64,000 nt of DNA, taken from Pseudomonas sp. B33.4 (GTDB lineage Bacteria > Pseudomonadota > Gammaproteobacteria > Pseudomonadales > Pseudomonadaceae). Below, in pieces: positions 1 to 64,000 of the stretch. The notes below the pieces were generated by a model, which searched no databases, had not been told where the DNA came from, and saw nothing but the letters and a program-made list of their open reading frames with translations. The translations under genes and the position numbers were made by a program. Every line of letters starts with the position of its first letter. Position 1 is the stretch's first letter. The stretch spans positions 5,447,001 through 5,511,000 of the forward strand of contig NZ_CP140706.1 of the NCBI RefSeq assembly GCF_034555375.1. The letters are read 5' to 3'.

Positions 1-58
1 TCGCTCCCACAGGGGAATGCATTTCAAATGTGGGAGTGAGCCTGCTCGCGATGAGGCC
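1..58. repeat. REP doublet (GGGAGTGAGCCTGCTCGCGA family), cut by window start
   Basis: A copy of the GGGAGTGAGCCTGCTCGCGA repeat lies at about 32-52. An inverted partner (TCGCTCCCAC) opens the window, so this is the right part of a REP pair. The same family recurs at 27489, 30267, 33709, 42653 and 55304. Confidence 0.8.
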
Positions 59-72
59 GGCACAGGCGACAC

Positions 73-104
73 AAAAAAATGCCCGATCACTGGATCGGGC
101 ATTT
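73..104 (-). terminator. Rho-independent terminator of the OmpA-like gene
   Basis: A perfect 12-bp stem (77-88 with 93-104) around a 4-base loop, GC-rich core GCCCGATC. Read on the minus strand it is followed by a T run (bases 76-73). It lies just after the stop codon of the minus-strand OmpA-family gene. Confidence 0.85.
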
Positions 105-122
105 CTTCATTCGGGCAATCGA

Positions 123-860
123 TTACGGATACTGCTGAACCGTGCCCGGCTGCTGTTGCTGCTGACCACCATACTGCTGGCCCGGTATCGCCTTCAGGTT
201 GACCTCGACCCGACGGTTTTGCGCCCGGCCATTCACATCGCCATTGCTGGCAATCGGGTTATCCGGACCGGCGCCACGGGCCGACAGGTTGGCACCGCTG
301 ACACCTTGCGAGGTCAGGTAGGTCGCCACGCTCTGCGCACGACGCTGCGACAGGTCCATGTTGTGCTGGCGGCTGCCGGTGCTGTCGGTGTAGCCGACGA
401 TTTCGATCTGGTTCTGGCTGAACTCTTTCAACGAGCCCGCGAGGTTGTTCAGCGGCTGGTAGAAGCTGGAGGCGATGTTCGCCGAATCGGTGGCGAACGT
501 GATATTGCCTGGCATGATCAGCTTGATCTGGTCGCCCTGACGCTGCACTTCAACGCCAGTGTTGGCCATGCTCGCGCGCAGTTTCTTTTCTTGCTGGTCG
601 GCGTAGTAACCGTAACCGGCAGCGGAAGCACCCACCACTGCGGCGCCGATCAAGGCACCCTTGCCGCGGTTGTTGTGGTCGATGGCAGCACCGGCGAGCG
701 CACCGGCCAGAGCGCCGAGGCCGCCGTATTTGGCGGTTTTGCTCATGCCTTGCGAGCCGCTGTCAGCCTGGCCTTGATTGTCATACGGGTTAGGCGAGGC
801 GCAGCCGGACAGCAAGGCCACGGCAGTAGCGACAATAATCAAACGACGCTTGGTGAACAT
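123..860 (-). CDS. OmpA-family outer-membrane lipoprotein (YiaD-like)
   Basis: 245-residue lipoprotein expected to anchor the outer membrane to peptidoglycan. The N-terminus has a basic stretch, a hydrophobic segment and a lipobox LLSGC with the lipidated Cys at residue 20. A glycine-zipper segment (GGLGALAGALAGAAI, about 45-60) follows, then a C-terminal OmpA domain (about 110-225) with the peptidoglycan-binding pattern (GYTDSTGS, LSQRRAQSV, NRRVEV). The tail is Gln-rich. The start at 860 is chosen because AGGAG lies just upstream and the signal sequence begins there; an upstream in-frame ATG at 902 would add 14 non-signal residues. Precise function is not known; the family is confident. Confidence 0.9.
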   Translation of the reverse strand: MFTKRRLIIVATAVALLSGCASPNPYDNQGQADSGSQGMSKTAKYGGLGALAGALAGAAIDHNNRGKGALIGAAVVGASAAGYGYYADQQEKKLRASMANTGVEVQRQGDQIKLIMPGNITFATDSANIASSFYQPLNNLAGSLKEFSQNQIEIVGYTDSTGSRQHNMDLSQRRAQSVATYLTSQGVSGANLSARGAGPDNPIASNGDVNGRAQNRRVEVNLKAIPGQQYGGQQQQQPGTVQQYP

Positions 861-978
861 GGAGAGCTCCTGGTTTTTCGCATTCTGTGGTGCAGCGGCC
901 ACTGGGTTAAATGGACCTGCGCGGGCGTTGGATCATGACAATGCACAAAAATTCCGCCGGGCACTCGTGACAAAATAT

Positions 979-1623
979 TTAGGCACGTACAAACGGGTTT
1001 TCGCGCATCTCGTCACCCAGACGCGTATCCGGCCCATGCCCGGTCACCACTGTCGCGTCCTCGTCCAGCGTGTACAGCCGCTGCTTGATCGAACGCACGA
1101 TGGTCGCCTGATCGCCGCCCCACAAATCCGTGCGCCCTACGCCGCGACGAAACAACGTGTCGCCGGCAATCAACAGCTTAGCCTCGGAAAACCAAAAGCT
1201 CATGGAACCGGGTGTATGTCCCGGCGTATGCAGGGCCACGCCGCAACCACAGGCCAGTTCTTCATCATCGCTCAACCAGCGATCCGGTGACGGCACCGGT
1301 GTATACGGCACGCCGAACATCTGGCATTGCATTTCGAGGTTGTCCCAGAGGAATTGGTCTTCCTTGTGCAAATGCAGGGTCGCTCCGGTCTTCTCTTTCA
1401 TCTGGCCGGAAGCGAGGAAGTGATCGAGATGCGCGTGGGTGTGGATGATGCTGACGACTTTCAGGCCATGCGCATCGAGACGCGCCATGATCAGGTCAGG
1501 ATTGCCGCCCGGGTCGACGACAATGGCTTTCTTTGTGATCGGGTCGCCGATGATGGTGCAGTTGCACTGGAGCGGGCCGACGGGGAAGGTTTCGCGGATG
1601 AGCACTGGGCTTGTGACGGTCAT
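979..1623 (-). CDS. Metallo-beta-lactamase-fold hydrolase (glyoxalase II-like, YcbL type)
   Basis: 214-residue cytoplasmic MBL-fold hydrolase. The metal-binding motif THAHLDH is at about residues 61-67, with further ligands in HTPGHTPG (about 133-140), AGDTLF (the bridging Asp) and a late GHGP. Length and motif order fit the single-domain glyoxalase II-like/YcbL group, which hydrolyses S-D-lactoylglutathione or related thioesters; the true substrate cannot be read from sequence. It follows the OmpA gene's promoter region on the same strand but is separated from it by about 120 bases. Confidence 0.85.
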   Translation of the reverse strand: MTVTSPVLIRETFPVGPLQCNCTIIGDPITKKAIVVDPGGNPDLIMARLDAHGLKVVSIIHTHAHLDHFLASGQMKEKTGATLHLHKEDQFLWDNLEMQCQMFGVPYTPVPSPDRWLSDDEELACGCGVALHTPGHTPGSMSFWFSEAKLLIAGDTLFRRGVGRTDLWGGDQATIVRSIKQRLYTLDEDATVVTGHGPDTRLGDEMRENPFVRA

Positions 1624-1674
1624 GGGAAATCCTGGGCAGTGGCTCGAAACGGCCGATCCGCAATTTTACCGTCG

Positions 1675-4407
1675 CTAGATCATTAACCCCAGCTCTTTGG
1701 CCCGTGCCACTGCCTGCGTGCGTCGCTCAACACCCAACTTGCTGTTGATGTGGCTGGCGTGAGTTTTCACCGTGTGCAGTGAGATGAACAACTTTTCGCT
1801 GATTTCCTGATTCGAACAGCCTTGGGCGATCAGGCGCAGTACCGACAGTTCGCGGCTACTGAGTTGTTCGGTCACGCCACAATCCATAACAGGGCGAGGC
1901 GCCGCTGGCGGAACGTGTTCAAGCAACTGCTGTCCTGCCAGCGCGGGCGAATTCTGCAACTGCCCACGCAACCAGTCAGCGTGCCCTTTCACCAAGGCAT
2001 CGAACGGCTGCAGCACGCCCCCGGCAGCCGCCTCCAGCGCCTGACTCAGTGCTTTTCTGGCCTCAGGTTCACGCCCACCCGCCAGCAACAGCGCCACCTT
2101 CTGGGTCAACGCCATCACACTGAGCAACTGCCTGCCGGTTTGCTGGCCGTTTTCATGCAACACGTTCAACCGCCCTTCGGCGAGCATCGGTTGCCCCTGA
2201 ATCATGTCGAGCAGTGCTTGCTGCAGTTCCACATGCAACGGTAACTGCGGGTGAAATTCCGGCGGCGCAGCGGCGCGCTCGCCCGTGTAAGTCTGACCCA
2301 GCCGCGCGAGCCACGCCTCGGCAAGATCGGTACGTCCCTGCGCCAGCCACAGCTCGCATTTGACCAACGTGATCATCGCCAGATAGTAGATCGGCGGTAC
2401 GTCCCAGATGTGCATCAGGCGTTCGGCTTCGGCCAGTTCAGCGAAGGCTTTGGCGAACTCGCCGGCCGCACCGTCCAGACGCGCGATGACGCAGTGGCCG
2501 ATCAACACGCTGATATCGCGACAGGCGCGTGCTTCGCCGATGCCGGCCAACAAACGCACGCGCGCGGCCTGCGGCTGCAAGCGCATCGCCAACAGGAAGC
2601 CCTCGTACAGCGTCAGCCGCGCGCGCACCGCGTACAGGCGTTGTGGCGACAAGCCGCGCAAACGCTCCAGGCCCTGCTGGACTTCATCGAAGGCGCGCAG
2701 GATTTCGCCGCGAGCCTGCAACACCCGCGCACGGTCGTAATGCGCCAGTGCTTCGAACAACGGATTGCCAACACGCTGCGCCAGCTCCAGGGACTCTCGG
2801 TTAAGACCGCGTGCGCGCCACAGATCGCCGTCGGCAATGGCCAGATTGGACAAGGTCGATAAACACATCAGGCGCTGGCCATAACGTTTGGCCGGCAGAC
2901 TTTCCAGGGCTTCGCTGCAATACCTGAGCGTCAGCTCCCGATGGCCGCGACCACGGGCAATGATTCCGCTCAGTGCCAGCCATTGCGCCAGCATCGATTT
3001 CTGCGCGGTAGCGGAAGGCGCCGGCAGGAAGCGGCTCAAGTGGCTGGACAACTCTTCGGCGGCATCGAGCTGACAGGCCAGCCCCAACGCCCAGCTGTAA
3101 AGCACGATCAAGCGCGGCGTGCTGATCAGCAAACTGTCGGGCAAGTCCATTTTCCAGCGCAGCAGCATGCCGACATTTTGCTCGGCCAGTAGTTGTTCCT
3201 CGGAAAGGTTCTGCACCAGATTCGCCGCCACATCGAGATGGCCGGCTCGCAACGCCTGCTCGACCGCCTCATCCAGCAGCCCTTGCGCGTTGAACCAGCG
3301 ACACGCACGCAAGTGCAACGTGGCGGTCGGCACCATCGCTTGCGCAATCGGCCGGCTGCGCAATAAATCAGAGAATAAATGGTGATAGCGATACCAGTGA
3401 CCGTGCTCGTCCAGCGGCACCAGAAAGACCTGATGTGCCAACAGGAAACGCAGGATCTCGGCGCTGTCGTGGGCCTCGCGAACGGCGTCGCACAACTCGC
3501 TGCAAAAGCGCTCCTGAGGTGCAGTGTCGTAGAGAAAGGCCTGCACTTCGGCCGGCAGGCAATCGATGACTTCTTCGAGCAGATAATCGCGGATCAGCCC
3601 TTCCCCGCCGTTCAGCGATTGCGGCAACGCCGCATCGTTGCCCGCTTCGGACACCGCCAACAGCCAGAAACGCAGCCCGGCGACCCAGCCTTCACTGCGC
3701 TGGATAAGACTTTCCAGCGCTTCACCGCGCAGAGAACTGCTGTGGCGATCAAGCAAGGCCAGGGCTTCGTCGTGGGTCAGACGCAGATCCTGCTCGTGCA
3801 ATTCGAGCAATTGCCGCGACAGACGCAAGCGCGCCAGATGCCAATCGGGGCGCTGCCGGCTGGTGACCATCACCAGCAAGCCGTCGGGCAGATGATTGAG
3901 GAAAAATTGCAGGCAACGGTCGAGCACCGGACCTTGTGCAAGATGATAATCGTCGAGAACCAGCAGCAACGGCTTGGCGGGATCGAGGTGCAATGTCAGT
4001 TCATCGAGCAAGCCGTCGAGCCATTCTTCGAAGGCAAATGGCTGATGGCGTTGGCGCATTTTCAGCAGGCCGAGTGCGCGACTGCCTAGTTGCGGGAAGT
4101 AGTCTTGCAAGCCTTCGAGCAACCGTTCGAGAAAGCGTCCGGGATCGCTGTCACGAGGACTGAGGCCCAGCCAGAGACTTTGCCAGTGCGCCGGCAGACT
4201 CTGACAGAACTCCACCGCCAGCGAACTCTTGCCGAACCCGGCAGGGGCGCTGACCAGCAACAGCCGCCCACCGAGCCCGGCCTGCAGGCGCTCGCAAAGA
4301 CGTGGTCGCAAAACGTAGCCGTCGGGCAACGGCGGGCGAAAAAAACGCCCGTCCAGTGCCGCGACGGCAACGCTTGCGGGACCCGGAAGTGGGGACAGAT
4401 CAGTCAT
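1675..4407 (-). CDS. Large ATP-binding LuxR-family regulator (MalT/LAL type)
   Basis: 910-residue transcriptional activator of the MalT (LAL) class. A P-loop (APAGFGKS) is at about residues 54-61, and a Walker B-like stretch ending in LDDYHL at about 146-155. A long helical TPR-like sensor region spans about 350-830. A C-terminal LuxR helix-turn-helix (SSRELSVLRLIAQG, then FISLHTVKTH) occupies 845-910. Such proteins bind ATP and an inducer before activating nearby promoters. It lies downstream of DUF1329, DUF1302 and acyl-CoA ligase genes on the same strand; from memory P. aeruginosa PA3921 has the same position, so control of that cluster is a reasonable inference. The inducer is unknown. 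Confidence 0.9.
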   Translation of the reverse strand: MTDLSPLPGPASVAVAALDGRFFRPPLPDGYVLRPRLCERLQAGLGGRLLLVSAPAGFGKSSLAVEFCQSLPAHWQSLWLGLSPRDSDPGRFLERLLEGLQDYFPQLGSRALGLLKMRQRHQPFAFEEWLDGLLDELTLHLDPAKPLLLVLDDYHLAQGPVLDRCLQFFLNHLPDGLLVMVTSRQRPDWHLARLRLSRQLLELHEQDLRLTHDEALALLDRHSSSLRGEALESLIQRSEGWVAGLRFWLLAVSEAGNDAALPQSLNGGEGLIRDYLLEEVIDCLPAEVQAFLYDTAPQERFCSELCDAVREAHDSAEILRFLLAHQVFLVPLDEHGHWYRYHHLFSDLLRSRPIAQAMVPTATLHLRACRWFNAQGLLDEAVEQALRAGHLDVAANLVQNLSEEQLLAEQNVGMLLRWKMDLPDSLLISTPRLIVLYSWALGLACQLDAAEELSSHLSRFLPAPSATAQKSMLAQWLALSGIIARGRGHRELTLRYCSEALESLPAKRYGQRLMCLSTLSNLAIADGDLWRARGLNRESLELAQRVGNPLFEALAHYDRARVLQARGEILRAFDEVQQGLERLRGLSPQRLYAVRARLTLYEGFLLAMRLQPQAARVRLLAGIGEARACRDISVLIGHCVIARLDGAAGEFAKAFAELAEAERLMHIWDVPPIYYLAMITLVKCELWLAQGRTDLAEAWLARLGQTYTGERAAAPPEFHPQLPLHVELQQALLDMIQGQPMLAEGRLNVLHENGQQTGRQLLSVMALTQKVALLLAGGREPEARKALSQALEAAAGGVLQPFDALVKGHADWLRGQLQNSPALAGQQLLEHVPPAAPRPVMDCGVTEQLSSRELSVLRLIAQGCSNQEISEKLFISLHTVKTHASHINSKLGVERRTQAVARAKELGLMI

Positions 4408-4547
4408 GGCCGGCTCTTGTTCGAATTGCTGTTGGCGGCGTTGCAGATGTCCGCAGACTAGCCTTAAACGTACCGGGAATGAAGGTTGCTGCTACAAATG
4501 GCTACAAAAGTCTTTCCAGAATGCGCCATTCCCCCCCATTTCGACCT

Positions 4548-4580
4548 GTAGGAGCTGCCGAAGGCTGCGATCTTTTGATC
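4548..4580 (+). repeat. REP copy (GTAGGAGCTGCCGAAGG family)
   Basis: GTAGGAGCTGCCGAAGGCTG followed by CGATCTTTTGATC. It is in inverted orientation to the copy at 4909-4941, with about 330 bases between them. Confidence 0.85.
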
Positions 4581-4624
4581 TGCTTTGGCTCCTGCTTTTG
4601 ATCTGGCTTTTGATTTTCGCCCCC

Positions 4625-4900
4625 ATCGGCAGGCCGAGCGAAGGCGTTCATCCGGGGCAGGCGCGCAGCGCCGTGCGGCGTAGCCGCATACATCGAGAGG
4701 AGGTGCAGCGAAGCAAACCGTAGGCGATGCCCCCGGATGAACACCGAAGCGAGGGAACACTGAGCCTAAGCGAAGTGCCGTACGCCGGGGGCCAAGCCTT
4801 TTGGTTCCTTTTTGGCGTTTGAAAAAGGGACTCGCTGTAAGAGCGAAACCGCCATAGGCCCCAACCGCAACAACGGATATGCCCCCAAAACCCACGGTCC
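4625..4900. repeat. Putative dispersed structured element between inverted REP copies
   Basis: The block contains a perfect 12-bp inverted repeat, GTTCATCCGGGG (4646-4657) and CCCCGGATGAAC (4731-4742), closing a 73-base GC-rich loop. It ends in a conserved-looking stretch (TTTTGGTTCCTTTTTGGCG, 4799-4817) of a type recurrent in fluorescent pseudomonads as far as I recall. The family name is not known to me. It could be a non-autonomous mobile element or a structured RNA. Confidence 0.5.
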
Positions 4901-4908
4901 AAACAAAA

Positions 4909-4941
4909 GATCAAAAGATCGCAGCCTTCGGCAACTCCTAC
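4909..4941 (-). repeat. REP copy, inverted partner of 4548-4580
   Basis: GATCAAAAGATCGCAGCC followed by TTCGGCAACTCCTAC, the reverse complement of the copy at 4548 apart from one base. Confidence 0.85.
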
Positions 4942-4971
4942 AAAAGCGGTTCGAAGGCGCGGAGGCCGCGC

Positions 4972-5005
4972 AAAAAAAACGCCCCGAACCAGTCGGGGCG
5001 TTTTT
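4972..5005 (-). terminator. Rho-independent terminator after DUF1302-DUF1329
   Basis: Stem AACGCCCCGA (4978-4987) with TCGGGGCGTT (4993-5002). On the minus strand a run of Ts (complement of the A run 4972-4979) follows the stem, right after the DUF1329 stop. T5001-5005 would also allow plus-strand function. Confidence 0.85.
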
Positions 5006-5035
5006 CACGAGGATGCGGCCTCGGGTTACAGCGAG

Positions 5036-6400
5036 TTAGCGAACACCATCCTGACGCAGTGCGGCCGGGGTGAAGTCGCTGGTGGTGGCGGTGAAACCGA
5101 AGTCATACGCCTGCTTCTCTTCGTTCTTCATGCCCAGTGCCAGGTAGCGGCCGGACTGCAGGTCGTAGAGGGTTTCCAGGGCATACCACGGCACTTGCTT
5201 GTCGTAGTAGTTCTCGGCATGCGCTTCGGCAACGCGCCACAGTTGGCCACGACCGTCGTAATGGTCGATCACCGCTGCTTGCCAGGTGTCTTCGTCGATG
5301 TAGAAGTCACGTTTGGCGTAGATGTGGCGCTGACCTTCCTTCAGGGTAGCAACCACATGCCAGACGCGGCGCAGCTCGTAACGCGCCAGATCCTGATTGA
5401 TGTGACCGGCCTTGATGATGTCGGCGTATTTCAACTTCGGATCGTCGAGCTTGTAGCTGTCGGAGGCGATGTACATCTCTTTCTTGCCTTCAAGCTTCCA
5501 GTCGTAGCGATCCGGCGCACCGTTGAACATGTCGAGGTTGTCGGAAGTCCGCAGGCCATCTGCCGCAGTCCCCGGGCCGTCATAGGACACTTGTGGCGCA
5601 CGACGCACACGACGCTGACCGGCGTTGTAGACCCACGCCGAACGTGGCTCTTTCACTTGGTCGAGGGTTTCGTGCACCAGCAGCACACCACCGGCCAGAC
5701 GCGCCGGCGCGGTTACTTTCTGCTTGAAGTAGAACAGGATGTTGCCCGGGTTTTTCGGGTCGTAGTCCTTCATCTTGTCGCGGAACACGAACTGATCCTG
5801 GAAGTACACCAGGCTATACGAGCCGTTCGGTTGCGGCGTGGCCTGAGTGACCAGACGAGTCACGCTGCCGCCGCGATAGCGGGTGATGTGGTTCCAGATG
5901 ACTTCCACACCGGTTTTCGGAATCGGAAACGGCACCGCTGTGTCGAAGTTCTCCAGACCGTTGCCGCCGGACACCAGGTTGGTGCTGGTGGCGTTTTTCT
6001 TGATGGCGGCGAACACGTCATCCGGCACGGTCGCACCGCGATGGGACGGGTAAACCGGCATCTTGAAGGTGTCCGGGTAGCGCTTGAACATCGCGTATTG
6101 GCCCGGCGCCAGCTTGTCCTTGTACTTGTCGACATCCTTGGCGGTGATGGTGAACAGCGGTTGTTCACTGGCATAAGGGTTGGACAGGAAGCCACGCGCG
6201 TCGACGCTGCCGGCATTCTTCGGCAGCGGCTTCCACGCCGGGATCGAACCATCGGCGTTACCGGCCATTTCAGCGCCCATCGGCGTCAGGCTCTTGCCCA
6301 GTTTGTCGGCTTCTGCAGCAGGCACCGCAGCCATGACCCCGGTCGCCAGCAGCGACAGACCCAGAACACCGGCGTGGAACAGACTCTTTGTTATTTTCAT
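5036..6400 (-). CDS. DUF1329 exported protein (LolB-like family)
   Basis: 454 residues. A Sec signal peptide (basic MKITK, hydrophobic stretch, cleavage near VMA-AVP at about residue 24) directs export. The rest matches the DUF1329 family, which is predicted to have a LolB/LolA-like fold and so to handle lipids or hydrophobic ligands in the periplasm. It begins 27 bases after the DUF1302 gene and is clearly its operon partner; the two families almost always travel together. AGGA precedes the ATG at a good distance. The molecular function is not established; carrying a hydrophobic substrate to or from the DUF1302 outer-membrane partner is inference. Confidence 0.85.
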   Translation of the reverse strand: MKITKSLFHAGVLGLSLLATGVMAAVPAAEADKLGKSLTPMGAEMAGNADGSIPAWKPLPKNAGSVDARGFLSNPYASEQPLFTITAKDVDKYKDKLAPGQYAMFKRYPDTFKMPVYPSHRGATVPDDVFAAIKKNATSTNLVSGGNGLENFDTAVPFPIPKTGVEVIWNHITRYRGGSVTRLVTQATPQPNGSYSLVYFQDQFVFRDKMKDYDPKNPGNILFYFKQKVTAPARLAGGVLLVHETLDQVKEPRSAWVYNAGQRRVRRAPQVSYDGPGTAADGLRTSDNLDMFNGAPDRYDWKLEGKKEMYIASDSYKLDDPKLKYADIIKAGHINQDLARYELRRVWHVVATLKEGQRHIYAKRDFYIDEDTWQAAVIDHYDGRGQLWRVAEAHAENYYDKQVPWYALETLYDLQSGRYLALGMKNEEKQAYDFGFTATTSDFTPAALRQDGVR

Positions 6401-6427
6401 AAATTCGTTCGTCCTGAAATGCAGTGC

Positions 6428-8317
6428 TTAGAAGTTCACGCCGAAGCTGAGCGCAACGAAGTCGCGGTCATCCACAGTGGTGTACTTGCCATCGAAGAAG
6501 TTGGTGTAAGCCAGGCTCGCGGTGTAGGTGTTCTGGTATTCGGCATCGACGCCCAGGCTGACCGCTTTGCGACCTTCCTCGAAGTTACCGCCAGGGCCTG
6601 GCGAGTAACCGCTGACGTCGTGGGACCAGGCCACGTTCGGCTTGAGGTTCACACCGGCGAAGACGTCGTTGTATTCCCAGATGGCACGACCGCGGTAGCC
6701 CCACGACATCGATGTGGTGAAGCCGTCGTTGTCGCAATTGCGGCTGCGGTTGTTCTGCGGTGAACCTGCCCCTGCACCATTGATGGTGCTGGCGTTGAGA
6801 ATGTTGGCGCAGGTATTCACACCGCCAGTGGCCGGCAACTCACCCGGGCCATACACCGGATCGCGGCCATAACGCTTGTCGGAACGGCTTTCCAGCCCGC
6901 CGACGTAGGTCGCGCCGACTTCACCAACGAGGGTCAGACGGCTGGCGCCCATGACCTGATCGAAGAAGTGCGTGAACGTTGTCTGAATCTGGGTGATTTC
7001 CTTGCGCTCGTAACCGTGCAGATCCTGACCCGGCACGCCGTTCAGTATCGAAGCGTTGGTCAGTGCGCCGCCGATCGGACGCACACCGGCGAACAGGATG
7101 TCGGTGGAGTTCAGTTGTACCGGCGCGTTCGGACGGTAGCTGATCTCACCGCTCCACGCCGTACCGGTAGGCAGAGTGGTGGAGAAGCTCAGACCGTAGA
7201 GGCGAATGTCTTCTGGGTATTCAATGAAGTAATTCGAGTTGCCCGCGACCAGCAATGGGGCGAGTGCCGCAAAAGGTCCTGGCAGCGCGCGCGCCGTGTT
7301 GTAGACCGATTGTGGCGCACCGGTGGCGCTGAAGATCGGCGCACGGCTGTGGTAGTTCATGAAGTAGGCGCCGAACTCAGTGTCGAGCGGCTCGTACATG
7401 TACTTGAAGGACGCGCCCCACTGGCCGCTGTCACGGGCATCGCGGTCCGGACCACGGCGCACCAGAACGCCTTCTTCGTTGACGTTGACACCGTTGGCGG
7501 CCAATGGCCCCAGGGCGATGGCCGGGATTTGCGAACGTTTGTTCAAGACGCGCAGGTTGTCGTTGCAACCGTCGGCGACGATATCCGGCTGCGAGAAGAA
7601 CGTGCCGCAGTTATCGACGACGGTCTGGTCCCATTCCAGTTGATAGAACGCTTCGGCCGAGAGATTTTCGGTCAGGCTCTGCGAGACGTAGAACATGTTG
7701 ACCGGGATCAGGCCTTCCTTGATCTCGGCACCCGGACGACGGAACGCGGAAACGTCGATCGGGTTGATCGAGTTGATGCCTCCGCCGATGAAGGTACTTT
7801 CACCCCAGCTCACTACCTGCTTGCCCAGTCGCACGGAGCCCGGCTGATCGGCAATCGCATAGTTGTGGTAGACGAAGGCGTCGAGGATCTGCCCGCCGGA
7901 CGACTTGGCGCCCTCTTTACGGCCCGAATCGCTGATGTCCTTGAACTCGCGGCTTTCATCCTTGAGTTCGAAGTCGTACCAGTATTTGCCACGGACGAAC
8001 ACGCCGGTGTCGCCGTACTTCAGTTCAAGGTCATGGATACCCTTGAAGATCTTCGAGAAGGTTTCACCGCTTTTGAAGTTGGCGTGACCGTCGTCGGACG
8101 TCTGCGACAGGCCGTGGCCGCCATTGTTGACGCCGATGAGGTTCTTGTTCGGGCTCTGAGTAGACCAACTGGCACCGATCGACAGGGATGAGTCGAACTG
8201 GCCTTCGATTTCACCGACGTTGAAACTGACGCCGAATGCGGGCCCGGCGAGCGAAGAGGCAAGACTGACCGCCAGAGGCAGTTTCGCCCGGCGCCAGAAC
8301 TGGTTTACTGAGGTCAT
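6428..8317 (-). CDS. DUF1302 family putative outer-membrane beta-barrel
   Basis: 629 residues with a signal peptide ending around residue 29 (GPAFG-VSF) and a body of alternating strands rich in Tyr, Gly and Asn. The C-terminus ends in aromatic Phe (SFGVNF), as in outer-membrane barrels. Start at 8317 is chosen because GGAG precedes it and the signal sequence begins there; an in-frame ATG 85 codons upstream adds residues without a signal-like pattern. Family: DUF1302, linked to uptake or export of hydrophobic compounds by gene neighbourhood rather than direct proof. Likely co-transcribed with DUF1329 from a promoter in the 337-base gap upstream. Confidence 0.85.
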   Translation of the reverse strand: MTSVNQFWRRAKLPLAVSLASSLAGPAFGVSFNVGEIEGQFDSSLSIGASWSTQSPNKNLIGVNNGGHGLSQTSDDGHANFKSGETFSKIFKGIHDLELKYGDTGVFVRGKYWYDFELKDESREFKDISDSGRKEGAKSSGGQILDAFVYHNYAIADQPGSVRLGKQVVSWGESTFIGGGINSINPIDVSAFRRPGAEIKEGLIPVNMFYVSQSLTENLSAEAFYQLEWDQTVVDNCGTFFSQPDIVADGCNDNLRVLNKRSQIPAIALGPLAANGVNVNEEGVLVRRGPDRDARDSGQWGASFKYMYEPLDTEFGAYFMNYHSRAPIFSATGAPQSVYNTARALPGPFAALAPLLVAGNSNYFIEYPEDIRLYGLSFSTTLPTGTAWSGEISYRPNAPVQLNSTDILFAGVRPIGGALTNASILNGVPGQDLHGYERKEITQIQTTFTHFFDQVMGASRLTLVGEVGATYVGGLESRSDKRYGRDPVYGPGELPATGGVNTCANILNASTINGAGAGSPQNNRSRNCDNDGFTTSMSWGYRGRAIWEYNDVFAGVNLKPNVAWSHDVSGYSPGPGGNFEEGRKAVSLGVDAEYQNTYTASLAYTNFFDGKYTTVDDRDFVALSFGVNF

Positions 8318-8654
8318 CGACGCTACTCCATGTGCATTATTGTTATGGCAGTGAGTACTTTTAAAAACGCCTGAAGGACCGGGTGCCAGAGACAGCCCGA
8401 AGTCACTCCAAAGATGCATCGCCCCGTTTTGTGCGTTTGCCCCGTTCTTAAAAATCCTTGAGCGGACTATAGCCAGCAGGTGGTACTGCTTGATCCCTCT
8501 AAAGTGTGATTTGCAGCTGCCAACCACTCTGGAACAGTCCTTTCGCCAGTCCGACAGATGTCGGCACGGCAAGGATGGCCTAATTTTTCGATTTCACAAG
8601 CCAAGCGCTTGCTTGGTGGGTCTGGCGCGCCGGTTTCGGCGCGCCAGCAGACAC
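8318..8654. other. 337-base leader of the DUF1302-DUF1329 unit
   Basis: No gene. It contains the hairpin that closes the acyl-CoA ligase transcript (8622-8647) and, between it and 8317, sequence expected to hold the minus-strand promoter of DUF1302. I could not identify a confident -35/-10 pair. Confidence 0.5.
8622..8647 (-). terminator. Hairpin after the acyl-CoA ligase gene
   Basis: Perfect 10-bp stem CTGGCGCGCC (8622-8631) with GGCGCGCCAG (8638-8647) and a 6-base loop, directly after the ligase stop. There is no clear T run on the minus strand, so termination strength is uncertain. Confidence 0.55.
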
Positions 8655-10337
8655 TTAAAGTGTCGAGAGGAAGGTGCTGTTGTTGGCCTGCCATTCGGTG
8701 ATATCGAGGCGGATGCGCTTCTTGTCGAGCTTGCCGACGCTGGTCTTGGGAATTTCGGTAACAAGGGCGATCTGACTCGGAATCGCCCACTTGCTCAAGT
8801 GGCCCAACTCCACGAACGGCTTGAGGTGTTCCTTGAGCTCGCGCGCCCCGATCACGTGCCCTTCGCGGATCACCAGCAGAGCAAACGGACGCTCGCCCCA
8901 CTGCGGATCGGCGATGCCCACCACTGCTACTTCGCGTACCGCGACATGACGGCTGATCAAGTCTTCGAGGTCCAGCGAGGAGATCCATTCGCCTCCGGTC
9001 TTGATCACGTCCTTGATGCGGTCGCGGATATCGATCACGCCCATGCTGTCAAGCGTGGCGACGTCGCCAGTGTGCAGCCAGCCGCCGGCCCAGAGCTCGG
9101 CGCCCTTCTGCGGCTCGTTGAAATAACCCTCGGTGAGCCACGGCGCGCGCAGCACCAATTCGCCTTGGGTCTCGCCGTCGGCGGGGAGAAATTTACCCTC
9201 GCCGTCGACAATCGCCGCTTCCACCAGCGGCCCCGGTACGCCAGCCTTGATCCGGTAAGTCGTGCGTTCGTCTTCAGTGCCGGCCATCAATTCATCATTG
9301 AGGTGCGCGCAAGACACCAGCGGACCGGTTTCCGACATGCCGTAGGCGGCGGTGAGCTGAATGCCACGGGCCTTGGCGGTTTCATACAAGGTGCGGTTGA
9401 GTGCGCTGCCGCCAATGACGATTTTCCAGCCGCCGAAATCGGTGTTCTGCGCGCCTTTGGCGTTGAGCAGCATTTGCAGGATGGTCGGCACGCAGTGAGA
9501 GAAGGTGACCTTTTCCTTGCGCCACAACTCGACGAGAAACTCCGGTTCGTAGCGCCCTGGATAAACCTGTTTAAGGCCAAGCATGGTCGCCACGTACGGC
9601 AGACCCCAGGCGTGGACGTGGAACATCGGCGTGATCGGCATGTACACATCGTTGGTGCCAAGCAGGCGCACACTGTCGATCGAGCCCATGATCGTCGACA
9701 CGCCCATGGTGTGCAGCACCAGTTGCCGATGGGTGAAATACACGCCTTTCGGGTTGCCAGTGGTGCCGGTGGTGTAGAACGTGGTGGCGACCGAGTTTTC
9801 GTCGAAGTCCTGGAAATCGTACTGCGCACTGGCGGCAGCCAACAGTTGCTCGTACTCGCCGACCAGATTCGGCAAGTCGGCAGTTTTTTCCGGCAGATCG
9901 GTCAGCAGCAGGGTTTTCTCGACCGTGGTCAGGTGCGGTGCAATCGCTTGGTACAGACCGACGAACTCGCTGTTGACCAGCACAAAGCGGTCCTCGGCGT
10001 GGTTCATGGTGTAGAGGATCTGTTCCGGCGACAGGCGCACGTTGATGGTGTGGATCACCGCGCCAATCATCGGTATCGCGAACATGCACTCCAGATAACG
10101 GTGGCTGTCCCAGTCCATCACCGCCACCGTATCACCGGCCTTCACACCGGCCGCCGTCAGCACATTGGCCAGGCGTGCCACCCGTTCGATCAGCGTCGGG
10201 TAGCTGTAGCGCAACTGGTCACGGTAGATGATCTCGCGGGTTTTCTCGTAACGGGCCCCGGACATCAGCAGCCGTTTGATCAGCAATGGATACTGGTAGG
10301 CCCCATCGGCCGGGGGAATGACGCGAGTCTGCAACAT
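8655..10337 (-). CDS. Fatty acid (medium/long-chain) CoA ligase, AlkK-like
   Basis: 560-residue AMP-forming acyl-CoA synthetase. The ATP-binding P-loop [11 protein letters not shown] is at about residues 187-197, the A5-type motif YGMSETGP at about 335-342, the adenylate-binding [10 protein letters not shown] at about 422-431, and the C-terminal catalytic Lys in the [11 protein letters not shown] segment near 540. It activates a free fatty acid to acyl-CoA in the cytoplasm; resemblance is closest to medium-chain AlkK-type ligases. It sits between the MFS transporter gene and the DUF1302-DUF1329 pair on the same strand, suggesting that the pathway deals with acyl or other hydrophobic carboxylates. 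Chain length is inference. Confidence 0.9.
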
Positions 10338-10483
10338 AAGAATCCCTTTTCTGACTGCACGGTGTTGGCGTAGAGATTGGTACTCTAGAACCCTTATACG
10401 CCAGCCAAATCAGCCAAAGGAATGATTTGCAAAGCCGTACAAATGCTAGCTTTGCGCCAGCATTTGCCGGTTTTCATCATCTG

Positions 10484-11668
10484 TCAGGCGGTTTGTCCTA
10501 CAGCCTCCTCAGAAGGCGTGCGTGGGAAAACCACCGCAGCGAGGAAGGTCAACGCGCCGAAGCCCGCGAGAATCAAATACAGGCCTACGAAACCTTGGCG
10601 CGGTTCGACATAGGAAATCAGCGGAATCGCTGTCGCACTGGCACCGAACGATAAACAGTAACGCAGGGCGAAGATTCGCGATTGCCATTGCGGGGCGACG
10701 AAGTTGGCAACCATCGCATCGTTCACTGTTACCTGACCGAACACCACGAACATGAACGCCGCACCGAGGGCGATGACTGTCCAGCCGTCGGCATAAGCCA
10801 GCGCGAACAGCAGCGGCGCCTGGCACAGCGTCAGGACAATGAACGGCCACTTCAGACTGAAGCGGTGCAACACCCGGCCAATGCTCAACTGCGCCACCGC
10901 GCCAAAGGCATAAGCCAGACTGACCACCACACCGAGGGTCTGCGGCGAAGCGAACAGGTCATGCAAACGCTCCTGAAAAAGTTTCGGATAAGTCATGGTG
11001 GTGGCGTTGAACACCACACCGCCAGTGGCGGTGGCCAGCGCCAGCACGCCGAACACCATGACCATCGAAATGCGCTGACCAGCGGCGCCTTTGAGCGGCG
11101 TGTGCGGGCGTTCCGGGATCGGTTCTTCTCGCACCTGCAAGGCGAAACCGATGCCCAACACAATCGCCACCGCGCCCGGTAACAGAAACGCCCAACGCCA
11201 GCCGAACTGCGCCACCAGCAAGCCAGTGATCAGCGCCGAAAACGCCACGCCCAGATTGCCCCACATGCCGTTGATGCCAATTTCACGGCCACGGTTTTGC
11301 GCATAAGCCACCAGCATCGCCGTGCCCACCGGGTGGTAAATCGCCGCGAAAATGCCGATCAGGGTCAGGCCGGTCACCAGCATGGTCGGGCTGTTGCTCA
11401 GGCCGGTGAAAATCGCCGAAGCACCGATGCCGAAGAAAAACACCAGCATCATCTGCCGCCGACTCCAGTGATCGCCGAGCCAACCGGCGGGTAGCGAGCA
11501 GGCACCGAAGGCGATAAAGCCCCCCAGTGACAGGCCGATCAGCGCGGCATAGTCGAGACCAAAAACCTGGGTCATGCCGAGCACGGCGGCGGGAAAAATC
11601 AGCATGAACATGTGATCGATCACATGTGCGGCATTGATGTAGCGGATGACGTTTCTCGATTGATTCAT
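10484..11668 (-). CDS. MFS transporter
   Basis: 394 residues with about twelve hydrophobic segments and the MFS loop 2-3 signature (GWLGDHWSRRQMML, about 62-75). It is divergent from the AraC-type regulator starting 85 bases away, which probably controls it. The substrate is unknown. From memory the P. aeruginosa PA3926-PA3927 pair has the same layout. The predicted start is immediately followed by a soluble N-terminal stretch (MNQSRNVIRYINAAHV) normal for this group. Confidence 0.85.
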   Translation of the reverse strand: MNQSRNVIRYINAAHVIDHMFMLIFPAAVLGMTQVFGLDYAALIGLSLGGFIAFGACSLPAGWLGDHWSRRQMMLVFFFGIGASAIFTGLSNSPTMLVTGLTLIGIFAAIYHPVGTAMLVAYAQNRGREIGINGMWGNLGVAFSALITGLLVAQFGWRWAFLLPGAVAIVLGIGFALQVREEPIPERPHTPLKGAAGQRISMVMVFGVLALATATGGVVFNATTMTYPKLFQERLHDLFASPQTLGVVVSLAYAFGAVAQLSIGRVLHRFSLKWPFIVLTLCQAPLLFALAYADGWTVIALGAAFMFVVFGQVTVNDAMVANFVAPQWQSRIFALRYCLSFGASATAIPLISYVEPRQGFVGLYLILAGFGALTFLAAVVFPRTPSEEAVGQTA

Positions 11669-11753
11669 GGCTGCACGCTTTACGTTGTTGTGTGCCGCTT
11701 ATGCTAAGTTGGCGAAAAAGCGCATTCCTGCCAAACAAGTCATTGAATCCGAC

Positions 11754-12518
11754 ATGTTGATTAGCCATTTCGAACACGGCCCGGTGAGTGCCTACCCCCG
11801 GGATTATCTGGACGGCGCGCACCAGCCGCTGCACCTGCATCGCGAAGCGCAGTTGCTGTATGCCGTCAGTGGCATCATGCGGGTGGTCACCGAACGCGGG
11901 GCCTGGGTGATTCCGCCGAGCCGCGCGGTATGGATTCCGCCAGAGGTGGCGCACGAGATTTTCATGAGTGGCGATGTGCAAATGCGTTCGTTGTTCATCG
12001 CTCCCGAGCTGTCACCGGCCAGCCTGCAACAGTGTTGCGTGCTGGCGGTGACGCCGTTGTTGCGCGAGCTGATCCTGCGCGCGGTGCAAGGCCCGCCGCA
12101 CGCCGACAATCCGTTGATTCAGCAATTGATGCTCGAAGAACTGGCCAGCCTGGAAAACCTGCCGCTGCATATCCCGATGCCCACTGACCGGCGCCTGCAG
12201 AACATCTGTCTGGCGCTGCTGCACACCCCGGATCACCCGAACACCCTGGAAGACTGGGCGCAGCAGGTCGGTGCCAGCTCACGAACATTGGCGCGGCTGT
12301 TCCAGCAACAATTGCAGATGAGTTTCAACGCCTGGCGCCAGCAATTGCGCCTGATGGAAGCCCTGCCGCGCCTGCTCGCCGGGGACAGCGTGCAGCGTGT
12401 GGCACGGGATCTGGGTTACGGCAGCGCGCGGGCGTTCAGCGCGATGTTTCGGCGTCTGCTTGGGGAGAATCCCCGCGATTACCTGAATACCCTGAGCAAG
12501 CTCAGCGCACTCGTGTAG
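11754..12518 (+). CDS. AraC-family transcriptional regulator (cupin sensor)
   Basis: 254 residues: N-terminal cupin-like sensor (about 15-110, with HREAQLLY and the PPSRAVWIPP stretch) and C-terminal AraC helix-turn-helix pair (about 150-250; WAQQVGASSRTLARLFQQQ, then VARDLGYGSARAFSAMFRR). The start at 11754 is preferred because the conserved cupin region begins shortly after; an in-frame ATG at 11667 would add 29 residues and overlap the divergent MFS start. The stop codon TAG lies inside a REP element (GTAGGAGCTG), so the last residues may have been set by repeat insertion. Probable regulator of the divergent MFS gene. Confidence 0.85.
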   Translation: MLISHFEHGPVSAYPRDYLDGAHQPLHLHREAQLLYAVSGIMRVVTERGAWVIPPSRAVWIPPEVAHEIFMSGDVQMRSLFIAPELSPASLQQCCVLAVTPLLRELILRAVQGPPHADNPLIQQLMLEELASLENLPLHIPMPTDRRLQNICLALLHTPDHPNTLEDWAQQVGASSRTLARLFQQQLQMSFNAWRQQLRLMEALPRLLAGDSVQRVARDLGYGSARAFSAMFRRLLGENPRDYLNTLSKLSALV

Positions 12519-12595
12519 GAGCTGCCGAAGGCTGCGATCTATTGATCTTGATCCTGAAAAAAGATCAAAAGATCGCAGCCTTCGGCAGCTCCTAC
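12515..12595. repeat. Inverted REP pair (GTAGGAGCTGCCGAAGG family)
   Basis: Two copies, 12515-12540 and about 12562-12595, face each other across a short AT-rich centre and can form a long hairpin. They lie between convergent genes and may act as a bidirectional terminator. The first copy supplies the stop codon of the AraC gene. Confidence 0.9.
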
Positions 12596-12604
12596 CTAGC
12601 AGGA

Positions 12605-13234
12605 TCAATGCATCTCGGTAAACGCGATTTTCACGCCGAGAGCAATCAGCACCGCGCCCATGGTGCGGTCGAACCAGTGGCCCATGCGGGCGAAACCGGC
12701 GCGCACGCGTTGCTGGCTGAACAGCATCGCGACGAGGCAAAACCACAGGGCCGTTGCGACCGCCAGGTAAATACCGTAACCGGCCTGCACCGCCAGCGGC
12801 GTGTGCGGGTTGATCACCACCGTGAACAGTGACAGGAAGAACAGCGTGGCTTTCGGATTCAGACCGTTGGTCACAAAGCCCGAGGTGAACGCGCCGCGAG
12901 CGGTGCGCACACCGGCCTCTTTGTGCAGATCATCGGTCACGGTTTTTGCCGGTTGCGCACGCAAGGCTTTGAAACCGATGTACAGCAGATAAGCCGCAGC
13001 GGCCCATTTCAAGGCGTTGAACAGCACGATCGACTGCGACACGATCAGGCCGATACCGAGCAGCGAATATCCGACGTGCAGGAAAATCGCCGTGCCCACA
13101 CCCAGTGCGGTCCAGGTGCCGGCGCGGCGACCGTGGGCCACGCTCTCGCGCACCACCACGGCAAAGTCCGGGCCGGGGCTGGCCACGGCCAACAGATGGA
13201 TCAGTGCAACGGTCAAGAACTCGGTCCAGTACAT
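12605..13234 (-). CDS. LysE/RhtB-family amino acid exporter
   Basis: 209 residues with six hydrophobic segments and the family N-terminal signature (HLLAVASPGPDFAVVVRES, about 14-32). Exports amino acids or derivatives (threonine, homoserine lactone, lysine in characterised members) from the cytoplasm; the substrate here cannot be told. Convergent with the AraC gene and divergent from the downstream dehydrogenase. Confidence 0.88.
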   Translation of the reverse strand: MYWTEFLTVALIHLLAVASPGPDFAVVVRESVAHGRRAGTWTALGVGTAIFLHVGYSLLGIGLIVSQSIVLFNALKWAAAAYLLYIGFKALRAQPAKTVTDDLHKEAGVRTARGAFTSGFVTNGLNPKATLFFLSLFTVVINPHTPLAVQAGYGIYLAVATALWFCLVAMLFSQQRVRAGFARMGHWFDRTMGAVLIALGVKIAFTEMH

Positions 13235-13325
13235 GGGGGCTCCTTTCGGACAAGCGTATCAATTTGTTTCATCTGGTAGGCTCGGAAGATTACGCCCTAC
13301 GCTCACAGCACAAAAGGTACAGTTG

Positions 13326-14291
13326 ATGACGAACACGCGCCGCGCGGTATTCCTTGATCACCCTTCGCTGGATCTCGGCGATCTGGACCTCAGTCCATTG
13401 CGTGATTGTTTCGGCGATCTGCAATTGTTCGCACAGACTTTGCCCGAGCAAGTTGCCGAGCGCCTGCAGGGCGCCACCGTGGCGATCAGCAACAAGATCC
13501 TGATCGACGCCGCCGCGATGGCCGCCAATCCCGATCTGAAACTGATCCTGATCACCGCCACCGGCACCAACAACGTCGACCTCGCCGCCGCCCGCGCTCA
13601 GGGCATCACCGTGTGCAACTGCCAGGGTTACGGCACGCCGTCAGTGGCGCAGCACACGATCATGCTGCTGCTCAACCTCGCCACCCGCCTGGCCGATTAC
13701 CAGAAAGCCGTCAGCGAAGGCCGCTGGCAGCAGGCCAAACAGTTCTGTCTGCTCGACTACCCGATCGTCGAACTGGAAGGCAAAACCCTTGGCCTGCTTG
13801 GGCATGGCGAACTCGGCGGCGCTGTGGCGCGACTGGCCGAAGCCTTCGGCATGCGCGTATTGCTCGGGCAGATTCCCGGGCGCCCTGCTCGCCCGGATCG
13901 TCTGCCGCTGGATGAACTGCTGCCACAAATCGATGCCCTCACTCTGCATTGCCCTCTCAACGAGCACACGCGCCACTTCATCGGCGCCCGCGAACTGGCC
14001 TCGATGAAGTCCGGTGCGTTCGTGGTCAACACCGCCCGTGGCGGTCTGATCGATGAACAGGCGTTGGCCGAGGCCCTGCGCAGTGGTCATCTTGGCGGTG
14101 CGGCCACCGATGTATTGAGTGTCGAGCCGCCGACTCAGGGCAATCCGTTGCTCGCGGCAGACATTCCACGCCTCATCGTTACGCCACACAACGCTTGGGG
14201 CAGCCGCGAGGCACGCCAGCGCATCGTCGGCCAATTGACCGAAAACGCTCAGGCGTTCTTCAGCGGTAAGGCGCTGCGGGTCGTCAGTTGA
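13326..14291 (+). CDS. hprA: D-2-hydroxyacid dehydrogenase (hydroxypyruvate/glycerate type)
   Basis: 321 residues of the NAD(P)-dependent D-isomer 2-hydroxyacid dehydrogenase family. The nucleotide-binding GHGELGGAVA motif is at about 154-163, the active-site Arg in NTARGGLID (about 236-244) and the catalytic His in TPHNAWGS near 288. It probably reduces hydroxypyruvate or glyoxylate to glycerate or glycolate. The start at 13326 follows an AAAGG-type ribosome site; a longer in-frame version from 13017 would overlap the divergent LysE gene. The symbol rests on recalled synteny with P. aeruginosa PA4626, so substrate is tentative. Confidence 0.85.
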   Translation: MTNTRRAVFLDHPSLDLGDLDLSPLRDCFGDLQLFAQTLPEQVAERLQGATVAISNKILIDAAAMAANPDLKLILITATGTNNVDLAAARAQGITVCNCQGYGTPSVAQHTIMLLLNLATRLADYQKAVSEGRWQQAKQFCLLDYPIVELEGKTLGLLGHGELGGAVARLAEAFGMRVLLGQIPGRPARPDRLPLDELLPQIDALTLHCPLNEHTRHFIGARELASMKSGAFVVNTARGGLIDEQALAEALRSGHLGGAATDVLSVEPPTQGNPLLAADIPRLIVTPHNAWGSREARQRIVGQLTENAQAFFSGKALRVVS

Positions 14292-14323
14292 TAAACTGCG
14301 GCACTTTTTTTTGAGGAGCAGTT

Positions 14324-15322
14324 ATGGATCCGCGCAGTGAAGTACTGCTTCGTCAGCCCGAGTTGTTTCAAGGTTCGCTGTTGCTGGCCGGTTTGCCCGC
14401 CGACGATTTGCTTGGGCGCCTGCCCAACGCGTTCGGCTGGTGCTGGCATGCTGGCGACCAGGCCGCGCTGGACGCCCGTTTCGAAGGTCGCAGCCATTTC
14501 GGCGTGAACGTCCCGGAGCGCGAGTTCGACAGCGCCGTGGTGTTCCTGCCCAAGTCCAAGGACCTGACTGATTACATCCTCAACGCCGTGGCCTCACGTC
14601 TGGCCGGGCGTGAAGTGTTTCTGGTCGGGGAAAAACGCAGTGGCATCGAGGGCGCATCCAAGCAGCTCAACCCGTTCGGCAAACCGCGCAAGCTCGACAG
14701 CGCGCGCCACTGCCAGCTCTGGCAAGTGACTGTGGCCAACGCCCCGGAAGCGAAATCCCTGGAAAGCCTGGCGCAGACTTACGAACTGCCACTGGCTGAA
14801 GGCCCGTTGAAAGTCATCAGCCTGCCGGGCGTGTTCAGCCATGGTCGCCTGGATCGCGGCAGCGCCCTGTTGCTGGAGCATCTGGACAAATTGCCGAGCG
14901 GCCATTTGCTCGACTTTGGTTGCGGCGCTGGCGTGTTGGGGGCTGCGGTAAAACGTCGCTATCCGCACAATCAAGTGACGTTGCTGGACGTGGATGCTTT
15001 CGCTGCTGCCAGCAGCCGTCTGACCCTGGCTGCAAACGGTCTGGAAGCCGAAGTGTTGACCGGGGACGGGATCGACGCTGCGCCGATGGGTTTGAACGCG
15101 ATTCTGAGCAACCCGCCGTTCCATGTCGGCGTGCACACCGATTACTTCGCCACTGAGAATTTGCTGCGAAAAGCGGCGAAACATCTGAAAAACGGCGGCG
15201 AACTACGCTTGGTCGCGAACAGCTTCCTCAAGTATCAACCGCTGATCGAAGAGCATCTGGGTATCTGCGCGATCAAGGCCGAGGGCAATGGTTTCCGGAT
15301 TTACCGAGCCAAGCGCGGCTGA
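14324..15322 (+). CDS. rsmC: 16S rRNA (guanine1207-N2)-methyltransferase RsmC
   Basis: 332 residues. The N-terminal pseudo-methyltransferase domain (about 1-150) and C-terminal Rossmann methyltransferase domain carry the SAM loop [12 protein letters not shown] (about 197-208) and the N-methyltransferase motif SNPPFHVG (about 264-271), as in RsmC. It methylates G1207 of 16S rRNA in the 30S subunit. TGAGGAG precedes the ATG. Upstream is the dehydrogenase gene (32-base gap), probably co-transcribed. Confidence 0.93.
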
Positions 15323-15376
15323 AACCTCTTTTAAAAAAGAGGCTTGCTCAATCGGATTTGCCTAGGCAGAATCCGC

Positions 15377-15554
15377 TCCGTCCTAGGGGAGTAGTCTCCC
15401 ACGAGCGCCATGCTCGTCCGGCATACGTCAACATACTTGATCCTCAGATCATGGCGTATGCGACCCAAGCGTCCGCAGCAGACGGATCGCAGGGTTTGAC
15501 AAGACCTATGACACGCACACCTTACCCGGGGCGGGAAGGCTGTACGTGTCATAG
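15377..15554 (+). ncRNA. yybP-ykoY (Mn2+) riboswitch upstream of the TMEM165-family gene
   Basis: The leader contains the family's hallmark elements: GGGGAGTAG (15387-15395, approximate) followed by paired segments, ATACGTCAACATACTTG (15423-15439) and a closing P1 pairing TCCGTC (15377-15382) with GACGGA (15481-15486). Beyond the aptamer a 10-bp stem CTATGACACG (15506-15515) with CGTGTCATAG (15545-15554) ends about 30 bases before the ATG and is a likely expression platform. This class senses Mn2+ and typically turns on Mn exporters, which fits the gene downstream. Boundaries are approximate. Confidence 0.88.
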
Positions 15555-15584
15555 CCGTGTCGACCCGCCCCTTAGGAAATCCTG

Positions 15585-16169
15585 ATGCTGGACTCGTTAC
15601 TCGTTCCCACCGCAATCGTTGCCTTGGCCGAAATCGGCGACAAGACGCAACTGCTCGCGCTGATTCTCGCCGCTCGCTTCCGCAAACCCTGGCCGATCAT
15701 TGCCGGCATTGTCGCTGCGACCCTGGCCAACCACGCAGCAGCCGGTGCGGTAGGCGCCTGGTTCGGCAGTTTCTTCTCGAATGCGACACTGCACTGGATC
15801 CTCGCCGCGAGCTTCACGGCCACGGCGCTGTGGACGCTGGTCCCGGACAAAATGGACGACGATGAAACCAGCACCGCGCGCAAGTTCGGGCCGTTCCTGA
15901 CCACGCTGATTGCGTTCTTCCTGGCGGAAATGGGCGACAAGACTCAGGTCGCCACGGTAATGCTCGCCGCGCAATACCCGGATCTGTGGCTGGTAATTAT
16001 CGGTACCACGGCGGGCATGTTGATTGCCAACGTGCCGGTGGTGCTGGCAGGTAACTTCGCCGCAGACAAATTGCCACTGACCTTGATCCGTCGCCTCGCG
16101 GCGTCGGCATTCATGATTCTGGCGATCGTTGCGGTGTACAAGGCGATGCAGAGCAGTGGCTGGATTTAA
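15585..16169 (+). CDS. TMEM165/GDT1 family (UPF0016) manganese exporter
   Basis: 194 residues, six predicted membrane segments in two homologous halves, each with the family motif: EIGDKTQ (about 14-20) and EMGDKTQ (about 115-121). Bacterial members (MneA type) export Mn2+. The gene lies directly after a yybP-ykoY riboswitch, strongly supporting a manganese role. AGGAAATCCTG precedes the ATG. Confidence 0.93.
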   Translation: MLDSLLVPTAIVALAEIGDKTQLLALILAARFRKPWPIIAGIVAATLANHAAAGAVGAWFGSFFSNATLHWILAASFTATALWTLVPDKMDDDETSTARKFGPFLTTLIAFFLAEMGDKTQVATVMLAAQYPDLWLVIIGTTAGMLIANVPVVLAGNFAADKLPLTLIRRLAASAFMILAIVAVYKAMQSSGWI

Positions 16170-16236
16170 AGCAGCTTCAAGCTTCAAGCAACGAGCTGCA
16201 AGCCAAGCGAGTCTGCTTTGACTTGCAGCTTGCAGC
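16170..16236. repeat. Short intergenic repeat (GCTTCAAGCTTCAAGC / CTTGCAGCTTGCAGCTT)
   Basis: Imperfect inverted and direct repeats of AGCTTCAAGC and GCTTGCAGCTT between convergent genes. They can fold into a hairpin and may terminate both transcripts. The GCTTGCAGCTTGCAGCTT pattern is common between Pseudomonas genes. Confidence 0.6.
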
Positions 16237-17052
16237 TTACTGCTTGCTGCTGTTGTAAAGCGGCATGACCTTCGGAATCGCCGCCTGCAACGAGGCAATC
16301 CGGCTGGCCGAGGCTGGGTGAGTACTCATGAACTCTGGCGGCGAACCTTCCGACGCCTTGCTCATCTTGTTCCACAAAGTGATCGCGGCGTTCGGGTTGT
16401 AACCGGCGCGTGCAGCCAGCTCCAGACCGATCAGATCGGCTTCGTTTTCGTTGGCGCGGCTGTTCGGCAGGGTCATGCCGTAGTTGGCCACGGTGTCGGC
16501 CAGCGCCAGACTGTCCTGACCCAGACCCAGCAATGCACCCGCGCCCTGCTTGGCCATTTCAATCCCGTAGGCCTTGGACATCGCTTCACGACCGTGCTCG
16601 CGCAGGGCGTGGGCGATTTCATGGCCCATGACCGCGGCGATTTCATCGTCGGTCAGTTTCAGACTGTCGATCAGCCCGGTGTAGAAAATGATCTTGCCGC
16701 CAGGCCCACAGTTGGCATTGAGCTCATCGCTCTTGATCAGATTGACTTCCCACTGCCATTGCGCCGCATCCGGGCGGAAGTTCGGCGCCTGGGCGATCAG
16801 GCGGTTGGCAATCGCCTGAACCCGCTTGGCCTCAGGGCTGGTCTTGTCCAGCACACCCTTGCTGGAGGCTTCACCGACAGTCTTCTGATACGACTGGGCA
16901 TACATCTGGTCGACCTCTTGCGAGGACAGCATGCTGAACATGTACTGCTTGCGCTCCACACCCACGGCACCGCCGCTGGTGGTGTTGACCGACTGACAAC
17001 CGGCCAGCAACAGCGCTGCGCTCAGTGCACTTACAACCAATGTCTTGTTCAT
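16237..17052 (-). CDS. M48-family metalloprotease lipoprotein
   Basis: 271 residues. Lipobox LLAGC places a lipidated Cys at residue 19, so the enzyme is periplasmic and membrane-anchored. The zinc-protease motif MGHEIAHALREHG lies at about 141-153, and the third ligand is in the NENEADLIGLELAARAG segment at about 202-218. It resembles the BepA/LoiP group of single-domain envelope-maintenance proteases. Divergent from the chemoreceptor gene, with a 262-base gap containing both promoters. Confidence 0.88.
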   Translation of the reverse strand: MNKTLVVSALSAALLLAGCQSVNTTSGGAVGVERKQYMFSMLSSQEVDQMYAQSYQKTVGEASSKGVLDKTSPEAKRVQAIANRLIAQAPNFRPDAAQWQWEVNLIKSDELNANCGPGGKIIFYTGLIDSLKLTDDEIAAVMGHEIAHALREHGREAMSKAYGIEMAKQGAGALLGLGQDSLALADTVANYGMTLPNSRANENEADLIGLELAARAGYNPNAAITLWNKMSKASEGSPPEFMSTHPASASRIASLQAAIPKVMPLYNSSKQ

Positions 17053-17314
17053 TCAAAAGCTCCCTGAAAACCTGCGCGTATCCTAGGCGGGTAATTGTAT
17101 CGACGCCAGATACAACGGACGTGCTGCAACGACTTTCAGACGTTTCCCACCAGAGCTGTCGTAAAAAATTCACAGCGACTGCCAAGTCCCGTGCTACTGC
17201 GTCGCGCACAGATCCATTTGCGACATCGGCTTGTAATTGCACCGGCTCGCGCTCATGGCCCAATGCCGCCTGCCGATACATCACCGCAGACGTCCTCTTG
17301 CGTGCGGAGCTCCC

Positions 17315-19456
17315 ATGAAGTTCAAGTCGATCCAGTTTTCCGTTGCCGCCCTGGCCGGCGCCATCGTGCTCAGCGTGGTGGCCGCGCTGGTGCTGTACGC
17401 GCTGTTCTCCGGTGCACGCACGCAAGAAATGGTGCAACAGCGCACCCAGGCCCAGTTCGAGCAAGTCATCGAACAGCGCCTGACTTCGCTGGCACAAACC
17501 CAGGTCAGCCAGATTCAGCGCGAACTCGAAGCGCCGCTGTTGATTGCCGGCGGGCTGGTACGGGTCAATGCCCTGCTCGGTACGCCGGACGCCGATGGCC
17601 AACCGCGCCTGAGCGTCAGCCGCGAGCAACTGATCAGCCTGATCAAAGAGAACGTGGAAAAGAACCCGAAGATTCTCGGCACCTACATCGGCTGGGAAAA
17701 AAACGCCCTCGACCACAATGACGCAGCCTACGTCGGCACCAGCGTGGTTGGCATCGACGCGGCCAACGGGCGTTTTCTGCCGTGGTGGTTCCGCAACGAT
17801 GACGGCACCCTCGGCCTGGACAAACTGGTCGACGTCGACGACCAGAAAACCCTGTCCACCGGTGTGCGTGCCAGCGAGTACTACCTGTGCTCGAAAGAGA
17901 GCAAAAAAGCCTGCGTGATCGATCCGGCGCCGTACAAAGTCGGCGACAAGATCGTCATGCTCGCCTCCTTTATTGAACCGATCATGCTCAACGGCGCCTT
18001 CCAGGGCATCGTCGGTGCTGACCTGTCGGTGAACTTCATCCAGGAAATGCTCCTCGCTGCCAACCAGAAGCTCTACAGCGGCGCCGGGCAAATGGCCCTG
18101 ATCGGCGGCAATGGCCGCATCGTTGCCTACACCAAAGACGCCAGCAAATTCGGCGAAAAAGTCAGCGACATCCTCGACGCCGAGCAGATTGCCAACATGG
18201 CCAATCTCAAGCGCGGCGAAGTGAATTACTCGGTTAACAAGGATAAGGGTCGCATCGAGTTGTACCTGCCGTTCGGCATCGGCCAGACCGACGCGCGCTG
18301 GACACTGATGCTGCAACTGCCGCTCAACGCCGTGATGGCGGATCTGCAAAAACTGCAGGCCGACCTCGATGCGCAACGCAAGTCCGACACATTCGGCATG
18401 GCCATGGTTGGTCTGCTCATCGCCGGCCTCGGCCTGCTAGTGATCTGGCTGGTTGGCCACGGCATCGCCCGACCACTGAAGCAGATGGTCGCGATGCTCA
18501 ATGACATCGCTCAGGGCGAAGGTGATCTGACCCGACGCTTGAGCAGCGATCGCAGTGATGAACTGGGCTCGATCGCCAAGGGTTTCAACACCTTCCTGGC
18601 GAAATTGCAGGCGATGATCACCCAGGTAGTGACCTCGGTGCAGAGCGTCAGCGATTCTTCGGAACACACGGCCGACATCGCGATTCGCACCAATATCGGT
18701 ATCCAGAAGCAAATGGCCGAGATCGATCAGGTGGCCACGGCGGTGCAGGAAATGACCGCCACCGCTCAGGATGTCGCGCGTAATGCGACTCAGGCTGCGC
18801 AAGCGGCCAGCCATGCCGATCAGGCGGCGAGTCAGGGCATGCAGATTGTTCGTGACACCTCGAACTCGATTGGCGTGCTGGCGGTGGAAATCGGCAAGGC
18901 CGTAGACGTGGTGCAGACGCTGGCCAAGGACAGCGAGAACATCAATGCGATTCTCACGGCGATTCGCGGGATTGCCGAGCAGACCAACCTGCTGGCGCTG
19001 AACGCGGCGATCGAAGCAGCGCGCGCCGGGGAGCAAGGTCGCGGCTTTGCCGTGGTGGCCGACGAGGTGCGCAATCTGGCGCAGAAAACCCAGAAAGCCA
19101 CTGAAGAAATCCAGAGCATGATCCAGCAACTGCAGCAGGGCACACGCGATGTCGTGCGGGTCATGGAAGACAGCCAGAACCGTACAGATGAAAGCGTGCA
19201 GCATGCGGCGAAAGCGGCTCAAGCGCTGGAAACGATTACTCAGGCAGTATCGGTGATCAACGACATGAACACTCAGATTGCCAGTGCGGCCGAAGAACAG
19301 AGCGCGGTGGCGGATGACATCAACCGCAATGTGATCAATATCGGGCAAGTGGCCAATGAAGTGGCGGGCGGTGCGGATGAATCGAGTTCGGCGAGTGCGG
19401 ATCTGACCAAATTGGCTGAGCAGCAGCGGCGGTTGATCAATCAGTTCAAGGTCTGA
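17315..19456 (+). CDS. Methyl-accepting chemotaxis protein (dCache-type sensor)
   Basis: 713 residues: first membrane segment about 8-30, periplasmic double-Cache-like ligand domain about 35-355, second membrane segment about 358-381, HAMP about 382-435, cytoplasmic signalling coiled coil to the end with the conserved hairpin tip ([20 protein letters not shown], about 555-574). No C-terminal CheR/CheB pentapeptide is present. The start at 17315 has GGAG upstream and gives an immediate basic-then-hydrophobic N-terminus; the longer frame from 17237 does not. The ligand is unknown; from memory P. aeruginosa PA4633 has the same position. Confidence 0.9.
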
Positions 19457-19791
19457 GGTTAAGACACCCTCACCCCAGCCCTCTCCCGGAGGGAGAGGGG
19501 GCCGACCGAGGTTTCTACCGTCATGCATCGACCTGAAATAACCGGTCGATTATGGATTCAAAGCGGAGCGTTCAAGTCGGTGTATTCCGTCAATATCCCC
19601 CAATCAGCCCCCTCTCCTTCCAGGAGAGGGGGCCGACCGAGTTGTCTCCCGTCATGCATCGACCTGAAATAACCGGTCGATTATGGATTCGGTGAAAAGC
19701 GTTCAAGTCGGTGTATCACTTCAATATCCCCCAATCAGTCCCCTCTCCCTCCGGGAGAGGGCTAGGGTGAGGGGCTTTTGATCTAAATGCT
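19457..19791. repeat. Tandem 131-bp intergenic repeat with CCCTCTCC palindromes
   Basis: 335 bases without a gene. Two copies of a 131-bp unit are found (TCATGCATCGACCTGAAATA at 19521 and 19652), each starting with a CTCTCC...GGAGAG palindrome and GGGGCCGACCGAG, plus a third, partial terminal palindrome at about 19740-19775. The inner palindrome CGACC...GGTCG (for example 19529-19549) is repeated in both units. A related element lies at 22985-23205. Confidence 0.85.
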
Positions 19792-20415
19792 TTAACCCGG
19801 GGTCAAACACTCCGGCCCATTGAGTTTCGGATCATTGATCAGATTCGCCAACACCCGCTCACGCAATGCAGCGGGTTCACTGGCCAGCAACCCCTGCAGC
19901 ACATGCAACGGCGTCTCGGGATCGAGCCACGCCGCCTGCCCCGCCTCATCAAGAATCAGCGGCCGCCGCTGACTCGACGCCGGTTGAGTAATCACCGCCG
20001 TGCTCAACCAGACCTGCTCCTGCACCGGGTACGCCTCCCAGATTGCCGCGAAAAACAGCGACGAGCCCTCCCCAGGCGTCAGCCAGTATGGGCGCTTGCG
20101 CTGGGTGCCGCGCCATTCGTAAAAACCATTGGCTGGCAGCAGGCAGCGACGCTGGCGCAGCGCCTCACGAAACATCGGCTGCTCGGCAACCGTTTCCGCA
20201 CGAGCATGCGCCGGCGTCTTCGACAGATCGGTCAGCCACGGCGGCGTCAACCCCCAACGGGCACGGGCCAGTGTGCGCTCGCCGTCTTCTCCGGCACGCA
20301 GCATCAACACCGAATCATTGGGGGAAATGTTCCATTGCGCCTGCTGATCGGCGGGAAAACCTGGCAGGGCCGCGAAGTCGCGGTTCCAGCGAAACAGGGC
20401 ATAACGTCCACACAT
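19792..20415 (-). CDS. yedK: SOS response-associated peptidase/DNA-protein crosslink protein (YedK, HMCES family)
   Basis: 207 residues. Starts MCGRYALF, with the catalytic Cys2 that forms a covalent link to abasic sites in single-stranded DNA after Met removal. The family motifs HARAETVAEQP (about 69-79) and CLLPANGFYEWR (about 90-101, with the active-site Glu) are present; the conserved late His region is replaced by a diverged STAVITQPASS stretch near 138-148, where many members have a clear TxxA...H motif, so I checked and did not find an obvious His in that position. Last gene of a three-gene minus-strand unit with DUF2007 and CPXCG proteins. Confidence 0.85.
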   Translation of the reverse strand: MCGRYALFRWNRDFAALPGFPADQQAQWNISPNDSVLMLRAGEDGERTLARARWGLTPPWLTDLSKTPAHARAETVAEQPMFREALRQRRCLLPANGFYEWRGTQRKRPYWLTPGEGSSLFFAAIWEAYPVQEQVWLSTAVITQPASSQRRPLILDEAGQAAWLDPETPLHVLQGLLASEPAALRERVLANLINDPKLNGPECLTPG

Positions 20416-20450
20416 GGGGCAACACGACTCTGAATAAAACGAAGCTCAGC

Positions 20451-20711
20451 CTAACAGACCAGCGTGCCGGGGAAGCTCTCCGGTTCATCGCCGGGCAGCG
20501 GCAGCGCGGCATTGTACGCGGTGATCAGCTCGCGGGCGTATTCGGCCTGATCGTTATCCACAGATAACCCCAACAGACCGAAGATCGGCAATTCGCCCGT
20601 ACCGCCAAGCAAATCGCGGCCAATCAGGTGCGCCTCGATGCCTTCGCTGGCGAGCATGCCCTTGAGCATTTCGCCTTCCATCAGGTTTTCCGGCTCGTAG
20701 ATTCGCTGCAT
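20451..20711 (-). CDS. DUF2007 small protein (putative signal-transducing protein)
   Basis: 86 residues. Pattern MEGEMLKGMLASEGIEAHL followed by LPIFGLLGLSVDNDQ fits DUF2007, a small alpha/beta fold of unknown function related to the PII/ACT-like group. It sits 9 bases after the zinc-ribbon protein gene and 35 before yedK, so the three are probably co-transcribed. Confidence 0.82.
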   Translation of the reverse strand: MQRIYEPENLMEGEMLKGMLASEGIEAHLIGRDLLGGTGELPIFGLLGLSVDNDQAEYARELITAYNAALPLPGDEPESFPGTLVC

Positions 20712-20720
20712 GGGCGCGCC

Positions 20721-20903
20721 TCACTCGTTTTCGCTGAAGACTTCCAGATGCCATTCCTCTCCATGAACCTGCAATACAAACGTGATCGGCCGACAACACA
20801 CCTGACAGTCTTCGATATAGGTCTGATCGCCGCCAGACAGGTCTACCGTCGTCTCAACAACCTCCCCACAATAAGGACAATCATACTGAGCGGTTTCCAG
20901 CAT
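20721..20903 (-). CDS. CPXCG-motif cysteine-rich small protein
   Basis: 60 residues with CPYCG (about 9-13) and CQVCC (about 33-37), a predicted zinc ribbon. The family is annotated only by its motif. First gene of the minus-strand unit with DUF2007 and yedK; divergent from the acyltransferase gene. Confidence 0.85.
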
Positions 20904-21042
20904 CGCGGTCTCCCAAGTGACTTGTGCGTATAATCGCCGGTCTATTTGCAGGGCTATTTTTGTCTGGCTACTTTTTCAGACCGTGCCCCGCGGGTTTTCG
21001 ATCAAAACCTTTACTTACCCTAGCCGTTTCCAACAAGAGAGC

Positions 21043-22209
21043 ATGATGGGCGAATTCGATGCCATCCGACCTTACGACGACAGCGAAGTACCTGTGGTAC
21101 TGGCAAGACTGCTCGGCGACAAGGCGTTTCTAGATATCCTCACCCACTTCCGCTTCCCGCGCTTTGCCGGTGCCTTCGGCTGGATGCTCAAACCACTTAT
21201 AGCCCATCGGCTGCGTCGTGAGTTCGCCGACGTGACCTCGGTAGCGACGTTGCAGGACAAGGTCGAGTCCTACGTCGACCACACCATCGAGCGCGCCACT
21301 GACGGCGTGACCTACACCGGTGTCGAGCAATTCAAGTCCGGCAGCGCTTATCTGTTCATCGCCAACCACCGCGACATCGTGATGGACCCGGCCTTCGTCA
21401 ACTACGCCGTGTACCACGCCGGCCTGCCGACGCCGCGCATCGCGATTGGCGACAACCTGCTGCAAAAGCCGTTTGTCAGCGATCTGATGCGTTTGAACAA
21501 GAGCTTTATCGTCCACCGTTCGATCACCGGCCGTCGCGAGAAAATGGCTGCGTATCAACTGCTGTCGGCGTACATCAACCACTCGATCCGCAACGATTGC
21601 GCCTCGATCTGGATCGCTCAGGCTGAAGGCCGGGCGAAGGACGGCGACGACCGCACCGAGTCGGCGATCCTCAAGATGTTCCACATGAGCCGCAAGGACG
21701 AGCCGTTCGGCGAAGTTATTCGCTCGCTGAACGTCACCCCGGTGTCGATCAGCTACGAATACGACCCGTGCGACCAGGCCAAGGCCCGCGAGCTGTACAT
21801 CCGCGCCACCACCGGCACTTACGCGAAAGCGCCGGGCGAGGATGACGTGAGCATTGCCAAGGGCATCACCGGCTACAAGGGCCGGGTGCACGTGAACTTT
21901 GCCGCGCCGATCACCGAGCTGTTCGAGGACACCAAGCAATTGGCGGTCGAGATGGACAAGCAGATTCTTGGCGGTTACCGGTTATTCCCGGTGCATTACC
22001 TGGCGTACGCGCAGTGGGCCGATGCGGATCCGCAATTGAATGTGCCGAAGGCTGCCGAGGTGTTCCCGGCGGATGAGCTGGCCAAGGCGCAGGAAGAATG
22101 GCAGGAACGGCTGGATGCGTGCCCTGAAGAGCACCGTCCGTATCTGGTCCTGCAATATGCGACGCCGGTGCGCAATCAGTACCGGGTGAAGGCTGGGTTG
22201 GCGCTGTAA
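21043..22209 (+). CDS. 1-acyl-sn-glycerol-3-phosphate acyltransferase family protein
   Basis: 388 residues. The acyltransferase block includes NHRDIVMD (about 108-115, NHX4D catalytic signature), the glycerolipid-binding KSFIVHRS (about 152-159) and EGRAKDGDD (about 195-203). It transfers an acyl chain in phospholipid or related lipid synthesis at the inner membrane; the exact acceptor is uncertain because the protein is longer than PlsC and lacks obvious membrane spans. Two tandem ATGs (21043 and 21046); an AGAGAG element precedes them. An in-frame start further upstream (20917) lacks a conserved region. Confidence 0.82.
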   Translation: MMGEFDAIRPYDDSEVPVVLARLLGDKAFLDILTHFRFPRFAGAFGWMLKPLIAHRLRREFADVTSVATLQDKVESYVDHTIERATDGVTYTGVEQFKSGSAYLFIANHRDIVMDPAFVNYAVYHAGLPTPRIAIGDNLLQKPFVSDLMRLNKSFIVHRSITGRREKMAAYQLLSAYINHSIRNDCASIWIAQAEGRAKDGDDRTESAILKMFHMSRKDEPFGEVIRSLNVTPVSISYEYDPCDQAKARELYIRATTGTYAKAPGEDDVSIAKGITGYKGRVHVNFAAPITELFEDTKQLAVEMDKQILGGYRLFPVHYLAYAQWADADPQLNVPKAAEVFPADELAKAQEEWQERLDACPEEHRPYLVLQYATPVRNQYRVKAGLAL

Positions 22210-22220
22210 ATTTTCAGAGC

Positions 22221-22296
22221 AAGATCAAAAGATCGCAGCCTGCGGCAGCTCCTACAGTGGATTCATGTAGGAGCTGCCGAAGGCTGCGATCTTTTG
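22221..22296. repeat. Inverted REP pair (GTAGGAGCTGCCGAAGG family), diverging order
   Basis: Copies at about 22221-22255 (reverse) and 22267-22296 (forward). Here the GTAGGAG ends face inward, opposite to the pair at 12515. Lies between convergent genes. Confidence 0.88.
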
Positions 22297-22299
22297 CTT

Positions 22300-22581
22300 T
22301 TAGTAACGCGTGCTGATCCACGAGACGATCAGAGCCAGCCCCAGACAAGCAAAACCAAATCGATAGAAAAACCGGTTCATGCGCAAGGTCGCCCAATCCA
22401 GGATCGGCTCGGCATTCGGCTGCGCCTGACGCTGGGCGGCAATGCTGGCCATCGCGCGCTGTTCACGGCGGCGGGTCGCATGCAGCAGCCAACTGCCGGG
22501 AAACGCCAACAACAGCGCCAGCAAGTTGATCAACTTGGCGGGATGGGCGGTAAACAGCGTCATCAAGTGCAGCGACATCAC
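22300..22581 (-). CDS. Small membrane protein, function unknown
   Basis: 93 residues with a hydrophobic segment at about 16-34 (INLLALLLAFPGSWLLHA), a charged middle and a second segment at about 72-89 (FGFACLGLALIVSWI). Two-span inner-membrane protein; I do not recognise a family. The coding strand is supported by the two clean hydrophobic segments and the position between genes without overlap. Confidence 0.6.
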   Translation of the reverse strand: MMSLHLMTLFTAHPAKLINLLALLLAFPGSWLLHATRRREQRAMASIAAQRQAQPNAEPILDWATLRMNRFFYRFGFACLGLALIVSWISTRY

Positions 22582-22696
22582 AGACCTCTATCTGAACCGG
22601 TATGGCAGACGCCAGACCGACGACCGCGGCGCGGATTCTACCGAAACCTTGTCGCCCTGCCCCAGCCTTTGCGACAAATTACCTGACAATCGACCG

Positions 22697-22978
22697 ATGG
22701 CTGTCCTGTGTCACGGCTTCGTCATGTGGATGCACCAAGATGCGCGCCTCGAAACGCACATGGAACGCGACATGCTTCACGCTGAAAACCAGGATCGTCT
22801 GTACCTCATCACGCCTTACGACGAACAACAGAGCCTCGTCGGCAGCCTCGCCTTCAATGTTCAGGATCGCCACTGGCTGGTGTATTGCGCACTGGGCGGG
22901 CATCAGCATGCGGATTTGCCCGAGACGGATTTGTTGACGGGCGTTAGCGTGCTCGACTTTTACTCGCAGGCTGCCTAA
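22697..22978 (+). CDS. Small hypothetical protein
   Basis: 93 residues if translation starts at 22697; an internal ATG at 22724 gives 84. Hydrophilic, soluble, with no motif I recognise. The C-terminal part (HWLVYCALGGHQH) is the most protein-like. The start is not well supported: no clear ribosome site. Confidence 0.45.
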   Translation: MAVLCHGFVMWMHQDARLETHMERDMLHAENQDRLYLITPYDEQQSLVGSLAFNVQDRHWLVYCALGGHQHADLPETDLLTGVSVLDFYSQAA

Positions 22979-23242
22979 AAAACAAAAGCACCCTCACCCT
23001 AACCCTCTCCCGGAGGGAGAGGGAACCGACCGAGTTGTTTATTCGAGGTCCATCGACCTGAAGCTCCGAGATGAATGTAGATCTCAAGAACAACGCAAAT
23101 CGACCTGAAACCCCGAGATGAATGCAGGTCTCAAGAACAACACAGATCGGCTCCCTTTCCCCCTCGCCCCCTTGGGGGAGAGGGCTGGGGTGAGGGGGAT
23201 CGATCTCCCATACGACACAAATTTCAAACCTGACACCCACAA
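22979..23242. repeat. Intergenic element: CCCTCTCC palindromes bracketing a 47-bp tandem repeat
   Basis: No gene in this stretch. Outer palindromes CCCTCTCCCGGAGGGAGAGGG (about 22999-23019, written here by position) and a similar one at about 23159-23183 bracket two copies of a 47-bp unit (ATCGACCTGAA... at 23052 and 23099). It shares GGAGAGGG, ACCGACCGAGTTGT and ATCGACCTGAA with the 19457-19791 element. Confidence 0.8.
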
Positions 23243-23277
23243 AAAAGCCCGGAACCATCACTGGCCCCGGGCTTTTT
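23241..23277 (-). terminator. Rho-independent terminator of the YajG-like gene
   Basis: Stem AAAAGCCCGG (23243-23252) with CCGGGCTTTT (23267-23276) just past the minus-strand stop. A/T runs flank both sides, so it may also stop plus-strand transcription. Confidence 0.82.
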
Positions 23278-23293
23278 AACATCCGCCGAAAAC

Positions 23294-23878
23294 TTACTCG
23301 GCGAGAACCTGACCCACGGTCGGATCCTTGAACAGACGCGTCAACGCATCACTCAACACATCGCTGACCAGTTTGGTGTTGGTTTCCTGGTTCGGCGCCA
23401 TGCCGAAACGCTGGTCCAGCGAAGCGCCGTAACGGCCGCTGTAACGGCGGTTGGCGTTCTGCACGTCGGAGCGGAAGGTCGCGCCGATGGTCGCTTCAGT
23501 CACGTACATGCCCTCTTTCGGCGACTGATACTTCAGCTCGGCCAGCGTCACGGTCAGCTGCGGAGCATTCGGCGCGTTGTTGGTCGGGGTAAAGCCCAAC
23601 AGACGCACGGCGGCTTCAGCCTGAGCCTGCAGCTTCGGCAGGATCTGCTCGCGCTGCACGGTGATGGCGCTGGTTTCCGGGTACAGACCGCCACGGGTGC
23701 CCAAAGTTGGCGACGGACGACCGTCTACTACACGCACGACAACAGGCTGGCCACGGCCGACCGCTGGCAGCTGGGTGGTCAGCTTCGGCTCCGGGTTCAG
23801 TTGTTGCGGGCTGTGGGCGCAGCCGGCCAGGGTCAAACCGGCCACAGTGATCAAACCGAACAACAGGCGTTGCAACAT
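23294..23878 (-). CDS. YajG-family lipoprotein
   Basis: 194 residues. Signal peptide with lipobox LTLAGC (Cys at residue 20) puts it in the envelope. The conserved body (RVVDGRPSPTLGTRGG; later VTLAELKYQ) resembles the YajG family of unknown function. Start at 23878 is chosen because the lipoprotein signal begins there; an upstream in-frame ATG at 23932 adds 18 residues lacking signal character. Own terminator downstream. Confidence 0.82.
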   Translation of the reverse strand: MLQRLLFGLITVAGLTLAGCAHSPQQLNPEPKLTTQLPAVGRGQPVVVRVVDGRPSPTLGTRGGLYPETSAITVQREQILPKLQAQAEAAVRLLGFTPTNNAPNAPQLTVTLAELKYQSPKEGMYVTEATIGATFRSDVQNANRRYSGRYGASLDQRFGMAPNQETNTKLVSDVLSDALTRLFKDPTVGQVLAE

Positions 23879-24081
23879 GCTCTTCTCTCCAGAATCAGGC
23901 ACAAACAGGCCGGCAGTATAGCGGTGGGCCACTGTGGGTCACCAGCACCGCACAGTGAATACTGAAATGTCTGACAAACCCGTGGGAAAGCGGTTCCTGT
24001 CACAGATTATTCACCCGCCATACACGTTCACGTCACGGCGCTTTGACAACCTTCCAATCAGTCCCCACAAGGTACTCAATC

Positions 24082-24315
24082 ATGCGTTATCTGATCTCGT
24101 TGTTCGCGCCACGCCCCCTGCACCGCAGCTTCGCCCTGCTCGATCGCAACGGCCATTGCCAGGCTTTCAAGCAGTGCAGCCTGCAGCCGATGGGTGACGG
24201 CTGGGTGGAAATCGAAGAAATCCGCCTCAACTGGTTGCACCAGCCACTGCCCGCCAGCGCCCGCGTCATAGCGTCGCAGCCCCGTGCGCGGGTGCAAGCG
24301 ATGTTGAGCATCTGA
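24082..24315 (+). CDS. Small hypothetical protein
   Basis: 77 residues beginning MRYLISLFAPRPLHRSFALL. Basic and moderately hydrophobic, no recognised domain, no clear signal. An AAGG-containing ribosome site lies about 10 bases upstream. Similar small proteins are common upstream of mqo in pseudomonads as far as I recall, but no role is known. Confidence 0.6.
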   Translation: MRYLISLFAPRPLHRSFALLDRNGHCQAFKQCSLQPMGDGWVEIEEIRLNWLHQPLPASARVIASQPRARVQAMLSI

Positions 24316-25024
24316 CCGGATGCCTAATAAAAGTCATTAAACACGACCAACTCCCCGCATTTCTTCGATACAATCTCCCCCCGATTATAAGGACGTCTCC
24401 TGATCGGGCCCCGCAACAGCGTCAATGCGCATGCATTTGACATCAAAATCGCCCACAGAGAGCCGCCCACACAGATCGAGTGAAGTTGGCGCGCTTGCCT
24501 GTTCTTCCGGCAAAAACCCGCTTTTCGCGAATCTGCAGAGCTGTCACGACGCTCGGCCACCGCGTTGTTTTGCCTTTGCGGGCAAGGTGCCAGGCCTGGA
24601 CAGCCCTTTTTTGAGGTTCACGTCTTCAAAAGAGCGTGAAAAAAACGGGTTTTCACAACTTCACAAGAGTGTGGCGAGCAAATGAAAAGTTTTGCGTCTG
24701 AACATGCACCATTAGCGTCTGAAACAGCCCAACGACACAGGACCGGGTATACCTCGAATATCGGAGCCTGAAGCCTGTCCGCTACGGATTTGGTTGCACA
24801 AAAACGGATGTCTCGACCATAAGTCGAATTGCCAGCTGCGTGCTGAAATGAGTTCATGGAGCTCTTGAAAGCCAAGCCGCATACATCCGTCGAAGTTGCG
24901 AAAAATTGCGAAGATTCGGACATGGCGAACCTGACCACGGATAGCCCGGACATCAATGACCTGTCCTGGAATGCCTGGCAGCCATGCCGACAATTTGGTG
25001 CTGCAGATTTTGGAGACGCGTTAA
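24316..25024. other. 709-base gene-free leader upstream of mqo
   Basis: No convincing gene on either strand. Short open frames at 24425-24685 and 24618-24956 lack ribosome sites and recognisable sequence. A small hairpin TCGAC-CATAA-GTCGA (24813-24827) is visible. The region probably holds the mqo promoter and a long untranslated leader; I could not place -35/-10 boxes with confidence. Confidence 0.5.
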
Positions 25025-26533
25025 ATGGCGCATAACGAAGCAGTCGACGTAGTACTGGTTGGGGCCGGCATCATGAGTGCCACCCTCGCCGTACTGCTCA
25101 AAGAGCTCGACCCCGCGATCAAGCTGGAAGTCGTCGAGCTGATGGATTCCGGTGCGGCGGAGAGTTCCAACCCGTGGAACAACGCCGGTACCGGTCACGC
25201 TGGTCTTTGCGAGTTGAATTACACGCCGCAGGCCGCCGATGGCACCGTCGACATCAAGAAAGCCGTGCACATCAACACCCAGTTCGAGGTGTCGAAGCAG
25301 TTCTGGTCGTACCTGACCAAGAAAGGCACGTTCGGCTCGTGCAAGTCGTTCATCAGCCCGGTGCCGCACCTGAGTTTCGTCCAGGGCGACACTGGTGTGT
25401 CCTTCCTCAAGTCCCGGTTCGATGTGCTGCACAAGCATCACGCGTTCTCCGACATGGAGTACACCGAAGACAAGGCGAAGATGGCCGAGTGGATGCCGCT
25501 GATGATGCCGGGCCGCTCGCCGGACGAAGTTCTCGCGGCGACCCGCGTGATGAACGGCACCGACGTCAACTTTGGCGCCCTGACCAATCAGTTGCTCAAG
25601 CACCTGACCAGCGCTCCCGATGCTCAAGTCAAATACTGCAAGCGCGTGACCGGCCTCAAGCGTAACGGCAGTGGCTGGACCGTCAGCATCAAGGACGTCA
25701 ACAGCGGCAACACCCGTGAAGTCGACGCCAAATTCGTCTTCCTCGGCGCGGGCGGCGCGGCGTTGCCGTTGCTGCAGGCTTCGGGCATCGAAGAAAGCAA
25801 AGGCTTCGGCGGCTTCCCGATCAGCGGCCAGTGGCTGCGTTGCGACAACCCGGAAGTGGTCAAGCAGCACCAGGCCAAGGTTTACAGCCAGGCCGCTGTA
25901 GGTTCGCCACCGATGTCGGTGCCGCACCTGGACACCCGCGTAGTCGACGGCAAGAAATCCCTGCTGTTCGGACCATACGCCGGTTTCACCACCAAGTTCC
26001 TCAAGCACGGCTCCTTCATGGACCTGCCGCTGTCGGTTCGCGCCGGCAACATCGGGCCGATGCTGGCGGTGGCGAAAAACAACATGGACCTGACCAAGTA
26101 CCTGGTCAGCGAAGTGATGCAATCGATGGAGCAGCGTCTGGATTCCCTGCGCCGTTTCTACCCGCAAGCGAAAGCCGAAGACTGGCGCCTGGAAGTGGCC
26201 GGCCAACGCGTGCAGATCATCAAGAAAGACCCGAAAAAGGGCGGCATCCTGCAATTCGGTACCGAACTGGTCGCGGCCAAGGACGGTTCCCTCGCCGCCC
26301 TGCTCGGTGCTTCGCCAGGCGCGTCGGTGACCGTGTCGATCATGCTGGAACTGATCGAGAAGTGCTTCCCGGCCAAGGCCAAGGGTGAGTGGGCAGGCAA
26401 ACTGGCGGAAATCTTCCCGGCCCGTGAAAAGGTGCTGGAAAGCGATGCTGCGCTGTATCGCAAGATCAACACGCAGAACAACATCGCGCTGGAGCTGGTT
26501 GAAGAAAGCAGCGAGACCCCAAGCTACGCTTGA
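25025..26533 (+). CDS. mqo: Malate:quinone oxidoreductase
   Basis: 502 residues. FAD-binding motif [16 protein letters not shown] at about 9-24, then [14 protein letters not shown] (about 47-60) and the late [13 protein letters not shown] (about 428-440) typical of Mqo. It oxidises malate to oxaloacetate at the inner membrane surface, passing electrons to quinone, and completes the TCA cycle. GGAG lies a few bases upstream. The recalled P. aeruginosa position corresponds to mqoB (PA4640). Confidence 0.95.
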
Positions 26534-26544
26534 TCTTGCCGCAT

Positions 26545-26584
26545 AAAAAACGCCCCGTACTCAGTGAGTGCGGGGCGTTTTTTT
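26545..26584. terminator. Bidirectional terminator between mqo and its convergent neighbour
   Basis: Stem CGCCCCG (26551-26557) with CGGGGCG (26571-26577), an inner ACTC/GAGT pairing, an A run on the left and a T run (26578-26584) on the right. Serves both convergent genes. Confidence 0.9.
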
Positions 26585-26600
26585 ATGCTTGGGAAAAGTC

Positions 26601-26888
26601 TCAGGTGCGGGACTTTTCGATCAGTTCGATGTAGTCCGGGGCGTTGCGCTGATCGGCGATCAGGTCAACGAAGGTCTTGCCCTGCTCGTCCTTGCCATCG
26701 ACGTCGTAACCCGCCGCAACGAAGAAACCCAGAAAGCGTCCGAAGTCGTCGATGCGCAGGCCACGGTAGGCCTTGATCAGTTTGTGCAGCGACGGCGAAG
26801 TGGCGTCGACCGGCTCGAAATCGAGGAACAGCTTGATCTGCTCATCGCCGATCTCGTCACCAATCACTTGTTTCTTATCTTTACGCAT
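26601..26888 (-). CDS. Small conserved Pseudomonas protein (PA4642-like)
   Basis: 95 residues, acidic and soluble. Pattern LFLDFEPVDATSPSLHKLI (about 21-39) then RIDDFGRFLGFFVAAGYDVDG; this appears to be the PA4642-type family, function unknown. Convergent with mqo. Confidence 0.75.
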   Translation of the reverse strand: MRKDKKQVIGDEIGDEQIKLFLDFEPVDATSPSLHKLIKAYRGLRIDDFGRFLGFFVAAGYDVDGKDEQGKTFVDLIADQRNAPDYIELIEKSRT

Positions 26889-26951
26889 TGCCGACTCCAG
26901 CTCGCAGACATTACACGGGGCGGGCAGTTTACCCCTGCCCGGCCGCCCGGC

Positions 26952-27431
26952 TCAACGCGATCGCACAGCGCCGGTGTGCAAATCGGCCCAGATGTGGCCA
27001 TTGGCGTAACTGAGGAACTGCACATACACAGTGTCGTTGCGCAGCAGATCGATGATCACGCGGTATTGGGCCAGCGGATAAAACAGCGTCAGGGTCTTGC
27101 TCTTGTCGTCGTAGACCGGCTTTTTCAGGCTTTTGCTTTCGCCGTCGAAATTGACCAGCACTTGGGTGATCGTCGCGCCCTTGTTCAGGGATTTGCCTTT
27201 GAGGCGGATCATCAGCGGCGAGGTGACAGGAATCGGTTGCTGGTTGGACTGACGTTGCGCGCCCACCACTACGGCATAGTCGGTGACTTGCATGAGTTGC
27301 TGCTGCTCGGGTTCGGCATCGCGCACGGTCAGATCGTCCGGCGGCAGGAACTGGCTGTGCATCGGCGCGGCGGACAGCGGCAGACTGAGGATCAGTAAAA
27401 GCGCGGCGAGGCTGCGGATCAAGAGGCGCAT
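26952..27431 (-). CDS. Exported hypothetical protein
   Basis: 159 residues with a Sec signal peptide (MRLLIRSLAALLLILSLPLSAAP, cleavage near residue 22). The mature part has a strand-rich C-terminal half (PLMIRLKGKSL, VNFDGESKSL). No recognised family. The start at 27431 is set by the signal peptide; in-frame upstream codons run into a REP pair. Confidence 0.7.
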   Translation of the reverse strand: MRLLIRSLAALLLILSLPLSAAPMHSQFLPPDDLTVRDAEPEQQQLMQVTDYAVVVGAQRQSNQQPIPVTSPLMIRLKGKSLNKGATITQVLVNFDGESKSLKKPVYDDKSKTLTLFYPLAQYRVIIDLLRNDTVYVQFLSYANGHIWADLHTGAVRSR

Positions 27432-27488
27432 GACAAGCTCCGGGGGGGCGGGGCCGAGCACTCTAGCATGGGTATCACGCAAACAAAT

Positions 27489-27575
27489 GTAGGAGTGAGC
27501 CTGCTCGCGATTGCGGTCTGTCAGCAACGTTGATGTTGGCTGATACGACGCTATCGCGAGCAGGCTCACTCCTAC
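27489..27575. repeat. Inverted REP pair (GTAGGAGTGAGCCTGC family)
   Basis: Forward copy from 27489 (GTAGGAGTGAGCCTGCTCGC) and inverted copy ending at 27575, about 45 bases apart. Located between two same-strand genes. Confidence 0.9.
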
Positions 27576-27593
27576 AGGGGATGGTGCAGGGTC

Positions 27594-28151
27594 TTACATG
27601 CCTTTAACGGCAAAAATCCCGTTGGCGTTGCGCCAGTAGCCTTTGTAATCCATGCCATAACCGAAGATGTAACGGTCGATGCACGGCAGGCCGACGAAAT
27701 CGGCTTTGAGGTCAGGACGCGCTTTGCGGTCGTGATCCTTGTCGATCAGCACGGCGGTGTGCACTTTGCGCGCGCCAGCGTGTTTGCAGAAGTCGATGAT
27801 CGCGCCGAGGGTGTGACCTTCGTCGAGGATGTCGTCGATGATCAGCACGTCGCGGTCGATGAACGAGACTTCCGGCTTGGCCTTCCAGAACAGGTCGCCG
27901 CCGCTGGTTTCGTTGCGATAACGGGTCGCGTGCAGGTAGGACGCTTCCAGCGGGAATTGCAGATGCGTCAGCAGTTTGCCGGAGAAAATCAGCCCGCCGT
28001 TCATCACGCAGAACACTACCGGGTTGCTGTCGGCCAGTTGTTCGTTGATTTGTGCACCGACGCGGGCAATGGCGGCCTCGACTTCAGATTCGGTGTACAG
28101 GCAGTCAGCCTCTCGCATGATTTGACGGATATGCTCGAGATCAGCGGACAT
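27594..28151 (-). CDS. hpt: Hypoxanthine-guanine phosphoribosyltransferase
   Basis: 185 residues. PRPP-binding loop VLIIDDILDEGHTL (about 104-117) is diagnostic of a purine phosphoribosyltransferase; the FVGLPCIDRYIFGYGMDY region (about 159-176) matches hypoxanthine/guanine enzymes. It salvages hypoxanthine and guanine to IMP and GMP. Start at 28151; 17 further in-frame codons upstream lack conservation. Divergent from upp across a region holding a perfect 16-bp palindrome. Confidence 0.92.
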   Translation of the reverse strand: MSADLEHIRQIMREADCLYTESEVEAAIARVGAQINEQLADSNPVVFCVMNGGLIFSGKLLTHLQFPLEASYLHATRYRNETSGGDLFWKAKPEVSFIDRDVLIIDDILDEGHTLGAIIDFCKHAGARKVHTAVLIDKDHDRKARPDLKADFVGLPCIDRYIFGYGMDYKGYWRNANGIFAVKGM

Positions 28152-28253
28152 GGCGCTCTCCAGGGGGGAATGTGGGGGGGTATGGCTGCGAAAAGCGGGC
28201 AAAGGTACGCATCTCGCGAGGCCGAATCAAGCCTTTATGGACTAACGTACAGA

Positions 28254-28269
28254 ATGTCCTATAGGACAT
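28254..28269. promoter_or_regulatory. Perfect 16-bp palindrome in the hpt-upp divergent region
   Basis: ATGTCCTATAGGACAT is fully self-complementary and lies 56 bases before the upp start and 103 bases from the hpt start. Size and symmetry fit a dimeric regulator's operator (for example a GntR-type protein); no regulator is identified. Confidence 0.55.
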
Positions 28270-28325
28270 CACCCTCGGATAGATTAATCTAGGCCGGTTT
28301 TTTTGCCCGCCGCCGGAGTTTTTCC

Positions 28326-28964
28326 ATGCCCATCCTCGAGATCCGCCATCCGCTGATCCGTCATAAACTCGGCCTGATGCGCCGCGCCGATATCAGCACC
28401 AAGAACTTCCGTGAGCTTGCTCAGGAAGTCGGCGCCCTGTTGACCTATGAAGCTACAAAAGATTTGCCGCTGGAGTCCTACGATATTGCAGGCTGGTGCG
28501 GCACCGTGTCGGTCGAGAAGATCGCCGGCAAAAAGATCACCGTCGTGCCGATCCTGCGCGCCGGCATCGGCATGCTTGAAGGCGTGCTGAGCCTGATCCC
28601 GGGTGCCAAGGTTTCCGCTGTGGGTGTCGCCCGCAACGAAGAAACCCTGCAAGCGCACACCTATCTGGAAAAACTGGTTCCGGAAATCGACGAACGGTTG
28701 GCGATGATCATCGACCCGATGCTCGCCACCGGCAGTTCGATGGTTGCGACCATTGACCTGCTGAAGAAAGCCGGCTGCAAAGACATCCGCGCGATGGTGC
28801 TGGTGGCCGCGCCGGAAGGCATTGCTGCAGTAGAAAAAGCTCACCCGGACGTGACCATCTACACCGCGTCCATCGATGAGCGCTTGAACGAGCACGGTTA
28901 CATCATCCCTGGACTTGGCGACGCCGGTGACAAGATCTTCGGCACCAAGCAGAAGGACGCGTGA
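28326..28964 (+). CDS. upp: Uracil phosphoribosyltransferase
   Basis: 212 residues. PRPP-binding motif [13 protein letters not shown] (about 126-138) and the C-terminal uracil-binding [16 protein letters not shown] (about 193-208). Converts uracil and PRPP to UMP in pyrimidine salvage. GGAG lies upstream of the ATG. First gene of the upp-uraA operon. Confidence 0.95.
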
Positions 28965-28966
28965 CC

Positions 28967-30241
28967 ATGCAGCAAGAGTTCAACGATCCGCTCTGGCGCA
29001 CGGTGCTGTCCGGCGCCCAGATGCTGTTCGTGGCTTTCGGCGCTTTGGTGCTGATGCCGCTGATCACGGGCCTGGACCCGAACGTGGCACTGTTTACCGC
29101 AGGTTTAGGGACGATCCTGTTCCAGATCGTCACCGGGCGTCAGGTGCCGGTGTTTCTGGCGTCGAGCTTCGCTTTCATCACCCCGATCATTCTCGCCAAG
29201 GGCCAGTTCGGCCTCGCCGCGACCATGGGCGGCGTGATGGCGGCCGGTTTCGTCTACACCTTCCTCGGCCTTGCCGTGAAGATCAAAGGTACGGGTTTTA
29301 TCGACCGCTTGCTGCCACCGGTGGTGATTGGTCCGGTGATCATTTCCATCGGCCTGGCCATGGCGCCGATTGCCGCGAACATGGCGATGGGCAAGGCCGG
29401 TGACGGTTCTGAACTGATCCATTACCAGACCGCGATGATGATCTCGATGCCAGCATTGCTGACCACGCTGATCGTGGCGGTGTTCGGCAAAGGCATCTTC
29501 CGTCTGGTGCCGATCATTTCCGGCGTACTGGTCGGTTTTGCCATGGCGTTCTATTTCGGCGTGGTCGACACCGCAAAGATTGCCGCGGCGCCATGGTTTG
29601 CGATTCCGCATTTCACCGCGCCGGAGTTCAACTGGCAGGCGATTCTGTTCATCGTTCCGGTGGCGCTGGCCCCGGCCATTGAGCACATCGGCGGCGTGAT
29701 TGCTGTGGGTAGCGTGACCGGTCGCGATTACCTGAAGAAGCCGGGCCTGCATCGCACCCTGCTCGGTGACGGCATTGCCACCACCGCTGCCGGCATGTTC
29801 GGTGGCCCGCCAAACACCACCTACGCCGAAGTGACTGGCGCAGTCATGCTGACCAAGAACTACAACCCGAAAATCATGACCTGGGCGGCGATCTTCGCCA
29901 TCAGCCTAGCGTTCATCGGCAAGTTCGGCGCGCTGCTGCAAAGCATTCCGGTGCCGGTGATGGGCGGGATTCTGTGCCTGTTGTTCGGTTCGATCGCGGC
30001 GGTGGGCATGAACACCCTGATCCGTCACAAGATCGATCTGGGCGAGGCGCGCAATCTGGTGATTGTCTCGGTGACGTTGGTGTTCGGGATTGGCGGTGTG
30101 CTGGTCGGCACCGGTACCGGTCCGGACGACTTCGGCCTCAAAGGCATCGCGCTGTGCGCGGTGGTGGCGATTGCGCTGAACCTGATTCTGCCGGGCAATG
30201 ATGGCTGGAAGAACAAGAAGGCGGATGAGCCGCTGATCTGA
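28967..30241 (+). CDS. uraA: Uracil permease (NCS2 family)
   Basis: 424 residues, about fourteen membrane segments of the NCS2/UraA type. Motifs: PVFLASSFAFITP (about 60-72), ALAPAIEHIGGVIAVG (about 224-239, substrate-site Glu), PNTTYAEVTGAV (about 278-289). Imports uracil by proton symport, partnering Upp. ATG at 28967 is 9 bases after AAGGA; a GTG at 28961 overlapping the upp stop is too close to that site. Confidence 0.93.
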   Translation: MQQEFNDPLWRTVLSGAQMLFVAFGALVLMPLITGLDPNVALFTAGLGTILFQIVTGRQVPVFLASSFAFITPIILAKGQFGLAATMGGVMAAGFVYTFLGLAVKIKGTGFIDRLLPPVVIGPVIISIGLAMAPIAANMAMGKAGDGSELIHYQTAMMISMPALLTTLIVAVFGKGIFRLVPIISGVLVGFAMAFYFGVVDTAKIAAAPWFAIPHFTAPEFNWQAILFIVPVALAPAIEHIGGVIAVGSVTGRDYLKKPGLHRTLLGDGIATTAAGMFGGPPNTTYAEVTGAVMLTKNYNPKIMTWAAIFAISLAFIGKFGALLQSIPVPVMGGILCLLFGSIAAVGMNTLIRHKIDLGEARNLVIVSVTLVFGIGGVLVGTGTGPDDFGLKGIALCAVVAIALNLILPGNDGWKNKKADEPLI

Positions 30242-30266
30242 ACCTTCAGATCGTCGCTGCCTGAAA

Positions 30267-30338
30267 GATAGCTTTCGCGAGCAGGCTCGCTCCCACATTG
30301 GAATGCATTCAAATGTGGGAGCGAGCCTGCTCCGGGCG
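30267..30338. repeat. Inverted REP pair (GGGAGCGAGCCTGCTCGCGA variant)
   Basis: Left copy TTCGCGAGCAGGCTCGCTCC (30274 onward) and right copy GTGGGAGCGAGCCTGCTCC (30315 onward) flank TTGGAATGCATTCAAAT, which is itself close to palindromic. Between convergent uraA and hemH. Confidence 0.88.
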
Positions 30339-30363
30339 GCGTTCCGACGAAGCTTTTGGCTTT

Positions 30364-31389
30364 TTAAAGGGCCAGCGGCGCTCTTTCGCAGAGGGTCGCC
30401 AACGCCTTCGCCCATTGCCGGTCATCATTCAGGCACGGCACCAGCACCAACTCCTCGCCCCCCGCTTCGCGGAACTGCTCCTTGCCGCGATCACCAATCT
30501 CTTCCAGCGTCTCGATGCAATCGGCGACAAACGCCGGGCACATCACTAGAATCTTCTTCACGCCACTTTTCGCCAGCTCATCCAGGCGCGCCTCAGTGTA
30601 CGGTTCGATCCACTTCGCCCGGCCCAGACGCGACTGAAACGACACCGACCATTTGCCATCCGGCAGGCCCATGCGCTCGGCGAACAACGCTGCGGTACGC
30701 AGACATTGCGCGCGATAACAGGTGGCCAATACCGCAGGCGAGGCGTTCTTGCAGCAGTCTTCATTCTTGAAGCAATGATTACCGGTCGGATCGAGTTTGG
30801 TCAGGTGCCGCTCAGGCAAACCGTGGAAGCTCAGCAGCAAGTGGTCGTAATCCTGTTGCAGATGCGGCCTGGCGCTTACGACCAGCGCGTCGAGGTATTC
30901 CGGCTGATCGTAGAACGGCTGCAGCACCGACAGTTGCACGTTGAGTTTCTTTTCGCGGATCACCCGCTTGGCTTCTTCAATCACCGTCGTGGTGGTGCTG
31001 TCGGCGAACTGTGGATACAGCGGCGCCAGCGTGATGCGTTGGTGACCTGCCGCGACCAGTTTCAGCAAACAGGTTTCTATCGACGGTTCGCCGTAGCGCA
31101 TCGCCAGTTCCACCGGGCCGTGGGTCCACTGCGCGGTCATCTGCTGTTGCAGGCGACGGCTGAGCACCACCAGCGGCGAACCCTCATCCCACCAGATCGA
31201 CGCATAGGCGTGGGCCGATTGCTCCGGGCGCTTGATCAGGATCAGCGACACCAGCAGACGCCGCACCGGCCATGGCAGGTCGATCACGTAAGGGTCCATC
31301 AGGAATTGATTGAGGTAGCTGCGCACATCGGCCACAGAAGTCGAGGCCGGGGAACCCAGGTTGACCAGAAGCAAAGCGTGATCGGTCAT
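30364..31389 (-). CDS. hemH: Ferrochelatase
   Basis: 341 residues. N-terminal [11 protein letters not shown] (about 6-16), the catalytic His region [12 protein letters not shown] (about 185-196) and the late ferrochelatase [14 protein letters not shown] (about 276-289). Inserts Fe2+ into protoporphyrin IX to make haem. Followed upstream by the TIGR01777 gene 13 bases away, so the two form one unit. Confidence 0.94.
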
Positions 31390-31402
31390 GCAACGTCCTA
31401 TT

Positions 31403-32305
31403 TCAGAGGCGGCCGGAGAGATCGTCCAGGGCCGCGCGTAAATCCGTGAACTGGAAAGTGAAACCCGCTTCCAGCAAGCGTGCCGGCAGAGCCTTCTGGC
31501 CGCCGAGCAACAACAAAGACATCTCGCCGAGGCCGACCTTCAGTGCCAGCGTAGGCATCGGCATGAACGCAGGGCGGTGTAAAACGCTGCCCAGCGTCTT
31601 GGCAAATTCGCGATTGCGCACCGGTTGCGGCGCGCAGGCATTATAAGGACCAGTGGCCTGCTCGCGGTGCAGAAGAAAATCAATCAGGGCGATTTGATCG
31701 TTGATATGAATCCACGGCATCCACTGCCGGCCATTGCCCAAAGGCCCGCCCAGCCCAAGCTTGAACGGCAGCAACAACCGCGACAAAAAGCCGCCCTCGG
31801 CCGACAGCACCAGACCGGTTCGCACCAGCACCACGCGGATACCCAGCGATTCGGCACGCAATGCGGTTTCTTCCCAGGCGATGCACAACTGGCTGGCGAA
31901 GTCGTCGATCACTGGCGGCGATTCTTCGGTCAACTCGCGCTCACCGCCGTCGCCATACCAGCCGATCGCCGATCCGGAAATCAGCAGCGCCGGTTTCTGT
32001 GTGCGGGTGTCGAGCCACGCCAACAGGGTTTCGGTGAGCTTGATGCGGCTGCTCCACAGCAACGCTTTGCGTCGATGGGTCCACGGCCGATCGGCAATCG
32101 GCGCGCCGGCCAGATTGACGATCGCGTCGACAGGCTCTTCGCCAATATCTTCCAGACGCGCAATGCCACGCACCTGCGCACCACAGATGTTCGCGACTTT
32201 TTCCGGTTTGCGGCTCCACACCGTCAGGCGATGGCCCTGCCCCAACCAGTGTCGGCAGAGCTGACGTCCTATCAAACCAGTACCGCCGGTCAGCAATATG
32301 TGCAT
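31403..32305 (-). CDS. TIGR01777 family NAD-dependent epimerase-like protein (YfcH type)
   Basis: 300 residues. N-terminal Rossmann motif [14 protein letters not shown] (about 3-16) with SDR-type [13 protein letters not shown] (about 62-74) and [10 protein letters not shown] (about 110-119, catalytic Tyr region), plus a C-terminal DUF1731 extension ([14 protein letters not shown]). The enzyme's substrate is unknown. Upstream of hemH in the same unit; the upstream intergenic stretch to 32503 is divergent and carries TTGTACA boxes. Confidence 0.88.
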
Positions 32306-32427
32306 GACATCTTCCTCGCGTGGCGTTTAACCCGGATCACTAGTCTATTTTTATAAGCAGGGATCTTTTCTATCGGGCAGGCTCTATTGTTTAACCATAG
32401 GCCAAGCTGTCAGAACGAGAACGCTAG

Positions 32428-33701
<1,274 letters not shown>

Positions 33702-33708
33702 AGATCCT

Positions 33709-33796
33709 GTAGGAGTGAGCCTGCTCGCGATAGCGTCGTATCAGTCAGCATCAATGTTGCTGACATACCGCAATCGCGAGCAGGCTCACTCCTACA
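33709..33796. repeat. Inverted REP pair (GTAGGAGTGAGCCTGC family)
   Basis: Forward copy from 33709 and inverted copy ending at 33795. It separates the two putative light-regulated units. Confidence 0.9.
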
Positions 33797-33819
33797 GTGA
33801 ACTGCGTTCAATCAAAAAA

Positions 33820-33894
33820 GTTATACAAATGATTTGACTTGTACACCCATGAATCTATGCTGAAGAAAGTTGTACAGAGATAAACCTCTGTATA
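33820..33894 (+). promoter_or_regulatory. Promoter and putative LitR/CarH-type operators before the MerR-photolyase operon
   Basis: TTATACA (33821-33827) and TTGTACA (33839-33845) start exactly 18 bases apart, as in the promoter at 32430. A second TTGTACA is at 33870-33876 and CTGTATA at 33888-33894. TTGACT (33834-33839), 16 bases and TATGCT (33856-33861) form a credible sigma-70 promoter covered by the boxes. The regulator is most likely the MerR protein encoded second in the operon (inference). Confidence 0.65.
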
Positions 33895-33914
33895 GGTATA
33901 GATCCGAGGTGCCC

Positions 33915-34877
33915 ATGTCTGATCCTTGCGTAGCCAAACCAAAAATCGCCATCAGCGCCTGTCTGCTCGGTGCCGAGGTGCGCTACAACGGTGGGCACAA
34001 GGAATCTCGGCTGTGCAGCCGCACCCTCACCGAGCATTTCGATTTCGTCCCGGTGTGTCCGGAGGTCGCAATCGGCCTGGGCATTCCCCGCGAGCCGATC
34101 CGCCTCGTCGGTGATCCAGAACATCCTGAAGCCATCGGCACGGTAAATCCGGCGATCAACGTCACCCGGCCATTGGCCGAATATGGCGAGCAAATGGCCG
34201 CCGAACTGGATGACATCTGCGGCTACATCTTCATGCAGCAATCGCCGTCCTGTGGTCTGGAACGGGTCAAGGTCTACCACGCCAACGGCGCCCCGGTGAA
34301 CGGCGGCGGACGCGGGATCTACGCCCAGGAGTTCTGCGCCCGTCATCCGGATCTGCCCGTGGAAGAAGCCGGTCGCCTCAACGATCCAGTGTTGCGCGAG
34401 AATTTCATCACCCGCGTATTCGCCTATAGCGAATGGCAACAAGTCATCGCCCGAGGCTTGAGCCGCCGCACGCTCACCGAATTCCATTCGCGCTACAAAT
34501 ACTTGCTGATGGCGCACAACCCGCTGCAATACAAAACACTGGGCAAACTGCTCGGCAACATGGCGCACAGCGATCCCGCCGAACTCGGCCCGCACTACTT
34601 CAGCGAACTGATGGCGGCGTTGAAAAAATGCGCCACGCGCGGCACCCACTGCAACGTGCTGCTGCATATCAGCGGTTATCTGAAACAAGTGATCAGCGCC
34701 GAAGACAAACAGGAAATGGTCCACGTCATCAGCCAATACCGCCTCGGCATTGTGCCCTTGGTGGTGCCGTTGACGCTGCTCAAGCATCACTTTCGCCTCC
34801 ATCCGGACCCGTACATCGCGCAACAGGTTTACCTGCAACCGCACCCGGAAAACCTCAGTCTGCGAAACGCCATCTAA
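33915..34877 (+). CDS. DUF523 plus DUF1722 protein (YbgA-like fusion)
   Basis: 320 residues. N-terminal DUF523 (about 8-150) with CLLGAEVRYNGGHK, FVPVCPEVAIGLGIPRE and QQSPSCGLERVKVY; conserved Cys occur in ISACLLG, PVCPEV and SPSCG. C-terminal DUF1722 (about 195-310; SRYKYLLMAHNPLQYKTLG). The fusion is common in proteobacterial photolyase operons but its reaction is unknown; the Cys pattern suggests metal or nucleophile chemistry (inference). Its stop overlaps the MerR start (TAATG). Confidence 0.88.
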   Translation: MSDPCVAKPKIAISACLLGAEVRYNGGHKESRLCSRTLTEHFDFVPVCPEVAIGLGIPREPIRLVGDPEHPEAIGTVNPAINVTRPLAEYGEQMAAELDDICGYIFMQQSPSCGLERVKVYHANGAPVNGGGRGIYAQEFCARHPDLPVEEAGRLNDPVLRENFITRVFAYSEWQQVIARGLSRRTLTEFHSRYKYLLMAHNPLQYKTLGKLLGNMAHSDPAELGPHYFSELMAALKKCATRGTHCNVLLHISGYLKQVISAEDKQEMVHVISQYRLGIVPLVVPLTLLKHHFRLHPDPYIAQQVYLQPHPENLSLRNAI

Positions 34878-35818
34878 TGAACGACAAACTCGATAGCAGT
34901 GCCCAGGAAGACCTTGGCGCTGATTTTAAAAAAGCCCTCGACGAAGGCTGGCTGCCGATTCGCGAAGTCGCGCGGCAGACTGGCGTCAACGCCATCACCC
35001 TGCGGGCATGGGAACGCCGCTACGGGCTAGTGGTCCCGCAACGCACGCCGAAGGGGCACCGGCTCTACTCGGCCGAACATGTGCAGCGAATTCTGACCAT
35101 CCTCACCTGGCTCAACCGTGGCGTGGCAGTCAGTCAGGTCAAACCACTGCTCGACACGCCACTGGCGTTCAGCGAATCGGTGGAAAACGACTGGCAACGC
35201 TTGCGCCAGACGTTGCTGACCGCCGTCACGCAACTCAGTGAACGCAGCCTCGATGACAGCGTCAATCAGGCCATGGCCCTCTATCCGCCACGCACGTTGT
35301 GCGAGCAATTGCTGATGCCGCTGCTGGCTGAACTGGAGCAGCGCTGGCAGGGCCAATTCGGCGCGCAGATGGAGCGGGTGTTTTTTTACTCGTGGTTACG
35401 CAGCAAATTCGGCGCACGCATCTACCATAACAATCGTCAGTTAAATGCTGCCCCGCTGTTGTTGATCAATCATTCCGACCTGCCACTGGAACCTCACCTG
35501 TGGCTATGCGCGTGGCTGATCAGCAGCGCCGATTGCCCGGTGCAAGTATTGGACTGGCCGTTGCCGGCCGGTGAATTGGCACTGGCCGTGGAACACCTGC
35601 AAGCCCGTGGCGTACTGCTGTATTCCAGCAAAGCCATGAACCTTGCGCAGTTGCCGAAACTATTGAACGGAGTCAGTTGCCCAAAAATGCTGGTCGGACC
35701 AACGGTATGCATCCACCACGCCGAGTTGTCCGTAAGAACTTCCGAGATTGTTGATTTGTTCCTGGCTGAAGATCCGCTGATGGCGCACCAGGTACTCGTT
35801 CAGCGTGGGCTGATTTAA
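34877..35818 (+). CDS. MerR-family regulator, LitR/CarH-like (class II)
   Basis: 313 residues. N-terminal MerR winged helix (about 25-95; LPIREVARQTGVNAITLRAW, RYGLVVPQRTPKGHRLY). The middle and C-terminal parts follow the CarH/LitR layout of a helical linker and a Rossmann-like domain, but I do not see the E/DxHxxG cobalamin-binding motif, so it fits class II LitR, which lacks B12. From memory such regulators in P. putida act with a LOV photoreceptor. Predicted autoregulator of this operon. Joined to neighbours by TAATG overlaps. Confidence 0.82.
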   Translation: MNDKLDSSAQEDLGADFKKALDEGWLPIREVARQTGVNAITLRAWERRYGLVVPQRTPKGHRLYSAEHVQRILTILTWLNRGVAVSQVKPLLDTPLAFSESVENDWQRLRQTLLTAVTQLSERSLDDSVNQAMALYPPRTLCEQLLMPLLAELEQRWQGQFGAQMERVFFYSWLRSKFGARIYHNNRQLNAAPLLLINHSDLPLEPHLWLCAWLISSADCPVQVLDWPLPAGELALAVEHLQARGVLLYSSKAMNLAQLPKLLNGVSCPKMLVGPTVCIHHAELSVRTSEIVDLFLAEDPLMAHQVLVQRGLI

Positions 35819-37284
35819 TGGACGCAGTGAGTTCCGACATGCAATTGATCTGGCTGCGCAGCGACTTGCGCCTACATGACAACACCGCCCTCGCGGCCGC
35901 CGCAGCGCGCGGCCCGACGGTCGCGGTGTACCTGTTGAGCCCGCAACAGTGGCTGGAACATGACGACGCCCCCTGCAAGGTCGATTTCTGGCTGCGCAAT
36001 CTCAGTGAACTGAGCAACAGCCTCGCCGCGTTGAACATTCCGTTGTTGATCCGCACCGCAGCGCACTGGGATCAGGCCCCGGCGGAGCTGCTCGAACTGT
36101 GTCGGCAATTGAACATCGAAGCCGTGCACGTCAACGAAGAGTACGGCGTCCACGAAAGCCGTCGCGACGCAGCGGTGGCCGAAACACTGAAGGCCGAGGG
36201 CATCACCTTTCACAGCCATCTCGACCAGTTGCTGTTCAAACCCGGCACTGTGCTGACCAAGACCGACAGCTATTTCAAGGTGTTCAGCCAGTTCCGCAAA
36301 GTCTGTTACGAACGTCTGCACCGCTCGATGCCCGCCCTGATCAAGGCGCCCGGCAAACAAAGCGCATTGCAGATCGACAGCGACCCGATTCCCGACTCCG
36401 TCAAAGGCTTCGCCACACCGAGCCAATCCCTGCGCGATCTGTGGCCCGCCGGCGAACAGGAAGCCCGGCGCCGTCTCGACACCTTCACCGACGCGCAGAT
36501 CGACTACTACCAGAGCGAACGCGACTTCCCGGCCAAACCTGGCACCAGCCAGCTCTCGGCGTATCTGGCGGCGGGTGTGATTTCGCCGCGCCAGTGCCTG
36601 CACGCCGCCCTGCAAAGCAATCAAGGCGAGTTCGAAAGCGGCAAGGTCGGTGCGGTCACCTGGATCAACGAGTTGCTGTGGCGCGAGTTCTATAAACATA
36701 TTCTGGTCGGCTATCCACGGGTCTCCCGGCACCGCGCCTTTCGCCCGGAAACCGAAGCGCTGGCCTGGCGTGATGCGCCGGACGAACTCGCCGCCTGGCA
36801 AGAGGCGCGCACCGGTCTGCCGATCATTGACGCGGCCATGCGCCAATTGTTGGAAACCGGCTGGATGCACAATCGCCTGCGCATGGTCGTGGCGATGTTC
36901 CTGACGAAAAACCTGTTGATCGACTGGCGCGAAGGCGAACGCTTTTTCATGCGTCACCTGATCGACGGGGATCTTGCGGCGAACAACGGTGGCTGGCAGT
37001 GGAGCTCTTCGACCGGCACCGACTCGGCGCCTTATTTCCGCATCTTCAATCCACTGAGCCAGTCGGAAAAATTCGACAGCGAAGGCCTGTTCATCAAGCA
37101 CTGGTTGCCGGAACTGGCCGACCTCAACAAAAAAGAATTGCACAACCCGGCCAACCTCGGTGGTTTGTTCGGTGCGGTGGATTATCCGTCGCCGATCGTC
37201 AACCTCAGTGACTCACGCCAACGGGCACTGGCAGCCTTCAAGAACCTGCCTGCGCGTACGTCTTCAGGAGGCGATGATGAGTGA
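35818..37284 (+). CDS. phrB: Deoxyribodipyrimidine photolyase (class I CPD)
   Basis: 488 residues. N-terminal DNA photolyase antenna domain (LIWLRSDLRLHDNTAL, about 9-24), FAD domain with KPGTSQLSAYLAAGVISPR (about 239-257), WINELLWREFYKHI (about 281-294), and the conserved GGWQWSSSTGTDSAPYFR (about 392-409). It repairs cyclobutane pyrimidine dimers with blue light. Flanked by the MerR gene (1-base overlap) and the NTF2-like gene (8-base overlap). Confidence 0.95.
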   Translation: MDAVSSDMQLIWLRSDLRLHDNTALAAAAARGPTVAVYLLSPQQWLEHDDAPCKVDFWLRNLSELSNSLAALNIPLLIRTAAHWDQAPAELLELCRQLNIEAVHVNEEYGVHESRRDAAVAETLKAEGITFHSHLDQLLFKPGTVLTKTDSYFKVFSQFRKVCYERLHRSMPALIKAPGKQSALQIDSDPIPDSVKGFATPSQSLRDLWPAGEQEARRRLDTFTDAQIDYYQSERDFPAKPGTSQLSAYLAAGVISPRQCLHAALQSNQGEFESGKVGAVTWINELLWREFYKHILVGYPRVSRHRAFRPETEALAWRDAPDELAAWQEARTGLPIIDAAMRQLLETGWMHNRLRMVVAMFLTKNLLIDWREGERFFMRHLIDGDLAANNGGWQWSSSTGTDSAPYFRIFNPLSQSEKFDSEGLFIKHWLPELADLNKKELHNPANLGGLFGAVDYPSPIVNLSDSRQRALAAFKNLPARTSSGGDDE

Positions 37285-37699
37285 ATTCCTGCGCCGCTTC
37301 GCCCGGCAGTTTTCAGCGTTGAACAAAGACAACCTGCAAAGCCTGGGCAAGCTGTACAGCGATGACATTCACTTCACCGACCCGTTGCACGAGGTTCAGG
37401 GGCTGGCGCAGCTACGCGACTATTTCGGCGAGTTGTACGCCAACGTCAGTGAACTGCGCTTCGACTTTCATGGTTTCGACCAGATCGGCGACTGCGAAGG
37501 CTACTTGCGCTGGGTCATGAGTTATCGCCATCCGCGCCTGGCGGGCGGCCGTGTGATTCGCGTCAGCGGTTGCTCGCACTTGCTGTGGCACGACAAGGTT
37601 TATCGCCACCGGGATTATTTCGATGCCGGGGCGCTGCTGTATGAACATTTGCCAGTATTGGGCCGGGTCATCGCCTGGCTGAAAAGGAGAATGGGATGA
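37277..37699 (+). CDS. NTF2/SnoaL-like small protein
   Basis: 140 residues with the cone-shaped NTF2-like fold pattern (LYSDDIHFTDPLHEVQGLAQL, about 27-47; key Asp30, Asp36; later ending WHDKVYRHRDYFDAGALLYE). Family members act as isomerases, hydrolases or binding proteins, so activity is open. Start at 37277 is chosen for AGGAGG (37266-37271) five bases away; a tandem ATG at 37274 is too close. Overlaps phr by 8 bases and the SDR gene by 4. Confidence 0.82.
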   Translation: MSEFLRRFARQFSALNKDNLQSLGKLYSDDIHFTDPLHEVQGLAQLRDYFGELYANVSELRFDFHGFDQIGDCEGYLRWVMSYRHPRLAGGRVIRVSGCSHLLWHDKVYRHRDYFDAGALLYEHLPVLGRVIAWLKRRMG

Positions 37700-38478
37700 G
37701 TCGTACACCTCCACGGCGTTATTGGCTGACCGGTGCCAGCAGTGGCATCGGCGCGGCTCTGGCTGAGGAAATTCTGAAAACCGGCGCACACCTGGCGGTC
37801 AGTTCCCGTCAGACCGCGCCGCTCAAAGTCTTGTCGCAACGCTATCCAGGGCAGGTTTTAGTAGTGCCGGGGGATCTGACCAACAGCCAGACAGTGCGCG
37901 AAATCGGCGAGCAGATCGCCGAGGACTGGGGTTCGCTGGACTCGGTAATTCTCAATGCCGGCACCTGCGAATACGTGGATGCCAAGCAGTTTGATTCTTC
38001 GATCATCGAGCACGTGGTGCGCACCAACCTGCTCGCCAGCAGTTATTGCATCGAGGCCGCCCTGCCGCTGTTGCGTAAAGGCACCGCGCCGCATCTGATC
38101 GGCGTGGCCAGCTCGGTGACCTATCTGCCGCTGCCACGGGCCGAAGCCTACGGCGCCTCGAAGGCCGGTTTGCGTTACCTGTTCGAATCGCTGCGCATCG
38201 ATCTTGCCGACGAAGGCATCGAAGTCACCGTGGTCAGCCCGGGCTTTGTCGAGACACCGCTGACCGCCAAAAATGATTTCCCCATGCCCTTGAGCTGGCC
38301 TGTGGATAAAGCCGCGCGGCACATTTTCGCCAAACTCAAGGACCGGCCATTGGAAATCGCCTTTCCGGCGTTGTTCATGGCCGCGCTTTGGCCGCTGTCG
38401 AAACTGCCGTCACGGGTCCAACTGGCAATCGGCAAGCGCATGGTGCGCAAGTCACCTCCGCTGACGGATCCGACATGA
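37696..38478 (+). CDS. Short-chain dehydrogenase/reductase
   Basis: 260 residues. TGASSGIGAALAEEIL (about 12-27) is the NAD(P)-binding motif, NAG near 90, and the catalytic YGASKAG (about 153-159) with the upstream Ser give a complete SDR triad. The substrate is unknown; in context an acyl-chain or lipid carbonyl is suggested (inference). ATGA overlaps on both sides. Confidence 0.88.
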   Translation: MSRTPPRRYWLTGASSGIGAALAEEILKTGAHLAVSSRQTAPLKVLSQRYPGQVLVVPGDLTNSQTVREIGEQIAEDWGSLDSVILNAGTCEYVDAKQFDSSIIEHVVRTNLLASSYCIEAALPLLRKGTAPHLIGVASSVTYLPLPRAEAYGASKAGLRYLFESLRIDLADEGIEVTVVSPGFVETPLTAKNDFPMPLSWPVDKAARHIFAKLKDRPLEIAFPALFMAALWPLSKLPSRVQLAIGKRMVRKSPPLTDPT

Positions 38479-39722
38479 AAATCGCCATCGTCGGCAGCGG
38501 CATCGCCGGGCTGACCTGCGCCTACCTGCTCAATCGCCGCCATGAAGTGACGGTGTTCGAGGCGGGCGACTGGGTCGGTGGCCACACGCACACTGTGCCG
38601 GTGACCGTCGATGGCCGCCAATATGCGGTGGACACCGGCTTCATCGTGTTCAACGACTGGACCTACCCGAACTTCATCCGCTTGCTCGGCCAGCTCGGCG
38701 TGGCGTTCAAGCCGACGGAGATGAGTTTCTCGGTGACCGACCCGGACACGGGCCTGGAATACAACGGCAACAACCTCAACAGCCTCTTCGCCCAGCGCAG
38801 CAATCTGTTTTCGCCGGGGTTCTGGGGCATGTTGCGCGACATTCTGCGCTTCAACAAAGAAGCCCAGCGCGACCTCGTCGAACTGCGCATCGCCGCTGAC
38901 ACCACCCTCGACGACTACCTCAAGGCTGGTGGTTACGGCGAACGCTTTATCCTGCATTACATCGTGCCGATGGGCTCGGCGATCTGGTCGATGCCGATGG
39001 CGGAAATGCTCAATTTCCCGCTGCAGTTTTTTGTGCGGTTCTTCAAGAACCATGGGCTGTTGTCGGTCAGCGATCGGCCGCAATGGCAAGTTATCGAAGG
39101 TGGTTCCAGCGCCTATATCACGCCGCTAACAGCTGGGTTCAAGGACAGGATTCGTCTCAATTGCCCGGTGACACGGGTTGATCGCGATGCGCATGGCGTG
39201 GTTATCCACAGCCCGGCGGGGCTCGAACACTTCGATCAGGTGGTGTTCGCCTGCCACAGCGATCAAGCGTTGCAACTGCTGGCGGTCCCGAGCGATGCCG
39301 AACGCGCGATCCTCGGTGCCCTGCCCTACGCCGACAATGAAGTGGTGCTGCACACCGACACGCGTTTGCTGCCGACACGCAAACTGGCCTGGGCGAGCTG
39401 GAACTATCGGCTCAGCGGCGCCGGCCACACCCACGCCGCCGTCACCTACGACATGAACATTCTGCAGGGCATTCAGAGCGACACCACGTTCTGCGTAAGC
39501 CTCAATCAGAGCGCCGGCATCAGCCCCGACAAAGTGCTCGCCCGTTACACCTACGCCCACCCACAATTCAGCCTCGCGGCGGCGGCCGCACAGCAACGCT
39601 GGGGCGAACTGGATGGCGCGCAACACACGCATTATTGCGGCGCCTATTGGGCCAATGGTTTTCATGAGGATGGTGTGGTCAGCGCCTTGCGCGTGGCTGC
39701 CGCATTCGGGGAAACCCTATGA
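38475..39722 (+). CDS. FAD-dependent amine oxidase-like flavoprotein
   Basis: 415 residues. Begins MKIAIVGSGIAGLTCAYLL with the FAD dinucleotide motif, EAGDWVGGHTHTV (about 34-46), TGFIVFNDWTYPNF (about 57-70) and a C-terminal flavin-contact region HYCGAYWANGFHEDGV (about 387-402). This protein family, with DUF1365 and Cfa-like partners, recurs in bacterial clusters tied to photo-oxidative stress; a desaturase role on membrane fatty acids (as in furan fatty acid synthesis) is an inference from family partnership. Confidence 0.85.
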   Translation: MKIAIVGSGIAGLTCAYLLNRRHEVTVFEAGDWVGGHTHTVPVTVDGRQYAVDTGFIVFNDWTYPNFIRLLGQLGVAFKPTEMSFSVTDPDTGLEYNGNNLNSLFAQRSNLFSPGFWGMLRDILRFNKEAQRDLVELRIAADTTLDDYLKAGGYGERFILHYIVPMGSAIWSMPMAEMLNFPLQFFVRFFKNHGLLSVSDRPQWQVIEGGSSAYITPLTAGFKDRIRLNCPVTRVDRDAHGVVIHSPAGLEHFDQVVFACHSDQALQLLAVPSDAERAILGALPYADNEVVLHTDTRLLPTRKLAWASWNYRLSGAGHTHAAVTYDMNILQGIQSDTTFCVSLNQSAGISPDKVLARYTYAHPQFSLAAAAAQQRWGELDGAQHTHYCGAYWANGFHEDGVVSALRVAAAFGETL

Positions 39723-40534
39723 ACAGCGCCCTTTACAGTGGCTGGATCGGTCATCGGCGCTTCTCACCGCGCCGCCATGAATTCCGCTACCGGATCGGTT
39801 TGCTCTACCTCGACCTCAGCGAACAGGATGCGGTGCTTGCACTGTCGCCGCTGGCCGGACGCAGCCGATTTGCGCCGTTTTCATTTCGTGAGACTGACTA
39901 CCTGAAGACCTTTACCGGCCGTGGCATACGCCTGATCGATGCCGTACGCCAGCAGGTCGGCATTGCCATCGGCCACGAACCGCAAGGCTCGATCTGCCTG
40001 CTGACCCAGGCGCGCAGTTGGGGGTTGTCGTTCAACCCGGTGAGTTTCTTTTACTGCCATGAGGCGGACGGGCAACTCGCCGCAATCGTCTGCGAAGTCA
40101 CCAACACGCCGTGGCGCGAGCGTTATCACTATGTGCTACCGGCACGCCCGCCCGCCGACCTGCAGGATTTTCATCAGCACTTCGCCGTGGCCAAAGCCTT
40201 TCACGTCTCACCGTTTTTGCCGCGCGATCTTGAATACCGCATGAGCTTCAGCCCCGCCGCGCAAACCCTCGGCGTGCACATGGCCGACTGGCAGGGCGAG
40301 CACAAATTGTTCGACGCGACACTCAATCTGCAACGCGAAATCCTTGATCGCCGCAGCTTGCACCGGTACTTGCGGCGCTTTCCGTGGATGACCGCGAAAA
40401 CTGCCCTGGCGATTTACTGGCAGGCGCTGCGGCTGTTGCTCAAACGCGCACCGATCTTTGCTCATCAGGCTGCCGACGGCAGCTTTCAAACCGCCACTGT
40501 GCCTCCCAAGGAGCACCGCCATGAAATCCTCTAG
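39719..40534 (+). CDS. DUF1365 protein
   Basis: 271 residues: ALYSGWIGHRRFSPRRHEFR (about 3-22), LLTQARSWGLSFNPVSFFYC (about 93-112) and PFLPRDLEYRM (about 162-172). DUF1365 proteins are nearly always encoded beside the flavin oxidase and Cfa-like methyltransferase; function unknown. Its end overlaps the Cfa gene by 14 bases. Confidence 0.85.
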   Translation: MNSALYSGWIGHRRFSPRRHEFRYRIGLLYLDLSEQDAVLALSPLAGRSRFAPFSFRETDYLKTFTGRGIRLIDAVRQQVGIAIGHEPQGSICLLTQARSWGLSFNPVSFFYCHEADGQLAAIVCEVTNTPWRERYHYVLPARPPADLQDFHQHFAVAKAFHVSPFLPRDLEYRMSFSPAAQTLGVHMADWQGEHKLFDATLNLQREILDRRSLHRYLRRFPWMTAKTALAIYWQALRLLLKRAPIFAHQAADGSFQTATVPPKEHRHEIL

Positions 40535-41786
40535 CCTGTCGGTCAGTCGGCTCAGCACCAACGGTTTGACCGGGTCGTTGCTGCGTCGCGGCGTATTGCG
40601 TCAATTGTCTCAGCTCAAACACGGGCAATTGATGGTGGTCGAGGATGGCGAACGGCTGATGTTCGGCACGCCGGGCAGTGCCTTGCTCGGGGAAATCCAT
40701 GTGCTCGACTCGGCCGTCTGGGGCATGGTCGCCGGCAACGGTTCGATTGGTGCCGGTGAGGCCTTTATCCACGGCTATTGGAGTTCGCCGGATCTGACAG
40801 CGGTGGTGCGCGTGTTCGTCAGTAACCTGGAGGTGCTTGATGCGATGGAGGGCGGGCTGGCCCGCCTCGGTAGGCCGTTGGTGCAAGGCCTGCATTGGCT
40901 CAATCGCAATACGCGCAAGGGTTCGCAGAAGAACATCGCCGCGCACTATGACCTCGGCAACGATCTGTTCGAGCAGTTTCTCGATCCAACCATGATGTAT
41001 TCGGCGGCGCAGTTCCTTACGCCCGAAGACAGCCTCGAACAGGCGCAGCTGAACAAGCTGGAGCGGATCTGCCAGAAACTCGCGCTGCAACCCGGCGACC
41101 ATTTGCTGGAGATTGGCACCGGTTGGGGCAGCATGGCGCTCTACGCCGCACAAAATTACGGTTGCCGCGTAACCACCACGACCCTGTCGAAAGAGCAGTA
41201 CGCATTTACCGCAAAGCGCATTGAGCAACTGGGCTTGCAGGATCGGGTCACGCTGCTGCTCAAAGACTACCGCGACCTCACTGGCGAATACGACAAACTG
41301 GTGTCGATCGAGATGATCGAAGCAGTCGGTCACCGTTTCCTGCCGACCTACTTCAAACAGTGCGCGCACTTGCTCAAGAGCAACGGCCTGATGCTGATCC
41401 AGGCGATCACCATCCGCGAGCAGCGCTACGAGCAGGCCAAACGCGGCGTCGATTTCATCCAGCGCTACATCTTCCCCGGCGGTGCCCTGCCCTGCGTGCA
41501 GAAAATGCTCGAAGTGGTCAGCCGCGACACCGACATGAACCTGCTGCACATGGAAGATTTCGGCCTGCATTACGCCAAGACCCTGCGCCTGTGGCACGAA
41601 AACTTTCGCCGTGCCCATGGTCGTTTGAGCGAGTTGGGTTATGACGATTACTTCCTGCGGCTGTGGGAGTTTTACCTGTGTTACTGCGAGGGCGGCTTCC
41701 TCGAACGCACCATCGGCACTGCGCAATTGTTGCTGGCCAAACCGGCCGCGATGACGGCGCCGCTGCTCGGACGCTTCGATGCTTGA
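40521..41786 (+). CDS. Cyclopropane-fatty-acyl-phospholipid synthase family methyltransferase
   Basis: 421 residues. N-terminal helical region (1-120), then the SAM domain with HYDLGNDLFEQFLDPTMMYS (about 141-160), LEIGTGWGSMALYAAQNYG (about 196-214) and EMIEAVGHRF (about 268-277). It transfers a methyl or methylene group from SAM to an unsaturated acyl chain of a phospholipid; the group includes Cfa itself and UfaM-like enzymes of furan fatty acid synthesis. It probably is not the main Cfa because of its operon with a flavin oxidase and DUF1365. Confidence 0.88.
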   Translation: MKSSSLSVSRLSTNGLTGSLLRRGVLRQLSQLKHGQLMVVEDGERLMFGTPGSALLGEIHVLDSAVWGMVAGNGSIGAGEAFIHGYWSSPDLTAVVRVFVSNLEVLDAMEGGLARLGRPLVQGLHWLNRNTRKGSQKNIAAHYDLGNDLFEQFLDPTMMYSAAQFLTPEDSLEQAQLNKLERICQKLALQPGDHLLEIGTGWGSMALYAAQNYGCRVTTTTLSKEQYAFTAKRIEQLGLQDRVTLLLKDYRDLTGEYDKLVSIEMIEAVGHRFLPTYFKQCAHLLKSNGLMLIQAITIREQRYEQAKRGVDFIQRYIFPGGALPCVQKMLEVVSRDTDMNLLHMEDFGLHYAKTLRLWHENFRRAHGRLSELGYDDYFLRLWEFYLCYCEGGFLERTIGTAQLLLAKPAAMTAPLLGRFDA

Positions 41787-42270
41787 GCGTGTCGCCAATG
41801 CCGTGTTGTTCCAGCTCGGCTGGCTGACCTGTGTACTCAGCGGCAACAGCTTGTGGTTGTTGCTGGCGTTGGCGGTGCTGGTGATCCATCTGCGCTGGAT
41901 CAGCAGTTGGGCGGCTGAAGGCCGTTTGATTTTGAGCGTGGTAATTGTCGGCACCGCTGTGGACAGTCTGTTGCGCGGTGTCGGCGTGTTCGAATTTCAG
42001 GATCAGTCGCCGCTGATTCCACTGTGGTTGATGCTGCTCTGGGCGCTGCTGGCGACCACGTTGCGCCATTGCCTGCAATGGAGCGCGCGGCCGTGGTGGC
42101 TGGCCAGCGTACTAGGCGCAGTCGGCGGCGCGTTGTCGTATTACGCTGGCGGGCGACTGGCCGGAGTGCAATTTCCCTACGGCGAACTGCCGACCCTGCT
42201 CGGCATCGGCCTGCTCTGGGCACTGCTGTTTCCGCTGCTGCATGCGATGGCGCGACGGCTGGCGCACTGA
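41779..42270 (+). CDS. DUF2878 membrane protein
   Basis: 163 residues with four to five hydrophobic segments (LLLALAVLVIHL near 27-38, ILSVVIVGTAV, LWLMLLWALLATT, LLGIGLLWALLFPLL). DUF2878 is an inner-membrane family of unknown function. Last of the nine overlapping genes, sharing 8 bases with the Cfa-like gene. Confidence 0.82.
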   Translation: MLERVANAVLFQLGWLTCVLSGNSLWLLLALAVLVIHLRWISSWAAEGRLILSVVIVGTAVDSLLRGVGVFEFQDQSPLIPLWLMLLWALLATTLRHCLQWSARPWWLASVLGAVGGALSYYAGGRLAGVQFPYGELPTLLGIGLLWALLFPLLHAMARRLAH

Positions 42271-42322
42271 GCGTCTGTCAGACCTTTCACACGCACAGCG
42301 GCGACTGCCTTACACTGCCGCC

Positions 42323-42628
42323 ATGAAAACCATACCCCACCAGCAAATCACCGAGCCTGCGGTCACCTGCTCGACCTGCGCGGCGTGCTGCTGCCAGCTC
42401 GAAGTGATGCTGATCACCGACACCGGCGTGCCAGATCGCTTTATCGATACCGATGAGTGGGGCGGCGAAGTCATGCTGCGGCTGGACGACGGCTGGTGCG
42501 CGGCGCTGGATCGCGACACGATGATGTGCACGATCTATGAGAAACGGCCGTTGATCTGCCGCGAGTTCGAGATGGGCGCGCCGGAATGCATTGAAGAACG
42601 CAAAGGCATCACCACTGCCTACCGCTGA
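42323..42628 (+). CDS. YkgJ-family cysteine cluster protein
   Basis: 101 residues. N-terminal CSTCAACCCQ (about 17-26) and later WCAAL, MMCTIYEKRPLICREF (about 73-88), the YkgJ pattern thought to bind a zinc or iron-sulphur ion. Function unknown. It begins 52 bases after the light operon; co-transcription is possible but not shown. Confidence 0.88.
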   Translation: MKTIPHQQITEPAVTCSTCAACCCQLEVMLITDTGVPDRFIDTDEWGGEVMLRLDDGWCAALDRDTMMCTIYEKRPLICREFEMGAPECIEERKGITTAYR

Positions 42629-42652
42629 TCCCAAGAACACCCCAAAACAAAT

Positions 42653-42740
42653 GTAGGAGTGAGCCTGCTCGCGATAGCGGTGTGTCAGTCAATATATGTG
42701 TGACTGACACACCGCTATCGCGAGCAGGCTCACTCCTACA
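42653..42740. repeat. Inverted REP pair (GTAGGAGTGAGCCTGC family)
   Basis: Forward copy from 42653 and inverted copy ending at 42739. The spacer holds GTGTGTCAGTC/GACTGACAC, so the whole 88 bases forms an extended hairpin between convergent genes. Confidence 0.92.
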
Positions 42741-42757
42741 GGGGTTATGCGTTCGGC

Positions 42758-43276
42758 TTACAACGGCATCGTGTAATGCAGCGAGTAACTTTCTACACCG
42801 TCGTTGCTGCTGGCCAGGCCGGCGTTGGAATAGTGCGTCGCACGAATCCCGACTTCATGCCCGCCATTGAAACGCAGACCAAAACCGAGGCGGTCTTCAA
42901 ACTGGAAAGAGCCGCCGAGATTGTTGGATTCGTACTTGGTGTTAGAGAAGGCCGCCACACCGATCCCCGCTTCGATATACGGTTTGACCGACTGACCGGC
43001 AAACTCATAAACAAACACCGGCGAGAACGACAAGCTGTTATTGCTCGACGTCTTGTCACCTTCCCAATAGGTATAAGCACCGCTCCAGTAACCGGTCAGG
43101 CGACCGACGTCGCTCTGCAGCCAGCTCTTGTCCCAGTCGAAATTCATGCCCAGGCGGTACGTCATGGTCGAATCGCTGGTGGCCCCCACCGCGAACTCAA
43201 CACCGGCCGCTTGCGCAGTAATACTTTGCCCCATCAGTGCGGCCGCAATCGCGGCCAAGCAGAATAGTCGCTTCAC
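42758..43276 (-). CDS. pagL: Lipid A 3-O-deacylase PagL
   Basis: 172 residues. Signal peptide ends near residue 22 (QSITAQ-AAGVEF), followed by an eight-strand outer-membrane barrel pattern. The catalytic triad is visible: His148, Ser150 (in RATHYSNAG) and Glu162 in the precursor, which become 126, 128 and 140 if the mature protein begins at residue 23, exactly the numbering known for the P. aeruginosa enzyme. It removes the 3-O acyl chain of lipid A. Confidence 0.92.
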   Translation of the reverse strand: MKRLFCLAAIAAALMGQSITAQAAGVEFAVGATSDSTMTYRLGMNFDWDKSWLQSDVGRLTGYWSGAYTYWEGDKTSSNNSLSFSPVFVYEFAGQSVKPYIEAGIGVAAFSNTKYESNNLGGSFQFEDRLGFGLRFNGGHEVGIRATHYSNAGLASSNDGVESYSLHYTMPL

Positions 43277-43388
43277 GTTGAAACTTCCTTTTCCGGAACG
43301 ATCGTTTGGTTTTCTAGATAACTCTTCGCTATAGAAGCTAGCGCCTGCTCAGAAGTTCAGCTGAAGTTTTAGTTATTTCACGATTTTT

Positions 43389-44180
43389 TTACAAGCTGAA
43401 GTTTTGCACTTCGCCGGCACTCTGGCCCAATAGCGGCAGGATTTTTTTCAAGTACGCAGGATCGGCGCTGGTCCAGAATCTGACCGCCTGGTTCGGGCCG
43501 GCAGCGAGCAAATCGCGCTCCGCCAAAAGCCGCTGAAGTTGCCGCGCTACAGCTGCGCCAGTATCGATCAGGCTGATGTCCTCGGGGATCATCGACCTGA
43601 GCATCGGCTTGAGAAAGGGATAGTGGGTGCAGCCCAAAATGATCGTGTCGCAACCGCTGGCCAACAGTGGCTCGACATAACCTTGCAGCAGTTGGCGCAA
43701 CGCGGCGCTGTGCAGATCGCCGCTTTCAATCAGCTCGACCAGGCCGGGGCATGGCTGGGTGATTACCCGCACGTCAGTGGCGAAGCGATCGAGCAATGCG
43801 GCGAACTTGGCGCTCTGCAACGTGCCGGTGGTCGCGAGCACGCCGACGACACCGCTGCGGGTCGCAGCCGCCGCTGGTTTGACCGCAGGCTCCATACCGA
43901 CAATCGGCCAGTCGGGAAAGTCGCGACGCAAATCGGCAACGCCGGCAACCGTGGCCGTATTGCAGGCCAGCACCAACGCCTTGGCGCCTTGCTCACGGAA
44001 AAACCCAGCCATCACGCTGCAACGCTGACGAATGAATTCCGGGGTTTTCTCACCGTAGGGAATGTGCCCGCAATCGGCGACATAGAGCAACGTTTCATTG
44101 GGCAGCAAACGCTGGATTTCCGCCAGCACCGACAAGCCGCCGACACCGGAGTCGAACACGCCGATCGGCGCTTCACGCAT
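43389..44180 (-). CDS. murI: Glutamate racemase
   Basis: 263 residues. [14 protein letters not shown] (about 6-19), catalytic Cys in LACNTATV (about 71-78) and second catalytic Cys in LGCTHYPF (about 183-190). It supplies D-glutamate for peptidoglycan. Start at 44180 is chosen; a longer frame to 44252 would lie inside moeB. Overlaps moeB by 8 bases and ends the hemA operon. Confidence 0.95.
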
Positions 44181-44928
44181 GGCGCGAACCACAGACGCTG
44201 CAACCCGGATCGCGCTTGACGCGCAACTCGCGGAAGCGCGAACCGAGGGCATCGATCAACAGCAAACGGCCCACCAGCGGTTCACCAAAACCAACCAACA
44301 CTTTCAAGGCTTCCAACGCCTGAAGACTGCCGACCAGACCGACCAGCGGCCCGACCACACCCGCTTCGCTGCAGGTCAGTTCGGCTTCGCTGCCGTGCCC
44401 GTATAAACAGTGATAACACGGACTTTCAGCCCGGCGCGGGTCGAACACCGACAACTGCCCTTCCAGACGAATCGCCGCACCGCTGACCAACGGTTTGCAC
44501 GCCGCCACACACGCGGCGTTGACCGCTTCGCGCGTAGAGAAATTATCGGAGCAGTCGAGCACCAGATCCACCGCTGCCACAGCAGCCGCGAGGGAATCCT
44601 CGTCCAGCGCCTGACGATGGGCGATCAGTTGGATCTCGGGATTGATCGCACCCAGACGCTTGAGCGCCGAGTCAACTTTGGTCATGCCGACGCTGTCGGT
44701 GTCATGGATGATCTGGCGTTGCAGGTTGGTCAGATCGACCGTGTCGAAATCCGCCAAGTGCAACTCACCGACACCCGCCGCCGCCAGATACAAGGCAACC
44801 GGCGCACCGAGACCGCCGAGGCCGACGATCAGCACGCGACTGTCCTTGAGCTTCAGTTGCCCGTCGATGTCGATGTGTTGCAGCAGAATCTGCCGGCTGT
44901 AGCGCAGCAATTCCTGATCATTCAGCAC
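44173..44928 (-). CDS. moeB: MoeB/ThiF-family adenylyltransferase
   Basis: 251 residues. ATP site [20 protein letters not shown] (about 33-52), the metal-binding CYHCLYG (about 172-178) and CSVCG near the C-terminus. It adenylates the MoaD C-terminus for molybdopterin synthesis or a related sulphur carrier. In the hemA-murI operon, overlapping prmC by 7 bases. Confidence 0.92.
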
Positions 44929-45752
44929 GGCAGGCGCCCCAGACTGATGCGTTGATGACCGCCCAGATCGGTGCGGCTGTGGACTTCTTCAAAACCGCGC
45001 GTCAGCAGCAAGTCGCGTACGGCTTCGGCTTGATCATAGCCGTGCTCGAGCATCAGCCAGCCAGCGGACTCCAGATGATCCGGGGCCTGATCGACGATCA
45101 AGCGCAGATCGTCGAGCCCGTCCTCACCGGCAACCAGCGCGCTGGCCGGTTCGAAGCGCACATCGCCCTCGACCAGATGCGGATCGGCGGCGGCAATGTA
45201 CGGCGGATTGCTGATAATCAACTGGAAACGCTGACCTTCAAGCGCGCTGAACCAATGGCTGCTCAGCACCGTGGCGTTGTTCAAATGCAGACGCTGACGA
45301 TTACGTTCAGCGAGCGCCACAGCTTCCAGCACGCGATCCACCGCCGTGACTTTCCATGCCGGACGCTCGCTGGCCAAGGCCAGGGCAATCGCGCCACTGC
45401 CAGTGCCCAGGTCAAGCACTTTCGCCGGGGTCGCGGGCAGCAGTTCCAGCGCCGCTTCCACCAGCAGTTCGGTGTCCGGGCGCGGGATCAGCGTGTGTGG
45501 CGCGACTTCCAGATCGAGTTTCCAGAAACCCTGCTGACCGAGAATGTAGGCCACCGGCTCACCGCCACGACGACGTTGCAGGTACTCGGCAAACGTCAAC
45601 GCCGCTTCACTCGGCACGATGCGCTCGGGCCAGGTGTGCAGAAAGCTGCGCGACTTGCCCAGCGCGGCGGCCAGGAGCAATTCGGCGTCCAGACGCGCGG
45701 TGGGCGAATCCGGCAGTTCGGCGGCACGCAACAGGCTGGCGATGATGGTCAT
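44922..45752 (-). CDS. prmC: Release factor glutamine methyltransferase
   Basis: 276 residues. LDLGTGSGAIALALASERP (about 113-131) and the NPPYIAAADPHL motif (about 183-194). Methylates the Gln of the GGQ loop of release factors 1 and 2. Follows prfA with no gap, the classic pairing. Confidence 0.95.
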   Translation of the reverse strand: MTIIASLLRAAELPDSPTARLDAELLLAAALGKSRSFLHTWPERIVPSEAALTFAEYLQRRRGGEPVAYILGQQGFWKLDLEVAPHTLIPRPDTELLVEAALELLPATPAKVLDLGTGSGAIALALASERPAWKVTAVDRVLEAVALAERNRQRLHLNNATVLSSHWFSALEGQRFQLIISNPPYIAAADPHLVEGDVRFEPASALVAGEDGLDDLRLIVDQAPDHLESAGWLMLEHGYDQAEAVRDLLLTRGFEEVHSRTDLGGHQRISLGRLPC

Positions 45753-46835
45753 TTATTCACCTATCGCTGCAAGCTGGTCAGCCTGGTATTCAGCCAGCAA
45801 CGGCTCGATCACCGCTTCAACGCCACCGGCGAGAATTTCATCAAGGGAATACAGGGTCAGGTTGACGCGATGGTCAGTGACCCGGCCCTGGGCATAGTTG
45901 TAGGTGCGAATCCGCTCGGAACGATCGCCGGAACCGACCAGCAATTTACGCTCGCTGGCGATGGCATTCGCCGCCGCTGCGGTTTGCTGATCGTTGAGCT
46001 TGGCCGACAGCCAGGCCATCGCCCGGGCGCGGTTCTTGTGCTGGGAACGTTCTTCCTGGCACTCGACGACGGTGCCGGTCGGTATGTGCGTGATGCGGAT
46101 TGCCGAGTCGGTGGTGTTAACGTGCTGACCACCAGCCCCGGAGGAGCGGTAAGTGTCGACGCGCAAATCCGCCGGATTGATCTCGATGGCTTCGCGCTCG
46201 TCCGGCTCGGGCAACACCGCCACGGTGCAGGCCGACGTGTGTATACGGCCCTGGGATTCGGTGGCGGGTACACGCTGTACGCGGTGCGCGCCGGATTCGA
46301 ATTTCAGCTTGCCGTAAACATTGTCGCCTTCAATGCGCGCGATGACTTCTTTATAGCCACCGTGTTCGCCTTCGTTTGCCGAAAGGATCTCCACACGCCA
46401 GCCACGACGTTCGGCGTAACGCGAGTACATGCGGAACAGGTCGCCGGAAAAAATCGCCGCCTCGTCGCCACCGGTGCCAGCACGGATTTCGAGATAGACG
46501 TTGCGCCCGTCATTCGGATCCTTGGGCAGCAACATGCGCTGCAGATCGTCTTCCAGAGTGATCAGCAATTCCTTGGCTTCGCGGACCTCTTCCACGGCCA
46601 TTTCGCGCATGTCCGGGTCGCTATCCTTGAGCAGCGCCTGGGCGCCTTCAAGATCGCTTTGTACGCTGAGCAGCTTTTTATAGGCCTGCACGACCGGCTC
46701 GAGTTCGGCGTATTCCTTGGAATAAGCACGGAATTTGGCCTGATCGGCAATGACTTCGCCGTCGCCGAGCAGCGCGGTCAGTTCCTCGAAACGGTCCTGG
46801 AGGACATCCAGCTTGTTGAGCAGTGACGCTTTCAT
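45753..46835 (-). CDS. prfA: Peptide chain release factor 1
   Basis: 360 residues. The stop-codon reading tripeptide PAT in [13 protein letters not shown] (about 182-194) identifies RF1, and the peptidyl-transfer GGQ is in [13 protein letters not shown] (about 230-242). Overlaps hemA by 4 bases. Confidence 0.97.
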
Positions 46836-48118
46836 TGCGGTTTTTTATCCGAAAAGCTATCCGGTGAGCCCTCAAGGGCAAAGAGTTCCTGGGCCATGGC
46901 CAGCGCATCGAGGCGGCCTTCGGCAGAAAGCTTTTTCAGCTGCACGCTAGGCGCATGCAACAGTTTATTGGTCAGGCCACGGGCCAGTTGCCCGAGCACC
47001 TCTTCGGCGTTGCCACCGTTGGCGAGCAGGCGCAGGGCTTTTTGCAGCTCCTCATCACGCAGGCGTTCGCTCTGTTGACGATAGGCCTTGAGCACATCGA
47101 CCGCCGCCAGCTCGCGCAGGCGCACCATGAAATCGTCGGCGCCGACCGAGACCATCTCTTCCGCCGCCTGGGCTGCGCCCTGACGACTCTTGAGGTTCTC
47201 GGCAACCACTTCGTGAAGATCATCGACGCTGTACAGGTAAACGTCGTCCAGCTCGCCGACTTCCGGCTCGATATCCCGGGGAACGGCGATGTCGACCATG
47301 AAGATCGGTTTGTGCTTGCGCAGCTTCAGCGCGCTTTCCACCGCACCCTTGCCAAGAATTGGCAACTGACTGGCGGTCGAGCTGATGACGATGTCGCTGC
47401 GTACCAGTTCTGCCGGGATGTCCGACAGCAACACCGCGTGAGCGCCAAACTGCTCGGCGAGCAGACTGGCGCGCTCCAGCGTGCGGTTGGCGACGACAAT
47501 GCGCTTGACGCCCAGCTCGTGCAAATGGCGGGCAACCAGAGTAATGGTCTCGCCGGCGCCGATCAGCAACGCCTGACTACGCTGCAAATCACTGAAAATC
47601 TGTTTGGCCAGACTGACCGCGGCAAACGCCACCGACACCGGGTTTTCCCCGATCGCCGTGTCGGTGCGCACCTGCTTGGCCGCATTGAATGTCGCTTGAA
47701 ACAGTCGCCCCAGCAGCGGGCCGATGGTGCCGGCCTCGCGGGCCACGGCGTAGGCCGATTTCATCTGACCGAGAATCTGCGGTTCGCCCAGCACCAGCGA
47801 GTCGAGCCCGGAGGCGACGCGCATCATGTGACGAACTGCCGCATCATCTTCATGCACATAAGCACTCGCGCGCAGCTCATCGAGGCTTAAATGGTGATAG
47901 TCGGCCAGCCAGCGCAGCACGATATCGGCAGAAAGCTGATCCTGTTCTATATAAAGCTCACTGCGATTGCAGGTGGAGAGGATCGCAGCTTCGCGGCTGT
48001 CGGTCAGTCGGCAGAGCTGCTGCAAGGCCTCCACCAGCTGTTCAGGAGTAAAGGCCACGCGCTCGCGGACGTCTACTGACGCAGTCTTGTGGTTGATACC
48101 GAGTGCAAGGAAGGCCAT
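46832..48118 (-). CDS. hemA: Glutamyl-tRNA reductase
   Basis: 428 residues. Active-site Cys in STCNRSELY (about 48-56), NADPH-binding [19 protein letters not shown] (about 185-203) and a C-terminal dimerisation helix. First step of tetrapyrrole synthesis. First gene of hemA-prfA-prmC-moeB-murI; divergent from the TPR gene. Confidence 0.97.
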
Positions 48119-48212
48119 TCAAGGTCGCTGATGGTGACGTGAAGCCGGCAATTGTCCTACTTCGAAAGATTCAGAACAACTACCGCTGACTATTGTCCCA
48201 ATCGTCAGCCCC

Positions 48213-48218
48213 TATAAT
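48213..48218 (+). promoter_or_regulatory. TATAAT -10 box before the TPR-lolB-ispE unit
   Basis: A perfect TATAAT lies 83 bases before the start at 48301 in the hemA-divergent region. A good -35 at 16-18 bases is not evident, so the assignment is tentative. Confidence 0.5.
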
Positions 48219-48300
48219 GGGCACAATTGAGACTCGGTTATGTTTGGCCGAAGGCTTGTGTCATGATGATCCGACCGCAGGTTAGTCGTCCTCTTCCTAT

Positions 48301-50025
48301 ATGAATAGATCTTCCGCGTTGCTCCTCGCTTTTGTCTTCCTCAGCGGCTGCCAGGCCTTGGCTCCCGTGTCGCCGGACGGTACGCCGTCGGTTGAAGACA
48401 CCACGCCCGCACCTGAAAAGCCCAAGGTTTACAGCTCGTTCAGCGAGGAAACCGTTTTCAGCCTGTTGAGCGCCGAACTCGCCGGCCAGCGCAATCGTTT
48501 CGACATTGCCCTGGATAACTACGTGACCCAGGCCATCAACACTCAGGATCCGGGCGTCTCCGAACGCGCCTTCCGCATCGCCGAATATCTGGGCGCCGAT
48601 CAACCGGCCCTCGATACCGCGCTGATCTGGGCGAAAAACGCCCCGGACGATCTCGAAGCGCAACGCGCCGCCGCCGTGCAACTGGCCCGCGCCGGACGCT
48701 ATGACGACTCCATGGTTTATATGGAGAAAGTCCTGCAGGGTAAAGGCGACACCCACTTCGACTTCCTCGCGCTGTCGGCGGCTGACACTGATCAGGAAAC
48801 CCGCAACGGCCTGATGAAAAGTTTTGACCGTTTGTTGCAGCGCCATCCGAACAACAGTCAGCTGATTTTCGGCAAGGCCCTGCTCCTGCAACAGGACGGC
48901 GACAACAAAGCCGCACTGAGCCTGCTCGAAGACCATCCGCCGGAAGAAGGCGAAATCGCCCCGATTCTGCTGCGTGCACGCCTGCTGCAAGTGATGAACC
49001 GTGGCGACGAAGCGCTGCCATTGCTGCAAAAAAGCATCAAGAAGTACCCGGACGACAAACGTCTGCGCCTGACTTATGCGCGCATGCTGGTCGAACAAGA
49101 CCGGATGGACGACGCCAAGGCCGAGTTCTCCAGCCTGGTTCAGCAATATCCGGAAGATGACGAACTGCGTTACTCGCTGGCCCTGGTCTGCCTGGAAGCC
49201 AAAGCCTGGGACGAGGCCAAGGGTTATCTGGAAGACCTGATCGCCCGTGAAAGCCACGTCGATTCAGCGCACCTGAACCTCGGCCGCATCGCCGAAGAAC
49301 GCAGCGACCCGCAAGGCGCACTCATCGAGTACGCCCAGGTCGGCCCGGGCAACGATTATCTGCCGGCGCAATTGCGTCAGGCCGACATCCTGATGAACAA
49401 CGGCAAGACCGCTGAAGCGCAAAGCAAACTCGCCGCCCAGCGCGACGAGCAACCGGACTACGCGATTCAGCTGTATCTGATCGAATCGGAAACCCTGTCG
49501 GCCAACAAACAGGACGACAAGGCCTGGAAAGTCTTGCAGACAGCCTTGCAGCAGTACCCGGATGATCTGAATCTGCTGTACACCCGGGCGATGCTCGCGG
49601 AAAAACGCAATGACCTGGCGCAGATGGAAAAAGACCTGCGCCTGATCATCAAGCGCGATCCGGACAACGCCATGGCACTCAATGCTTTGGGCTACACCCT
49701 GTCCGACCGCACCACCCGCTATGCTGAAGCCAAGGCGCTGATCGAGCAGGCGCACCAGATCAATCCGGAAGACCCGGCGGTTCTCGACAGCCTCGGCTGG
49801 GTGAATTACCGGATGGGCAATCTGGATGACGCCGAGAAATATCTGCGTCAGGCGCTGGAGCGTTTCCCCGATCACGAAGTCGCCGCGCACCTCGGTGAAG
49901 TGTTGTGGACCAAGGGCAAGCAGCGCGAAGCCAAACAAATCTGGGGCAAATTCCTCAAGGATCAGCCCGACAGCACCATTCTGCGCAGCACCATCAAGCG
50001 CCTGACCGGATCCGAGACTCTTTAA
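48301..50025 (+). CDS. TPR-repeat lipoprotein
   Basis: 574 residues. Lipobox FLSGC (Cys at residue 17) makes it an envelope lipoprotein; the rest is helical with repeated TPR-type units (for example AVLDSLGWVNYRMGNLDDAEKYLRQALE near 494-521, described by its position). It resembles the PA4667 type of Pseudomonas. Such proteins scaffold envelope complexes; partner unknown. Operon: 3 bases before lolB. Confidence 0.87.
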   Translation: MNRSSALLLAFVFLSGCQALAPVSPDGTPSVEDTTPAPEKPKVYSSFSEETVFSLLSAELAGQRNRFDIALDNYVTQAINTQDPGVSERAFRIAEYLGADQPALDTALIWAKNAPDDLEAQRAAAVQLARAGRYDDSMVYMEKVLQGKGDTHFDFLALSAADTDQETRNGLMKSFDRLLQRHPNNSQLIFGKALLLQQDGDNKAALSLLEDHPPEEGEIAPILLRARLLQVMNRGDEALPLLQKSIKKYPDDKRLRLTYARMLVEQDRMDDAKAEFSSLVQQYPEDDELRYSLALVCLEAKAWDEAKGYLEDLIARESHVDSAHLNLGRIAEERSDPQGALIEYAQVGPGNDYLPAQLRQADILMNNGKTAEAQSKLAAQRDEQPDYAIQLYLIESETLSANKQDDKAWKVLQTALQQYPDDLNLLYTRAMLAEKRNDLAQMEKDLRLIIKRDPDNAMALNALGYTLSDRTTRYAEAKALIEQAHQINPEDPAVLDSLGWVNYRMGNLDDAEKYLRQALERFPDHEVAAHLGEVLWTKGKQREAKQIWGKFLKDQPDSTILRSTIKRLTGSETL

Positions 50026-50028
50026 CCC

Positions 50029-50646
50029 ATGTTTTTGCGCCACGTTATTGTTTTCAGCTTCATCGCCCTGCTCGCCGGCTGCTCGGGTTTTGGTACCCGC
50101 GAATCGGTCGAGGGCCACGGCAGCCCGGCACAATGGGCCGCGAACAAACAACAGCTGACCGGCCTCGATGGCTGGCAGATCGACGGCAAGATCGGCATCC
50201 GCGCACCAAAAGATTCCGGTAGCGGCACGCTGTTCTGGCTGCAGCGTCAGGATTACTACGACATCCGTTTGTCCGGGCCGCTGGGTCGTGGCGCCGCACG
50301 CCTGACCGGGCGTCCGGGCAAGGTCTCGCTGGAAGTCGCCAACCAGGGCCGCTATGAATCGCAGTCCCCGGAAGCCCTGCTCGAAGAACAGCTCGGCTGG
50401 AAACTGCCGGTGTCGAATCTGGCCTGGTGGGTGCGTGGTCTGCCGGCTCCGGACAGTAAAAGTCGCCTGAATCTGGACGCCAACAGCCGTCTGGCCAACC
50501 TGGAACAGGATGGCTGGAAAGTCGAATACACCGCTTACACCGAACAAAACGGTTACTGGTTGCCGGAACGCATCAAGCTGCATGGCACTGACCTGGACGT
50601 AACGCTGGTGATCAAGACCTGGCAACCGCGCAAGTTGGGGCAATAA
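50029..50646 (+). CDS. lolB: Outer-membrane lipoprotein LolB
   Basis: 205 residues. Lipobox LLAGC (Cys18) and the LolB body ([18 protein letters not shown], about 39-56; WQPRKLG end). It receives lipoproteins from LolA and inserts them into the outer membrane. Three-base gaps on both sides place it in one unit with the TPR and ispE genes. Confidence 0.93.
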
Positions 50647-50649
50647 AGC

Positions 50650-51501
50650 ATGACCGCTGCACGCCTGACCCTGCCTTCGCCAGCCAAACTCAACCTGATG
50701 CTGCACATTCTCGGTCGCCGTGAAGACGGCTATCACGAATTGCAGACGCTGTTTCAGTTTGTCGATTACGGCGACGAAATCACCTTTGCCATGCGTGACG
50801 ACGGGGTGATTCAGTTGCACACCGAATTTGCCGGCGTGCCGCATGACAGTAATCTGATCGTGCGTGCAGCGAAAATGCTTAAGCAACAGTCCGGCTCTTC
50901 GCTCGGCATCGATATCTGGATTGATAAAGTGCTGCCTATGGGCGGCGGTATCGGTGGCGGCAGCTCGAACGCGGCGACGACGTTGCTCGGCCTGAATCAT
51001 TTGTGGCAGCTGGGTTGGGACGAAGATCGTCTGGCCGCACTGGGTTTGTCACTGGGTGCCGACGTGCCGGTTTTCGTTCGTGGTCATGCGGCTTTTGCCG
51101 AAGGCGTGGGCGAAAAACTAACCCCGGTGGATCCCGAAGAACCTTGGTATCTGGTGCTCGTGCCGCAAGTCTCTGTTAGTACGGCAGAAATTTTTTCCGA
51201 TCCTTTGTTGACACGTAACACGCCGCCCATTAAAGTGCGCCCCGTTCCCGAGGGAAACAGTCGAAATGACTGCTTGCCGGTGGTTGCAAGGCGTTATCCA
51301 GAAGTACGTAACGCATTGGATTTGTTAGGTAAATTTACCGAAGCAAAACTCACCGGAACTGGAAGTTGTGTGTTTGGGGGCTTCCCAAGCAAAGCTGAAG
51401 CTGATAAAGTCTCGGCCCTTCTGACAGAGACCCTTACAGGGTTTGTAGCCAAAGGCAGCAACGTTTCGATGTTGCACCGCAAGCTGCAAAGTCTGCTCTA
51501 A
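50650..51501 (+). CDS. ispE: 4-diphosphocytidyl-2-C-methyl-D-erythritol kinase
   Basis: 283 residues. [20 protein letters not shown] (about 8-27) and the GHMP-kinase ATP motif [17 protein letters not shown] (about 97-113). Third kinase step of the MEP isoprenoid pathway. A tRNA-Gln begins 36 bases downstream. Confidence 0.96.
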
Positions 51502-51537
51502 AGGAACCAGGTGCTCGGCACTTGATGCAACAGATAC

Positions 51538-51612
51538 AGGGGCGTCGCCAAGCGGTAAGGCAGCAGGTTTTGATCCTGCCATGCGTTGGTTCGAATCCAG
51601 CCGCCCCTGCCA
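51538..51612 (+). tRNA. tRNA-Gln (TTG anticodon)
   Basis: 75 nt. Acceptor stem AGGGGCG (51538-51544) pairs with CGCCCCT (51602-51608), discriminator G and encoded CCA at 51610-51612. The anticodon stem-loop is CAGGTTTTGATCCTG, with anticodon TTG. The T arm contains GGTTCGAATCC. Lies between ispE and prs. Confidence 0.95.
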
Positions 51613-51657
51613 TTTTCCATACTCATCCAGGTTACCCTCAGCCTCTAGGTACTGCGC

Positions 51658-52599
51658 GTGTCCAAGATGATGGTCTTTACGGGGAACGCTAACCCCGATC
51701 TGGCTCGGCGTGTTGTACGTCAGCTGCATATCCCTCTCGGTGACATCTCTGTCGGTAAGTTCTCCGACGGCGAAATTACTGCCGAGATCAATGAAAACGT
51801 TCGCGGTAAAGACGTTTTCATTATTCAGCCGACTTGCGCTCCGACCAACGATAACCTGATGGAACTGGTAGTGATGGCTGATGCCTTCCGCCGCTCCTCG
51901 GCTACTCGTATCACTGCTGTTATTCCTTATTTTGGTTATGCCCGTCAGGATCGCCGTCCGCGTTCCGCACGTGTGGCTATCAGCGCGAAAGTCGTTGCTG
52001 ACATGCTTACCGTAGTCGGCATCGACCGTGTTCTCACGGTTGACCTGCATGCTGACCAGATTCAGGGTTTCTTCGATATTCCGGTAGATAACATCTACGG
52101 CTCCCCGGTTCTGGTGGATGACATTGAAGATCAGCGCTTCGAAAACCTGATGATCGTTTCCCCGGACATTGGCGGCGTCGTGCGTGCACGTGCTGTTGCC
52201 AAATCTCTGGGCGTGGATCTCGGGATCATCGACAAACGCCGTGAGAAAGCCAATCACTCTGAAGTGATGCATATCATCGGTGATGTCGAAGGGCGTACCT
52301 GTATTCTGGTCGATGACATGGTCGATACCGCCGGCACTCTGTGCCACGCGGCAAAGGCCCTGAAAGAGCATGGCGCAGCCAAGGTCTTTGCCTACTGCAC
52401 ACACCCTGTGCTGTCGGGTCGGGCCATCGAGAATATCGAAAATTCCGTGCTGGACGAGCTGGTGGTGACCAACACCATCCCGCTGTCCGCTGCAGCACAA
52501 GCCTGTGCACGTATCCGTCAACTGGATATCGCACCGGTTGTTGCCGAAGCGGTTCGCCGCATCAGCAATGAAGAATCGATCAGCGCGATGTTCCGTTAA
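51658..52599 (+). CDS. prs: Ribose-phosphate pyrophosphokinase
   Basis: 313 residues, GTG start giving [23 protein letters not shown]-synthase motifs: [18 protein letters not shown] (about 82-99), [12 protein letters not shown] (about 127-138) and the PRPP loop [14 protein letters not shown] (about 215-228). Makes PRPP for nucleotides, His and Trp. The GTG is the accepted start in pseudomonads; a later ATG (residue 4) is possible. Confidence 0.95.
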
Positions 52600-52632
52600 G
52601 GGCCCTGCCCTTCGCGAAATGTCTCGTTGACG

Positions 52633-52677
52633 AAAAGCGCCCCGCCCCGGCATTCCTGCCGGGGCGGGGCTTTTTTG
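52633..52677 (+). terminator. Rho-independent terminator after prs
   Basis: Strong GC stem GCCCCGCCCCGG (52639-52650) with CCGGGGCGGGGC (52659-52670), followed by a six-base T run. A run on the left too. Confidence 0.93.
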
Positions 52678-52740
52678 CCCATACCGTGTTTGGCGCTGGT
52701 CGCAAACGCCACTCGGTCATGGCTATTTTGGAGATACAAA

Positions 52741-53343
52741 ATGAACGATTTTACTCTGAATGCTGAAGTGCGTTCCGACCTGGGGAAAGGTGCGAGCCGC
52801 CGCCTGCGTCGTCTCGCCGCGCTGGTTCCAGCTGTTGTTTACGGTGGCGAAAAAGCCCCTGAATCCATCAGCATGCTGGCCAAAGAAGTTGCCAAACTGC
52901 TCGAAAACGAAGCTGCCTACAGCCACGTTATCGAACTGAACGTTGGCGGCAAAAAGCAGAACGTCATCATCAAAGCTCTGCAACGTCACCCGTCCAAGGG
53001 TCACGTTCTGCACGCTGACTTCGTACGCGTCGTAGCCGGTCAGAAACTGACCGCTATCGTGCCTGTGCACTTTGTTGGTGAAGAAGCTCCGATCAAGAAA
53101 GGCGGCGAGATCTCGCACGTCCTGAACGAAATCGAAGTAACTTGCCTGCCGAAAGATCTGCCTGAGTTCATCGAAGTCGACCTGTCGGCTCTGGAAATCG
53201 GCGCAATCGTCCACCTGTCCGACATCAAAGCCCCTAAAGGCGTTGAGTTCGTTGCACTGGCTCACGGTGACGACAAAGCTGTTGCAAACGTACACGCTCC
53301 ACGCGTTGCTCCAGAAGCTACCGAAGAAGGCGCAGCAGAGTAA
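52741..53343 (+). CDS. rplY: 50S ribosomal protein L25 (Ctc-type)
   Basis: 200 residues, the two-domain TL5/Ctc form: an N-terminal 5S-rRNA-binding domain ([19 protein letters not shown], about 5-23) and a beta C-terminal domain ([20 protein letters not shown]). GGAG upstream. Between prs and pth, the usual order. Confidence 0.96.
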
Positions 53344-53360
53344 TTCACTCTGTTTAGCCT

Positions 53361-53497
53361 GAGTGAGCAAGTAACATCGCGGACTGGAACGTAGCGAGAA
53401 AGCGGGCGAGAACGCGGAGTTTACATCCATGGTAAATGAGCATTTTTCGTCCACTTTCGCCGCTTTGCCTGATCGCGGCGATGTTACTCACCACTCA
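53361..53497. repeat. MITE-like imperfect inverted repeat between rplY and pth
   Basis: Arms AGTAACATCGC (53370-53380) and GCGATGTTACT (53478-53488) pair perfectly; flanking and inner sequences pair partly (GCGAGAAAGCGGGCGA with its near-complement around 53454-53466), and the centre is a TTTAC-loop-GTAAA hairpin at 53420-53436. Total about 137 bases. No coding potential. Inner sequence resembles an element common in pseudomonads, as I recall it. Confidence 0.7.
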
Positions 53498-53514
53498 AAG
53501 GAAGGGCCCCTATC

Positions 53515-54099
53515 GTGACTGCCATCAAACTGATCGTTGGCCTGGGAAATCCAGGCGCTGAATACGACCAGACCCGGCATAACGCAGGGGCCCTTTTTGT
53601 TGAGCGCATCGCCCACGCACAGAATGTGAATCTTGTGGCCGATCGCAAATATTTCGGCCTGACCGGGCGCTATTCGCACCAGGGTCAGGATGTTCGTCTG
53701 CTGATTCCCACCACCTACATGAACCGCAGCGGCCAGGCCGTGGCGGCACTCGCCGGTTTCTTCCGCATCAAGCCTGAAGAAATCCTCGTGGCGCATGACG
53801 AACTCGACTTGCCTCCGGGCGTTGCCAAGCTCAAGCAGGGCGGCGGCCATGGCGGTCACAACGGGTTGCGCGACATCATTGCGCAACTGGGCAATCAGAA
53901 TACGTTCTACCGCCTGCGGCTTGGCATTGGCCACCCGGGCGTCGCCAGTATGGTTTCAAATTTCGTCCTGGGTCGTGCGCCACGCGCCGAACAGGAAAAA
54001 CTCGATGCCAGCATCGACTTTGCCCTCGGCGTGCTGCCGGATATCCTCGCCGGTGAATGGAACCGCGCGATGAAAAACCTGCACAGCCAGAAGGCCTGA
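53515..54099 (+). CDS. pth: Peptidyl-tRNA hydrolase
   Basis: 194 residues, GTG start with AAAGGAAGG upstream. [20 protein letters not shown] (about 6-25, catalytic His22) and the [12 protein letters not shown] loop (about 109-120). Frees peptidyl-tRNA drop-offs. Followed after 22 bases by ychF. Confidence 0.96.
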
Positions 54100-54121
54100 C
54101 TCTACTCCGAGGGGAAACACC

Positions 54122-55222
54122 ATGGGATTCAATTGCGGCATCGTCGGCCTGCCTAACGTCGGCAAGTCCACCCTGTTCAACGCCCTGACCAAATCCGGTA
54201 TCGCGGCCGAGAACTTCCCCTTCTGCACCATCGAGCCGAACAGCGGCATCGTGCCGATGCCGGATCCGCGTCTGGAAGCCCTGGCGGCCATCGTCAATCC
54301 GAAGCGCATCCTGCCGACCACCATGGAATTCGTCGACATCGCAGGCCTGGTGGCCGGCGCCTCGAAAGGTGAAGGCCTGGGCAACAAGTTCCTCGCCAAC
54401 ATCCGTGAGACTGACGCGATCGCTCACGTGGTGCGCTGCTTCGAAGACGAAAACGTGATCCACGTTTCCAACAGCGTTGACCCGAAGCGCGACATCGAAA
54501 TCATCGACCTGGAACTGATCTTCGCCGACCTCGACAGCTGCGAGAAGCAACTGCAGAAAGTTGCGCGTAACGCCAAGGGTGGTGACAAGGACGCTGTGGT
54601 TCAGAAAGCATTGCTTGAGCAACTGATCGCGCACTTCACCGAAGCCAAGCCGGCGCGCAGCCTGATGAAGAACATGAGCGCTGACGAAAAAGCGGTGATC
54701 AAGGGCTTCCACCTGCTGACCACCAAACCGGTCATGTACATCGCCAACGTCGCTGAAGACGGTTTCGAGAACAACCCGCACCTGGACGTGGTTCGCGCCA
54801 TTGCCGAAGAAGAAGGCGCCATGGTCGTTCCGGTCTGCAACAAGATCGAAGCAGAAATCGCCGAACTCGATGACGGCGAAGAGAAGGACATGTTCCTTGA
54901 GGCTCTGGGCCTGGAAGAGCCTGGCCTGAACCGCGTGATCCGCGCTGGCTACGAAATGCTGCACCTGCAGACCTACTTCACCGCCGGTGTTGAAGAAGTC
55001 CGCGCCTGGACCGTCAAAGTCGGTGCCACCGCACCACAAGCTGCTGGCGTGATCCACACCGACTTCGAGAAAGGCTTCATCCGCGCCGAAGTGATCGCCT
55101 ACAACGACTTCATCCAGTACAAGGGCGAAGCCGGTACCAAAGAAGCCGGTAAATGGCGTCTGGAAGGCAAGGATTACATCGTCAAGGACGGCGACGTGAT
55201 GCACTTCCGCTTCAACGTGTAA
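54122..55222 (+). CDS. ychF: Redox-regulated ATPase YchF/OLA1
   Basis: 366 residues. P-loop [14 protein letters not shown] (about 8-21), then [18 protein letters not shown] (about 67-84) and the altered specificity motif NVAE (about 203-206), which favours ATP. C-terminal TGS domain. Ribosome-associated ATPase. Terminator downstream. Confidence 0.96.
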
Positions 55223-55239
55223 GCGTTACGCCCAAGAAA

Positions 55240-55266
55240 AAGCCGCGTTTGATACGCGGCTTTTTT
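55240..55266 (+). terminator. Rho-independent terminator after ychF
   Basis: Stem GCCGCGT (55242-55248) with ACGCGGC (55254-55260), A run before and T run after (55261-55266). Confidence 0.92.
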
Positions 55267-55303
55267 GTGCCTGAGACATTGTCCGCCACACCACCAATCC
55301 CCT

Positions 55304-55390
55304 GTAGGAGTGAGCCTGCTCGCGATAGCGTTTTATCAGCTACAGATGTGCTGACTGACACACCGCTATCGCGAGCAGGCTCACTCCTAC
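55304..55390. repeat. Inverted REP pair (GTAGGAGTGAGCCTGC family)
   Basis: Forward copy from 55304, inverted copy ending at 55390. Between convergent ychF and the MFS exporter. Confidence 0.92.
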
Positions 55391-55407
55391 AATGGGTAAT
55401 GTGTGAA

Positions 55408-56625
55408 TCAGGCCTTTTTGGTACGCGGCAAAAAGATCGCCAACACGCCAAACAACGGCAGGAACGAGCACAGGAAATACACGTACTCGATCCCGTGAAT
55501 ATCCGCCAGATGCCCCAGCAGCGCAGCGCCGATCCCGCCAAACCCGAACATCAAACCAAAGAACACCCCGGCAATCATCCCGACATTGCCCGGCACCAGT
55601 TCCTGCGCGTACACCACAATCGCTGAAAACGCCGACGCCAGAATGAAGCCGATCACCACGCTGAGGACGGTGGTCCAGAACAGATCGACGTGAGGCATCA
55701 GCAACGTGAACGGCGCCACACCGAGGATCGAAAACCAGATCACCGCTTTACGGCCGATCTTGTCGCCAATCGGCCCGCCGAAGAACGTCCCCGCCGCCAC
55801 TGCACCGAGGAACAGGAACAGGTGCAACTGCGAACTGGCCACCGACAGGTCGAACTTCTCGATCAGGTAGAACGTGAAGTAACTGGTCAGACTGGCCATG
55901 TAGAAATACTTCGAAAACACCAACAGCCCCAACACCACCAACGCACTGGTCACCCTGCCCTTCGACAGCCCGTGAGTCGCTGCCTGACCGGCCTTGAGCT
56001 TGAACAGATTCAAGTGATGGGCATACCAGCGGCTGATGCGGTACAGCACGAACAGCGCAAACACTGCGAACAAACCGAACCACGCCACATTGGCCTGACC
56101 GAACGGAATGATGATCGCCGCCGCGAGCAACGGGCCGAACGCGGAACCGGCGTTGCCGCCAACCTGGAAGGTCGATTGCGCCAGACCAAAACGTCCGCCC
56201 GAGGCCAGCCGGGCAATCCGCGAGGCTTCAGGGTGGAACGTCGAGGAACCAATACCGATCAGCGCCGCCGCCAGCAGAATCAACGGAAAACTGCCGACCA
56301 TCGACATCATCACAATGCCGATCAGCGTACAGATCGAACCGGCCGGCAACAGCCACGGTTTCGGATGCCGATCGGTGTGATAACCGACCCACGGCTGCAA
56401 CAGCGAAGCGGTCAGTTGAAAGGTCAGGGTGATCAGGCCGACCTGAGTAAACGTCAGGCCGTAATTGGCCTTGAGCATCGGATAGATAGAAGGCAAAACC
56501 GACTGGATCAGGTCGTTGATCAAATGCGCCAGCGCCACTGCGCCGATGATACGCATCACCAAAGGACTGCTCTGGGGAGCAGCGGGCGCCGAGGCAGCGG
56601 CGGTCTGAACGTTGCTGATAGCCAT
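55408..56625 (-). CDS. MFS exporter, fosmidomycin-resistance (Fsr) type
   Basis: 405 residues, twelve hydrophobic segments. LAHLINDLIQSVLPSIYPML (about 34-53) and IGIGSSTFHPEASRIAR (about 121-137) are the Fsr hallmarks. It exports small molecules; fosmidomycin export in E. coli is the reference, but the natural substrate is unknown. Confidence 0.9.
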   Translation of the reverse strand: MAISNVQTAAASAPAAPQSSPLVMRIIGAVALAHLINDLIQSVLPSIYPMLKANYGLTFTQVGLITLTFQLTASLLQPWVGYHTDRHPKPWLLPAGSICTLIGIVMMSMVGSFPLILLAAALIGIGSSTFHPEASRIARLASGGRFGLAQSTFQVGGNAGSAFGPLLAAAIIIPFGQANVAWFGLFAVFALFVLYRISRWYAHHLNLFKLKAGQAATHGLSKGRVTSALVVLGLLVFSKYFYMASLTSYFTFYLIEKFDLSVASSQLHLFLFLGAVAAGTFFGGPIGDKIGRKAVIWFSILGVAPFTLLMPHVDLFWTTVLSVVIGFILASAFSAIVVYAQELVPGNVGMIAGVFFGLMFGFGGIGAALLGHLADIHGIEYVYFLCSFLPLFGVLAIFLPRTKKA

Positions 56626-57045
56626 GGGAATTTCCGGACAGCAGATGAGTGCACACAGGCAGGTGCGTCAATGTGCCATTTTTCAGTGCGTCAGCGCCAT
56701 CCCCTTAGCCAGCTAACTAACTGACCTACCCGAATCATGTTGGAGCTGCCGCAGGCTGCGATCTTCTGATCTTGCCGTTAAAAAACAGATCAAAAGATCG
56801 CAGCCTTCGGCAGCTCCTACAGGGGATGCGTGATTGCACAACGCCATGGTCTGAATCTTGCCTTGCTTCTCCCCTTGAACGCGAGCGCCTTACAAAGGCG
56901 CCCGACAATGGGAAGTTTCGCTACAGAGCCGGCCTACAGAGCGGGCGAGAGTGAACTTTCGAGGCCTTTTAGCAGGGCACAACATCCAGGTCGCACGACC
57001 GCGATGCACGCCATTGGTGCGTGGTGTCCAGAGGAGTCATGGGGC
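56626..57045. other. 420-base gap: MFS leader, REP pair and chemoreceptor promoter region
   Basis: No gene. The left part (56626-56738) precedes the minus-strand exporter; a REP pair fills 56739-56820; the right part (56821-57045) leads to the chemoreceptor and holds GAGGAG 9 bases before its start. An in-frame extension of the receptor from 56830 carries no recognisable region. Confidence 0.6.
56739..56820. repeat. Inverted REP pair (GTTGGAGCTGCCGCAGG variant)
   Basis: Forward copy 56739-56768 and inverted copy ending at 56820 (CAGCTCCTAC), with TTGCCGTTAAAAAACA at the centre. First copy is diverged. Confidence 0.9.
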
Positions 57046-59103
57046 ATGCAGGCTTTCCTTTCACCGGGGATCAAATTGCTGGGGCGGTTTGGCTTCGCAG
57101 GTAAATTCCAGTTGTTGTTTCTGCTGTTCATTCTGCCGTTGGCCGGCAGCCTGTTGATGATCGGCCAGGACTATCGCGACAAACTCAACCTGATTTCCGG
57201 CGAACGTGCCGGCGTGCGGCAGTTGCTCGCGCTGGATGCGCTGGACAACCTGCTCGCCGCGCAACGTGACCGCGCCGCCCGTTGGCGCGCCACCGAAACC
57301 AATCGCCAACCGACGCCCGCTACCCTCGCCGCGATGGGCGCGTTTGACGCAGTGCAACCGGCAGTTCTGCAAGCCACCACAGATTTGGGCAACGCGTTGA
57401 AAAACGAAGGCGCGGAAGGCGAAACCCTCACTCGCTATCAAGCGCTGCAAACTGCATTGAACAGTCTGGATTCGAAAAGCCTCAGCAGCGTCGGCTGGTG
57501 GCCAGACGGTTACGACCGTTTCACCAACGCCCTCAGCGCCCTGCAAGCGTTGCGCGAGCAGATCGTCATGGACAACCGCCTGACCCTCGCGCCGTGGCTG
57601 GAAACCTATCTGCTCACGCAGATATCCACGCAACACGCGCCGGACCTGATCGAACGGGTCGGACGCCTTGCTGCGGTCGGCCAGGCCTCGGTCGTCTCTG
57701 GCCAATTCACCCTGCAAAGCCGTTTGCAGTTGCGCGATCTGCGCAGCCGCATCGGCGATGCCCGCGAGCAACTGGTCAAAACCGCCACGCTGCTCGAAGC
57801 ACGCCTGCCGAAAGATCAACAGAGCTGGGCCAGCCAATACCATGACAGCCTGAAACGCCTTGATAGCGGCCTGAAGGTGCTGGATGACGGCGTGTTCGGC
57901 GGCAGCATCACGCTCAAACCGGACGAATTTGAACGCAACCTCGATGCCCTGCTGACCGACCTCGCCGCCCTGCGCCAGCAGTCGCTGGTGTCGCTGGACC
58001 AACGACTGGATGCCTACCACCGCTCGGCGATCCGTCAGTTCATTATCGTCGCAGCCATTTTCGGCTGCCTGCTGCTCGCGGCGCTGTATCTGTTTGTCTG
58101 CCTGCAAGCCTCGATCCGCCGCAGCGCCAGCGGCATCACCCTGCTCGCCGAAGCCCTGCGCGATGGCAACCTCAGTCTGCAAGTGCCCGTCGTGGGCCGA
58201 GATGAATTGGCGGCGATCAGCACCGCACTCAACGTTGCCGTGGTGCAACTGCGCACGAGCATGCTCGGCGTTGATCACGAAACCTCACAACTGAGCCACG
58301 CCGTACGCAGCCTCAACGAACACTCCAGTGGCGCTCTCGGCGAAGTCGAAGCGCAACAATTGCAGATCAGCCAGATCGCCGCCGCCGCTACGCAATTGGC
58401 CGCGACCTCGCAAGGCGTGGCGCAAAGCTGCGAACAGGCTTCCGGCAGCGCCCAACACACCCGGCGCATTGCCGCCGACAGCAGCCGCGACAGCCTGCGC
58501 ACCACCGCGAGTATTCAACAACTCAATCAACGCTTGAACGACACCGCTGCAGCGCTGGGCCGGGTCAGCGAGCAAGGCCAGCAGATTCAATTGGTGGTCG
58601 ACACCATTCGTGGCGTCGCCGAACAGACCAATCTGCTCGCGCTCAACGCCGCTATCGAAGCTGCGCGAGCCGGTGAGCAGGGTCGCGGTTTCGCCGTAGT
58701 CGCCGATGAAGTGCGCAGCCTGTCACAGCGCACACAATCTTCGACAGCGCAGATCGCCGGCACCGTCGACAGCCTGCGCGCGACGGTCAATGAAGCCGTG
58801 AGCTTGATGGAAGCGGCGTGCGGCCAGGCGCAAACCGATGCCGAGTCGGTCACCGGTCTCGGTGAACGCCTGGGCGAAATCGCCAGCGCCGTGCAGAGCG
58901 TCACCGATACCCTCGCGCAGATCGCCACAGCCGTTGAAGAACAAGCGAGTACCGCCGATGAAGTCAGCGGCAATATTCAGCAGGTCGATCAGGCGGCCGT
59001 GCGTTTGCTTGAAGGCGCACGGGCGGTAAACCTTGCCGCAGACACCCTCAGCCAGGGCAGTAAAGCGCTGAGCGACAACACCGCGCGTTTCCGCCTCAGT
59101 TGA
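57046..59103 (+). CDS. Methyl-accepting chemotaxis protein (helical-bundle sensor)
   Basis: 685 residues: first membrane segment about 21-40 (FQLLFLLFILPLAGSLLMIG), long helical periplasmic domain about 41-330 with no Cache pattern, second segment about 331-353, HAMP about 354-410, and signalling domain with the tip [20 protein letters not shown] (about 526-545). No C-terminal pentapeptide. GAGGAG lies 9 bases upstream. Its last 8 bases overlap the convergent LysR gene. The ligand is unknown; the neighbouring polyamine-type transporter is the only hint. Confidence 0.87.
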   Translation: MQAFLSPGIKLLGRFGFAGKFQLLFLLFILPLAGSLLMIGQDYRDKLNLISGERAGVRQLLALDALDNLLAAQRDRAARWRATETNRQPTPATLAAMGAFDAVQPAVLQATTDLGNALKNEGAEGETLTRYQALQTALNSLDSKSLSSVGWWPDGYDRFTNALSALQALREQIVMDNRLTLAPWLETYLLTQISTQHAPDLIERVGRLAAVGQASVVSGQFTLQSRLQLRDLRSRIGDAREQLVKTATLLEARLPKDQQSWASQYHDSLKRLDSGLKVLDDGVFGGSITLKPDEFERNLDALLTDLAALRQQSLVSLDQRLDAYHRSAIRQFIIVAAIFGCLLLAALYLFVCLQASIRRSASGITLLAEALRDGNLSLQVPVVGRDELAAISTALNVAVVQLRTSMLGVDHETSQLSHAVRSLNEHSSGALGEVEAQQLQISQIAAAATQLAATSQGVAQSCEQASGSAQHTRRIAADSSRDSLRTTASIQQLNQRLNDTAAALGRVSEQGQQIQLVVDTIRGVAEQTNLLALNAAIEAARAGEQGRGFAVVADEVRSLSQRTQSSTAQIAGTVDSLRATVNEAVSLMEAACGQAQTDAESVTGLGERLGEIASAVQSVTDTLAQIATAVEEQASTADEVSGNIQQVDQAAVRLLEGARAVNLAADTLSQGSKALSDNTARFRLS

Positions 59104-59998
59104 TCACGGCCTCAGGAAAGTCCGTTTCCAGCTCAGCCTTGAGCCATTGAATAAACCACGCCACGTCCGCCGAAAGTTCGGCGGACGGCGTCAGCACCCG
59201 ATAGCTCTCAAGCTTCACCTGAGCGTCGACCGCACGCACCAGTTTGCCGCTGGCGAGTTCATGGCGCACCAGCACCTCATTGGCCAGCGCGATGCCCTGC
59301 CCGCTCTCGGCCACGGACAGCGCGTGATCGTTGTTGACGTAGAGCATGTCGGAATTGAGATGAATATCGAGGTCGTGGGCGGCGAACCACAGGTTCCACC
59401 ATTCGCCGTCATCGACGTGGATCAGTTCGTTTCTGACCAGATCGGCCGGGCTGTTGATCGGTGCGATGCTGGCCAGATACGCCGGTGTGCAGATCGGGAA
59501 AACCCGAGGACAAATCAGCGCCTCCCGTGAGTCGGCATATTGCCCGTCGAGACCGTAGACGATGCCCAGATCTGCGCTTTTGCCATCCACTTCGGTGAAG
59601 GTCGAGTTCGGCTCGATCGCCAGTTTCAATCCCGGGCGCAGATGCCGCAGCGCTTCGATCCTAGGCATTAGCCAGCGCTTGGCAAAACCCGGCACCACCA
59701 TGATCCGCAACCAGCGCTCGGCATCTTTCGGCTGCGCTTCCTTGCCCGCCTCGATGATCAACTGCAAAGCGGCGCTGATCTTGCGGTGGTACTTGTCCCC
59801 CGCCGGGGTCAGGTTGACCCCGCGTGAGGTGCGCTCGAACAGTTGAATACCCAACCAGTCCTCGAGCAACTTCACGTGGCGGCCAATCGCGGGCTGGGTC
59901 ACGTGCAGGGCTTTCGAGGCTTCGACGTAGCTGCCCAAACGGGCGGCGGCATCAAAGGCGCGCACCGCGTTGAGCGGCGGCAAACGGTGGTCGGGCAT
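59096..59998 (-). CDS. LysR-family regulator (GcvA-like)
   Basis: 300 residues. N-terminal winged helix with LPPLNAVRAFDAAARLGSYV (about 6-25) and HVTQPAIGRHVKLLE (about 32-46), as in GcvA-like regulators, then a co-inducer domain (residues about 90-300). Divergent from the polyamine-type ABC genes with a 226-base gap and so probably their regulator (inference). 3' end overlaps the chemoreceptor. Confidence 0.88.
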   Translation of the reverse strand: MPDHRLPPLNAVRAFDAAARLGSYVEASKALHVTQPAIGRHVKLLEDWLGIQLFERTSRGVNLTPAGDKYHRKISAALQLIIEAGKEAQPKDAERWLRIMVVPGFAKRWLMPRIEALRHLRPGLKLAIEPNSTFTEVDGKSADLGIVYGLDGQYADSREALICPRVFPICTPAYLASIAPINSPADLVRNELIHVDDGEWWNLWFAAHDLDIHLNSDMLYVNNDHALSVAESGQGIALANEVLVRHELASGKLVRAVDAQVKLESYRVLTPSAELSADVAWFIQWLKAELETDFPEAVIN

Positions 59999-60224
59999 GA
60001 TTCCTGGCGCCTTCGGCTGTTAAATTAACTAACACCTGCCATGTTTAAATTGAAGTGTCGCGCCGCGCAAGCCCTGGCTGATAATCGAGCCACAGCAGAA
60101 CAAAAAAACAGCTGGTTTCACACCCGAACGCAATCTCGATCCTGCCCAAAAAAATAATATCCATGGCCCGACGGCAACGCTTTGCAAAGCGAGTCGCAGG
60201 CGATGGGGGAATCGGAGGTAACGC

Positions 60225-61343
60225 ATGAATGCCCTGCATTCGCTGCAAACGCTGGCGGTCTCGATCCGCTCAGTGCGCAAGGTTTACGGTGATCCGCAGA
60301 CCGGTCCGGTGGCGCTGAAAAGCATCGACCTGGACATCCGCGACAACGAATTCTTCACCCTTCTCGGCCCATCCGGCTGCGGCAAGACCACGTTGCTGCG
60401 GATGATCGCCGGTTTCGAATTTCCCACCGAAGGCGAGATCCTGCTCTACGGCGAAAACATCGCTGATCGCCCGCCGTTCCAGCGGCCGGTCAACACGGTG
60501 TTCCAGCATTACGCGCTGTTCCCGCACATGACCATCGCCGAGAACCTCGCCTTCGGGCTTGAATCGCACCCAATGGGCAAAGTTCTGACCAAGGCGCAAA
60601 TCGCCGAGCGTGTGCGCGAGATGTTGGCGTTGGTGCAGATGGAACGCTTCGCCAATCGCAAACCGGCGCAACTGTCGGGCGGTCAGCAGCAACGCGTCGC
60701 TCTCGCCCGCGCCTTGGCACCGCATCCGAAAGTGCTGCTGCTCGATGAGCCGCTGTCGGCACTCGATCTCAAGCTGCGTCAGGCGATGCGCGAAGAGTTG
60801 AAAACCATCCAGGCCAAGACCGGCATTACCTTCATTTTCGTCACCCACGACCAGGAAGAAGCGCTGACCATGTCCGACCGCATCGCCGTGCTCTCCGAAG
60901 GCGAAGTGCAACAGGTCGGGCGGCCTGAAGATATCTACGAACGCCCGCGTAATCGCTTCGTTGCTGACTTCATCGGCGAAACCAATTTCATCGAAGGCAC
61001 CGTCACTCGCGTTGAGGACGGGAAGGCGTGGTTCGCCGGGCCGGCGGGGCATCCACTGCCGGCGCAACCGTGCAGCGATGTGCAGGTCGGCGCCAACGTC
61101 AGCCTGTCGGTGCGACCTGAGCGTCTGCATCTGGTGCCAGCGGCTACCGAAACCGCGCTGCCGTGCCGGATCGAAGCGCAGATTTATCTGGGGACTGATC
61201 TGCAATATCAGGTCAGCCTCAGCGACGGTTCGCGCCTCACTGTGCGTACGCCCAATTGCGTCGACCAGAGCCTGCGCTTTGCCGTCGGCAGTCAGGCCGG
61301 TCTGTTGTTCGACCAGGGCAGCGCCAGCGTCCTGCACGATTGA
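60225..61343 (+). CDS. ABC transporter ATPase, polyamine (PotA/PotG) type
   Basis: 372 residues. Walker A LGPSGCGKTTLL (about 46-57), signature LSGGQQQRVALARAL (about 150-164), Walker B VLLLDEPLSAL (about 172-182), followed by the C-terminal TOBE-like domain (residues about 245-370). GGAGGTAACGC precedes the ATG. First of four genes; energises uptake of a positively charged small molecule such as putrescine or spermidine. Confidence 0.93.
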   Translation: MNALHSLQTLAVSIRSVRKVYGDPQTGPVALKSIDLDIRDNEFFTLLGPSGCGKTTLLRMIAGFEFPTEGEILLYGENIADRPPFQRPVNTVFQHYALFPHMTIAENLAFGLESHPMGKVLTKAQIAERVREMLALVQMERFANRKPAQLSGGQQQRVALARALAPHPKVLLLDEPLSALDLKLRQAMREELKTIQAKTGITFIFVTHDQEEALTMSDRIAVLSEGEVQQVGRPEDIYERPRNRFVADFIGETNFIEGTVTRVEDGKAWFAGPAGHPLPAQPCSDVQVGANVSLSVRPERLHLVPAATETALPCRIEAQIYLGTDLQYQVSLSDGSRLTVRTPNCVDQSLRFAVGSQAGLLFDQGSASVLHD

Positions 61344-61358
61344 GCCGGAGGAATTGCC

Positions 61359-62279
61359 ATGCACGTCTTACCGATTACCAATACGCTGGAACGCCGCAAG
61401 GCCTTCCAGAGTTTCCTCGGGGTCAGCCCGGCGCTGATCGCCATCGGCCTGTTTCTGCTGGTGCCGATTCTGATCGTCATCGGCTATTCGCTGATGGAAG
61501 CCAACCCCTACGGCGGGGTCAACAAAGTCTTCAGCAGCGACGCCTACACCTCGCTGCTGTTCGAACGGCAACTGGACGACAGCCTCGCGTTTGCCGACTC
61601 GTATCTGATCATCGCCCTGCGTTCGATCGGCATCGCCGCGCTGACCACCATCATCACCTTGCTGATCGGTTTTCCGGTGGCGGTGTGGCTGGCGATGCAG
61701 CCAGCGCACCGACGCGGTTTGCTGATCTTTCTGATCACCGTGCCGTTCTGGGCCAACCTGCTGATCCGCACTTACGCGTGGATTCTGCTGCTGCGTAACA
61801 CCGGTGTGATCAACAACAGCCTGATGGGCATGGGCGTGATCCACGAACCGTTGCAGCTGTTGTACACCGACGGCGCGGTGCTGCTGGGCCTGGTTTACAC
61901 CTACGCGCCGTTCGTGGTGTTGCCGATCTACGCGACGCTGGAAAAGATGGATATCCGCCTGCTCGAAGCCGCGCAGGATCTCTACGCCGGCCGCGTGCGC
62001 ACCTTACGCAAAGTGGTGTTACCGATCGCCAAACCGGGAATTCTCGCCGGCGCCATCCTCACTTTCGTACCGTGCCTGGGCGCGATGATCGCCCCGGAAT
62101 TGCTCGGTGGCGGCACGCGGATGATGCTCGGCAATCTGATCTTCCGGCAGTTCAGCGATGCGCGTAACTGGCCGTTTGGTGCAGCGCTGTCGCTGGTGCT
62201 GATGGCTGCGGTGATGCTGGTACTGACCGTGTATGCCCTGCGCGCCGAGCGCCAGCGCATCGCCAAAGGAGGTGCGTGA
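61359..62279 (+). CDS. ABC transporter permease, PotB type
   Basis: 306 residues, six membrane segments, with the binding-protein-dependent loop (EAAQDLYAGRVRTLRKVVLPIAKPG, about 206-230; key Glu206, Gly214, Pro226) that contacts the ATPase. Overlaps the next permease by 1 base at the stop (TGATG). Confidence 0.92.
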   Translation: MHVLPITNTLERRKAFQSFLGVSPALIAIGLFLLVPILIVIGYSLMEANPYGGVNKVFSSDAYTSLLFERQLDDSLAFADSYLIIALRSIGIAALTTIITLLIGFPVAVWLAMQPAHRRGLLIFLITVPFWANLLIRTYAWILLLRNTGVINNSLMGMGVIHEPLQLLYTDGAVLLGLVYTYAPFVVLPIYATLEKMDIRLLEAAQDLYAGRVRTLRKVVLPIAKPGILAGAILTFVPCLGAMIAPELLGGGTRMMLGNLIFRQFSDARNWPFGAALSLVLMAAVMLVLTVYALRAERQRIAKGGA

Positions 62280-63085
62280 TGATCGGCCTATTCAAACGCA
62301 AAGGGCTGGGTGTGCAGGACTTCCCCGGCTTCGGCGGCTTCAGTTTTCTGTTCTATCTGTACCTGTATGCGCCGATCGTGGTGCTGGTGGTGTTCTCGTT
62401 CAACGCCAATCAATCGGCGACGGTGTGGACCGGTTTCAGCTTCGATTGGTATCGCGCCGCGTTCGCCAATCAGGCCTTGCGCCAGGCAGCCGGCAACAGC
62501 CTGTTGATCGCCGTTTGCGCGAGCATGATCGCCACCGCGATTGCCACTCTCGCCGCCCTCGGCACCTCGCGCGGCGCCAAGTTCAAGGGCCTGCAATTGT
62601 CGATGGGCGCGATCATGTTGCCGCTGGTGTTGCCGGAAATTGTCGTCGGTGTGGCGACGCTGGCGCTGTTCTCGACCATCGGTCTGTCGCTGGGCTACGG
62701 CAACCTGATCATCGCGCACACGGTGTTCTGCATTCCCTTCGCCTACCTGCCGATTCGTGCACGGCTGAACGATATGGACCTGTCGCTGGAACAAGCCTCG
62801 GCCGACCTCTACGCCGGCCCATGGCGAACCTTTCGCAAAGTGACTTTGCCGCTGCTGATGCCGGGGATTTTCTCCGGGCTGATGCTGGCCTTCATCGTCT
62901 CGCTGGATAACTTCGTGATCTCGATGATGGTCTCGCAGGCCGGCACCACCACCCTGCCGATCTTCATTTTCGGCCTGCTACGGATGGGTGTGACACCCGA
63001 CGTCAACGCCGTGTCGACGCTGATCCTCGGCGTCTCGGTGCTGTTCGTCAGCCTCTCTTACCTGTTGGGCAAAAAGAACGCCTGA
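62279..63085 (+). CDS. ABC transporter permease, PotC type
   Basis: 268 residues, six membrane segments, with the ATPase-contact loop (EQASADLYAGPWRTFRKVTL, about 171-190). ATG at 62279 is 5 bases after AAAGGAGGT; the GTG at 62276 is less well placed. Confidence 0.92.
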   Translation: MIGLFKRKGLGVQDFPGFGGFSFLFYLYLYAPIVVLVVFSFNANQSATVWTGFSFDWYRAAFANQALRQAAGNSLLIAVCASMIATAIATLAALGTSRGAKFKGLQLSMGAIMLPLVLPEIVVGVATLALFSTIGLSLGYGNLIIAHTVFCIPFAYLPIRARLNDMDLSLEQASADLYAGPWRTFRKVTLPLLMPGIFSGLMLAFIVSLDNFVISMMVSQAGTTTLPIFIFGLLRMGVTPDVNAVSTLILGVSVLFVSLSYLLGKKNA

Positions 63086-63112
63086 ACCTTCTACGACCTG
63101 TGGGGAAATAGC

Positions 63113-64000
63113 ATGAGCAAGTGGATAAAAAGCGTTGGCACTTCGTTGTTTCTGACTGTGCCGCTGGCGATGATGGGCAGTGTTCAGGCCGCCGAGAAAC
63201 TCAACGTGGTGAGCTGGAGCGGCTACTTTTCGCCGGAGATTCTTGCCAAGTTCCAGAAGCAGACCGGCATCGAAGTCACCGTCGATTCCTATGATTCCAA
63301 CGAGACCTTATTGGCGAAACTGAAACAGGGCGGCGCCGGTTATGACGTGGCGATTCCGTCGCACCAGTTCGTGCCGATCCTGATCAAGGAAAACCTGCTG
63401 GAACGCTTCGACCCGGTCAAAGAGCCTTACTACGCCAGCGTTGTGGATAACCTGAAAAAACCGAGCTGGGACCCGGAAGGCGCGTATTCGGTGCCGTTCA
63501 TCTGGGGCACCACCAGCGTCGTGCTCGATTCCGCGCGCTACAAAGGTCCGGCCGACAGCTACAAGGTTTTGTATGAGCCGCCAGCCGAGTTGCAGGGGCG
63601 CATCAACATGTTCGATTCGGTCAGCGACATGGTCGACATGGCCAGCCTCTATCTGAACATTCCGCTGTGCAGCGAAGACCCGAAACAGATGCAGCAGGTG
63701 CTGACGCTGCTCAAGGCGCAGAAGCCATTCGTGAAAACCTACAGCTCCAAGGCCGGCTCGATTCGCGAGAACCTCGCCTCGGGTGAAATCGACATGTCGA
63801 TGTTCTGGGGCGGTTCGTCGATGCGTGCTCGTGAGATGAAACCGACGCTGAAATACCTCTACCCGAAAGAAGGCGTGCTGGCCTGGGTCGACAACATGGT
63901 CATCCCTGCCGGCAGCAAAAATCCGGCGAATGCCAAGGCGTTCATCGCCTTCCTCAGCCAACCGGAAAACTCGGCGATGACGCAGAATTTCCTCAAGCAC
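63113..64000 (+). CDS. Periplasmic polyamine-type binding protein, 3' end beyond window
   Basis: The frame is open from 63113 to the window end, 296 codons, with no stop. Signal peptide MSKWIKSVGTSLFLTVPLAM, cleavage near VQA-AEK (about residue 25). Then LNVVSWSGYFSPEILAKFQ (about 29-47) and YDSNETLLAKLKQGGAGYDV (about 61-80), typical of PotD/SpuD-family proteins (usually about 350-370 residues). The gene completes the ABC system; substrate not assigned because ligand residues cannot be compared here. Confidence 0.9.
   Translation, partial: MSKWIKSVGTSLFLTVPLAMMGSVQAAEKLNVVSWSGYFSPEILAKFQKQTGIEVTVDSYDSNETLLAKLKQGGAGYDVAIPSHQFVPILIKENLLERFDPVKEPYYASVVDNLKKPSWDPEGAYSVPFIWGTTSVVLDSARYKGPADSYKVLYEPPAELQGRINMFDSVSDMVDMASLYLNIPLCSEDPKQMQQVLTLLKAQKPFVKTYSSKAGSIRENLASGEIDMSMFWGGSSMRAREMKPTLKYLYPKEGVLAWVDNMVIPAGSKNPANAKAFIAFLSQPENSAMTQNFLKH

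Follow-up and report, generated by a model that had tools for sequence, protein, structure and literature searches.

What joins a DNA photolyase, a MerR-type regulator and several fatty acid-modifying enzymes in one run of nine genes? The run lies at positions 33915 to 42270 of the window (the whole 64,000-nucleotide stretch of Pseudomonas sp. B33.4 analyzed here), and the sequence and its open reading frames place all nine genes on the plus strand. It had been proposed, from the letters alone, that light induces both DNA repair and the conversion of membrane acyl chains to methylated, furan, or cyclopropane forms. We identify the run, with high confidence, as the class II LitR light operon of Pseudomonas (pplR1/pmlR1 type).

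Comparisons drew on 59 genomes of the genus, the window's own included, 45 of which had a match to ufaO. The related set comprises 44 loci from 43 genomes, the own genome and a chance-level match (G020) being excluded. Of 21 further litR loci, 20 were fetched (G024 was excluded, and G015 has only a paralogue), and from a search of the phylum 40 of 92 matches, mostly the better scoring. A ufaD query gave 595 loci, of which the best 80, nearly all from Rhodobacterales, were used. Related sequences in the counts below are not independent events.

Gene content

Profile searches confirmed the seven families named in the first-pass annotation and identified the two genes that it had left without a name, the first and the last. 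The first gene (33915..34877) codes for a fusion of the TudS desulfidase (PF04463, 124 bits) and DUF1722 (PF08349, 144 bits) that matches the TudS structure 6z92 at 31 bits and carries three Fe-S cysteines, counted in the translation as Cys16, Cys48, and Cys113 (Cys17/49/114 in RudS_KT). RudS proteins (PP_0741 and others) are likewise TudS-DUF1722 fusions with three cysteines, and removal of 4-thiouridine from tRNA has been published for RudS_KT; the protein here is a predicted tRNA 4-thiouridine eraser. RudS has been reported in light operons together with phrB and litR, and since the first gene is rudS, the light programme would have a tRNA arm too.

The second gene is litR, described below, and the third is phrB (35818..37284), an E. 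coli PhrB-type DNA photolyase (NF007955, 533 bits; cut-off, 506). They are followed by genes for a SnoaL/NTF2-like protein (37277..37699; PF12680, 55 bits) and a short-chain dehydrogenase (SDR) (37696..38478; PF00106), an SDR likewise being present in 71 of the 80 top-scoring loci (of 595) from the ufaD query. After three genes of lipid modification, a DUF2878 protein closes the operon (41779..42270; PF11086, 146 bits). The functions of DUF1365, found in one of the lipid genes, and of DUF1722 have become known only recently, according to the publications.

Promoter, operators, and the LitR/LOV pair

Two operators with the pattern T(G/A)TACA-N12-TGTA(C/T)A precede rudS. Site 1 (TATACA-N12-TGTACA, 33822..33845), an exact match to the published consensus, overlaps the -35 hexamer of a sigma-70-like promoter (TTGACT-N16-TATGCT, 33834..33861, plus strand), and site 2 (TGTACA-N12-TGTATA, 33871..33894) stands in the leader, downstream of the expected transcription start and ahead of the first ATG. 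That start, 48 bp before the ATG, falls just after the -10. The promoter is the sole such site found in 33600-42800; its score alone is not significant, since shuffled sequences give 2.5 sites on average. A promoter-like pattern is present in 32/36 combined loci. No Rfam match to an RNA element in the leader was found (positions 32000-43500).

The exact operator pattern occurs at four places in the 6.6-Mb genome (reversed pattern, none) and, summed over the 59 genus genomes, 200 times versus 7 for the reversed control. Of the 44 relatives, 43 have one or more exact operators no farther than 300 nt from the first gene, and 35 have two. Locus L093 has no site by either the exact or the relaxed pattern, and loci L135 and L141 contain litR and no exact site. 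Inside an OprD-family porin gene lies one of the four genomic sites, which counts against the reading as a LitR operon. A third exact site is found 66 nt upstream of a photolyase-related gene.

LitR (34877..35818, plus strand) combines a MerR helix-turn-helix (PF13411) with B12-binding_2 (PF02607); the B12-binding domain PF02310 is absent in the Pfam search, and the match to the CarH model is 81.6 bits, below the cut-off of 400. The earlier call of a LitR-like MerR regulator was right, and the domain make-up is that of class II LitR. A paralogue of this protein is encoded elsewhere in the genome (G000, 1041027), with a short LOV gene nearby (1042587) whose product matches 7yx0 at 246 bits and has its adduct cysteine, counted in the translation, at Cys54 (Cys53 in PmSB-LOV). 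In P. mendocina, binding to DNA and release by LOV were demonstrated for PmlR2 rather than for the LitR encoded in the operon (PMC9758184). Singlet oxygen had been entertained as a trigger, but the one published for Pseudomonas is blue light, sensed by a short LOV protein that acts on LitR.

A predicted module for furan fatty acids

Judged against homologues from related genomes, three of the proteins agree with enzymes that make furan fatty acids: the flavin oxidase with UfaD, the DUF1365 protein with UfaO, and the Cfa-like protein with UfaM. All three enzymes are present, and UfaO has the DUF1365 domain of the published protein. UfaD (38475..39722, plus strand; PF01593, PF13450) is the predicted flavin-dependent acyl desaturase of the pathway; it is 42% identical to a UfaD-like protein of locus L163 whose best named relatives are Rhodobacterales. 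UfaO (39719..40534, plus strand; PF07103, 251 bits) would carry out the oxygen-inserting step, and UfaM (40521..41786, plus strand; CMAS, 300 bits) is a Cfa-related, predicted SAM-dependent acyl methyltransferase. The pathway would be expected to yield a furan fatty acid by way of methylated intermediates. Furan fatty acids have been shown in alphaproteobacteria, and their production in Pseudomonas, which we infer here, is implied in print through the gene name ufaM.

It might be instead that the operon is light regulated while the strain makes only methylated or diene chains, the last step being weak or the substrate different. We consider this unlikely. UfaO is indeed divergent, with 25-35% identity to the 49 other UfaOs of alignment A3, no reductant for it is given in the published account, and the accessible parts of the literature do not mention Pseudomonas cells that contain furan fatty acids; however, nine of its residues (H12, R14, P107, Y138, K159, V163, S164, P165, and Y173) are identical in 161/161 homologues, and it stays with UfaD in 40/40 fetched loci outside the genus (40 of 92 phylum matches). 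Production of furan fatty acids remains our preferred reading.

A search for a metal site in UfaO gave no sign of a classical iron site, because H12 is the sole fully conserved histidine (161/161), the others being less conserved. Sequence searches matched UfaO to no solved structure, and fold searches with a predicted model gave only weak matches to barrels (a lipocalin/nitrobindin-like barrel was tested). In Rhodobacter, single deletions of RSP1087, RSP1088, and RSP1089 are reported to leave the fatty acids unchanged; by comparison with locus L186, one of these genes probably codes for the SDR.

The cyclopropane product of the first-pass annotation is the part of its proposal that we reject, on the basis of Cfa cut-offs and one histidine position. 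UfaM does not reach the curated cut-offs for Cfa (282.6 versus 400, 276 versus 600, and 250.2 versus 650), while a separate CfaB in the genome exceeds its own (754.6 versus 650). The histidine, which we take to be H266 of E. coli Cfa, is replaced by Gln in the window protein, in 104/104 high-scoring UfaM homologues, and also in the partial L112 and divergent L226 copies, against His in 10/10 other (non-UfaM) homologues. In all 116 sequences, the residue at this position tells the methyltransferases of the furan pathway apart from Cfa-type homologues, which could be of use in annotation, where the two types are mixed up. In Cfa, the histidine helps to hold bicarbonate. Bicarbonate has been described as the ring-closing base of the enzyme. 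Since actinobacterial enzymes making 10-methyl fatty acids retain the bicarbonate site (PMC7791843), an intact site is no proof of a cyclopropane product and an altered one is only suggestive. In a tree of 45 of the 116 sequences, the operon rows do not by themselves make up one side of any branch, since the L226 copy, which comes from a ufaD locus and was sorted by score as unlinked, falls among them; the branch of the genome's own CfaB is long (2.59) and its placement unsure.

UfaM is probably not a cyclopropane synthase. That light alters the membrane by cyclopropanation appears very improbable to us: UfaM does belong to the CMAS/Cfa family, its alignments to Cfa structures score 172-202 bits, and the Cfa cysteine is no clean marker (Ala in the window UfaM; 4 Cys, 4 Ser, 1 Ala, and 1 Gly among the 10 non-UfaM homologues), but the cut-offs and the Gln/His distribution stand against it, as does the constant presence of UfaM in ufaD/ufaO loci here, though the loci were chosen that way.

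A probable single transcription unit

The overlap of all nine genes had been noticed first, and it is borne out: junctions 1 to 8 overlap by 1, 1, 8, 4, 4, 4, 14, and 8 bp, and a crude gene caller gives identical starts and ends for all nine. It had been called unusual and taken to imply a coupled message. Such runs are uncommon, but this one is not unique. In 21 stretches of the genome (449 kb, window included), 67/273 co-directional pairs overlap (24.5%) and there are two overlapping nine-gene runs, the operon and locus L051. The latter is arn-like by the Pfam families of three genes tested. In relatives, with start codons picked by a rule, junctions 3 to 8 overlap in 34/34, 41/42, 36/44, 43/44, 43/43, and 36/40 cases, whereas the overlap is not kept at the first two (rudS-litR, 15/35; litR-phrB, 16/36). 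We rejected overlap as the key feature, since the second run and the two unconserved junctions make it not diagnostic.

Gene order and the operator pair support a single unit more strongly. A search for the same gene set in other Pseudomonas, suggested earlier as a check, found all nine genes in order in 30/36 combined loci. Separate internal promoters, which would have decoupled the genes, did not appear in a simple consensus scan of 33600-42800, nor does the operon contain a LitR operator with up to one mismatch. The furan module has been lost or split off in relatives' loci largely as a unit. We give very little credence to several abutting units with overlaps due to genome compaction: roughly one in four co-directional pairs overlaps anyway, the ufa genes can also occur separately, with operators of their own, and fold changes are unequal in P. 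mendocina, but the kept order and the absence of internal sites in these searches argue against it, and the authors of PMC9758184 inferred a single polycistron.

A renalase gene with a LitR-type operator

Upstream of the operon, a renalase-type FAD oxidase (32503..33489, plus strand) matches bacterial renalase (PDB 4zcc, "Renalase") over all 328 residues (596 bits), and here its gene is preceded by a LitR-type operator with one mismatch (TATACC-N12-TGTACA, 32432..32455). It overlaps by 4 bp a gene for a small Trp-rich protein (TIGR02450/DUF2389; 33486..33701, plus strand; TIGR02450, 73 bits, above the cut-off; PF09493), found in 31/44 related loci. With up to one mismatch, the operator is present in the 150 nt upstream in 34/34 related loci (4 exact) versus 0/2261 background windows, and in a wider stretch in 17/19 of the further loci (7 exact).

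This is a predicted second LitR-controlled unit, and the new detail relative to the published operon is that a neighboring gene for cofactor repair appears to be under this light switch as well. Renalase repairs damaged NAD(P)H isomers. If the prediction is true, light also induces this repair, cofactor repair joins the light regulon through the conserved operator, and a single photoreceptor circuit guards the nicotinamide cofactor along with DNA, tRNA, and membrane lipid. Among the papers listed in a literature search, none reported light control of bacterial renalase. Sumi et al. 2020 reportedly described 19 light-induced genes in P. putida, and renalase may be among them. We lean, though only slightly, towards the combined view of a second LitR arm (the renalase-TIGR02450 unit with its own conserved operator) and a UfaM methyltransferase whose His-to-Gln change goes with loss of ring closure.

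Proposed working of the operon

The genes, their order, the operators, the promoter-like site, the LitR/LOV pair elsewhere, and the UfaM residue are features of this genome; light induction, operators, LOV-LitR action, and the RudS and Ufa activities were demonstrated by others in relatives, and by analogy we infer that each of the following steps would hold in this strain. In the dark, LitR would occupy both operators, the one at the -35 element and the one in the leader, and hold the single promoter shut. Under blue light, the short LOV flavoprotein encoded beside the second LitR would bind LitR and remove it from DNA. One message would then supply RudS, removing near-UV-absorbing 4-thiouridine from tRNA; PhrB, repairing pyrimidine dimers; LitR itself; and UfaM, UfaD, and UfaO, by which cis-vaccenoyl phospholipid chains would be methylated, desaturated, and closed into a furan ring with O2. 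SnoaL, SDR, and DUF2878 would be accessory. Three responses to light damage would thus stand under one repressor.

Comparison with known systems

The operon is an orthologue of the published class II LitR light operon and is as such already known. In the pplR1 region of P. putida KT2440 and the pmlR1 region of P. mendocina NBRC 14162 (PME6650-PME6610), the available account describes nine blue-light-induced genes, predicted to be polycistronic, whose named members are arranged as here, four of the nine being called hypothetical in P. mendocina (PMC9758184). Blue light raised phrB 27-33-fold and ufaM 25-33-fold there, and pmlR1, the second gene, only 6-10-fold (RNA-seq, n = 1; PMC9758184). These orthologues support the light-driven unit of DNA repair and acyl chain change proposed at the outset, with the product amended as above. 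The P. mendocina promoter P6650 (TTGACT-N16-TATGAT) has the same -35 and spacing as the one here, with TATGCT as the -10 in our strain, and two operators in the same places, site 2 included. As here, both published systems also include a LitR encoded apart from the operon together with a short LOV protein, and a cryB-type target. PmlR2 binds folM DNA in P. mendocina (PMC9758184), whereas the folM-folE region here (locus L038) has no site at up to two mismatches.

The resemblance to photo-oxidative (singlet oxygen) lipid genes pointed out earlier was also right, and it resides in the Ufa homologues: R. sphaeroides (RSP1091-1087 and RSP2144) has UfaD, a DUF1365 UfaO, and UfaM in common with the operon and a published link to singlet-oxygen stress. 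Unlike here, its ufaM is located elsewhere and control is by ChrR, according to the accessible account. The operon of Rhodobacter sp. SY28-1 (L186) has an SDR as well, with MFS and DUF3833 genes in place of SnoaL and DUF2878.

Light operon and its overlapping genes

The nine forward-strand genes at 33915-42270 constitute a known light operon, rightly spotted in the first-pass annotation. By Pfam and NCBIfam their products are, in order, RudS (TudS plus DUF1722), a MerR regulator (LitR) with the B12-binding_2 half alone of the B12 module, an E. coli-type PhrB, a SnoaL_2 protein, an SDR, a flavin amine-oxidase-type protein (UfaD), a DUF1365 protein (UfaO), a CMAS protein (UfaM) and a DUF2878 protein. 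RudS is a tRNA 4-thiouridine desulfidase whose gene is frequently sited in light-responsive operons, one of which encodes PhrB, LitR and RudS (PMC11417400). The earlier proposal, that light induces both DNA repair and the conversion of acyl chains to methylated, furan or cyclopropane forms, was right in outline, and its transcriptional side has already been tested in relatives, but the predicted product is furan rather than cyclopropane. Three points are additions of this analysis: an operator at the renalase gene, a division of the loci into two modules, and the Gln signature of UfaM.

As claimed, all eight junctions overlap (by 1, 1, 8, 4, 4, 4, 14 and 8 bp, from the open reading frames), and a crude gene caller gave identical ends for the nine genes. 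The chain had also been called unusual; such runs are indeed uncommon, yet this is not the only one. Overlaps were counted in 21 stretches of this genome totalling 449 kb, the window among them: 67 of 273 co-directional neighbors overlap, and a second overlapping run of nine genes is present (L051:3118-13513). The three genes tested in that run all belong to arn operon families, making the run arn-like.

A small gene lies directly 3' of the operon (42323-42628) and is present in 33 of 44 related loci; its product has a PF03692 domain, putatively chelating zinc or iron. Look-alike inverted repeats of the TGTAGGAGTGAGCCTGCTCGCGATAGCG type, presumably REP-like, were seen by eye on both flanks (33708-33801 and 42652-42742).

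Furan versus cyclopropane synthesis

UfaM, UfaD and UfaO, the last of which carries DUF1365, convert cis-vaccenoyl chains to a methyl-furan acid (PMC7380195), and Halomonas ufaM in E. coli yields a furan fatty acid intermediate (PMC12089945). By analogy, furan synthesis is the acyl-chain modification predicted for the operon in Pseudomonas. The window UfaM scored under the Cfa cut-offs, while CfaB from the same genome scored over its own. Aligned with three Cfa structures, the window protein has Gln in place of a His that helps to hold bicarbonate in Cfa, and Ala in place of a Cys. The His position is Gln in 104/104 UfaM homologues (profile score >340, lengths of 350-799 in open-frame form, window included), with Glu and Tyr retained; the other 12 sequences have His in 10 cases, CfaB of this genome included, and Gln in two (a partial sequence from L112 and a divergent one from L226). 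The Cys position did not discriminate UfaM from the other homologues. In a tree of 45 of the 116 sequences, operon-type UfaM clustered together, with the divergent L226 sequence among them; the branch of the resident CfaB was long and its placing unsure.

A cyclopropane product of the window UfaM was rejected, with the sub-cut-off Cfa scores, the Gln at the His position and the separate CfaB all standing against it. The ring-closing base in Cfa is bicarbonate (PMC10491745). The His-to-Gln change does not amount to a strict rule, as 10-methyl acid enzymes retain the bicarbonate site (PMC7791843).

As for the other proteins of the predicted furan pathway, the UfaO structure was predicted with a pLDDT of 84.6 and this model gave no clear fold match; one His is identical across 161/161 UfaO sequences. 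An SDR lies around ufaD in 71 of the best 80 of 595 loci (L164-L243). Furan synthesis stayed intact in single deletions of RSP1087-1089 (PMC7380195), and it could be guessed that the SDR near ufaD acts on furan oxidation products.

Conservation and modularity

The gene set recurs in other Pseudomonas, a check suggested in the first-pass annotation. Among 44 ufaO loci from 43 other genomes of the genus, 36 are combined with litR-phrB, seven are split-off modules (snoaL-sdr-ufaD-ufaO-ufaM-DUF2878) and one is a degenerate second copy. Profile searches found all nine genes in 30 of the 36 combined loci; three lack DUF2878, two snoaL and one rudS. An exact LitR operator, T(G/A)TACA-N12-TGTA(C/T)A, lies ≤300 nt from the first gene in 43 of the 44 (two operators in 35), and the seven split modules have their own. 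A further 20 loci, 14 from genomes without the ufa core and six from genomes with it elsewhere, all keep rudS-litR-phrB together (20/20), with an exact operator near rudS in 15 and an SDR in 13; L112 and L116 retain leftover pieces of ufaM and/or DUF2878. Since furan modules split off with their own operators and rudS-litR-phrB stays without the ufa core, the repair and furan parts behave like two modules with one operator type common to both.

Two furan modules are decayed: in L101 (genome G046), a second copy, ufaD is split and ufaM was not found, and in L112 (G041) the end of ufaM and DUF2878 remain after phrB.

A phylum-wide search matched 92 of 299 genomes, the genus included. In the 40 loci examined outside the genus, ufaD and ufaO were always together (40/40), a photolyase was within the stretch in 16 and litR in seven; the stretch held an exact operator in 5/7 litR loci versus 1/33 of the others.

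Renalase neighbor

Upstream of the operon, a renalase gene (32503-33489; 596 bits to PDB 4zcc) overlaps by 4 bp a small TIGR02450 gene ending at 33701. Renalase repairs NAD(P)H isomers. A LitR-type operator, TATACC-N12-TGTACA, lies 5' of it (32432-32455). Allowing ≤1 mismatch, this operator was found in 34/34 related loci holding the gene (four exact), against a background of 0/2261 150-nt windows. Of another 19 loci, 17 carry it too (seven exact) and L113 and L116 do not; in distant loci the half-sites are kept and the spacer varies. Judging from these sites, the renalase-TIGR02450 pair (32432-33701) is predicted to be a second light-controlled unit. A literature search combining renalase and light did not name renalase among the matches listed, the P. 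putida gene list being outside the search.

Promoter and LitR circuit compared with P. mendocina

The pmlR1 region of P. mendocina is a described blue-light operon, in which blue light raised phrB 27-33-fold, ufaM 25-33-fold and pmlR1 6-10-fold; its authors inferred one polycistron for the nine genes from RNA-seq (n=1) and qRT-PCR, and gene starts overlap stops or sit near them (PMC9758184). Its promoter is TTGACT-N16-TATGAT, with transcription starting 48 bp 5' of the ATG, and PmlR2 sites (TGTACA-N12-TGTACA) are located at the -35 and in the leader (PMC9758184). The window has a promoter-like, sigma-70-like site at 33834-33861 that shares TTGACT-N16, although its -10 is TATGCT; it is the only such site in 33600-42800, where shuffles expect 2.5. 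Exact LitR operators lie at 33822-33845 and 33871-33894.

This pair makes up two of only four exact places in the 6.6-Mb genome (reversed control, 0); across 59 genomes of the genus, this one included, one strand gave 200 places versus 7 for the control. The third is 66 nt 5' of a photolyase-related (PF04244) gene (L039:7501-9129), resembling a cryB-like target, and the fourth falls inside a gene for an OprD porin (L040). The genome also encodes another LitR, with 37% identity, next to a gene for a 158-residue short LOV protein whose sequence hits PDB chain 7yx0 at 246 bits as well as several chains titled "Sensory box protein". Together at L038:3712-8063 (G000 1038712-1043063) are genes for GTP cyclohydrolase I, an SDR that we take to be folM-like, the second LitR, a 219-aa ORF without a Pfam match and the short LOV protein. 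Even with two mismatches allowed, the LitR consensus does not occur in L038; as in the pmlR2 region of P. mendocina, a GTP cyclohydrolase I gene lies near the regulator.
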